A DNA stretch of 41,704 bases from an uncultured archaeon (GTDB lineage: Archaea; Nanobdellota; Nanobdellia; Woesearchaeales; UBA583), in NCBI GenBank assembly GCA_937138345.1, contig CAKZOW010000058.1, positions 1 to 41,704 of the forward strand. Direction: 5' to 3'. Below, in pieces: positions 1 to 41,704 of this stretch (position 1 is its first letter; every line of letters starts with the position of its first letter). The notes under the pieces were generated by a model that was given only the letters and a program-made list of their open reading frames with translations, made no database searches and was not told where the DNA came from. A program made the position numbers and the translations under genes.

Positions 1-1247
1 CCATCAAATTCTACTACATAGAATTTACCATAATCAGTTACTTTTGAATATGCTTTTCCAATTTGACGTGTTTTTGCATAGAGTTTTTCAACTTCAGGGT
101 AGAGCATCTCAACAATTGATTCCTGAATATTACCTGGTGTCATTAAATCTTGTACAAATTCTCTATATTCTCCAAATTTAATGTAATGTGATTGTAGATA
201 AATTAATTCACCTACTTTTGTCATATACTCAGTTGTATATCCTGCCTCATTTGCAAGTCTGATATATTCTTCTTTTTCAGGCCCATCAACATGGTCTAAA
301 ATACTTGCCATTGCTGGAACCATAATTGAGTTTTCAACTTTTTCATCAATAAATCTTGCAAGTTCGTATCCAAGCATTCCTGAACAAATATTTGAATCAT
401 GTCCTTCTAAATAGGGATTAATATGCCCATCAACAAACGCATCTACTGCGCATTGTCCGTTTTCATCTAATTGTCCCGGAAAGTGGTGGTCAATTGTTAC
501 AATTGGACATCCATAGAGTCCAACTTGTTTATATCCTAGGATGTCTTCTTCAGTTGAACCATTGTCAGTAATAATTACAAGAGGTGATTTTGCTCCGTTT
601 TTTACTTTGTCTCTAAGCCAAAATGCCATGTCTTTTAGTGCATCTTCATATTCATAAAATGGTGCTTTTGAAGGTGCTCTTTTATAGAGTTGATACTGAG
701 CATTTAAATCTCCTCCTGTTACTCTATCCATTAAACCTAAAATTGCATTTTCCATCATATTTGAAGCTGAGTATCCATCACAATCAGCATCATGTCTTAA
801 AATAATTGGTCTTCCTTCCATCACTGCTGCTCTAATGATTGTTGCAACTTTTATGAATCTCTCTTTCATTGATTCAAGTCTAGGGGATTCAATTGAAAAT
901 TTAGTTCTTAGAGGTTTTGCTCTTTCTAGTTTTAATTTTTCTACATGCTCTTTAAACTCTTTTGTTTCGTCTGAGCTTAATTGATTCATTGAGATTACTT
1001 CTCCTTCAATTGAACCTTGCCTTTCATTGATTTGCGCATATACTTTAACACTGTGTCCAACTTCAATTTCAGGAAATGCTCTTACACCTGGTTTTACAAA
1101 TGCTTTTAATGTAAATTGTGAAGTACCATCTTCAATTTTCATAAGAGTTGGTCCTCCAGTTTGTTTAATAACTTCAACTGTTCCTCTAAAATTTAATTTA
1201 GATCCTACATGTTCTTTTCCAATTTCTTGTAAATCTATATAATTCAT
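1..1247 (-). CDS. OB-fold + DHH-family phosphoesterase (archaeal RecJ-like, COG1107-like), C-terminus beyond window
   Basis: Reverse translation from ATG at 1247: MNYIDLQEIGKEHVGSKLNFRGTVEVIKQTGGPTLMKIEDGTSQFTLKAF... (OB-like), then ILRHDADCDGYSA and ...VTIDHHFPGQ (DHH motifs). Open to position 1; absent from ORF track because partial. Confidence 0.88.
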   Translation of the reverse strand, partial: MNYIDLQEIGKEHVGSKLNFRGTVEVIKQTGGPTLMKIEDGTSQFTLKAFVKPGVRAFPEIEVGHSVKVYAQINERQGSIEGEVISMNQLSSDETKEFKEHVEKLKLERAKPLRTKFSIESPRLESMKERFIKVATIIRAAVMEGRPIILRHDADCDGYSASNMMENAILGLMDRVTGGDLNAQYQLYKRAPSKAPFYEYEDALKDMAFWLRDKVKNGAKSPLVIITDNGSTEEDILGYKQVGLYGCPIVTIDHHFPGQLDENGQCAVDAFVDGHINPYLEGHDSNICSGMLGYELARFIDEKVENSIMVPAMASILDHVDGPEKEEYIRLANEAGYTTEYMTKVGELIYLQSHYIKFGEYREFVQDLMTPGNIQESIVEMLYPEVEKLYAKTRQIGKAYSKVTDYGKFYVVEFD

Positions 1248-1405
1248 TTTTATGTTTGTAGAATAAGATACATACCTGTAATCTTGCGTAATTTAAGAAT
1301 ATCTAATTGGTGATATCTAGATATATTAGTTTATCTCTATTTATAAATATGTTGGGGTTTATTCTTAAAGATTTTATTTATAAAGTTCATTGTCTTGATA
1401 TTGTT

Positions 1406-2539
1406 ATGAAAAAATTATTATTTTTTATTGTTTTAGTAGTATTATTTTTTAGTGCATGCACGACACAAGATAATATTTCAAAACAAATTATCAACAGTAA
1501 TCAAACAAGTAATGTAGTTACTAATGATCCGGAGATAAAAGTTGCAACTTTTGCAGGTGGGTGTTTTTGGTGCACAGAAGCAGATTTTGAAAAACACGAA
1601 GGAATAGTTAGCGTAATTTCAGGGTACAGTGGTGGTTCTGAAGTTAATCCTGAGTATAGAGACGTTGCTTCAGGAAAGACTGGCCATAGGGAAGCAGTCC
1701 AAGTAAGTTATAATCCTTTAGAGATTTCTTATGAAAAATTATTGGAAATTTATATTAAACATATTGATCCAACTGATGTTAATGGTTCATTTGTTGATCG
1801 TGGTTTTCAATATTCTTATGCAATATTTTATCATGATAATGAACAATATACATTAGCAAATGAGTTTTTAGAGTATATTGATCAAGAGAAGATATTTGAT
1901 AAACCAATTTCTGTTCAAATTGAAAATTATACCTCCTTTTATTCCGCAGAAGAATATCATCAAGATTATTATAAAAAAAATCCACTAAGATATTCTTATT
2001 ATAGGTCAAGATCAGGAAGAGATGGTTTTATTGAAAAATATTGGGATGGTGTTAATTTAGATTTTACTAGTAATAAAACTACTTCTTTTTGGGAGAGTTA
2101 TGTAAAAGAAGATTCTACTGAACTTAAAGAAAGACTAACAGAGATACAATTTTATGTCACACAAGAAGATGGTACAGAAAAACCTTTTTCAAATCAATAT
2201 CATGATTTAAAAGAAGAAGGAATTTATGTTGATATTGTCTCAGGTGAGCCACTTTTTTCTTCAACACATAAATATGATTCAGGAACAGGCTGGCCATCAT
2301 TTACAAGACCTATTGACTTAGATTATGTGTCTTTACATGATGATTTTAAACTTTTTTCTCCAAGAGTTGAGGTGAGATCGTCCATTGCTGATTCTCATCT
2401 AGGACATGTATTTGAAGATGGTCCTGAAGAATTTGGTGGTCTTAGATATTGTATGAATTCAGCATCCTTGGAATTTGTATCTTTAGCTGAGATGGAAGAG
2501 AGAGGATATGGTGACTATTTGTATTTGTTTGATAAATAA
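1406..2539 (+). CDS. msrAB: Peptide methionine sulfoxide reductase MsrA-MsrB fusion, predicted lipoprotein
   Basis: [20 protein letters not shown] lipobox; [12 protein letters not shown] (MsrA); [12 protein letters not shown]...[10 protein letters not shown]...[11 protein letters not shown] (MsrB). Start at 1406 preferred over the tracked 1307. Confidence 0.93.
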
Positions 2540-2577
2540 TCAATTTTATAAACAAATTTTACTTTATTATTTTTATC

Positions 2578-3060
2578 ATGACAGTAGAAAGAACATTCGT
2601 TATGCTAAAGCCAGATACTATTCAAAGAGGTATCATTGGAGAAGTTATTTCAAGATTTGAGAAAGTAGGTTTAAAGTTATGTGCTTTAAAATTAATTCAT
2701 GTTGATAGAGATTTTGCAAAAAAACACTATTCAGATTTAGTTGATAAACCATTTTACCCAGGACTTGAAGATATGATTGTATCAGGACCAGTTGTTGCTA
2801 TGGTTTGGGAAGGAGCTTCAGCAATTGCTCTTGTAAGAAAAATGGTTGGTGCTACAGAACCAGCTTCAGCAGCTCCAGGAACTATTAGAGGAGACTTTGC
2901 TCACTTAACATATGCAAGAGCAGATACAACTGGTGGAAGAATGCCAAACATTGTTCACGCATCAGATGCACCTGAGACTGCAGAGAAAGAAATTCATTTA
3001 TGGTTTTCAGAAGCTGAGATTTTTGATGCTTTTGAATTAGCTCACGCTAAGTTTATGTAG
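2578..3060 (+). CDS. ndk: Nucleoside diphosphate kinase
   Basis: [25 protein letters not shown]...[17 protein letters not shown] typical Ndk. Confidence 0.97.
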
Positions 3061-3099
3061 ATTAATTTATTTGAAATTAATTTCATAAATCTTTAATTT

Positions 3100-3121
3100 A
3101 TGTAGACTTTTTATCTACATT
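3100..3121. terminator. Hairpin plus T-tract between convergent genes
   Basis: ATGTAGA-CTTTTTA-TCTACAT inverted repeat followed by TCTTTTTATT. Confidence 0.5.
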
Positions 3122-3125
3122 CTTT

Positions 3126-3410
3126 TTATTCTAATATGCATTTATTTTCAATACATTTAATTTCTCCATTAAATACACTATTACACATAACTTTAGGTTT
3201 ATTTTCATTGCAATATGTTTCTTTATTCTCAAGAAATTTATCTAAATAGTTTTTATTAATTGAATCAAATTCACAATCAGAACAATCAGGTTGGATAAGA
3301 ATACAATCAGAGTCAATTTGACATGCTTTCATATCTGTTGTACTATCAATTTGGCTTGAACAAGCAGTTAAGAGAAAAGATAAAAAAATAATTATAATGG
3401 TTTTGTTTAT
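3126..3410 (-). CDS. Small cysteine-rich putative lipoprotein, probable non-ATG (ATA) start
   Basis: Tracked ORF starts at 3332, but the frame is open upstream and encodes (I)NKTIIIIFLSFLLTAC-SSQIDSTTD: a signal peptide with lipobox and no ATG. Confidence 0.6.
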   Translation of the reverse strand: MNKTIIIIFLSFLLTACSSQIDSTTDMKACQIDSDCILIQPDCSDCEFDSINKNYLDKFLENKETYCNENKPKVMCNSVFNGEIKCIENKCILE

Positions 3411-3411
3411 T

Positions 3412-3960
3412 TTATAATGTTAGCAGTGTAGATACTCCTACAATACATACATTAGTTAAAAATACCAAAATTAATGAGGCTAATACTTTTGGATATGTAG
3501 TGTTGAAATAATGTTTCATATTTCCTACAAACATCACTAAAAGATAGATAAGTAATACGATATTAATTAATGCAAATAAATAATTAATGTAGATATTTCC
3601 ACTAACATACTGTAATAAATTAATAACATGAATTGCTAGTGTTCCTGTAAGTACTGGTATTCCTATTGCAAAGTATGAATTCCAAAAAGACACTTTAGTT
3701 TTTGATTCAAATGCATTTTGAAATACATAGTAAAGTGAATAAAAAATTAACCAAAGAATTGGCATTCCAATTAAAATTTGTAGTGTATTTGCTATAACTT
3801 GACTATATTCAAGATACGATCTAATTGCAGTGATAATTGCAATATCTACAATTACTCCGATAAATAATAGTATCGTAAATGTTGTATTTGTTACTTTAGG
3901 CATATTAGTAAATCCAGTGAAATACTTAAATAATGAAAAGATAGATTCTTGTTTTACCAT
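3412..3960 (-). CDS. Multi-pass membrane protein, Yip1-like
   Basis: Several hydrophobic helices; Yip1-like arrangement by eye. Confidence 0.5.
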   Translation of the reverse strand: MVKQESIFSLFKYFTGFTNMPKVTNTTFTILLFIGVIVDIAIITAIRSYLEYSQVIANTLQILIGMPILWLIFYSLYYVFQNAFESKTKVSFWNSYFAIGIPVLTGTLAIHVINLLQYVSGNIYINYLFALINIVLLIYLLVMFVGNMKHYFNTTYPKVLASLILVFLTNVCIVGVSTLLTL

Positions 3961-4088
3961 AATACAATTGTTAAATAGTTTTATATAAATCTTTTTTATA
4001 TTTAAATTAGATTACACATGATTCATTATAATTCTCAAAGAATAGGTCAGGTAAAATTTGCAGCAATAGAAATTCACGAGGTGAATTT

Positions 4089-4664
4089 ATGAGCTCCAAA
4101 TATTTACCTTCCAGCAAAGCCGGACAGGTAAAATTTGGAGAGACGATAGGGATTATTTTTATTGTGTATATTTTAATTATGGTGGGTTTTACATGGTATA
4201 ATTCCATTACACAAGATGATTTTGCAGAGTTACAAGAAGATGTTGACAGAGAAGCAGTTTTTGATAAATATAATTTTATTGTACAATCGAGCTTTTTGAG
4301 AAAATCTCAAGGTACTGATACTGAAAATGTAATGGATTATAGATCTTTTATGGCATTTTATAATTATTCTCAAACTGAAGATGGGAAAAGGTTTTTAAGA
4401 AGTAGATTAGGTGAGGGAATGATTTCTATTTATTTTTATGAAGTTAATGATCAGAGCCAATTAGTAGGTGTTGATTTAGATGGAGAAAATGGTTTTAATA
4501 AAGTTGAAGACACATTAGTGATCTATAACTACACTCGTGATGATGGCTCAAGGCTTAGAAAGCAAGAAAATGTACTTACAACATTTCCAGTTGATTTTTC
4601 ATATCGTAAGGAGAAACTTACTAGGGTAGGAGTACTTTCTCTACAGAGTTATTTCTATGAGTAA
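4089..4664 (+). CDS. Hypothetical single-TM anchored protein
   Basis: 191-aa ORF with one N-terminal TM (TIGIIFIVYILIMVGFTWY); strong GAGGTG Shine-Dalgarno upstream. Confidence 0.7.
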   Translation: MSSKYLPSSKAGQVKFGETIGIIFIVYILIMVGFTWYNSITQDDFAELQEDVDREAVFDKYNFIVQSSFLRKSQGTDTENVMDYRSFMAFYNYSQTEDGKRFLRSRLGEGMISIYFYEVNDQSQLVGVDLDGENGFNKVEDTLVIYNYTRDDGSRLRKQENVLTTFPVDFSYRKEKLTRVGVLSLQSYFYE

Positions 4665-4701
4665 TACAAATATATTTAAATTTGAATATTAAATACTTCT
4701 T

Positions 4702-5259
4702 ATGGTTAAAAGAAAAAGTTGGTTTTCCCATAGTCCAATTGAAACTTATGATGAACTATTTGAAACAATTAAACATATTCATTTTGAATCTCATAAACTT
4801 TGTAAGACAAGTTTTGGAAAATACTTAGATAATTCAGGTAATATTGGTATTTTTTGTCATTATGATTTTGAATTTAATTTTTTAAAACAAATACAACAAG
4901 AGTTAGTCCATCCTTCAGAAAACTCAGATCAAAAATATTTTGAACTTAAAAAACCAATTTTAATTGAAGAACAAGATGGAATTCCTGAGACTTCTTATAC
5001 TCATTTGTATATTAGAAGACCTGATCCTTATAGACATCAAGCAGGAGATATAGATTTTTACTTAGCCCAAAAAGAATATAAAAAACTTAAACAAGAAATG
5101 TTACAAGGAAAGAAAGTAGAAGGAGCAAGAATATTTGAAAGACCAGATTTAGATATGATTGAGCTTCACAATCCAGACATTGACGTATTAGCTTATGTTT
5201 CTACAGAAGAAATGACAGATAAAGTGAAAGTAAAATTATCGGAGCATACTAAGTTATAG
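4702..5259 (+). CDS. Hypothetical protein
   Basis: 185-aa ORF on coding strand, tightly spaced with downstream genes. Confidence 0.65.
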   Translation: MVKRKSWFSHSPIETYDELFETIKHIHFESHKLCKTSFGKYLDNSGNIGIFCHYDFEFNFLKQIQQELVHPSENSDQKYFELKKPILIEEQDGIPETSYTHLYIRRPDPYRHQAGDIDFYLAQKEYKKLKQEMLQGKKVEGARIFERPDLDMIELHNPDIDVLAYVSTEEMTDKVKVKLSEHTKL

Positions 5260-5262
5260 AAA

Positions 5263-5688
5263 ATGAATATTAAAATATCCTATTATCAAGATTCTGATTA
5301 TGAAGAGGTTTTAGCTTTGTATAATGATGGAAAAACTTTTGGTGGACAATATGATGATGCAAGAGATACTAAAGAAAAATTATCGACTTTAATTGAGATG
5401 AAAATTTGGTCAATTTTAGTAGCTAAGATAGATAATAGGATTGTAGGAACAGTAACTTTATTTGAAGACTCAAGAGCTGCTTGGTTATATCGTTTTGCAG
5501 TTCAAAAAGAAAATGAATTAGAAATTTCAAAAAAATTATCTCAGGAAGCTTTATCTATTTTAAAAGAAAAAGGACATTCTCAAGTTTTAGTTTATGCTCC
5601 AGCTGAAAATAAAAATTTTGAAAATAGGTATTTACAATTAGCTTTTAATAAAGGTGGAGATTATACTTGCTATTGGAGAGATATTTGA
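5263..5688 (+). CDS. GNAT-family N-acetyltransferase
   Basis: IKISYYQDSDYEEVLALYNDG...IVGTVTLFEDSRAAWLYRFAVQ GNAT-like fold signature. Confidence 0.75.
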   Translation: MNIKISYYQDSDYEEVLALYNDGKTFGGQYDDARDTKEKLSTLIEMKIWSILVAKIDNRIVGTVTLFEDSRAAWLYRFAVQKENELEISKKLSQEALSILKEKGHSQVLVYAPAENKNFENRYLQLAFNKGGDYTCYWRDI

Positions 5689-5689
5689 T

Positions 5690-6196
5690 ATGGTAAAAAT
5701 AATTATTGTAAATGAAAAAGATGAAATTATTGATCATAAGGAAAGAGGAACTCTAAATAAAAATGATATTTATAGAGTTTCTGCTCTATGGATTATGAAT
5801 TCAAAAGGGGAAGTACTTTTAGCACAAAGAAGTTTCAATAAAAAAAATAATCCTGGAAAATGGGGTCCTGCAGTTGCTGGAACAAATGATATCGGAGAGA
5901 CTTACCTTTCAAATATTATTAAAGAGGCAGAAGAAGAAATAGGGATTAATATACCAAATCCAAAAAAATTACAAAAAAATAGAATTAATGGAAAAAATAA
6001 CTATTTTGTTCAATGGTATTATTTAGAATTAGATAAGGAAATTATTGAATTTGCACTTCAAGAAGATGAAGTTGAGAAAATAAAGTGGTTTTCAAAAGAA
6101 GAGTTTTTAGAAGGAATTGAGAACCTAAATTCTGATTTTTTAGATACAATGAGAGAATATACCCATCTTATTGATTTAGTTAAAAACTTTAAGTAA
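5690..6196 (+). CDS. NUDIX hydrolase (IPP isomerase-like subgroup)
   Basis: Nudix box GTNDIGETYLSNIIKEAEEEIGI; start at MVKIIIVNEKDE (5690) preferred. Confidence 0.85.
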   Translation: MVKIIIVNEKDEIIDHKERGTLNKNDIYRVSALWIMNSKGEVLLAQRSFNKKNNPGKWGPAVAGTNDIGETYLSNIIKEAEEEIGINIPNPKKLQKNRINGKNNYFVQWYYLELDKEIIEFALQEDEVEKIKWFSKEEFLEGIENLNSDFLDTMREYTHLIDLVKNFK

Positions 6197-6245
6197 AATC
6201 ATCTGTATGAATAAACTATATAAACTTTGAAGTACTACTTTTATT

Positions 6246-6710
6246 ATGAAAAATATTGAAGAAACATCTTTAGGTGATTCATTACAGTATGTTATAAGTA
6301 TAGCATTCTTATTTTTAATTGGGTTATTATTGGTTACAGGAAAATTTGGAGATATGTTATTATATGCAATTGGATTACTTGTAGTTCAACTTTTAATTTC
6401 TTTAGTTAGATTTAAGATTTTACATGTTATTCTAGAAGTTTTTGTACTTATTTTTATGGGTATAACATTAATAGCATTTATCCCTGTTTTTATTTTCAAA
6501 GTATTGGCGTGGATTGTACTTATTCCAGTTTTTATTTTAGGAATGCTTGATTTAATGGCATTTAAATCAAAGGGAATGTATCAGCAAATTTATGTGAGAA
6601 CGCCCAATTTTGGATTTAAAGATGCTAGTTCTTCTAGTGTTAAATCAAAACCTGCAATTAAAAAGAAAAAAAATGAGGGGGCTGTTGATGCAGATTTTAA
6701 GGAAAAATGA
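6246..6710 (+). CDS. Small multi-pass membrane protein with basic C-terminal tail
   Basis: ORF with 4 hydrophobic segments and a Lys-rich tail; overlaps the next ORF by 4 nt. Confidence 0.6.
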   Translation: MKNIEETSLGDSLQYVISIAFLFLIGLLLVTGKFGDMLLYAIGLLVVQLLISLVRFKILHVILEVFVLIFMGITLIAFIPVFIFKVLAWIVLIPVFILGMLDLMAFKSKGMYQQIYVRTPNFGFKDASSSSVKSKPAIKKKKNEGAVDADFKEK

Positions 6711-6976
6711 GTTTAGAGAGAAAAGCATTACATTATAATGATAAGTTATTATCCTCAGCTCAAATGTTGGAAAGAGTATCTCAAGGGAATTATACAGTAC
6801 ATATTAATTTAGATACTCTAGTAAAAGAAGATCCACTTTCACTTAGGGTACATATGCGTCATTGGGCTCACACTTCTCCAAATTCTAGATTTTTATTATC
6901 AGGGAATCTTGAGTTTTATCAGAATATGCAAATTCCTAAGGAATTGGAATCAAAAGTAACTTATATTGGTTTTTAA
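6707..6976 (+). CDS. Hypothetical protein (89 aa)
   Basis: ATG overlaps the upstream stop; operon-like. Confidence 0.55.
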   Translation: MSLERKALHYNDKLLSSAQMLERVSQGNYTVHINLDTLVKEDPLSLRVHMRHWAHTSPNSRFLLSGNLEFYQNMQIPKELESKVTYIGF

Positions 6977-6981
6977 GTTCT

Positions 6982-7232
6982 TATTTTCCAAAAAAACTAC
7001 TTAGTGACTTTTGTTTCTCTATGCCAGACATTTCATTTCATTCCATTCTTGCACTTTGTGAGCAAAGCTCAAAAAGCTCCTTTCCAAATACTCACATCAT
7101 ATTTTGTGCCAAAACCATGAACGGCTAGAGTACTCAACAATCATAGATTCTTGGTCGCCATTTTTAAAAATGGCATTTCGCTTTGCTCAAGCTCTATTTT
7201 CCAAAAAAGCTACTTAGTGACTTTTGTTTCTC
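6982..7232. repeat. Direct repeat of the DP2 3' end flanking a ~175-bp insert
   Basis: TATTTTCCAAAAAA[A/G]CTACTTAGTGACTTTTGTTTCTC at 6982-7019 and 7195-7232 (37/38). Confidence 0.9.
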
Positions 7233-9377
7233 CAACTCCTTCCCAAATACACCATCTAGACGAAGTTGAGTGAGTTCTAGTGTTTCAACAAGATATGGGT
7301 CAATGTTAAATTCTTCACAGATGTTAAATGAGTGTTGTACATATTTTTTAACAGATCCTTCTGAGATTGTAAAGTTAACTGAGGGTTCATTGCATTCAAT
7401 GCATTTTCCAATTAAAGGCGGTCTTCTGTATTTTGCATTACAATTTGTACATCTAAATTGCTGTTGTCCAAATTTTCTTAAATTACCTTTAATATCTTTC
7501 ATAAAGTGTTTATCAATTACAAGATCTCCTACTTTATCGGCATCAACTGCTCTGATTTTTTTTCCTAGGTTTAATTGCAAATCTAATTTTTCTTTCATTG
7601 ATGGAACAGATTTATATGAGGAACACATAATAGTATTATTCATATTTGATGTGTCGTGAGTGAATTTATACCCTAAATATCTCTCACCTGCAGTTTTTGC
7701 ATATACTCTTTTATCTACTTGCTCAATTTTGACATCTTTTGGAGATTTGTATTCTTTATTTGCTCTATAAAATTCTAGAGGATAATGATCTACAATATCC
7801 ATTCCATGAACTTCATCATCTACTTGATCTAAAAGTAAATGTGCAGTTAAAACAAGACTCACATCCATTGTTCTTGAACCTCTTCTATCTGGTAAGAATT
7901 CACGAGATCCATTGATGAGACCATCGAGGAGAAGCATTACTCCATTTTCGTCACCATCTAAATTACGTCTTTGAGCTGCGTGCCATACTGGGTGTGAGAA
8001 ACATCCTTGCGTTTTAGTATATCCAATAATTCTTCCAACAATTCCTGCTGATGTGTGTGGTGCAAGACCAATTAGAAGATGTCCAATGGTATCTTCTTTG
8101 GTTTTGAAATTGTAGAATTTTGGTAATTTGTAGAGTTTTTCAAGAAGATCATCAATATAATTTCCAGTTTTCATTACAAAATCTGATGCTAATTCATCTC
8201 CGGATTCAACGCAATCAGGAAGTGCAACATCTTGAGGTAACATTTCACAAATTTGTTCATCATGCTCTAGAGGTTTTCCTAAATAATCATGTGTGTATCC
8301 TAGTTCATGTAACTTTTTAATTGATGTTCCAATTTCTTTTGGTTTGAAATGAGTCATTCCCATCTCAATCATATCAAATCTCACAGTTCCATCTTTATTC
8401 ACATAAACTCCATTAATTGCTCTTAAGAATCCTTTTGCTAGATGTTCAACGGTGTGGTGTTTATTAATTGTATCTGTGATTCCTTTCACATGTTTTGGAT
8501 AGGGAGTATTTGGTCCTAAGATATTTCTTAGTTCTTTTTCATAGGGATTTAAATCAATGGTTGTTTTTTTGTAGAGAATTGATTCATCTGTTTCTTTTTC
8601 AAGTTCTCTAAATGTGTATTTTTCAAATATTTTTTGCTTATTTGCAGTTTTTGACTCAAGAGACATAGGATATATTGTTTCTTCCCCATTATCTGCGTCA
8701 ACATATACTCTAAAATGTTCTTCAACTTCACCTTCTTTTTTGAATACATCAACTAAGTTTTTAGTTCTTCCACCTGCTTTTCCAACAGGAAATAGAGCGT
8801 GAGATCGTGTCTCTGAGTTGAATTGTTTACGCATTTTTGCTTTTTCAGGTCTTCCCATACGAGCTCCGATGTATGTTCCAGCTTTATCCCTAATTCCTAA
8901 TTCATTACATTCATTGATAATTTCTACAGGTGTTTTTGAGAGATTATTTTCAGCATAGTTTGCTATTTTTTTGATTTGCTTAGCTAAATCTTTTGGTGTA
9001 TATGATTTGTAATCTACGAGTCCTAAGTTTACTAATATTTTTGAAGTATTATCTTCATTAATTTCTAAGGTTGTTTCGTTTTGTATTGTATGCTCAATAC
9101 CTATGATTTCAAATTCTCTTTTTTTATCTAAATTAGAAATAGTTGATTTTTCATTTTTTACTATGAAATTTTCTTTTAGATATTCTAGAAAATCAATTAA
9201 CTCAGATGCTGAGAGTTCATTCCAGTAATAAAGATAGAGAGGGTGTAGGTCTATTTCGTATTTTTTAGAAATAGCAATTGCCTCATCTAAATTTGGTTTT
9301 TCAATGAGAGGATTTTTTAGAAATTTTTCAAGATAGTTATCTTTTTTTTCACATAATGTATTAAAATCTATTGCCAT
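7194..9377 (-). CDS. polC: DNA polymerase D large subunit DP2, C-terminal half only
   Basis: WIGARMGRPEKAK-like IGARMGRPEKAKMRK, GLAPHTSAGIVGRIIGY, HAAQRRNLDGDENGVMLLLDGL, FRCTNCNAKYRRPPLIGKC; C-terminal PIP-like QKSLSSFF. N-terminal ~500 residues of canonical DP2 absent. Confidence 0.93.
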   Translation of the reverse strand: MAIDFNTLCEKKDNYLEKFLKNPLIEKPNLDEAIAISKKYEIDLHPLYLYYWNELSASELIDFLEYLKENFIVKNEKSTISNLDKKREFEIIGIEHTIQNETTLEINEDNTSKILVNLGLVDYKSYTPKDLAKQIKKIANYAENNLSKTPVEIINECNELGIRDKAGTYIGARMGRPEKAKMRKQFNSETRSHALFPVGKAGGRTKNLVDVFKKEGEVEEHFRVYVDADNGEETIYPMSLESKTANKQKIFEKYTFRELEKETDESILYKKTTIDLNPYEKELRNILGPNTPYPKHVKGITDTINKHHTVEHLAKGFLRAINGVYVNKDGTVRFDMIEMGMTHFKPKEIGTSIKKLHELGYTHDYLGKPLEHDEQICEMLPQDVALPDCVESGDELASDFVMKTGNYIDDLLEKLYKLPKFYNFKTKEDTIGHLLIGLAPHTSAGIVGRIIGYTKTQGCFSHPVWHAAQRRNLDGDENGVMLLLDGLINGSREFLPDRRGSRTMDVSLVLTAHLLLDQVDDEVHGMDIVDHYPLEFYRANKEYKSPKDVKIEQVDKRVYAKTAGERYLGYKFTHDTSNMNNTIMCSSYKSVPSMKEKLDLQLNLGKKIRAVDADKVGDLVIDKHFMKDIKGNLRKFGQQQFRCTNCNAKYRRPPLIGKCIECNEPSVNFTISEGSVKKYVQHSFNICEEFNIDPYLVETLELTQLRLDGVFGKELEKQKSLSSFFGK

Positions 9378-9378
9378 A

Positions 9379-9630
9379 TTACTGTACTCCCCCAAGTGCA
9401 ATTTTTTCAGTATTTAAAATATGATTGAGCAATTCATTTGAGAGAGTCTCAACACTATATTCTTGTGTTTTACTCTCAATTTTTAATACATGATAGTTAC
9501 CAAGTGTTGTGATAGATGATTTAACAAAATCAGTGTATTCATGTAATGATGTATGAATTGATTTTTGAGAATATATTTGATTGTTTAAATAGATAAATGC
9601 AAAACCTTCTTTTACAATCATTTCTTTCAT
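9379..9630 (-). CDS. Hypothetical protein (83 aa)
   Basis: ORF immediately upstream of DP2 on the same strand. Confidence 0.5.
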   Translation of the reverse strand: MKEMIVKEGFAFIYLNNQIYSQKSIHTSLHEYTDFVKSSITTLGNYHVLKIESKTQEYSVETLSNELLNHILNTEKIALGGVQ

Positions 9631-9737
9631 AACAATATCTCTTCTCTTTGATTTATATAGTTTATCTTATCTTTTCTTATTCTTTTTCACTTCTTAAAAA
9701 TACAAGAATTTATATCAAAGCTTTTTTTTATTTTTTT

Positions 9738-10139
9738 ATGAAAAAAAAAGGATTAAGTTCAATTGTAGGTGTTCTTTTATTACTCTCAATGATGCTTGTT
9801 GCTACATTTTTAGTTTTTAATTTTTACAAATCAGATTCAACTCAGAGAATTTCTGATTTAGAATCACAAGAGGATCTAGATTCTTTTATTGATTTTTTAT
9901 ACATAGAATCAAATCAACTTTATTATCAAAATACTTATGATATTGAAATAGAATTTAGTGAACTTGAAATTATTGAAGAGAGTTGTTTAATTTCTTCAGG
10001 TACTCTTTTAGTTGGTGAACATGCTATCTCTCTTGGGTCTTGCATTCTTTCTAATTCAAGTGGTATTTATACTGTAGTTTTAGAGTATGGTGTTGAAATA
10101 TTGTCGGAGAGTATTATAAATAAAGATTTTTACTCATAA
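9738..10139 (+). CDS. Archaeal type IV pilin-like protein
   Basis: MKKKGLSSIVGVLLLLSMMLVATFLVFNFY: class III signal peptide-like N-terminus; start 9738. Confidence 0.65.
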   Translation: MKKKGLSSIVGVLLLLSMMLVATFLVFNFYKSDSTQRISDLESQEDLDSFIDFLYIESNQLYYQNTYDIEIEFSELEIIEESCLISSGTLLVGEHAISLGSCILSNSSGIYTVVLEYGVEILSESIINKDFYS

Positions 10140-10183
10140 TAGTTCGTAATAATATTTATATATGAGTATTATGCGAATAAATT

Positions 10184-11014
10184 ATGGAAGCAAGAGAGCT
10201 AGATTTAATTTTAAAAACAATTCAAACCGAAGTAAAACTAAGAGGTTTTTCAAAGGCAACAGTTAAATCTTATGTTCTCTACAATAAAAAATTTCTAGAA
10301 TTTATTGAAAAGAAACCTAATGAAATTATTGAACAAGATGTCAAACTCTATCTTGCAGAGAGACTCGATGATGGTTTAAGTACAAAATCACTAGCACTAA
10401 TTAAGGCAGCTCTAGCTTTTTATTATAATGAAATTTTAGGAAATAAGTTTGAGATTAAAACACCAAAAATAAAAAAATCAACACCAGTTGTTCTGACAAA
10501 ACAAGAAGTATCTATGTTATTTTCCCATATTAAAAATCCACAATATCTGCTTATGCTTCAGATGTATTATGCCTGTGGTCTTCGTTTATCAGAATGTATT
10601 ACTCTTAAGGTAAAAGATATTGATACTTTGGAAAATGTAGTTTGGGTTAGAGATGGTAAGGGAGGTAAAGATAGGATGAGTATTTTATCTAAGAATTTAT
10701 CTCAATCATTGAAAAATCACATAGAATCATCAGGTAAGAAAAAAGATTCTTTTCTTTTTGTAAATAGATATGGTAATCCATTTAATCCAAGAACAATTCA
10801 AAAAGTAATTGAAAAGGCAAAACATGATTCTGGGATTCACAAAGACGTCCATATCCATACGCTTCGTCATTCATTTGCTACACATCTTTTAGAAGCCGGA
10901 ACTGACATAAGACACATCCAAGAATTACTTGGCCACTCAGATTTATCTACTACTCAAATCTATACTACCGTCTCAAATCAAGAACTAAAAAAAATCAAAT
11001 CACCACTTGATTAA
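10184..11014 (+). CDS. xerA: Tyrosine recombinase XerA
   Basis: CGLRLSEC, HTLRHSFATHLLEAGTDIRHIQELLGHSDLSTTQIYTTVS. Confidence 0.9.
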   Translation: MEARELDLILKTIQTEVKLRGFSKATVKSYVLYNKKFLEFIEKKPNEIIEQDVKLYLAERLDDGLSTKSLALIKAALAFYYNEILGNKFEIKTPKIKKSTPVVLTKQEVSMLFSHIKNPQYLLMLQMYYACGLRLSECITLKVKDIDTLENVVWVRDGKGGKDRMSILSKNLSQSLKNHIESSGKKKDSFLFVNRYGNPFNPRTIQKVIEKAKHDSGIHKDVHIHTLRHSFATHLLEAGTDIRHIQELLGHSDLSTTQIYTTVSNQELKKIKSPLD

Positions 11015-11123
11015 GGGCTTGAGCTTGCGAAACCCTTGCCGTGTGAATGTTTGGCACAAAGTTCACTCGGATTTATACTACCGTCTCAAATCAAGAACTA
11101 AAAAAAATCAAATCACCACTTGA
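10961..11123 (+). repeat. Direct repeat of the xerA 3' end flanking a 63-bp insert
   Basis: TATACTACCGTCTCAAATCAAGAACTAAAAAAAATCAAATCACCACTTGA at 10961-11010 and 11074-11123 (50/50). Confidence 0.95.
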
Positions 11124-11158
11124 CTAGAGGTCAAGTGAGAGAAACAAGAAATACTTTT

Positions 11159-11545
11159 TTATTGAATTAATTTTGTTGTTCTATATACATCATATTTAGT
11201 TTCAATTATAATTGTGTGTCTTTGAGCACTAAATGCTGGATTACAGCTAGTTAATGAGAATTCTTTAATTGAATTTCCTTCAAGTGAATCTAAAATAGGG
11301 CATTCACTTTGATTAATTTTTATTAGATTTATCTCAAACGCTTGAGTGTTTGGATTTTTAATAATAATTGATGTCATATTAATTGAGATAATTTCTACAT
11401 CGGAAATTTGGGTTGTTGCAAATGGTTCAACATTATTGTTATTATACGCTAAATACCAATTTTGTAATCCAAAAAAAGAAAGTAATACAATAAATAATAG
11501 TAATGTTAATGTTACAATATCACTTATTGCTTTTTTAGTTTTCAT
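11159..11545 (-). CDS. Archaeal type IV pilin-like protein
   Basis: MKTKKAISDIVTLTLLLFIVLLSFFGLQNWY class III signal peptide-like N-terminus. Confidence 0.6.
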   Translation of the reverse strand: MKTKKAISDIVTLTLLLFIVLLSFFGLQNWYLAYNNNNVEPFATTQISDVEIISINMTSIIIKNPNTQAFEINLIKINQSECPILDSLEGNSIKEFSLTSCNPAFSAQRHTIIIETKYDVYRTTKLIQ

Positions 11546-11646
11546 AATGTTTTTTGTTTGAACTATATTATATAATTTTAGTATTACTAATTAGGTTAAT
11601 GAGAGTTATAACAAAAGTTTTTAAGCAAAGTATTTTGTTTATAATT

Positions 11647-13071
11647 ATGGATTTGACATCATTTGGTGTGGAAAAAAAAGAAACAACTACATCTGAAGAG
11701 AATAATGAGTTACAACAAGTTGATTCAGAATCTCTCTCAATTAATTTTGATACAATTAAAGAAAATTTTTCTCAGGAGAAAAGAGAAGTTTTTTTGCCTT
11801 GGTTTATGAAATATCAATTAGATTCTTTAGACAAATTAATTGAGACTAAAGAAATTAAAAAAGTAAAAGAATTTTTTGAAGCTTGGAAAAAAAAGGATTC
11901 TGAAAAAGATACAAAAGTTGCTCAAAAAATTAGGTCTAAAGGTTTATTGCTTGTAGGTATGCCAGGGAGTGGAAAAACAACAACTCTTACTTTATTTGGG
12001 GAAAGTTATGGTTATGAATTATTTGAGATGAATGCCTCTGATGCTAGAAATAAAAAATCAATTAATGAGCATATTGTTGATGTTATTAAACAAAAATCTT
12101 TGTTTGGAAAAGAAAAATTATTACTCATTGATGAAGCAGATGGAGTTTCAGGTACAAATGATAGGGGTGGTTTGGCTGAGATTGTAAAACTTAGTAAAGT
12201 ATCTCCTTATCCACTGGTGTTTACTGCAAATAATAAAGATTCAGATAAAATTAAAGCAATTAAAAAAATCACTACAGTAGTTGATTTTGAGTCTCATTCA
12301 TTTGATCTTTTAGAAGGAATTGCTAAAAGAATATTTGATGCTGAGAATGTTTCATATAAGCAAGAAGATTTAAATGATTTTATTGAGCAAAGAGATAATG
12401 CAGATATTAGGGGTTTTATTAATGACTTACAATTAGCTTCAGTAAATCAAGAATTTAACATTGTTTCTTTTGATGATGTTGAGCTTAGAACGTATACTAA
12501 AAAAATTGAGCAAGTCTTAGAGAAAATATTTTATTCTTACCCAGAAGATTCTCTGAGTTCATCATTTAATTCTGATGTTAATCTTGATGATTTGCTTCTT
12601 TATTTAGAAGAAAATGTACCAGTTCTTTATCAAGGTCAAGCTTTGAATGCTGCATTTAATGAATTATCAAAATCAGATATTTTTAGAGGAAGAATTATGT
12701 CAAGACAATATTGGAGATATCTTGTTTATGTAAATTTTTATGCAACTTTTGGTATTTCACAAGCTAAAGGCGACCAACAATTATCAAAAATATCTTTTAA
12801 AAAAAATGGGAGAATTTTAAAAAAATGGATGTATTCAAACAAAGTACTACCTCTTCAACCAAGAACTAAAATTCAGAAATCAAAAGATGAACCTTTAAAA
12901 CTCATTGAGAGATTATCTAACATTTACAAATGTTCAGTGAGAAAAACGAGAGTTGATATTTTACCTTATTTAGTTCAAAACTGGAAGCATGATGAAACAT
13001 TTAGACTTAATTTAATTGAAGAATTAGAAATGCAACCAAATGAGATAAAAGTTTTAGATGAATGGAGATGA
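11647..13071 (+). CDS. rfcL: Replication factor C large subunit
   Basis: LLLVGMPGSGKTTTLTLFGESYGYELFEMNASDARNKKSI; LLLIDEADGVSG. Start 11647 preferred. Confidence 0.93.
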   Translation: MDLTSFGVEKKETTTSEENNELQQVDSESLSINFDTIKENFSQEKREVFLPWFMKYQLDSLDKLIETKEIKKVKEFFEAWKKKDSEKDTKVAQKIRSKGLLLVGMPGSGKTTTLTLFGESYGYELFEMNASDARNKKSINEHIVDVIKQKSLFGKEKLLLIDEADGVSGTNDRGGLAEIVKLSKVSPYPLVFTANNKDSDKIKAIKKITTVVDFESHSFDLLEGIAKRIFDAENVSYKQEDLNDFIEQRDNADIRGFINDLQLASVNQEFNIVSFDDVELRTYTKKIEQVLEKIFYSYPEDSLSSSFNSDVNLDDLLLYLEENVPVLYQGQALNAAFNELSKSDIFRGRIMSRQYWRYLVYVNFYATFGISQAKGDQQLSKISFKKNGRILKKWMYSNKVLPLQPRTKIQKSKDEPLKLIERLSNIYKCSVRKTRVDILPYLVQNWKHDETFRLNLIEELEMQPNEIKVLDEWR

Positions 13072-13416
13072 TTATCCATAGAGAATAATTCCTATTACAA
13101 CTCCTAAATTTACTGCTGTGTTGATACTATTTGCATAAATGATTGGTTTTTCTCTATGAAGTATCCCATAGCTTAGCCAGAGGAGTGTTCCAATTAAATA
13201 AGCAGACCATGCTATGAGTGACACTCCGGATGCATTTTGTGTTAGAAATATTTTAATGACTTGTGTTGATGTAAAAATAGGCATAATACTTGCGTAAATA
13301 TATATAATTTTATCTAAATTTTTTTTAATTTTATCAGGATGTGGATATTGTTCTAAATTTTTATGAATTCTTTTTCTAATATGTCTATGATGATGACTTA
13401 AATCATGTTGAACCAT
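13072..13416 (-). CDS. SemiSWEET / PQ-loop transporter
   Basis: QVIKIFLTQNASGVSLIAWSAYLIGTLLWLSYGILHREKPIIYANSINTAVNLGVV. Confidence 0.8.
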   Translation of the reverse strand: MVQHDLSHHHRHIRKRIHKNLEQYPHPDKIKKNLDKIIYIYASIMPIFTSTQVIKIFLTQNASGVSLIAWSAYLIGTLLWLSYGILHREKPIIYANSINTAVNLGVVIGIILYG

Positions 13417-13487
13417 AGATTATTCCATAAGATCTACTTTAAATATTTAACTAAATCTATATAAATTGCTTTCTCTAAGTATATATT

Positions 13488-14615
13488 ATGAATAAACAAA
13501 GACCACTTACCATTAAAGATCCATTGTATCAACAAATAGAAATACCTAGGGAGCTTCAAGAGATTATTGATTCTAAACCATTTCAAAGACTTAGATATAT
13601 TAAGCAGTTATCTTTTTCGGATTTTACTTATCCAAATGCAAATCATACAAGATTTTCCCACTCTCTTGGGGCTTTTCATTTAATGAAAAAACTCACAGAT
13701 AATTTAGAAGAAGATATCGAACAAGGAGATAGAGAAGCATTATGTCAAGCTGCACTTCTGCACGATATTGCACATGGTCCATTTTCTCATTTATGGGAGA
13801 GAGTATTTCCACATTTTGATCATGAAGAAAATGCTCAAGCTATTATTAAGGGGATGGGATTTGAGAGAGCGGCTCAAATTCTTAGAGGAGATTCAAACTA
13901 TTATCCTCTAATTTCATCTACTCTTGATGTTGATAAAATGGATTATATGACAAGAGATTCATATTTTTGTGGAGTAAATTATGGTTTTGTTGAAGTTGAT
14001 TATATTTTGAAGAGAATGTCAATTAAAGACAATAAACTCGTTATCAAACCGAGTGCAATTTCTTCAGTTGAAGATGTAATTACTCAGAGAATTAACTTAT
14101 TTAAAACAGTATATTATCACAAAATTAATATTGAAAGAGATGCAATTTTTATAGGTATTTTTGAGAGAGTTAAGGATTTACTTGAAGAAGGAAGTAAAGT
14201 TCCTATGAATAAACATATCAAATCATTTTTTACCAAGAAAAATACTATGTGGGATTTACTTGAACTCACTGATTTTAAAGTGTTAGCTCAAATTCAGAGA
14301 TGGCAATCACACAGAGATTCTATACTTAAAGATCTCTGTCACAGATTCCTTGAGAGAAAATGTTTAGATGTAGTTAATGTTGAACATAAACAAGTAAATG
14401 TTTTGGAGTTGAAAAAACAAGTCGAAGAGAGTTATGACACAAGATATTATTTTAGAGAAATAAAATCAAAAATAAAATTACTTCAAACTCCTATATATGT
14501 GGAATATGAAGATGGTTTAAAGTTACTTGAAGAAGTATCTCCTTTAATTAAATTTTATGCATCTCAAAAATGGGAATTACATCATGTAATTTTTCCAGAT
14601 GGGATGTTAAAATAA
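13488..14615 (+). CDS. HD-domain phosphohydrolase (COG1078-like dNTPase family)
   Basis: FSHSLGAFHL...AALLHDIAHGPFSH...STLDVDKMDYMTRDS. Confidence 0.9.
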   Translation: MNKQRPLTIKDPLYQQIEIPRELQEIIDSKPFQRLRYIKQLSFSDFTYPNANHTRFSHSLGAFHLMKKLTDNLEEDIEQGDREALCQAALLHDIAHGPFSHLWERVFPHFDHEENAQAIIKGMGFERAAQILRGDSNYYPLISSTLDVDKMDYMTRDSYFCGVNYGFVEVDYILKRMSIKDNKLVIKPSAISSVEDVITQRINLFKTVYYHKINIERDAIFIGIFERVKDLLEEGSKVPMNKHIKSFFTKKNTMWDLLELTDFKVLAQIQRWQSHRDSILKDLCHRFLERKCLDVVNVEHKQVNVLELKKQVEESYDTRYYFREIKSKIKLLQTPIYVEYEDGLKLLEEVSPLIKFYASQKWELHHVIFPDGMLK

Positions 14616-15779
14616 TTACTTTTTACTAAGTTCTCTAATTACTCTATAATAGTTTTTTAATGATTCTTTTGTGCATGTTTCGTATGTAGTGTGGTAGTTT
14701 GTTGTAGGTAGTTGAATCGTAGTCCCATTAATTTTTCCTTTAGTTTCTTTAATTACAGTTCCTAATTCAGTTTTTCCAGTATCGGATGGTTTTAGATGGT
14801 AAGGAATTTTTTTCTCTTTTGTTATTTGCTTGATTTTTTTACCTAATTTTTCGTCAAATATCCCTCTTTCATCTCCATTTCTAAGTGTTAAAAATCCTCT
14901 CTCTTTTTCATCTAAACTTAAATAAGGTGATGTATCTAAAATAACTAAAGAAAGATTTGTTATTTGCTCAGTATTTTCTTTATTAAAAATATGACTATCA
15001 TAAAACTCTTTAATTGATTTATAGCTCTCACCAATTTCTTCTTTTGTTGTAAAGAGAGCTTCTTGATTAAATTCACCTATTTCCATGATATAAAATATTA
15101 CTGCTGCTGAGATTACATTATCTATTTGTCCTGAAATTACTTTTTTATCAAAATAGACATCATTTGAGAGCATAAATATTTCATCTCCTCTCTTTAATGG
15201 TCTAGTTGTGTCGAATTTTACTTTTTTATCTTTTATAGAAATATCATATCTACATGTTTTATATTCTCTTTTTATTCTTCCACTTCGAGGACTATAGGAT
15301 TTGATATTTTCATGGGTGTGTCTGAGTCCAACTGATTCAAAGAAAATTTTTCTACCACTTCTCTCCATTTTAAGTGTTTTATTATCTTCTTCTTTTATGA
15401 TAAAAAAATTATCTCTTAGTTGACATTTTAAATTATCAATTTGATTAATTTTTTCTACCACTTCTCTTTCTATTGATTCAATTTCTTCAAATGAAAATCT
15501 TGAGGATGATTTTTTTTTAAGATAAAAAGCTAGATATTCAAGTTCTCCTTCTTCATTTTTAATTAATGAGTGTCTATCAATGTGCATACTAAAGAGTTTT
15601 TTTGTATGCTCATTTTTTTTAGGTCTAATATGAAGATATTGTTCGTGAAGGTTTGTTTTAAATCCTAATTTTTTAGCTCTCTTATTTAAGTATTTTAGAA
15701 ATGGTTGTTCAAAAGAAATTGCTGAGGGTATTTCTAGAAATTCTTGAGTTATTTCAACGATTCTTTTGATGTGTCTCAT
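14616..15779 (-). CDS. M42/M28-like dinuclear zinc aminopeptidase, divergent
   Basis: Putative ligands in order: MHID, GQIDN, TKEEIGE, VILDTSP, TNYHT. Confidence 0.65.
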   Translation of the reverse strand: MRHIKRIVEITQEFLEIPSAISFEQPFLKYLNKRAKKLGFKTNLHEQYLHIRPKKNEHTKKLFSMHIDRHSLIKNEEGELEYLAFYLKKKSSSRFSFEEIESIEREVVEKINQIDNLKCQLRDNFFIIKEEDNKTLKMERSGRKIFFESVGLRHTHENIKSYSPRSGRIKREYKTCRYDISIKDKKVKFDTTRPLKRGDEIFMLSNDVYFDKKVISGQIDNVISAAVIFYIMEIGEFNQEALFTTKEEIGESYKSIKEFYDSHIFNKENTEQITNLSLVILDTSPYLSLDEKERGFLTLRNGDERGIFDEKLGKKIKQITKEKKIPYHLKPSDTGKTELGTVIKETKGKINGTTIQLPTTNYHTTYETCTKESLKNYYRVIRELSKK

Positions 15780-16888
15780 GTATTTAAAATAGTTTTGATA
15801 CTTTTTAAATGTTGCTCTACAAAGTCATCAATAATGTCTAAGTCTTCAATTTTTACTTTTCCAATAAAGAGTTTTTTGAGATCTTTGCCTTCATTTACAT
15901 ATTTTTTAATTTTATAAAATCCTGAATAGTATACATAATCTTTAGTAAATCCACCAGGTTTTGAAGTATCTCCAATATTTCTTTTTGCCCTATAGGTTAT
16001 TGAAAATGCATCTGAGTCTTTGAAATTATATTTCTTAAGGATATGATATACTTCATAAAATGATTTTGAGAGAGCATAATGTGTTGCAATTACACGACCA
16101 GCATATATGAACATTTGAGCATCTGAGCTAACTCCTTTAATGTATTCCATGTATGCTGCTAATCCTTCTTCTGTTTCAATATAATTTGCAGTTCCTGTTT
16201 CTAGAAGTTTTAAACTAAATTGGCGAGCATTGAAATTTCTCATATAATGAGTTCCAATTTCATGAACTTTTAGTCTTTTCACATCAAGGCTTGTAAACCT
16301 CTCTTTTGGATTAATATTGAGTAAATTATTTTTAGGTGAAACATTCATTTTAGATGTTAAATTTTCATTGTATTTTATTGAGATATCTTCTCCTGTGAGA
16401 TGTTTTACTTCATTGTGTAGTCTTTGTGCTGCAATTTGAGGAGTTAATATTTTGAATTTTACTTTTTTTCGTTTATATTGTTTTACAAATTTTGTTGCAG
16501 ATTCAAGAAGTTTTTTAGAAGGTTGTCCTCTATATTTTAATCCATATATAGTACTTTTTGGAGTACCCCATAATCTATGACATTCAACTTCATTTATCTT
16601 TGCTAATGCTCTTTCTTTTAGTAATTGTTTGAAACCGTATTTGTCATGTTGTGTATTTACTTCAAATTGTTTTAATTTTTCTATAGCATGTAAGGGATAT
16701 GTTTTTGCAGTAAAGAGAATTTGAGGATTATATATTTTTTTTTCTTTAATTGCTTTGAAAAATTTTTTTTTTTCTTCTTGTAAATTAATTGCTTTTGGGA
16801 AATTTGTAGGAAGATGAGAAATAAGACTATAAAATTCTTTTTCCAATGTTTTGTATTCTAAAAAATATTGTTCATCGGAAATTTGCAT
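15776..16888 (-). CDS. DUF1704 / QEGLA-motif metallopeptidase (MATCAP-like)
   Basis: VHEIGTHYMRNFN (HExxxH-type) and TEEGLAAYMEY; overlaps the next gene by 4 nt. Confidence 0.75.
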   Translation of the reverse strand: MQISDEQYFLEYKTLEKEFYSLISHLPTNFPKAINLQEEKKKFFKAIKEKKIYNPQILFTAKTYPLHAIEKLKQFEVNTQHDKYGFKQLLKERALAKINEVECHRLWGTPKSTIYGLKYRGQPSKKLLESATKFVKQYKRKKVKFKILTPQIAAQRLHNEVKHLTGEDISIKYNENLTSKMNVSPKNNLLNINPKERFTSLDVKRLKVHEIGTHYMRNFNARQFSLKLLETGTANYIETEEGLAAYMEYIKGVSSDAQMFIYAGRVIATHYALSKSFYEVYHILKKYNFKDSDAFSITYRAKRNIGDTSKPGGFTKDYVYYSGFYKIKKYVNEGKDLKKLFIGKVKIEDLDIIDDFVEQHLKSIKTILNT

Positions 16889-16937
16889 ACTTGAATTTGA
16901 TTTTTTTACTTTTTAAATATTATTTTTAATTCCTAGT

Positions 16938-16959
16938 AGAAACGACTTTAGTCGTTTAC
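16938..16959. terminator. Hairpin downstream of tex
   Basis: AAACGACTTTAGTCGTTT inverted repeat in the short intergenic gap. Confidence 0.4.
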
Positions 16960-18990
16960 TTGTTTAATTGAGAGTTGAATTTTATTTTTTTGTTTATCTA
17001 TTGAAATTATTTTTACTTTTACTTTTTGACCAATTGTTAAAAATTTATTTACATCTTCTACAAAAGTATTTGCAACTTCAGATATATGTACTAAACCATC
17101 TTGTTTTACACCAATATCTACAAATGCTCCAAATTGCATTATATTTCTAACTACTCCTTCTATGACTTCATCTTCTTTAAGATCATCAATGTTTCTTGTT
17201 TTTTTAATTTGTATATTAGCTTCATAGATTCGTATATCTTCATCTTTTTTTTCATAACTCTCTTTAATAAAGTTAAATACGGATTCTTCAATTCCTAAAT
17301 TTTTATTGAATGATCTGATTTGCTCTTTGATTATTTTTTTTGCAATATCATAGTCTTTTGGATGAATTGCAGTTGAATCTAGTTCTTCATCAGGATTATT
17401 AATTCTTAGAAACCCAATTGCATATTCATAGGCTTTAGGTGTGAGTAATTTTTTTAGTTGATTTCTTGAAGTATATGGTCTATTATCATATATTTTTTGT
17501 GCACTCTTTGATGTGAGACCAGAGATTTTTTCAAGAAGATATTTTGATGCAGTATTTACTTGAACACCAATTGAGTGGACAACATCTTCGACCACATATG
17601 ATAATTTTTCATTTAATTCTTTTTGATTAATATCGTGCTGATACATTCCAACACCAATACTTTCAACGGGGATTTTAATGAGTTCTGAGAGTGGGTCGAT
17701 ATATCTTCTACCAATACTTATAGTTCCTCTATCAGTTGCATCTAAATTTTTAAACTCTTGAGCACCAATTTTTGATGCAGAATATACTGAGGCTCCAGAT
17801 TCATTTACTATAATAAATGGAATTTCAATTTCTTGGCTTAAGAGTTCAAAGGTCTCATTTGATGCAGTTCCATTTCCAATTACAATACAATCACAGCTAT
17901 ATTTTGAGATAAGGGATTTAATTTTTTGAATACTGTATTCTTTTTTATCTAGAAATATTTTATCAAATTCTTGAGGATTAGTATGTTTATCTAAAATTGC
18001 AAGTTTACACCCTGTTCTAAATCCTGGATCAATTGCTAAAATTGTTTTATTATAATTTGGCTTTGTTAAAAGTAATTCTTTGAGGTTTTTTTGGAATGAA
18101 ATAATTGAATCTTCATGTGCTTTTTTTGTTAATTGTGTTTTGAGTTCATTTTCTACAGATTTGAATAATTTGGTATATCCTTGCTTTATTGCTTTTATGT
18201 ATTCTTTTTCACAACATATAGTTGATGTTAATTTTTCAATCATATTATCTAGAGGAACACTACTATTGTTGATTTTAACTGAGAGGATATTGAGATTCTC
18301 CCCTCTATTGAGTGCAAGGACTTGATATGATTTTAGTTTTTTAATTTCTTGAGAAAAACCATCGTAGAGCTCGAATTTATGAATTTGTTTTTGATCTTTT
18401 TGAGGAAGCTCATCAAGCTTTGATTTGTAACTAGATTCAATTTCTCCGTATGATGTATAGAAATATCTTAGATCATTTTTTAGAGAAACATCATCTGCAA
18501 TTTCTTGGGCAATAATGTCTTGTGCTCCTTCAATTATTTCCTCTTTTTTATATTTTTCAAGAAGTTTAGAATCAATAGTTATTGTATTTTTCGATTTAAT
18601 TTGATTAGCAATAGGTTCGAATCCTTTTTCTCTTGCAATGTCTGCTTTTGTTTTCTTTGCTCTTTTATATGGTGCATAGAGATCTTCTACTTCTTGGATT
18701 GTAGTTGAATTAGTAATTGATTCTTTAAGTTTTTCTGTTAATTTATTTTGCTCCGAAATAGATTCAAGAGCTGTTTTTTTAATTTTGAAGAGTTTTTGTT
18801 GATACTCATAGAGAGCTAGAATATCTCGTATTTGATTTTCATCTAAGTTGCCAGTTACTTCTTTTCTATATCTTGCAATAAATGGGGTAGTTGCACCCTC
18901 TTCAATTAATGTTAATGTGTTTTTAACTTGACCTTCTCTTAGTTGTAAGTGTTTAGAAATAATACTGCTATAATTTGGAGTTTCTATCAT
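16948..18990 (-). CDS. tex: Tex-family RNA-binding protein (YqgF-like + HhH + S1)
   Basis: GATTPFIARYRKEVTGNLDENQIRDI; LAIDPGFRTGCKLAILD; C-terminal S1 VEGVVRNIMQFGAFVDIGVKQDGLVHISEV. Confidence 0.94.
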   Translation of the reverse strand: MIETPNYSSIISKHLQLREGQVKNTLTLIEEGATTPFIARYRKEVTGNLDENQIRDILALYEYQQKLFKIKKTALESISEQNKLTEKLKESITNSTTIQEVEDLYAPYKRAKKTKADIAREKGFEPIANQIKSKNTITIDSKLLEKYKKEEIIEGAQDIIAQEIADDVSLKNDLRYFYTSYGEIESSYKSKLDELPQKDQKQIHKFELYDGFSQEIKKLKSYQVLALNRGENLNILSVKINNSSVPLDNMIEKLTSTICCEKEYIKAIKQGYTKLFKSVENELKTQLTKKAHEDSIISFQKNLKELLLTKPNYNKTILAIDPGFRTGCKLAILDKHTNPQEFDKIFLDKKEYSIQKIKSLISKYSCDCIVIGNGTASNETFELLSQEIEIPFIIVNESGASVYSASKIGAQEFKNLDATDRGTISIGRRYIDPLSELIKIPVESIGVGMYQHDINQKELNEKLSYVVEDVVHSIGVQVNTASKYLLEKISGLTSKSAQKIYDNRPYTSRNQLKKLLTPKAYEYAIGFLRINNPDEELDSTAIHPKDYDIAKKIIKEQIRSFNKNLGIEESVFNFIKESYEKKDEDIRIYEANIQIKKTRNIDDLKEDEVIEGVVRNIMQFGAFVDIGVKQDGLVHISEVANTFVEDVNKFLTIGQKVKVKIISIDKQKNKIQLSIKQVND

Positions 18991-19025
18991 AGAAAAAAAG
19001 TTAGAATCTTATTTTTAAATTCTTG

Positions 19026-19451
19026 TCATTCATCCTCCGTATTTTCATATCTTAATACAAAATCATTGTTATCCTTACCTTCACTATTTTCAATATTGAA
19101 ATAAGGAATATATCCATGTTTACTATAAAATGTTTTAGTTAAATTTAAAATTCCATCTCTTCTAAGATAAAAGGTAAATTTCTCGTGAGATTCACTAAAA
19201 TTATCTTTTTTATTAAGAGAAATAAGTAATTTTTTTTCTTCTTCTGTTGAGTTCTTTGCCATATAACCATGGACTGTAATAAAGTTTTCGGAGGTTGTTA
19301 TAGAGATATGATTTCTAATAAGAGAAGATCCATTCTCTTGTACTCCAAATGTACTTATTAAATCATATCCAACTACAGGATTGCTCCTATTTTTACATGG
19401 ATATTTAGAAATAAGAGGAGCTATTTTTTGTTCTAATTTTGTTTTTATCAC
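19026..19451 (-). CDS. Hypothetical protein (141 aa)
   Basis: ORF on coding strand, no recognised domain. Confidence 0.55.
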   Translation of the reverse strand: MIKTKLEQKIAPLISKYPCKNRSNPVVGYDLISTFGVQENGSSLIRNHISITTSENFITVHGYMAKNSTEEEKKLLISLNKKDNFSESHEKFTFYLRRDGILNLTKTFYSKHGYIPYFNIENSEGKDNNDFVLRYENTEDE

Positions 19452-19539
19452 TTCTAGATTAATATTAATTTAGGCCTCCTTAAAAAGGTTGTTAAGAAAA
19501 AGTTAAGAATTATTATAATTCTAATTTTGGTGTATCTAG

Positions 19540-19629
19540 AGCTTACTTCGTGCACTTCGAGCAGCGTTCTCAAAAATCTAATATTTTTGGTTACTACTCT
19601 AGCTTACTTCGTGCACTTCGAGCAGCGTT
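19540..19629. repeat. Direct repeat of the lpd-like gene 3' end flanking a 32-bp insert
   Basis: AGCTTACTTCGTGCACTTCGAGCAGCGTT at 19540-19568 and 19601-19629 (29/29). Confidence 0.93.
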
Positions 19630-20997
19630 TCTAAATACTTCAGGTAATGCTGGGTGAATGTATACGAATTTAAAGAAGTCTTCGATTTTTGCGTGCATTG
19701 TGAGGAGGATAATTGCCATGTGAATCATATTTGATGCTTCAGCTCCAATGATGGTTGAACCTAAAAAGTATCCATTTTTATCAAAGATTAATTTAACAAA
19801 TCCAGTTTCACTTAGAAGAGCTTCACCCATTGCTGAGTGTCTATATTCGTGTTTTCCTACAATAAAATCTTCTCCTTCAACTTTACCCATAGCTTCGAGT
19901 TGATCTTGTGTGAGACCTACTCCTGCAATTTGTGGATTTGTAAATACTGCCCAAGGCATAGGTGGATATTCTATTTCTCCTTTTTTCTCATTAATTAATT
20001 TATCGTAGAGATATTCTGCTTCAAAATTTGCAGAGTGTCTAAACATGTAGTTTCCTACACAATCTCCTAATGCATATACTCCAGGAAGAGATGTTTCCAT
20101 ATTTTTATTTACTTCAATAAATCCTCTAGGTGTTGTTTTAATGGATGTTGTTTCTAGGTGAAGTAAATCATTGTTTGGTTTAACTCCAGTTGCTACAAGT
20201 ACTTGGTCTGCTTTAATTTTTTTGAGTTTTCCTGTTGTGTGATCATCAAATGTTACAGTGAATTCTTTTTTCTTTTCATCATAGCTCACTTCTTTAGTAT
20301 CTGTACTTACATGAATTGTATGCCTTTGTTCAAAGACTCTCTCAAATTCTTCTCTAGCATCTTTATCAACTAAAGCCAAACATCCTTTTTCTCTTACAAT
20401 AAACTCTACTTCTGTTCCGAGTCCAGAGTATGCATGTCCAAGTTCTACACCTATGTATCCACCACCAATTACGATGAGTTTTTTAGGTTGAACTCTTGCT
20501 CTGAGTGCTTCAGTTGATGTCCAGTAAGGAGTATCAGATAATCCTTTAATTGGAGGGATAAATGGCCGTGCACCTACTGCAATGACAATTTTATCTCCTG
20601 AAATTAATTCTCCGTTGATTTCAATTACTTTATCTTCTACAAATTTAGCTTCACCGTGATAGAAATCTAAGTTTTCAATCTTTTTAGACTCATACCATGT
20701 TTTAATTTTATTTGAATCTGAATCAGTAGTATTGTTAATTCTCTCCATTAGTTTTTTAAAATTAACAGAAAATTTAGGGTCATTTTTAATATCAAATTTT
20801 TTAGCTTCCTTAATTTCAAGTCCAACGTCAGCAGGGTGAATCATCAGTTTTGAAGGGATACATCCTCTATTTAAACATGTTCCTCCTAACTTATCTTTTT
20901 CAATAATTGCTGCTTTGAGTCCTTTTTGAGCTGCAGGTCTTGCAAGTTTAGAACCTGCACCTGATCCTATTACAATTAAGTCATAATGTGTTGTCAT
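19594..20997 (-). CDS. Class I pyridine nucleotide-disulfide oxidoreductase (dihydrolipoamide dehydrogenase-like)
   Basis: DLIVIGSGAGSKLA; GGTCLNRGCIPSK; VIGGGYIGVELG; YALGDC; VYIHPALPEV. Confidence 0.93.
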   Translation of the reverse strand: MTTHYDLIVIGSGAGSKLARPAAQKGLKAAIIEKDKLGGTCLNRGCIPSKLMIHPADVGLEIKEAKKFDIKNDPKFSVNFKKLMERINNTTDSDSNKIKTWYESKKIENLDFYHGEAKFVEDKVIEINGELISGDKIVIAVGARPFIPPIKGLSDTPYWTSTEALRARVQPKKLIVIGGGYIGVELGHAYSGLGTEVEFIVREKGCLALVDKDAREEFERVFEQRHTIHVSTDTKEVSYDEKKKEFTVTFDDHTTGKLKKIKADQVLVATGVKPNNDLLHLETTSIKTTPRGFIEVNKNMETSLPGVYALGDCVGNYMFRHSANFEAEYLYDKLINEKKGEIEYPPMPWAVFTNPQIAGVGLTQDQLEAMGKVEGEDFIVGKHEYRHSAMGEALLSETGFVKLIFDKNGYFLGSTIIGAEASNMIHMAIILLTMHAKIEDFFKFVYIHPALPEVFRNAARSARSKLE

Positions 20998-21159
20998 AAT
21001 AATTCTTAAGCTCTTTTATTTTAAAAAGGAATTTTTGAATTGAAAAGTGATAAATTAAAAGCACACTTATTTTTCAAGAAAAACAATAGTATCGTATTGT
21101 CTATAGTACTCTCTCTATTTATAACAAAAATTTAAATATTTAAATATAAAATAATACAT

Positions 21160-22275
21160 ATGTATAAAGTATTATCTTTTTTATTGTATTTAATTTTCTT
21201 CTCTTCCTTTGTAGTATATTCTTTTTCTGGAGGAGATGGAACTGCGTTAGACCCTTACGAAGTTAGTAATTGTGATGAGTTACAAAACATTTCTCAAATT
21301 GCGAATTTAGATGATTATTATGTCTTGACTCAAGATATTGATTGTTCTGGAATTTCTAATTTCCAACCTATTGGGAGTTGTAGTGGTAGTAGCTGCTCAA
21401 CATCTAGCGATGATGGGTTTGAAGGGAGTTTTAATGGTTCAGGATATGTAATTTCAAACATTAATATTGAAAACTTGACAACTACAGATGCTGGTTGGGG
21501 TGTGTTTGGTTTTGTAGAATCGGGCTGGATATATGATCTTGGTGTTGAAAATATTGTTGTTAATGTACCTCTTTCACCTAGGGTTGGTGGGTTAGTGGGG
21601 GATTTTAGATCAGGTCCTATTTCAAGAGTCTATGTGGCTGGAGATATTACTGGAGGGCAATTAGTAGGAGGAGTTTTTGGACTTTTTTATTCTACTACAA
21701 CAGACGTATTTTTTATTGGTAATGTAACTGGTCTTGGAGGTGTTGGACATATAGGAGGAATAGCAGGTAATGCTGGTTATTCTTCAATAACTAATTCATA
21801 TGCAATAGCAAATATTGTGGGGACAACTGATGTAGGTGGATTAGTTGGTAGAAACTATAATAATAATTTGATAAATTCCTACTTTATAGGTAATGTTTCT
21901 GGAAGTAGTAATGTTGGAGGTTTGGTAGGTCTTCAAGATGATAGTTTTGATTTTACAAACTCTTATTGGAATAATCAAACTACAAATGTCAATATAACAG
22001 TGGGTAGTGGTTTATCTACAGGAATAACTCCAATTCAAAATAACTATTCTTATTTTCTTGATCCTACTCGAGAACCAATGGCTTCATGGGATCCTACAAT
22101 TTGGAATTTGACTCCAGGACAACTTCCTTATTTGCAATCAACTGAAAATCCTTTTCAAAGTTCTATAACTTCAACTTCACTACAGGCTCAAAGTTCAAGT
22201 TCATCTACATTTCCGACATATGGAATACTTTCATTTTCTTTTTTAATTATTCTATTGGGATATTTTTTTATATAG
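21160..22275 (+). CDS. Secreted GLUG-repeat surface protein with C-terminal TM
   Basis: Signal peptide; repeats VGGLVG / IGGIAGNAGYSSITNSYAIANIVGTTDVGGLVGRNYNNNLINSYFIGNVSGSSNVGGLVG; C-terminal hydrophobic helix. Confidence 0.85.
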   Translation: MYKVLSFLLYLIFFSSFVVYSFSGGDGTALDPYEVSNCDELQNISQIANLDDYYVLTQDIDCSGISNFQPIGSCSGSSCSTSSDDGFEGSFNGSGYVISNINIENLTTTDAGWGVFGFVESGWIYDLGVENIVVNVPLSPRVGGLVGDFRSGPISRVYVAGDITGGQLVGGVFGLFYSTTTDVFFIGNVTGLGGVGHIGGIAGNAGYSSITNSYAIANIVGTTDVGGLVGRNYNNNLINSYFIGNVSGSSNVGGLVGLQDDSFDFTNSYWNNQTTNVNITVGSGLSTGITPIQNNYSYFLDPTREPMASWDPTIWNLTPGQLPYLQSTENPFQSSITSTSLQAQSSSSSTFPTYGILSFSFLIILLGYFFI

Positions 22276-22354
22276 TTGTTCTCTTTTTCTTTAGATGTTT
22301 CATTTAGTTAACACTAATATATTTAAAGGATAAAAAATCTTATTTTTTTAGACA

Positions 22355-24397
22355 ATGGAACTTCTAGATTCAAAAACTTTAATTCGTAGATTTCATGCTT
22401 TCTATGAAGAATATATGAAAGATGAGATTAAAAAAACTCTGCACGCAGGGAAAACATATCTAGAAGTTTCTTTTTATGATTTATCAGAATATGATTTTGA
22501 ATTAGGAGATTATCTTTTAGCCCACCCAGAAGATACTATCTCAATTATGGAGGAGACTCTAAAACAATTCCAAGATGAAGATTCAAAATCACATATCAAA
22601 ATTAGATTTTTAAATTTACCTGAGACTGAGAGAGTTTTAATTAGAGATATTAGATCAGAGCAATTAGGAAAATTAGTGTTTTTAGAAGGTTTAGTGAGAC
22701 GTAAAACAGATGTTAGACCTCGTTTAACACATTTAGAATATTTATGTACAAATCCTTCATGTACTTATGCTGAGGAGAGTATTAAAGTACCTCAAATTGA
22801 AGATAAAGCAAAAACACTCAAAGTATGTCCTAAATGTAAATCAGGAGTGGAGCTAATTAACAAGAATTTAGTAGACTCACAAATTTTAATTTTAGAAGAA
22901 ATTGCAGAACAACTAGACTCATCTGCAGATCAGCCAAAGAGAATTAATGTACTACTTCAAGGAGATTTGGTTTCACCATTTAAAGATTCAAAAACAAATC
23001 CAGGTTCAAGGGTTTTAGTTATGGGTCTTGTAAAAGAAGTTCCTATTCCAACACGAACTGGTGCTGAGAGTATTAATTATGATTTAATTGTAGAAGGTAA
23101 TTCAATTCAATTATCCTCGGAAGAATTTTCAGAGATTATTATTTCAAAAGAAGAACAAGCTGAGATTAAACGTCTTGCAAAAGAAGAAGGTATTTTAAAG
23201 AAATTAGTCTCTAACACTGCACCATCAATTTATGGATATGATAGAATTAAAGAAGCTATTTTATTGCAACAATTTAAAGGATCAGGTGGAGTTAAAGGAG
23301 ATGGAGTAAAAACTAGAGGAGATATTCACATTTTACTTATTGGAGATCCGGGTGCTGCAAAATCACAGATGCTTAAAGCAGCAACAAGAATTGCTCCAAA
23401 GTCTTCTTTTGTATCAGGTAAATCAGCAACAGGGGCAGGACTTGTAGCTTCAGTTATTAAAGATGAGCTTACAAAGGGTTGGGCACTTGAGGCAGGAGCT
23501 ATGGTTTTAGCATCAGGAGGTCTTCTTGCAATTGATGAGATGGATAAAATGAGTGATGAAGATACTTCTTCAATGCACGAGGCACTAGAACAGCAAACTG
23601 TATCTATTGCTAAAGCTAATATTCGTGCAACACTTAGATGTGAGACAACTGTTTTAGGTGCAGCAAACCCTAAACTTGGGCGTTTTGATCCTTTTGGAGA
23701 TATTGGTAAGCAAATTAATTTTCCACCTGCTCTAATTTCAAGATTTGATCTTATTTTTATTTTAAGAGATGAGCCAGATAAGAAAAAAGATGATATGATT
23801 GCAGATCACATTTTACAGACTCACAGAGATAAGTCAAAAACAGTAACTGAGATGTCTAAAGAGTTTTTACAAAAATATATTGCATATGCTCGTGCAATGC
23901 AGCCGGTGTTAACTCAAGATGCTATTAAAAAAATTAAAGATTTTTATGTATCAATTAGAAATGCAGCAGGAGAAGATGAGAATGGAATCAAATCAGTTCC
24001 TATTACTGCTCGTCAATTAGAGGCGATTGTTCGTTTAGGTGAGGCCTATGCAAAAGTAGAATTATCTAAAAAAGTAACTCAAAGACATGCAGAACTTGCA
24101 ATCGATTTATTATTGTATTGTCTACAAAAAATTGGAATTGATCCAAAAACGGGAGAGATGGATATTGATAGGCTTACAACTGGAGTTACATCATCAACTA
24201 GAAATGTATTTAGACAAGTTCAAATCATAATTGATAACTTAGAGAGAGAATCTCCTGAGATTACCTATGATGCAATAATTGAGGCAGCAGAAAAATTAAA
24301 TGTTAAAAAATCAGAAGTTGATAAAACCTTAGAGAAATTAAAACAAGAGGGTGTGATCTTTGAGCCTCGTAAGAATATGTATAAGAAATTAAATTGA
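22355..24397 (+). CDS. mcm: MCM replicative helicase
   Basis: GDPGAAKSQMLKAATRIAPKSSFVSGKSATGAGL; LLAIDEMDKMSDEDTSSMHEALEQQTVSIAKA; ISRFDLIF. Confidence 0.97.
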   Translation: MELLDSKTLIRRFHAFYEEYMKDEIKKTLHAGKTYLEVSFYDLSEYDFELGDYLLAHPEDTISIMEETLKQFQDEDSKSHIKIRFLNLPETERVLIRDIRSEQLGKLVFLEGLVRRKTDVRPRLTHLEYLCTNPSCTYAEESIKVPQIEDKAKTLKVCPKCKSGVELINKNLVDSQILILEEIAEQLDSSADQPKRINVLLQGDLVSPFKDSKTNPGSRVLVMGLVKEVPIPTRTGAESINYDLIVEGNSIQLSSEEFSEIIISKEEQAEIKRLAKEEGILKKLVSNTAPSIYGYDRIKEAILLQQFKGSGGVKGDGVKTRGDIHILLIGDPGAAKSQMLKAATRIAPKSSFVSGKSATGAGLVASVIKDELTKGWALEAGAMVLASGGLLAIDEMDKMSDEDTSSMHEALEQQTVSIAKANIRATLRCETTVLGAANPKLGRFDPFGDIGKQINFPPALISRFDLIFILRDEPDKKKDDMIADHILQTHRDKSKTVTEMSKEFLQKYIAYARAMQPVLTQDAIKKIKDFYVSIRNAAGEDENGIKSVPITARQLEAIVRLGEAYAKVELSKKVTQRHAELAIDLLLYCLQKIGIDPKTGEMDIDRLTTGVTSSTRNVFRQVQIIIDNLERESPEITYDAIIEAAEKLNVKKSEVDKTLEKLKQEGVIFEPRKNMYKKLN

Positions 24398-24591
24398 TAT
24401 AATTATCAAAATACTTAGTATTTTGTGTGGTTTTCTTAGTACAATGTGTTTAAAATAAATATTTTTAACATGCCATCAATACTATTGATGAGCATTTCTT
24501 TTAGTTAGTACATAGTGCTAACGTCCAAAAGAAAGTTGAGTGTGATCTTTGAGCCTTGTCACGAATATGTATAAGAAATTGAATTGATATA
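24351..24591 (+). repeat. Diverged direct repeat of the mcm 3' end flanking a ~138-bp insert
   Basis: GTGTGATCTTTGAGCCTCGTAAGAATATGTATAAGAAATTAAATTGATATA (24351-24401) vs GTGTGATCTTTGAGCCTTGTCACGAATATGTATAAGAAATTGAATTGATATA (24540-24591). Confidence 0.9.
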
Positions 24592-24625
24592 TTCAATCAT
24601 AAATTTGAAAAATTTATGGTCTTTT

Positions 24626-24973
24626 TTAATGATTTATTTTTTTAATATAATATGACTCACTCCCATATATTGTTATTCTATTATTATTGAGTTTTTTCCC
24701 ATATACTTCCACTTTATCTCCAATACTCAAATTATTTTCAAATTCTCCACGGGAAGAACTATTATCCCAACCTGTTGCCCAAATAATTTCATAGTTATCT
24801 ATTTTTATAGAACATACTCCATCAGTAGGGCAAGTGTTTTCACCTCCAGGAGAAATTTTCCCACTCATTCTTACTTCATTTTCACTTTCCATAAGTATTT
24901 CAACAGTAGATGTATTTTGAGTACATCCTACTATAAAAAATAGTATTATGATTCCTAATGTATATATTTTCAT
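24626..24973 (-). CDS. Small putative lipoprotein
   Basis: MKIYTLGIIILFFIVGCTQN lipobox. Confidence 0.7.
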   Translation of the reverse strand: MKIYTLGIIILFFIVGCTQNTSTVEILMESENEVRMSGKISPGGENTCPTDGVCSIKIDNYEIIWATGWDNSSSRGEFENNLSIGDKVEVYGKKLNNNRITIYGSESYYIKKINH

Positions 24974-25081
24974 TACTCTAGTGGTTTTGTATAATATATA
25001 AGTTTTTTTATTAGTTCTTAGGTTGTCACCAAATAAGAAAGTTTATAAAGGGATTATAGTTTATTTATACTATCCAAGGTT

Positions 25082-25155
25082 GATCCTTTGGTCTAGTTGG
25101 TTATGACGTTGGCCTTACAAGCCGAAGATCCCCGGTTCAAATCCGGGAAGGATCA
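25082..25155 (+). tRNA. tRNA-Val (anticodon UAC), no encoded CCA
   Basis: Acceptor GATCCTT/AAGGATC, D-arm, anticodon arm TTGGC-CTTACAA-GCCGA, T-arm CCCGG-TTCAAAT-CCGGG, discriminator A. Confidence 0.95.
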
Positions 25156-27806
25156 TTTTTTATAAAATTGGGATTACTTAATATAATCTTAGATAGTTCA
25201 CTTAATAATTCTTTCGGTTTCTGATATTCTATTAAATCATTATTTAATTCATCTGAATTACTATTATAACATTTATTTTTAGCCTTCTCATCTAAAAAGT
25301 ATAATTTGAAGTTTGTTCTAAATCTCGAACATGCAGTATAGAGTATATTTTGATTTGTAAGAAGAATCCCTTTTACATTTTCAATTAAAATAAATCCTTC
25401 TTCATATTCTGATCCTTGGGATTTATGAATAGTTATTGCATATGCTGGAACTAAATAGAATGTATCTTTAAAGGGGAATTCAATGATTTGATTATTTAGA
25501 TGTCTTTGAGCTAGAAGAGTTTGATTTTCTTTGTTATATGAGAGTATAGTTAGGTTTTCACCATTAGCTAAGCTATCAAGAGAATAATTATTTTTAGTGT
25601 TCATTACAATATCTCCTATTTTAAACTCATATTGTGATAAGGTTTTTATATTTCTTTGTTTAATATCCTGTTCTAAACACTCTAAATTAACTCTTTTTAC
25701 TAATTCATTGGTATTACATAAGATTTTCTTTCTTTTATCTTTGATTACTTCTTGTGTTATTTCTTGTATTGTTGATTCCTCATAGTCTTCTTCAATACTT
25801 TCTTTATTTTCAATTTGTTTAATGTTCTTCAATATTACACTATTTGATCTATATTGTCCTTCTAATTTGATTTTTGATATATCTTTTATTTTTAGAAGTT
25901 CATAATAGAGAGAGTTTGATTTAAAGTTAGATAATTGTTTTTCATCTCCTAGTAGAAGAATATGTGTTTTAGTAGATAGGGCTTTTAGTATATTATGGAA
26001 TATTTCTTTATCAAGCATAGTAAATTCATCTATAACTAGTATATCTGTATTTAACACATTATTTTCATTATGTTTAAATTTTATTGTTGATCTAGAAAAT
26101 ATATTATTAAATGTCTTATGTATAGTCTTAGCTTCATTAAAGTTTAATTTTTTATTGATATTTGAACAGGCTTGTGCAGTAAAGCAACAATAAGTTATTT
26201 TACATTTATCTCCATATTGTTTATTGAGTTGTTCTAGTATAGTTGTTTTCCCACTTCCTCCATCTCCTGTACATAGTGTGATTTTGTTTCTAAGTGTGGA
26301 ATTAAGTGTTAAAAGTTGTGTTGGGTCAAGAACATAAGCTCCCTCATCTTCCCCCTTTTTGGGCGGGGGGGAAGTTGAGAGGATCTTATTGCTAAGTGAG
26401 GCGCTCGAACTAGAGAGGAGAAGGGCAGACTCTAGGTTTTGTATGAGTTGAGTATATTGTTTTGCTTTTAGTAATGGAATTCTGAGAGGTTCTATTGTTT
26501 CTTTTACATATTTAGAGATAGTTGGATAGTTATGGTTTTTAGTTGATTTAGTAATTTTAGCTTTAAATTTATTATACTCTAGTTCCTTTGTTAAGGGGTT
26601 TTTATATTTAATTGGATCAAATGTTAGGTTAGATGTATTTAGTCCTCCCTGTATTCTCTCAACTTCTTCAAATCTCTTTTCTTCACTTGGTTCTTGTTTA
26701 GTTTTAAGAAAAGGGTATTTTTTATAGAGGTTTTTTGAAAAGTAAGATAATCTAAACTTTTTGTAGGTATTATTGAGAAACTCAATTGTTGAGTTTTCTC
26801 CTTCAAATGATTTGAAGAAGTACTTTAAAACATAATTAACACATTTAGAATAAAACTTATTCTCTTTTAATTCTTGTTTTAAATCAATATTTTTGTAAAT
26901 TTTTGATTCAACTTCCAGTTGTTTTTCTATGATATATGATGGAATAAATCTATTTAGTAGTATATGGAAATGAGGATGTTTATTCTTAGTTGCTTCAACT
27001 ACTAAGAAATATGATCTTTCTTTATCTTGATTTCTTGTTATTACTTCATTAAACCAAATTCTTTTTGATTCTATGAATTCTGAATCATTTAGGAGTTCTT
27101 CCCTTTTTTTTAGGTAGATTTTGTTGTATTCTTGCTCAATTAAGTATTTATTTTGTTTTTTGAACTTGTTTTCTTCTTCTTGTGAGAGTTTCTTTAGATA
27201 TATTCTTTTTTTTATTACAACTTTAGTTACTGCATCCTTTTGAGAAATTTTCTTTATTTGAACATCTACTTCATGTTGAAACCAAGTTTTTAATATTTTT
27301 TCTTTTTTATGTTCTGCTTGTTTTTTTGTTTTATACTTATATCTTGATTTTATCTTGTTTAGATCTAATGATTTATCATACTCATTCATAATATGATTTA
27401 GTTTTTTGAATAAAATTGATGTTTCTAAGGTTATTTGTGCATTTAAAATAATTTTATATGGGATTTTAAGTTTATTCTTAGTTAGGTGTTTTGTTATTAT
27501 ATCCTTTCTTTGTAAGTTAATTGGTTGTGTTGTCAAGGTTAGAAAAAAACTAAAATCTTCTTGAGGTGAGATAATATTTAGCTTAGATCTTAAAAGTTCA
27601 GCTTTCTGAGAAGAACACTCTTCACAATTCCATGAATTACATTTTACTTGAAATGGGATAAATTCATTGGTTTTTTTATCCAGTAAAATGATAATTTGTG
27701 TAGAGCATTGAGTTGATTGAAATTTAGATTTATTGTAGAAAGATCTAGATTTATTGAAATAGTCAAGTTCTAGATTGTTATTTTGAGTTAGAAAGTTTTT
27801 ATACAT
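25137..27806 (-). CDS. HUH-type rolling-circle Rep fused to SF1B (RecD2/Pif1-like) helicase
   Basis: N-terminal CNSWNCEEC Zn-like motif, FFLTLTTQP (motif 1), HPHFHILLN (HUH motif 2), YSKCVNYVLKYF (motif 3); C-terminal GDGGSGKTT, LVIDEFTML, LLGDEKQL, GQYRSN, AITIHKSQGSEYE. Confidence 0.85.
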   Translation of the reverse strand: MYKNFLTQNNNLELDYFNKSRSFYNKSKFQSTQCSTQIIILLDKKTNEFIPFQVKCNSWNCEECSSQKAELLRSKLNIISPQEDFSFFLTLTTQPINLQRKDIITKHLTKNKLKIPYKIILNAQITLETSILFKKLNHIMNEYDKSLDLNKIKSRYKYKTKKQAEHKKEKILKTWFQHEVDVQIKKISQKDAVTKVVIKKRIYLKKLSQEEENKFKKQNKYLIEQEYNKIYLKKREELLNDSEFIESKRIWFNEVITRNQDKERSYFLVVEATKNKHPHFHILLNRFIPSYIIEKQLEVESKIYKNIDLKQELKENKFYSKCVNYVLKYFFKSFEGENSTIEFLNNTYKKFRLSYFSKNLYKKYPFLKTKQEPSEEKRFEEVERIQGGLNTSNLTFDPIKYKNPLTKELEYNKFKAKITKSTKNHNYPTISKYVKETIEPLRIPLLKAKQYTQLIQNLESALLLSSSSASLSNKILSTSPPPKKGEDEGAYVLDPTQLLTLNSTLRNKITLCTGDGGSGKTTILEQLNKQYGDKCKITYCCFTAQACSNINKKLNFNEAKTIHKTFNNIFSRSTIKFKHNENNVLNTDILVIDEFTMLDKEIFHNILKALSTKTHILLLGDEKQLSNFKSNSLYYELLKIKDISKIKLEGQYRSNSVILKNIKQIENKESIEEDYEESTIQEITQEVIKDKRKKILCNTNELVKRVNLECLEQDIKQRNIKTLSQYEFKIGDIVMNTKNNYSLDSLANGENLTILSYNKENQTLLAQRHLNNQIIEFPFKDTFYLVPAYAITIHKSQGSEYEEGFILIENVKGILLTNQNILYTACSRFRTNFKLYFLDEKAKNKCYNSNSDELNNDLIEYQKPKELLSELSKIILSNPNFIKNDPSRI
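26343..26379. repeat. GC-rich inverted repeat inside the rep-helicase linker
   Basis: CTCATCTTCCCCC - TTTTTGGGCGG - GGGGGAAGTTGAG, 12/13 arm match. Confidence 0.85.
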
Positions 27807-27841
27807 CCCTTTAATGGATATATTGCATAGTAAAAAGGTTT

Positions 27842-27886
27842 GTAGTAACCCTTGTTTTGTTATAGGTAATCCCTATGGGTTACTAC
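27842..27886. promoter_or_regulatory. Nested inverted repeat upstream of rep-helicase (candidate origin or operator)
   Basis: GTAGTAACCC ... GGGTTACTAC perfect 10-bp arms, with inner ATAGG-TAATC-CCTAT. Confidence 0.65.
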
Positions 27887-27926
27887 TTCTCTTTTATTTG
27901 AAATTAAATGATATTTTTTAATTTAA

Positions 27927-28306
27927 TTATCTCTCCCAATAATTTACTTTTATTATTTCTTTTTCTGATTTATATTTAATAACATCTCTATAATATGTTT
28001 TTTCTATATATCTTGTTTTTGCAACATCTTTGCATTCTTCATATAATTCTTTAACATCATTATTTTTAAAAGCGTTAAATCCTTTAACTAAATTTTCTCC
28101 TAAACTTAAACTTATATCTGTTTCACACTCTTCTACATAATATACTTGGGGTTCTCTTTGTGTATAACTTTCCTTTGCTGTATATGGTGTACTTGTTTAT
28201 ATTCTGTCTTTTCAAATAATGGTAAGTAACTAACTATAAATCCTATTCCTACTATACTTAATAGTATAAACGTAAATGTTAAAATTTCTTTTAATTCTTT
28301 ATTCAT
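27927..28306 (-). pseudogene. Frameshifted TM-anchored small protein gene in the element
   Basis: Frame 1: MNKELKEILTFTFILLSIVGIGFIVSYLPLFEKTEYK...; other frame continues TSTPYTAKESYTQREPQVYYVEECETDISLSLGENLVKGFNAFKNNDVKELYEECKDVAKTRYIEKTYYRDVIKYKSEKEIIKVNYWER*. 380 nt, not a multiple of 3. Confidence 0.7.
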
Positions 28307-28392
28307 ATTCTACTACGTGTTTTTTAATTTATATAAGTTATTCTTTTTAATTAAAACTTAATCTTTATAAAAATTAAAATTTATTTACTTGT

Positions 28393-29268
28393 ATGGATTA
28401 TGTTAAAAAAATTTTAGAAAAAAACCTTATTGAAAAAGAAAATTTACTGATTCCAGAAATTTTTTTTGAAAATGATTCCTTAAAAGAATTAAATAGAGTT
28501 TTGAGTACTAAGAATATAAATTCTTTAGCATCATTCTTTAAAAATTCTTCTGAGAAAAACTTAAATATTCCTTTTTTTAAAGATATAGAAAAAGAATTAA
28601 AAATAAAGAGAGTCCTTAAAAGTGAGGATTTAGAATTAATTAAAAATATTTCAGAAGTTGGTGTTTGCGATAGTAATACTTTTTTTAAAATGTTAGGAAT
28701 TTTAAATCACATTTCATTTCTTTTTGATACTATTGAAGAGAAGAAATATCCTGAAGTAGTAAAATCAACTTTAATGTTGTGGTCTTATCAAATGGTTTAT
28801 GAAATGATTTCAACTATTTTTTCAGGATATGTTTATGATTATGCAAGTAGCGATAAGATAAAAAATAAAAGTTTTTTAAAAAATTTTAAGGATAATAAAC
28901 ATCCTCCATTAGGAACATTATTGCTTTTTCTAAAAAAGAATAAAATAATTTCTAATAGAAATTACTTTTTTGAAAATATTAAAAGAAATGGAATTGCTCA
29001 TGGGAATATTTACTTTGATCCTTATAAGAATATTTTTATTTCTTCAATAGGGAAAGAGTTAAATTATTTGGATTTTATGAAGGATTTAAAATATTCCTAT
29101 GAAATTTTAATGGAATTTATATTATTAGTTAATGGTAATTCATATAACCTTAGAGAGGATATGTTACTTGGTTTTAAAGCATTAGCAAATAATTTGGTTG
29201 GTCTAAGTAGAGTTTCAATCGCTAGAGATGCATATGTGGATTTTATTTCAGATTTAGAAAAAAATTAA
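28393..29268 (+). CDS. HEPN-like protein (putative element cargo)
   Basis: Helical C-terminal region with Rx4H: ENIKRNGIAHGNIYFDP. Confidence 0.5.
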   Translation: MDYVKKILEKNLIEKENLLIPEIFFENDSLKELNRVLSTKNINSLASFFKNSSEKNLNIPFFKDIEKELKIKRVLKSEDLELIKNISEVGVCDSNTFFKMLGILNHISFLFDTIEEKKYPEVVKSTLMLWSYQMVYEMISTIFSGYVYDYASSDKIKNKSFLKNFKDNKHPPLGTLLLFLKKNKIISNRNYFFENIKRNGIAHGNIYFDPYKNIFISSIGKELNYLDFMKDLKYSYEILMEFILLVNGNSYNLREDMLLGFKALANNLVGLSRVSIARDAYVDFISDLEKN

Positions 29269-29321
29269 TTCTTTGCTTTTTCGCCACATGGTAGCTATAA
29301 ATATAATCAAGTTAAGTAGTA

Positions 29322-29360
29322 GTCTTTTTTCTCTCGGCAAGCCGTGAGAAGAAAAAAGAC
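29322..29360. terminator. Strong bidirectional terminator hairpin between convergent genes
   Basis: GTCTTTTTTCTCTCGGC-AA-GCCGTGAGAAGAAAAAAGAC. Confidence 0.75.
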
Positions 29361-29367
29361 ATAAAAT

Positions 29368-29841
29368 TTACTCATATTTTTTTATGGAACACATTTTCAA
29401 ATTTTTTAATAATGAGTAATTACTATATAATAAAATTCCTAATGCTAAAAATTTTAATTCTAATCCATACCATGGAAGAAAAGATATCAAAGAACCCAAT
29501 CCCAAATATGAAGCCAAAGTTAGAGAACATGATGCACATCCTGCAACTAGTAGACTTAAAAAAGAACTTCCTCCTGAAAAAATATTATGTTTTAGTGATA
29601 AAGTATTAAATAAAATAAATCTATATATTGTAATAGAAATAAATAAACTAAATAATATTGAAATTAGAAGTTGTATGCTTAATTGAAATAACAAATAGTA
29701 AGTGCCATAATTTCCTCTTATTAATGGAATGTTTGTAAATAAAAGAAAAATATACATTGTTAAAAGAAAAGAAATTATAAAAATAACTATTGAATACCAT
29801 TTCTTAAAAAGTTCAATAAAATTTAAAATTAAGCTAGTCAT
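29368..29841 (-). CDS. Membrane protein with GCASC motif, linked to multicopper oxidase
   Basis: Four or more TM helices; LLVAGCASCSLTLASYLGLGSL; 6 nt from the MCO gene on the same strand. Confidence 0.65.
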   Translation of the reverse strand: MTSLILNFIELFKKWYSIVIFIISFLLTMYIFLLFTNIPLIRGNYGTYYLLFQLSIQLLISILFSLFISITIYRFILFNTLSLKHNIFSGGSSFLSLLVAGCASCSLTLASYLGLGSLISFLPWYGLELKFLALGILLYSNYSLLKNLKMCSIKKYE

Positions 29842-29847
29842 CTTATA

Positions 29848-31689
29848 TTATTTAACATTAAATTTCATCATCATTCCAGCTTCTAAATGTTCTGCAATGT
29901 GACAATGTACCATCCACTCTCCAGGGTTTGTAACATCAAGTAAGATATCAATACTAGACCCAACTGGAACTAATACTGTATCTTTCCAAACAAGGTTATC
30001 ATTAATTTCTCCATCTTTTTCAAGAACTAAAAACCTTTGACCATGAAAATGAATTGGGTGTTGCATAGGATGAGCGGAATTAGGATCATTATATAATCTT
30101 ATTTTAACTTTATCACCAACATTAAAATCTAAATTTATATCCATATTTTCTTTTTTAGATGTTGAATCTCTTAAAATCCATTCAATATTTTCACTTGATG
30201 ACATTGAATTCATCATCTCCATTTCATCTTCCCATTCAAATTTCATCTTATGAGGTTCTTCTTCATGATCTTCATCTAAATATTGAGAACATTCCACCAT
30301 TTGTGGCATCATTTCACAATGTTCAATTTTTTCTTCTTCAGATAAACCCTCAAGCATAGACATACCTCCCATATTCATTTCTACGCTCAAATCTATTTGA
30401 ACATCAATTTCCTTATCAAAATAAGATCTAAAATTATTGATATCTTCAATAACATAAGAATTTTCTCTAAGTGATAAAAATTCAGAGGAATAATCGTTTT
30501 GAGATTTTTCATCTAAAACATTGACAGATCCAATAGTATATTCTTTATTTGGGTTAATATGTTTTATTTCAAACTTACCTGAATTTTCAAAATAGGCTTC
30601 AATAGTATATCTTTGAGCAGGAGCAATAATCATTGAGTTGATATATTCTTCTTTCTCATAGGAGCCTATATCTCCCCCAATTAATTTAAATTGTACTCCA
30701 GGAATTGAAAAGTTAAACATTCTAGTATTTGCAACATTTGTTATATAGAATCTAGATACATCTCCTTTATTAACTTCAAGAGTATAATCATCATCTCCAT
30801 TAATTAACATTATGTTACCGAATCTTCCCATTAATGTTCTTGTAGCGTGGCCTTCATAAAAAGGTTCAACATCTCCATTTTCAATTAATATATCATCAAG
30901 AATTAAAGGGATTTCTTTATTTACATTATTGTAATAATCATCATATTTGGAATCAACTAACATATTTCCATATAAACCTAATTCCTGTTGAATATCTTCC
31001 CTTACATGTGGATGATACCAATAAATACCTTCATCTGGGAAGTCTAGTTTATATTCAAAACTATCTCCAGGTAATTGAACATCCATTGTGGAACCTGGAA
31101 CTCCATCATTTTCATTTTCAAGTCTTAAACCATGCCAATGAACTGTTGTTTCCATATCTAAGTTATTTGTTACATTAACATGAATTGTCGCATCTTGTTC
31201 TACTCTTAAAAGAGGTCCAGGTATTTGTCCATCATAACCAAACATTCTAATTTCTTGCCCTGCAATTTCTTTTTTTATAATATCAATTGACAAATCGATA
31301 GAATCTCCATCTTTCAAATTATAAATTTGAGTCTCTTCTGCAGTTGAAAGGCCTTCAATAGATCTTGAAATTTGATTTGAATCTTTCTTCATCATAGTAT
31401 CCATGTTATGATTCATATTCATTTTTTCTTTTTTATTTTCACACATAGACATAGATGGCATCATTTCACAACCTTCCTGGATTTGTGTTTCTGATAATAT
31501 TATACCTTCATATTGTTCACAACCAGGCATCTCCATTTCTTGACAATGTAATATCATCATTAAATCTGAAGGTGAATACTCTTCAGGAACACTTTCTTTA
31601 ACTCCATTTTCAGTTTGAATTGAAGTACTACATGCTGCTAGAAATAGAAGCATAATACCAGCTATTGAAAACACTTTTATCTGTTTCAT
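29848..31689 (-). CDS. Multicopper oxidase, predicted lipoprotein (copper resistance-type)
   Basis: FLAACST lipobox; TTVHWHGLR; IYWYHPHVREDIQ; HPMQHPIHFHGQRF; WMVHCHIAEHLEAGMMM. Confidence 0.93.
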   Translation of the reverse strand: MKQIKVFSIAGIMLLFLAACSTSIQTENGVKESVPEEYSPSDLMMILHCQEMEMPGCEQYEGIILSETQIQEGCEMMPSMSMCENKKEKMNMNHNMDTMMKKDSNQISRSIEGLSTAEETQIYNLKDGDSIDLSIDIIKKEIAGQEIRMFGYDGQIPGPLLRVEQDATIHVNVTNNLDMETTVHWHGLRLENENDGVPGSTMDVQLPGDSFEYKLDFPDEGIYWYHPHVREDIQQELGLYGNMLVDSKYDDYYNNVNKEIPLILDDILIENGDVEPFYEGHATRTLMGRFGNIMLINGDDDYTLEVNKGDVSRFYITNVANTRMFNFSIPGVQFKLIGGDIGSYEKEEYINSMIIAPAQRYTIEAYFENSGKFEIKHINPNKEYTIGSVNVLDEKSQNDYSSEFLSLRENSYVIEDINNFRSYFDKEIDVQIDLSVEMNMGGMSMLEGLSEEEKIEHCEMMPQMVECSQYLDEDHEEEPHKMKFEWEDEMEMMNSMSSSENIEWILRDSTSKKENMDINLDFNVGDKVKIRLYNDPNSAHPMQHPIHFHGQRFLVLEKDGEINDNLVWKDTVLVPVGSSIDILLDVTNPGEWMVHCHIAEHLEAGMMMKFNVK

Positions 31690-31704
31690 AATAGTATCAT
31701 TAGA

Positions 31705-31736
31705 TGAAACTATACTTATATATTAGTGAAACTATA
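31705..31736. promoter_or_regulatory. Candidate operator: two direct repeats TGAAACTATA, 22 bp apart
   Basis: 31705-31714 and 31727-31736 in the divergent intergenic region between MCO and the wHTH gene. Confidence 0.6.
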
Positions 31737-31761
31737 TAAATTAAGTATGAATTAATATATT

Positions 31762-32238
31762 ATGAAAAAAGTTGTAAAAGATGTTATATATTTCTCAGTA
31801 ATGAGCTTATTTTTTATACTCTTATCACTAACAGTTGTATCCTTTTATTTTATAGGGATTGAGGAAGTACCTTATATTATAGATATTTTTGTGAAATATC
31901 ATGTATTATTTATGTTTCTTAATGCAATTCTTGGTCTTGTTTTTGGTTTTTTATCTTATTTTTTTTTAAATGCTAAAATCAATAAAAATAAAAAAGAAAT
32001 GAAACACACAATTTCAATTCTTTTAGATCTTCTTCAAAGCGAAGAGAAAAAAATAATTTCTTTTCTGTTAAATAATAAAGGAGTTGCTACACAATATGAA
32101 CTTACAAAAATAGAAAATATGACTAAATTGAAAGTTCATAGATGTTTAGAAAAATTAGAAAGAAAAAATATTATAACTAAAGAAAAGTTAGGAAAAATAA
32201 ATAAAATTTATTTAAATAAAGAAATTATTGTCCAATAA
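31762..32238 (+). CDS. Membrane-anchored winged-HTH regulator
   Basis: Two N-terminal TM segments, then EEKKIISFLLNNKGVATQYELTKIENMTKLKVHRCLEKLERKNIITKEKLGKINKIYLN. Confidence 0.75.
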   Translation: MKKVVKDVIYFSVMSLFFILLSLTVVSFYFIGIEEVPYIIDIFVKYHVLFMFLNAILGLVFGFLSYFFLNAKINKNKKEMKHTISILLDLLQSEEKKIISFLLNNKGVATQYELTKIENMTKLKVHRCLEKLERKNIITKEKLGKINKIYLNKEIIVQ

Positions 32239-33757
32239 AATTAATTTCTTCCTCAATTTCTTTTTCAACTTTATAATTGATTATACCTCCATGTATGATC
32301 AAGTGTAACATCATATGCTCAAAATCTTTGAATGTTTTAATATTTGCTTTAGATAGCTCTTCTTTCACATCTCTAGAGAATGAGTTCCACATTTTATAGA
32401 ATATTACTGCACCTGCTTTAAATACTAAGCTTTTAGATGTTTGTGTTATTGTGACATGTTCTTCTAGTTCATCTTCCCATTCAAGTATTTCCTTATAGAA
32501 AAGACTATTCTCTTTAATATATTGGTAGTTAGAGTGTGTAATTGAAGGTAATGTTAATCGTGATCTTTCTTTAGAGTTCTTTAAAACAATATGTTGTGTA
32601 TGCTTTTTTTCTAGATGATTAATTGCTTTTTGCTCTTTCAACATATTTCTTATTTTTCCCAGTTCCTCTTTTATTTCTTGGTTTTCACCTTTAACTTCTT
32701 TAACTTCTCCTTTCAGTTCATCATTTTCAACTTCATATTTCTGTATTTCATCTTTTTTCATACCTTCTCTAATTTTAGTTTTCCCTAAGGTTCTTTTAAG
32801 AAAATATCTTCCTGCAACCTTCGAATTCTCTCCCCATCCAAATTTATAGTTAAATTGCTGCATACTCATTTCAGAAAACGATGCAAAATATGTTGCAGAT
32901 GAGTGTCTCAGCTTATGGGATGTTACCCATGAAAACTCCTCGCCTAAAATTTCTTTAGCATATCTTTTTAATTTTTTATTAAGGGTCTGTAATGTTGCTG
33001 GACTTCCATCTTTAAATGATAAAACGTAATCTTCTTTTCCAATTGATTTATTTTTTTTAAGAATCTCATTAATAAAGTATTCAATTTGTGGTTTAAGTAC
33101 AACAATTTCCATATCTCTTCGTCTTGTTTTTAATTTAGGTAGTGCCACATAAAGGTCTTCTCCTTTTTCATATGAGAAGCTTTTTAGTCTTAATGATCTA
33201 ATATCTTGAGATCTACAACCTGTTGAAAACATGAATGCAAGAAAAAATTTGATTATTTCATCTTTTTCGGGTATATTATTAAGTATTTTTTTAATATCCT
33301 CATATGATAAAACGGGTTGATCAAAATCAATTTCATCTTCCTTTATAGTTATTTCTCCAAGTCTTTCTTCTCTTTTTGCCCTACCTAATAGGATTGTTAA
33401 ATATGCTCTAATAAACCTTAAATAATTATTTGCAGTACTATTTGAATAAGGATTTCCATCTTTGTTAAGAAAATCTCCTTCTCTTAGATTAGATACTAGA
33501 TCCATGTAATCATCTTCATCGATGTCTTTAATTCTCTTATTTGGAAAAAACTGAGTACAAAATTTATTAAAATATGAAGATACATTAACAAGTCTACCAT
33601 ATGAAACTTCTTTTTTATATTGTAACTTTTTAATATATCTATCAAAGTCTTCTTTATTTTCATCTGAAATTTCAGTTGAATTCATAACTTTGTTAAAGCT
33701 TGCTTTAAATCTTTTTTTATCTTTGTCTATATCATGTTGATTTGGTTTGTCTGCCAT
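32225..33757 (-). CDS. Tyrosine integrase of the element
   Basis: FSTGCRSQDIRSLRL, SHKLRHSSATYF, FGWGENSKVAGRYFLKR; coiled-coil and extra C-terminal region. Confidence 0.88.
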   Translation of the reverse strand: MADKPNQHDIDKDKKRFKASFNKVMNSTEISDENKEDFDRYIKKLQYKKEVSYGRLVNVSSYFNKFCTQFFPNKRIKDIDEDDYMDLVSNLREGDFLNKDGNPYSNSTANNYLRFIRAYLTILLGRAKREERLGEITIKEDEIDFDQPVLSYEDIKKILNNIPEKDEIIKFFLAFMFSTGCRSQDIRSLRLKSFSYEKGEDLYVALPKLKTRRRDMEIVVLKPQIEYFINEILKKNKSIGKEDYVLSFKDGSPATLQTLNKKLKRYAKEILGEEFSWVTSHKLRHSSATYFASFSEMSMQQFNYKFGWGENSKVAGRYFLKRTLGKTKIREGMKKDEIQKYEVENDELKGEVKEVKGENQEIKEELGKIRNMLKEQKAINHLEKKHTQHIVLKNSKERSRLTLPSITHSNYQYIKENSLFYKEILEWEDELEEHVTITQTSKSLVFKAGAVIFYKMWNSFSRDVKEELSKANIKTFKDFEHMMLHLIIHGGIINYKVEKEIEEEINFIGQ

Positions 33758-33823
33758 TTTAGTAATAGTATATCGTTATTTGTTATATACTTTAGCAGTA
33801 ACCCCTCTTATTACATCGGTAAC

Positions 33824-33836
33824 CCGGGAAGGATCA
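33824..33836 (+). repeat. Distal att site (copy of tRNA-Val 3' end)
   Basis: CCGGGAAGGATCA identical to 25143-25155. Confidence 0.88.
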
Positions 33837-33967
33837 CTTAATGATTGCGGTTCTCGTAAGAGAGCCGAAGGCATTACATTATTCTCAAATAAAAAACTAA
33901 TTTTGTATTTTTACTCTATTTTACTTGAAACATTATATTTATATACTTAGAAGTACTATAATTAGAA

Positions 33968-34537
33968 ATGAGTAAAAAAATTTGTATAATAAATAATTAC
34001 ACTAAAAGAATAGATGATATTAAAGCTTTATTTGAACATAGTGTGGTTGAAGTTATTGATTTAGATGATTTTTTGTTTTCAAAACACTATAAACACTATG
34101 ATAAATTTGTTCTCTCTGGTGGTTCAAAGTATTCTCTTTTAGAGCATGAAGAGAAATTCAAAGAAGTAATTACATTAGTTGAAAAATCAAAAAAACCTAT
34201 TTTAGGTATTAGTTTAGGTTTTGAAATTATTGGATTTACTTTCGATGAGATCTTAGAAAAAGCAGTTGGTTTTGGTTCAGGAATTAGACAAATTAAAGTA
34301 AAAAATAGCGAAGATGTTTTAATGCAGAATGTAGACTCCATCTTTGTAGCAGCCGAAGCACATAAATGGTACTTCTCAGGGCTTAAATCAATGGATATTT
34401 TAGCTTCTTCACAAAAAGGTATAGAAATTGCAAAACATCCAACAAAACCAATTTATGGAGTACAGTTTCATCCAGAAATTGATATTGGTGATAAGAATTC
34501 AAAGCAAATTATTGAAAATTTTGAGAAATTAATGTAA
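33968..34537 (+). CDS. Class I glutamine amidotransferase-like protein (GuaAA-like), nucleophile Cys replaced by Ser
   Basis: KICIINNY...FVLSGGSKYS...PILGISLGFEIIG...KPIYGVQFHPE. Confidence 0.8.
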   Translation: MSKKICIINNYTKRIDDIKALFEHSVVEVIDLDDFLFSKHYKHYDKFVLSGGSKYSLLEHEEKFKEVITLVEKSKKPILGISLGFEIIGFTFDEILEKAVGFGSGIRQIKVKNSEDVLMQNVDSIFVAAEAHKWYFSGLKSMDILASSQKGIEIAKHPTKPIYGVQFHPEIDIGDKNSKQIIENFEKLM

Positions 34538-34598
34538 TATTCTATTTTTTTACTATTAATAGTATTCTATAATAAGAAAAAATGTTTTTTTAGTTTAT

Positions 34599-36578
34599 TT
34601 ATAACATAAATAAACTCACGATAATTAATAAAATAATGAATACTAATCCTGCACCTAGGTATACTGTTGTGTTCTCGAATTCTTCACCAAATAATTCTAT
34701 AGTTGAGTTACTTGTTTCATTACCAGAATTAATTCCAGTATTATTTAAATCTTCAAATTCAATTCCTGTATTTCCTTGTGAAGCACAGTCTTGTACTCTA
34801 ATTGTATTACTTACTTCTTTTTGATCTTTTGATCTAATTGTATGAACAACTTCATATGTTCCAGCTTCTAGATTTGATACATCAAGTACATTTCTAAATG
34901 AATAATCATCATCTGTATTTAAATCAATTTCATTTGTAGTTGATTGAATTCCAGTTCCTACAATCTCACTTGTAATTGCAACTTCATCATCGTATTGTCC
35001 TAAATTTTCAACTCTAATACTTGCATAAATACTGGAGTCACATTTAATTACATTAGGTGATACGGAGTATGATTGCACGTTTATGAAATATGGTTCTCTA
35101 TCGATTCTAATTGATTCTATTTCAGTTATTTCTTGATCTCCATTATCATAAGTTACAGTAATTTCAATTGCTTTTTGACCATCTTGTGCATCCTCTGGAA
35201 TAATGAATCTGAGTCTTTTTGTAATCTCATCATTTACATCAAGTAGGAATGTATCTGTTGTTTGATCTAAGTCTGATTGAGCAACATCAATATCATTAAT
35301 TATTGCTTCAATTCTAACATCTCTAAATACTTGATTCCCTTGGTTTGCTAGAGTAATTTCTAAATCTAAGATTTCATCTGGTTTGATACTCTCAGGTAAT
35401 GTGATTGATTGAATATACACGTCACCAGTTACTTTAATTTCAACTCTAATTTCATCGAGCTCTTCATCATCTCTATTTAAAATTCTAATATCTCCAGAGT
35501 ATGTTCCTTGAGCTAAGTCTTCAGGAATTGTAATGTCTAAATCAATTTCAATTTCATCATCTTCATCTAATGTAAATCTTCCAGGTTCTGAGAAACTAAA
35601 TGCTGAGATTGGAAGTACATTTGATCCACTTTCTTGAGTAAATTCTTCTTCAATTTCTAAAATTAATCCTTCAACAGTATTTGCACCATTGTTTTTAATT
35701 TCTAATTCTAAATCATTGATTGTATTTCCAGGTTCTTCATTAACTTTAATTGGATTTGAATTTGTAAATTCAATTTCTTCTTCATCGGAAAATGTTTCAA
35801 CTTCAATTCTATATACTTCCGTAATAATATTGTTATCAGGATCTCTTGCAGTAATTGTTAAATCTCCTCTATAACTATCAACATCAATATTTCCAATATC
35901 GAATCTAAAGTCTGAATCTCTTGATTCCCCTACATCAAGTTCATCAATTTCAAAGTCATTAATATCTCTGTTTTCAACTTCTACGTCAGAATCATCAATA
36001 TCATCTTCGTCTCCTTCTAAGTTATCCATATCGTATTCAATATCAGTTAACATAACATTTCCATTGTTTACAATTTCAATTGAATCAAATCTTGTAGTTT
36101 CATCAATCTCAACTTCTGTAAATGTTATTACATTTCCTGATATTACATCACCAATTAATACGAATGAAGCTTCATTTACTGTTGGTATTTCAACAGTTAC
36201 ACTAAAACTAATTGCTTCACTTTGTGTGTTATTCTCTGAATTTTCTACTACTACTGAACCAGTAAAAGTACCCTCTTCGCTTTGGGTATTATATGTTAAA
36301 TCAATAGTTTGGCTCTCTCCTTCATTTAAAGTTACAGAGCTACTAGATAAACTAAGAGTTAATGAATTAGCACCATCAGTTGCATCTTCTTCACTTAAAT
36401 CAATGGTAATTGATTCATTTCCAGTATTTACAACCTCAATAGATAATGTTCTATCGACATTAGTAGATTGAGTTCCATCATTTAAATCTGCATTAATAGA
36501 AAAACTTTGAGCAGAAAAACCTACACTAATTGCTAGTAGGGTAGCAATTAAGATATGAAATATATATTTGATATTCAT
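34599..36578 (-). CDS. Secreted multi-domain Ig/CARDB-like surface protein with C-terminal TM
   Basis: Signal peptide, repeated beta-rich NTGNESITIDL / NQGNQVFRDV / NLGQYDDEV motifs, C-terminal LGAGLVFIILLIIVSLFML. Confidence 0.75.
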   Translation of the reverse strand: MNIKYIFHILIATLLAISVGFSAQSFSINADLNDGTQSTNVDRTLSIEVVNTGNESITIDLSEEDATDGANSLTLSLSSSSVTLNEGESQTIDLTYNTQSEEGTFTGSVVVENSENNTQSEAISFSVTVEIPTVNEASFVLIGDVISGNVITFTEVEIDETTRFDSIEIVNNGNVMLTDIEYDMDNLEGDEDDIDDSDVEVENRDINDFEIDELDVGESRDSDFRFDIGNIDVDSYRGDLTITARDPDNNIITEVYRIEVETFSDEEEIEFTNSNPIKVNEEPGNTINDLELEIKNNGANTVEGLILEIEEEFTQESGSNVLPISAFSFSEPGRFTLDEDDEIEIDLDITIPEDLAQGTYSGDIRILNRDDEELDEIRVEIKVTGDVYIQSITLPESIKPDEILDLEITLANQGNQVFRDVRIEAIINDIDVAQSDLDQTTDTFLLDVNDEITKRLRFIIPEDAQDGQKAIEITVTYDNGDQEITEIESIRIDREPYFINVQSYSVSPNVIKCDSSIYASIRVENLGQYDDEVAITSEIVGTGIQSTTNEIDLNTDDDYSFRNVLDVSNLEAGTYEVVHTIRSKDQKEVSNTIRVQDCASQGNTGIEFEDLNNTGINSGNETSNSTIELFGEEFENTTVYLGAGLVFIILLIIVSLFML

Positions 36579-36715
36579 TTTATTATGTTTAGACTTTTGA
36601 GAGTCGTAGTTATTACTACTTAATAGATACTAATTTATAAATGTTTTGATTTAATAAGAAAAAAAGTAAAAAAACAATATTTTTTTTACTATGGTTTTTT
36701 TACGAAAATTGATTT

Positions 36716-36880
36716 TTATTCGCTTCTAGAGGCTATTTCTTCAATTTTTTTTAATAATTCGCCTTCATAGAGAATTCCTTTTTCCTCAAGTAATTCAACT
36801 AATGCATCAATTCTTGTGTGCACTTCATCAATTAAATCATAGTTATCATTTACAACAATTTCTTCTTTTTGATTTGCCAT
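36716..36880 (-). CDS. Small hypothetical protein (54 aa)
   Basis: MANQKEEIVVNDNYDLIDEVHTRIDALVELLEEKGILYEGELLKKIEEIASRSE; not in ORF track. Confidence 0.55.
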   Translation of the reverse strand: MANQKEEIVVNDNYDLIDEVHTRIDALVELLEEKGILYEGELLKKIEEIASRSE

Positions 36881-36993
36881 AGTATTTTTAGTTCACGATT
36901 ATATAAAAATCTATCTCTTTTTTTTAGTTACTCTAAGGTAAAACAAAAAAATTATATATTGTATTTTCAAGCAGATTACTCAGCTAAAGCAAA

Positions 36994-37251
36994 ATGAGAG
37001 TTATTACCAGTTTATCTAAAAAATTTCAAAAACAATGTGATATCAATTCTTGTAATGAAGAACAATTAAACAAAATACTTCCTTATTGGTTTGAAAAAAT
37101 TGATGATATTTATTTTTCAAATTCTAATGATTCAATTGAGATTAAACTTGATGATTATGATAAACAACTTATTTTAAAATCTCGTGACTGTTTTGATAAA
37201 CTTAAATCTCTTTCTTTTAAAAAAAATATAACTATTGTTAATTTTACTTGA
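36994..37251 (+). CDS. Hypothetical protein (85 aa)
   Basis: ORF between surface protein and alaS; no recognised domain. Confidence 0.5.
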   Translation: MRVITSLSKKFQKQCDINSCNEEQLNKILPYWFEKIDDIYFSNSNDSIEIKLDDYDKQLILKSRDCFDKLKSLSFKKNITIVNFT

Positions 37252-37302
37252 TTTTTATCTATTTACTAGATACTTTTAAAAATAATTCTTTACCGTTCTT
37301 TA

Positions 37303-37459
37303 TATATTCAAAATGTCAGTTGTTAAAAAAATAAAAAAACATACTCAACAATCTTTGATTCTTGGTCGTTTTTTATTTAGGCAATCATAATCATTAAAAA
37401 TAATAACATAAAATTATACTTATATTCAAAATGTCAGTTGTTAAAAAAATAAAAAAACA
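37303..37459 (+). repeat. Direct repeat of the alaS 5' end flanking a 79-bp insert
   Basis: TATATTCAAAATGTCAGTTGTTAAAAAAATAAAAAAACA at 37303-37341 and 37421-37459 (39/39). Confidence 0.95.
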
Positions 37460-39194
37460 AATTATTGAAGAAGCTTCATCACATCCAGAAAAATATTTCC
37501 CAGTTAAAACTTTGGAGGAAATGGGATTCAAGAGACAATCTTGTTCAAGTTGTGGAGTTAAGTTCTGGTCTTCAGTGGAGAGAGATGTTTGTGGGGATAC
37601 ATCATGTGTTGGAACTTATAGCTTTATCGGAGATACTCCTGCTAAGACACCAATGGAATTTACTCAAACATATACTTTATTTAGAGAATTTTTAGAACAA
37701 AGAGGATATACTGCGGTGAAAAGATTTCCAATTGTTGCTAGATGGAGAGATGATTTAGATTTTAATATTGCTTCAGTTATTGGTTTTCAACCTTATGTTA
37801 CAAAAGGACTTGTAGCTCCTCCTGCAGAATTAGTTGTAATTCCTCAAAACTGTTTGAGATTTGGAGATATTGATAATGTGGGATATACGGGGAGGCATGG
37901 TTCTAATTTTGTTATGATTGGTCAATTAGCATTTAAGAAACCTCAAGAATATGATCAGGCAAAATATGTAAAAGATTTAACTCAGTGGTTTACTGATGTT
38001 ATGAAAATTCCAAAAGAAGAACTTCAAATTCACGAAGATGCATGGGCAGGTGGTGGTGATTGCGGTCCATCAATTGAATTTTTCTCTCGTGGTTTGGAGC
38101 TTGGAAATCAAGTATATATGTGGTATGATATGAGTGAAGCTGAGGATATTTCTGAGTTGAAGGAATTGGATCTTAAAGTTTTAGATATGGGTATGGGTCT
38201 TGAGAGATGTTGTTGGTTTTCAAAAGGTTCTGTAAACCAATATGCGGCCACAATGCCTAGGGTCTGTGACTATTTATTTGAAAAAACAGGACTTAAACCA
38301 AATTGGGATCTCTATGAGAAATTTTTACCTCATTCAGGAAATTTAAATCTAGATGAGGTAGAAAATATTGATGAAGCATGGGAAGATGTTGCAAAAAGTA
38401 TTGGGGATATTTCAGTTGAAGAATTAAAAAATGAAATTGATCCTCTAGCAGGACTTTACTCTTTAGCAGATCATTCAAAAACTCTACTTTATGCTCTAAG
38501 TGATGGGGCTCTACCTTCAAATGTTAAGGGTGGATATAATCTAAGATTAGTGCTAAGACGTGCTCTTGATTTTATCTATAAGTATAGCTGGGATGTTGAT
38601 TTATTTGAATTAATTAAAATGCAGGCGGAAGATGTACAGGATTTGTATCCTGAATTTGAGCAAGAATTGTCAGGTATTAAGAAAATAATTGATCATGAAA
38701 TTAAAAAATTTCACGAACATAAAAGTAAAATTCAAAATACTGTTCAAAATTTAGTAAAGAAAAATAAACATCTCTCAAATGAAGATTTTGTTAAACTCTA
38801 TGTCTCAGATGGTATTACTCCTGAAGATATTAAGAAAGGTTATGAGAATAAAGGACAAACAATATCTATTCCTGCAAATTTTTTCACTCTTGTTAATGAA
38901 TTTTTTGAATCTCAAAAAGAATCAACTGGAAAGGCTAAAAAAAATGTATTGCTAGAATATATTGAAGGCTTACCTGAAACACAATTACTTTATTATGAAG
39001 ATAGCTACAAGGAATTTTTAGATGTTGAAATTTTGAAAGAATTTGAAGTTGAAGGAAGAAATTATATTGTTTTAGATAAAACTCTTTTTTATCCTACAGG
39101 TGGTGGACAAGCAAGCGATGTTGGTATGATTGGAGACAAGAAAGTAGTTGCAGTGACTAAGATTGGCAAGATTGTTTTACATGAAGTAAAATAA
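37431..39194 (+). CDS. alaS: Alanyl-tRNA synthetase, N-terminal part only
   Basis: Archaeal-type N-terminus CSSCGVKFWSSVERDVCGDTSC; DAWAGGGDCGPSIEFFSRGLELGNQVYMWY; ends after FYPTGGGQASDVGMIGDKKVVAVTKIGKIVLHEVK. Confidence 0.93.
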   Translation: MSVVKKIKKQIIEEASSHPEKYFPVKTLEEMGFKRQSCSSCGVKFWSSVERDVCGDTSCVGTYSFIGDTPAKTPMEFTQTYTLFREFLEQRGYTAVKRFPIVARWRDDLDFNIASVIGFQPYVTKGLVAPPAELVVIPQNCLRFGDIDNVGYTGRHGSNFVMIGQLAFKKPQEYDQAKYVKDLTQWFTDVMKIPKEELQIHEDAWAGGGDCGPSIEFFSRGLELGNQVYMWYDMSEAEDISELKELDLKVLDMGMGLERCCWFSKGSVNQYAATMPRVCDYLFEKTGLKPNWDLYEKFLPHSGNLNLDEVENIDEAWEDVAKSIGDISVEELKNEIDPLAGLYSLADHSKTLLYALSDGALPSNVKGGYNLRLVLRRALDFIYKYSWDVDLFELIKMQAEDVQDLYPEFEQELSGIKKIIDHEIKKFHEHKSKIQNTVQNLVKKNKHLSNEDFVKLYVSDGITPEDIKKGYENKGQTISIPANFFTLVNEFFESQKESTGKAKKNVLLEYIEGLPETQLLYYEDSYKEFLDVEILKEFEVEGRNYIVLDKTLFYPTGGGQASDVGMIGDKKVVAVTKIGKIVLHEVK

Positions 39195-39201
39195 TTTTTA
39201 A

Positions 39202-39705
39202 TTATTTTTTCTTAAGCATAAAACCTCTTTTTTTAAAAAAGGATAAGAATACTTCATATTGATTAGTTTCTTCAAACATTTTTTGATCACTAAATCCTTC
39301 TTTGGTGTATATTGAAATTAGATGAGAGCTAAGTAAATTTAAGTCACCATAAAACATTTCTTCAACTCTATTTAAGATGTATAATATAATTACTAAAATT
39401 GTTGTACCAACTACTCCTATAATTACATTAATTAAATTAATTACGTCATTTAAAAAAAAAATATCTGTAAATATTGCAGAAACAAATCCAAAATATAGAA
39501 GTATGTAAATTGTTCCTGTTGCAAATGAGAGTTTTCTCAAGGAGCTTATTCTATGATCTATGAGTCCTCTGATGTCTTCAAGTACTTTTTTATCTTTATT
39601 GTTATTTATTTTAATATTATCTTCTAAATTTTCAATATATCTATGAATTCTATCATATCGTGTTAATGGGATAGAATTAAACATTCTAAAAGTTGATCTA
39701 AACAT
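39202..39705 (-). CDS. Hypothetical membrane protein
   Basis: Two central TM helices. Confidence 0.6.
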   Translation of the reverse strand: MFRSTFRMFNSIPLTRYDRIHRYIENLEDNIKINNNKDKKVLEDIRGLIDHRISSLRKLSFATGTIYILLYFGFVSAIFTDIFFLNDVINLINVIIGVVGTTILVIILYILNRVEEMFYGDLNLLSSHLISIYTKEGFSDQKMFEETNQYEVFLSFFKKRGFMLKKK

Positions 39706-39736
39706 AATATATTTAGATGTTTATGATTTATATATG

Positions 39737-39967
39737 TTATGAGTTTCTAGTATTATAATAATTTTTTATTCTTTCGTCCATGTATTCTTTTCTTCTCTCA
39801 TAATCTCTATCTTCTTTTGTAAACTCTAAAGGCCCATTATAGTATCCTTCTTTTGTAATTCTTTGCTCAAATACAATAGGATACCCTTCTCTTTCTTGGT
39901 TGTTTGCAGTTGTACATCCAGAGAATATAATGGAAACAATTAAAAGTATCGATATTATATTTTTCAT
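39737..39967 (-). CDS. Small putative lipoprotein
   Basis: MKNIISILLIVSIIFSGCTTAN lipobox. Confidence 0.65.
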   Translation of the reverse strand: MKNIISILLIVSIIFSGCTTANNQEREGYPIVFEQRITKEGYYNGPLEFTKEDRDYERRKEYMDERIKNYYNTRNS

Positions 39968-41088
39968 AGTATTCTCTCCTTTTTTTTAGCTTCTAATTCG
40001 TATTTTTTATTTATTACATCTGCATACTCTTGTCTTAAAACTTCAGATTCTAATGCTCTGTATTTTTTTCTTTCTCTCTCTTCCCAAACAAATTTTCTAA
40101 TTCTTGGATTTTTTTTTGCAAATTCATAAAAAATTTCTTCAAAAAATACAATAAATGCTCCTAGTACAAAGGGCCCAAGGAGTAACCCATAGATACCAAA
40201 GAGTTCAATACCTCCTAAAATACTAATTAAAATAATTACTGGTCCGACTCTAGTCTTTCCGGAAATAAGATGCGGCAGAAGAATATTATCAATTGAAGAG
40301 ATTATAATTCCAAGTACGATTACGAGAGTTCCTATAATATAGTGTCCATGAAGAAATTCTAACCCTGCTATTGGTAACCATACTAATCCAGTTCCAACTA
40401 ATGGTAAAAATGAAATAAAAAACATTAAAAATGCCCATACAAACGCATTTTCAATTCCTAGTAATAAAAAACCTATGAGTCCTATTATTGCTTGAATAAA
40501 TCTAACTAAAATTTGTCCATAGATGATTCCATCAACGAGTTGTTTAAATCTATTCGAGAGAATTTTAAACTTTGTATCACCAAATACTTTTTTTAGAAAT
40601 AGTATTTCAAAATTATATTCACGTGAAAAATAATAATAAAAAAATACAATTAGAAATATTTGAAAAAGGAATTGGGGTATTTGTAGTACAACACTTGTTA
40701 TCATTTCTTGTGCTTTTTCTAAAAATAACTGATATTCTCCTACAAAATCAACTTCTAAATTATATTTCTCTAAAAAAAACTCATTTCCTTTTGAAAGGGA
40801 GCCTTCAACTTTTTGAGTATCAAGAGATAATATCTCATTTGAGAGCTGAACAAACATCATAAAAAAGGGGATTAGTATAAGAAAAAGAAACAAAAAAATT
40901 ATTAATAATGATGTTATTGTGTGGTTTTTTACATATTTTTTAAGTCTTGAGTATATTGGATATAATATATATACTAACAAAAAAGAAAAAATTAATGGTA
41001 CTAGGAAGCTCTCAATGATAAAATAGGATGTAATTAATGTTATGATAACACCAAACCCTAATGCAAGAGATTCTTTTTTCATTTCCAT
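39964..41088 (-). CDS. AI-2E family transporter / permease
   Basis: Multi-TM with LVGTGLVWLPIAGLEFLHGHYIIGTLVIVLGIIISSIDNILLPHLISGKTRVGPVIILISILGGIELFGIYGLLLGPFV. Confidence 0.9.
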   Translation of the reverse strand: MEMKKESLALGFGVIITLITSYFIIESFLVPLIFSFLLVYILYPIYSRLKKYVKNHTITSLLIIFLFLFLILIPFFMMFVQLSNEILSLDTQKVEGSLSKGNEFFLEKYNLEVDFVGEYQLFLEKAQEMITSVVLQIPQFLFQIFLIVFFYYYFSREYNFEILFLKKVFGDTKFKILSNRFKQLVDGIIYGQILVRFIQAIIGLIGFLLLGIENAFVWAFLMFFISFLPLVGTGLVWLPIAGLEFLHGHYIIGTLVIVLGIIISSIDNILLPHLISGKTRVGPVIILISILGGIELFGIYGLLLGPFVLGAFIVFFEEIFYEFAKKNPRIRKFVWEERERKKYRALESEVLRQEYADVINKKYELEAKKKERIL

Positions 41089-41183
41089 ATGACTATTAGT
41101 ATCTATAAATTTATAAATATTGCTTATTTTATGACTCTTTAGTGATACTTACTTTTATTAATTGTTTTTAATCTATTTAGTTT

Positions 41184-41704
41184 ATGAGGTTTGAATTTGA
41201 CTTAATAGCTAGATATTTTTCTTTTTTATTTTTGTTATATTTTTTTTTAAGTCCATTTTTTTTAAAACCTATTACAGATGCGTTTTATTTGATTTCTTAT
41301 TATTTTCTTCAGTTAATTACTGAAGTCCAATTATTATCAGGAGAACTTTTAGTAGCTAATGAATATCGTTTTTTAATTATTGAAGCATGTATAGCTCCTA
41401 GTGCATATATGTTTATTTCTTTTGTTTTTTTAATGCTACCAATTGAATTTAGAAAAAATATAATTCTATTGCTTAAGGCATTACTTATGTTTACTTTGAT
41501 AAATTTACTTAGAATTTTACTTTTGATGTGGGTTCATGTACAATTTGGAGTGGAGACATTTGAGACATTTCACTTTATCTTCTATGAAGGAATTTCTGGA
41601 ATATTAACAGCAGGAATTATTATTTATTATTTGAAAAAAGAACATAAAAAAAAAACTTATCCTCTGATTACTGATGTATTGACTTTGATTAAAGAGATTC
41701 GAAA
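41184..41704 (+). CDS. Exosortase/archaeosortase-like membrane protein (3' end outside window)
   Basis: MRFEFDLIARYFSFLFLLYF...FLIIEACIAPSAYMFISF...LLMFTLINLLRILLLMW...FETFHFIFYEGISG: Cys, Arg and His in TM-associated motifs in the expected order. Confidence 0.7.
   Translation, partial: MRFEFDLIARYFSFLFLLYFFLSPFFLKPITDAFYLISYYFLQLITEVQLLSGELLVANEYRFLIIEACIAPSAYMFISFVFLMLPIEFRKNIILLLKALLMFTLINLLRILLLMWVHVQFGVETFETFHFIFYEGISGILTAGIIIYYLKKEHKKKTYPLITDVLTLIKEIR

Follow-up and report, generated by a model that had tools for sequence, protein, structure and literature searches.

A probable 8.7-kb integrative element from a Woesearchaeota-type archaeon: tandem rep and int genes that overlap attP

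Does integration of the element described here break up an operon of rep and int and thereby switch the integrase gene off? A preliminary description of the window (the whole 41,704-nt stretch of DNA that was analysed, contig 58 of a 1.8-Mb draft genome) had proposed this, on the grounds that the rep-helicase ORF contains attP at its 3' end. The limits of the element are marked by an exact 13-bp direct repeat without further extension, the first copy of which forms the 3' end of a tRNA gene:

25082-25155, plus strand: tRNA-Val (TAC), the integration target, its 3' end restored by the element (Rfam RF00005, 69.4 bits)
25143-25155, plus strand: attL core CCGGGAAGGATCA, exact 13-bp direct repeat
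25156-25161, plus strand: T6 run supplied by the element, directly 3' of the tRNA; encodes Lys-Asn on the rep strand
33824-33836, plus strand: attR core CCGGGAAGGATCA, exact 13-bp direct repeat

ARAGORN places tRNA-Val(TAC) at 25081-25156, one base wider on each side than Rfam, and no other 13-mer of this gene recurs in the window. The T6 run is likely to act as the new terminator of the tRNA-Val gene. When the ends are joined in silico, a circle of 8,681 bp is obtained. The locus combines the features of a tyrosine recombinase that integrates into tRNA genes: the catalytic residues are present, a repeat of the tRNA 3' end bounds the element, and int adjoins the att site, 66 bp from the attR core. 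The attP junction of a physical circle was absent from the genome's assembly and from IMG/VR, and no empty integration site was found in five other species of the genus, which contained only diverged tRNA-Val genes. We are probably dealing with an integrative element of 8.7 kb, similar to rolling-circle plasmids, in a Woesearchaeota-type archaeon; its insertion into the 3' end of tRNA-Val is ascribed to its own tyrosine integrase as part of the overall explanation, whose probability is given below.

The following genes were identified:

25137-27806, minus strand: rep-hel, predicted HUH-type Rep domain plus RecD-like SF1B helicase, 889 aa when integrated and 903 aa when circular (Pfam AAA_19, 4.9e-24; RecD2, 5e-50)
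28393-29268, plus strand: cargo ORF of 291 aa without family
29368-29841, minus strand: predicted 157-aa membrane protein, immediately downstream of the multicopper oxidase gene (topology judged by eye)
29848-31689, minus strand: multicopper oxidase, CueO/CopA-like, cargo (Pfam Cu-oxidase_2, 2.9e-31; CueO, 2.1e-46, under the equivalog cut-off)
31762-32238, plus strand: winged-helix regulator (DUF7343) with hydrophobic N-terminus (Pfam, 9.6e-10)
32225-33757, minus strand: tyrosine integrase, 510 aa, with R182, K210, H281, R284, W308 and Y318 conserved (Pfam Phage_integrase, 2.1e-14; alignment)

The N-terminal region of Rep is HUH-like (Pfam REP_ORF2-G2P, 7.7e-6; 26.6 bits, just below the curated cut-off of 27.8), and the motifs HPHFH and YVLKYFFK, recognised by eye, are of the HUH / YxxxK type. 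By its sequence, Int is an intact tyrosine recombinase, in which R182, K210, H281, R284 and Y318 are invariant throughout the integrase alignment.

In the integrated state, Rep-Hel comprises 889 aa and ends in ...NDPSRI*. In the circle, its frame runs on through the core to a length of 903 aa, ending in ...NDPSRVTDVIRGVTAKVYNK with the stop codon at 33776-33778, and the ATG of int (33755-33757) follows after 18 nt. Circularisation places rep and int in tandem on one strand, with attP in their overlap and no oligo-T between them. In all of this, namely the 13-bp core, the frame across attP, every coordinate and the 18-nt gap, the preliminary description was right. The other two minus-strand frames that enter from the core encounter a stop after 0 and 7 codons. 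At this base composition, where the frequency of stops is 0.077 per codon, a stretch of 15 or more sense codons arises by chance with a probability of about 30%. Thus, the read-through alone does not exceed chance expectation, whereas the 13-bp att repeat does.

What integration exchanges in Rep is a tail of 15 residues (VTDVIRGVTAKVYNK) for a single Ile. Since the best helicase matches stop near residue 850, this state-dependent tail lies outside the recognised domains, and the view that integration breaks rep was not borne out: only residues beyond the last recognised domain are swapped. The circle-specific tail could still alter the stability or activity of Rep-Hel, which would allow the replicon to sense its own state as the repressor of mycobacteriophage BPs does. 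attP does lie inside the 3' end of the ORF, the C-terminus does differ between the two states, and a parallel is provided by BPs, where integration trims 33 residues (PMC4557955). However, apart from the chance level of the read-through and the position of the tail, the latter is conserved in no relative and there is no evidence for a degron, and we consider this reading very unlikely.

Transcription signals were assessed with promoter and terminator models drawn from 175 kb of this genome, the promoter model being trained on 82 of its genes. The longest T run after rep in the circle has at most 4 residues; in this genome, T5 or longer is present at 74% of transcription-unit ends, and T6 or longer at 0% of within-operon junctions. 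TATA elements peak at -27, which indicates leaderless starts, and a Shine-Dalgarno-like sequence was found upstream of neither int nor rep. The candidate control elements are:

33781-33796, minus strand: TATA-like element GCTAAAGTATATAACA, weak, upstream of int, with TATATAAC at about -32 (1.4 bits, full model)
33797-33804, minus strand: box GGGTTACT at -47 to -40, leaving 40 nt to the int ATG (motif scan)
33818-33825, minus strand: box GGGTTACC, 21 bp from the first int box and overlapping the core by 2 nt (motif scan)
25171-25178, plus strand: box GGATTACT in the attP arm next to rep (motif scan)
27844-27884, minus strand: array of three boxes upstream of rep (minus 27844, minus 27865, plus 27877), in a strong hairpin

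Among the genes of this genome, the TATA-like element of int ranks at 12% (shuffle P = 0.67, full model); scored by its core only, it reaches a rank of 0.33 with a shuffle P of 0.14, which is not significant. That of rep is slightly better (3.9 bits versus 1.4), and the 500 nt that precede int in the integrated element contain no TATA box of at least 5 bits. As judged by these scores, a promoter belonging to int itself is a weak candidate. The leaders of both genes appear first-gene-like rather than operon-internal (leader LLR +3.3 for int and +3.8 for rep), that of int lying at the 45th percentile of first genes and the 89th of internal genes, although the underlying classifier is itself weak, with positive scores for 72% of the first genes and for 37% of the inner ones. 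In these terms, the int leader would suit a leaderless gene with a transcription start of its own.

Taken alone, the weak TATA-like element and the lack of a strong TATA box favour the proposed switch, as does the observation that no T run between the two genes exceeds 4. According to this proposal, int has no useful promoter and depends for its expression entirely on rep transcripts that continue into it in the circle; integration shuts it off, and excision needs another trigger. The 18-nt gap and the common strand agree with this, and circle-only operons or promoters have precedents in SNJ2 (PMC13107129), ICEKp1/ICEclc (PMC13023037) and BPs (PMC4557955). In addition, the gene that precedes int in the circle is codirectional with it in this element and in all six relatives that could be tentatively delimited, none of which shows an overlap of that gene with the core. 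We do not take this codirectionality as significant, and rejected it as a conserved trait, because most of these relatives have a gene bias towards that strand, and because the ends of three of the six, which rest on 11-12 bp or repeated cores, are uncertain.

Relatives also bear on the switch in the opposite sense. Of 16 distant integrase relatives, 7 carry a TATA-like element whose position relative to int is about -30 to -34 (shuffle P <= 0.056). In four loci with an adjacent tRNA (L061, L063, L067 and L077), the TATA-like element lies between tRNA and int and thus on the element side of the crossover. The switch is further disfavoured by the missing Shine-Dalgarno sequence of int, as expected for a leaderless gene, and by the operator-like boxes shared with rep, which survive integration 40 nt upstream of int. 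The earlier proposal that integration takes the control region away from int was not borne out, as the double box and the TATA-like element are both found on that side of the crossover point which remains with int. Co-transcription in the circle is a plausible part of that proposal, given that a terminator and a strong int TATA box are missing, but int keeps an upstream module of its own after integration. A conserved promoter of int close to att had been named as the observation that would speak against a switch. The sequence agrees with it in part: int has its own boxes, a first-gene-like leader and a TATA-like element, as have 7 of 16 distant relatives, but in int itself this element is weak, and no close relative that would show its conservation was found. 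On balance, we regard exclusive control of int by read-through as doubtful.

The boxes share the consensus GGRTTACY, of which the element contains 6 copies against 0.5 expected (0 of 300 simulations reached this), a significance that is overstated because the motif was chosen after the repeat had been seen. In the window, the double box GGNTTAC-N14-GGNTTAC (21-bp spacing) has exactly two occurrences, one before rep and one before int, and a further 133 kb from the genome's other contigs contain none. Its distance to the ATG is 38 nt for rep and 40 nt for int, and the two upstream regions can be aligned without gaps, better than shuffled sequences (P = 0.008). A third, inverted copy is found both at the rep array and at attP; the one at attP (25171) lies beyond the core, towards rep. 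Integration splits the box array of attP, and both int-proximal boxes stay with int. The DNA of the rep-upstream array folds with -11.8 kcal/mol (z = -4.5), a hairpin strength that suggests an operator and/or a replication origin; from its sequence, the array is likely to be the rep operator and/or the origin. attP, unlike the rep upstream region, has no hairpin (z = 0.26). As the only other DNA-binding protein predicted for the element is the cargo regulator, the putative box-binding factor would most likely be Rep or Int.

The overlap could also be without function. In a compact element, the last gene may simply happen to enter attP, and the boxes could be arm sites of Int or iterons of Rep that serve recombination or replication only. 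This would accommodate the chance level of the read-through, the boxes that flank the core on both sides as arm sites would, and the rep-side array with its strong hairpin typical of an origin. However, arm sites or iterons alone are not required to lie at the same distance from the start codons of rep and int, and this explanation appears unlikely to us.

We favour the explanation that rep and int are tandem co-regulated units with attP in their overlap, to which the circle adds an optional read-through, and estimate its probability at roughly one half (0.52). attP would comprise the final codons of rep and, on its opposite side, the sequences that control int. The latter gene would be transcribed from its own short-leader or leaderless start, and one factor binding the double box (GGRTTACY), perhaps Rep or Int, would control both genes. 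In the circle, rep transcription, being unterminated, could additionally enter int. Integration would remove this input and leave int with its control region, would direct rep transcription antisense through tRNA-Val, and would exchange the 15-residue Rep tail for one Ile. Going further, the element might be a DPANN replicon that reads its own state: only the circle would join the rep-int transcript and alter the Rep tail, integrase supply and initiator properties would become state-dependent, and a common box-binding factor would tie rep, int and attP together. We hold this extension to be rather doubtful. The shared double box does predict one factor that controls rep, int and attP.

We know of no study of integrase gene control in DPANN elements, and a review of archaeal tyrosine recombinases makes no mention of DPANN or Woesearchaeota. 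A circle-dependent arrangement of int or rep is already established elsewhere, and the present case varies this known principle, the gene interrupted being a Rep-helicase. In mycobacteriophage BPs, which shows integration-dependent immunity, the ORF that precedes int encodes the repressor and contains attP (PMC4557955 and Broussard et al. 2013 cited there). Like BPs, the present element has attP in the 3' part of a codirectional ORF directly upstream of int, and integration alters the C-terminus of the product and parts int from the upstream promoter. The upstream gene of BPs, however, encodes a repressor, and its 33-residue tail is a degradation tag; here, it encodes an HUH-like Rep plus RecD-like helicase with a tail of 15 residues, in an archaeon, and int has its own control region. 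In the haloarchaeal provirus SNJ2, excision brings int and rep together in one operon and creates a new ORF that spans attP (PMC13107129). Both systems are archaeal, and in both circularisation joins int and replication genes across attP, with new coding sequence at the junction. In SNJ2, however, int is upstream and the rep genes, of another Rep family, are downstream, and the transcript has been mapped, whereas the order here, as deduced from the sequence, is rep then int.

The int promoters of ICEKp1, ICEclc and ICEEc1 switch with state (PMC13023037). As in ICEKp1 and ICEclc, the upstream input to int would differ here between circle and integrated form; there, however, the integrated form uses the tRNA promoter, with tRNA and int on the same strand, whereas here int is at the far end from the tRNA promoter. 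Overlap of att with an autoregulated int promoter is widespread (PMC2951348). KplE1 intS resembles the present case in that the recombination site overlaps the int control region and has repeated protein-binding boxes (PMC2951348), but the boxes here are putative and also occur upstream of rep. If the circle-specific read-through from rep to int is real, it would extend a principle of phages, ICEs and one haloarchaeal virus to a plasmid-like replicon in which the switch gene is the replication initiator.

Close relatives of the whole element were not found. Rep-Hel had none in IMG/VR, in 99 and 353 genomes of the order or in 371 genomes of the phylum, and PLSDB and phages gave no matches beyond the helicase domain. 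One match from the order (G137) covers only residues 787-847 of the helicase, and one from the phylum (G362) was rejected as a low-complexity match in an unrelated protein of 876 aa. Close relatives of int were absent from plasmids and IMG/VR. Distant integrases with about 19-30% identity were found in 25 of the 353 order genomes, this genome included, and at 80 loci in GTDB genomes. About twenty of these distant integrase genes follow a codirectional tRNA gene at a distance of 7-220 nt; in contrast, int is located here at the attR end and in opposite orientation to the tRNA.

Upstream of the rep-helicase gene, three GGRTTACY boxes (window 27844-27884) form a hairpin with a 10-bp inverted repeat (GTAGTAACCC...GGGTTACTAC), which is likely to be a replication origin or an operator. 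At the other end of this gene, the T6 run immediately 3' of the tRNA core (window 25156-25161) is contributed by the element, and its opposite strand codes for the Rep C-terminus. The flank before integration (CTTAATG...) is without this run.

The integrase of the element (window 32225-33757) carries about 190 residues C-terminal to the catalytic tyrosine, including a coiled-coil-like stretch; its relatives are mostly 340-455 aa long. At one relative's locus (L025, 8964-10235), the integrase frame stays open backwards into the tRNA-Leu gene, and its N-terminal frame could thus differ between the circle and the integrated state. At L063/L082 (G338:C15, joined coordinates 30732-32930), one integrase is followed downstream by several copies of the tRNA-Gln 3' end, 14, 12 and 14 bp long, possibly through tandem accretion of elements.

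The cargo of the element includes a multicopper oxidase and a small predicted membrane protein (window 29368-31689), with a winged-helix regulator (31762-32238) close by. Together, these three genes may give this DPANN archaeon a mobile module for responding to copper. Outside the element, the window encodes a second tyrosine recombinase (10184-11014, 276 aa), XerA/XerC-like as judged by eye.
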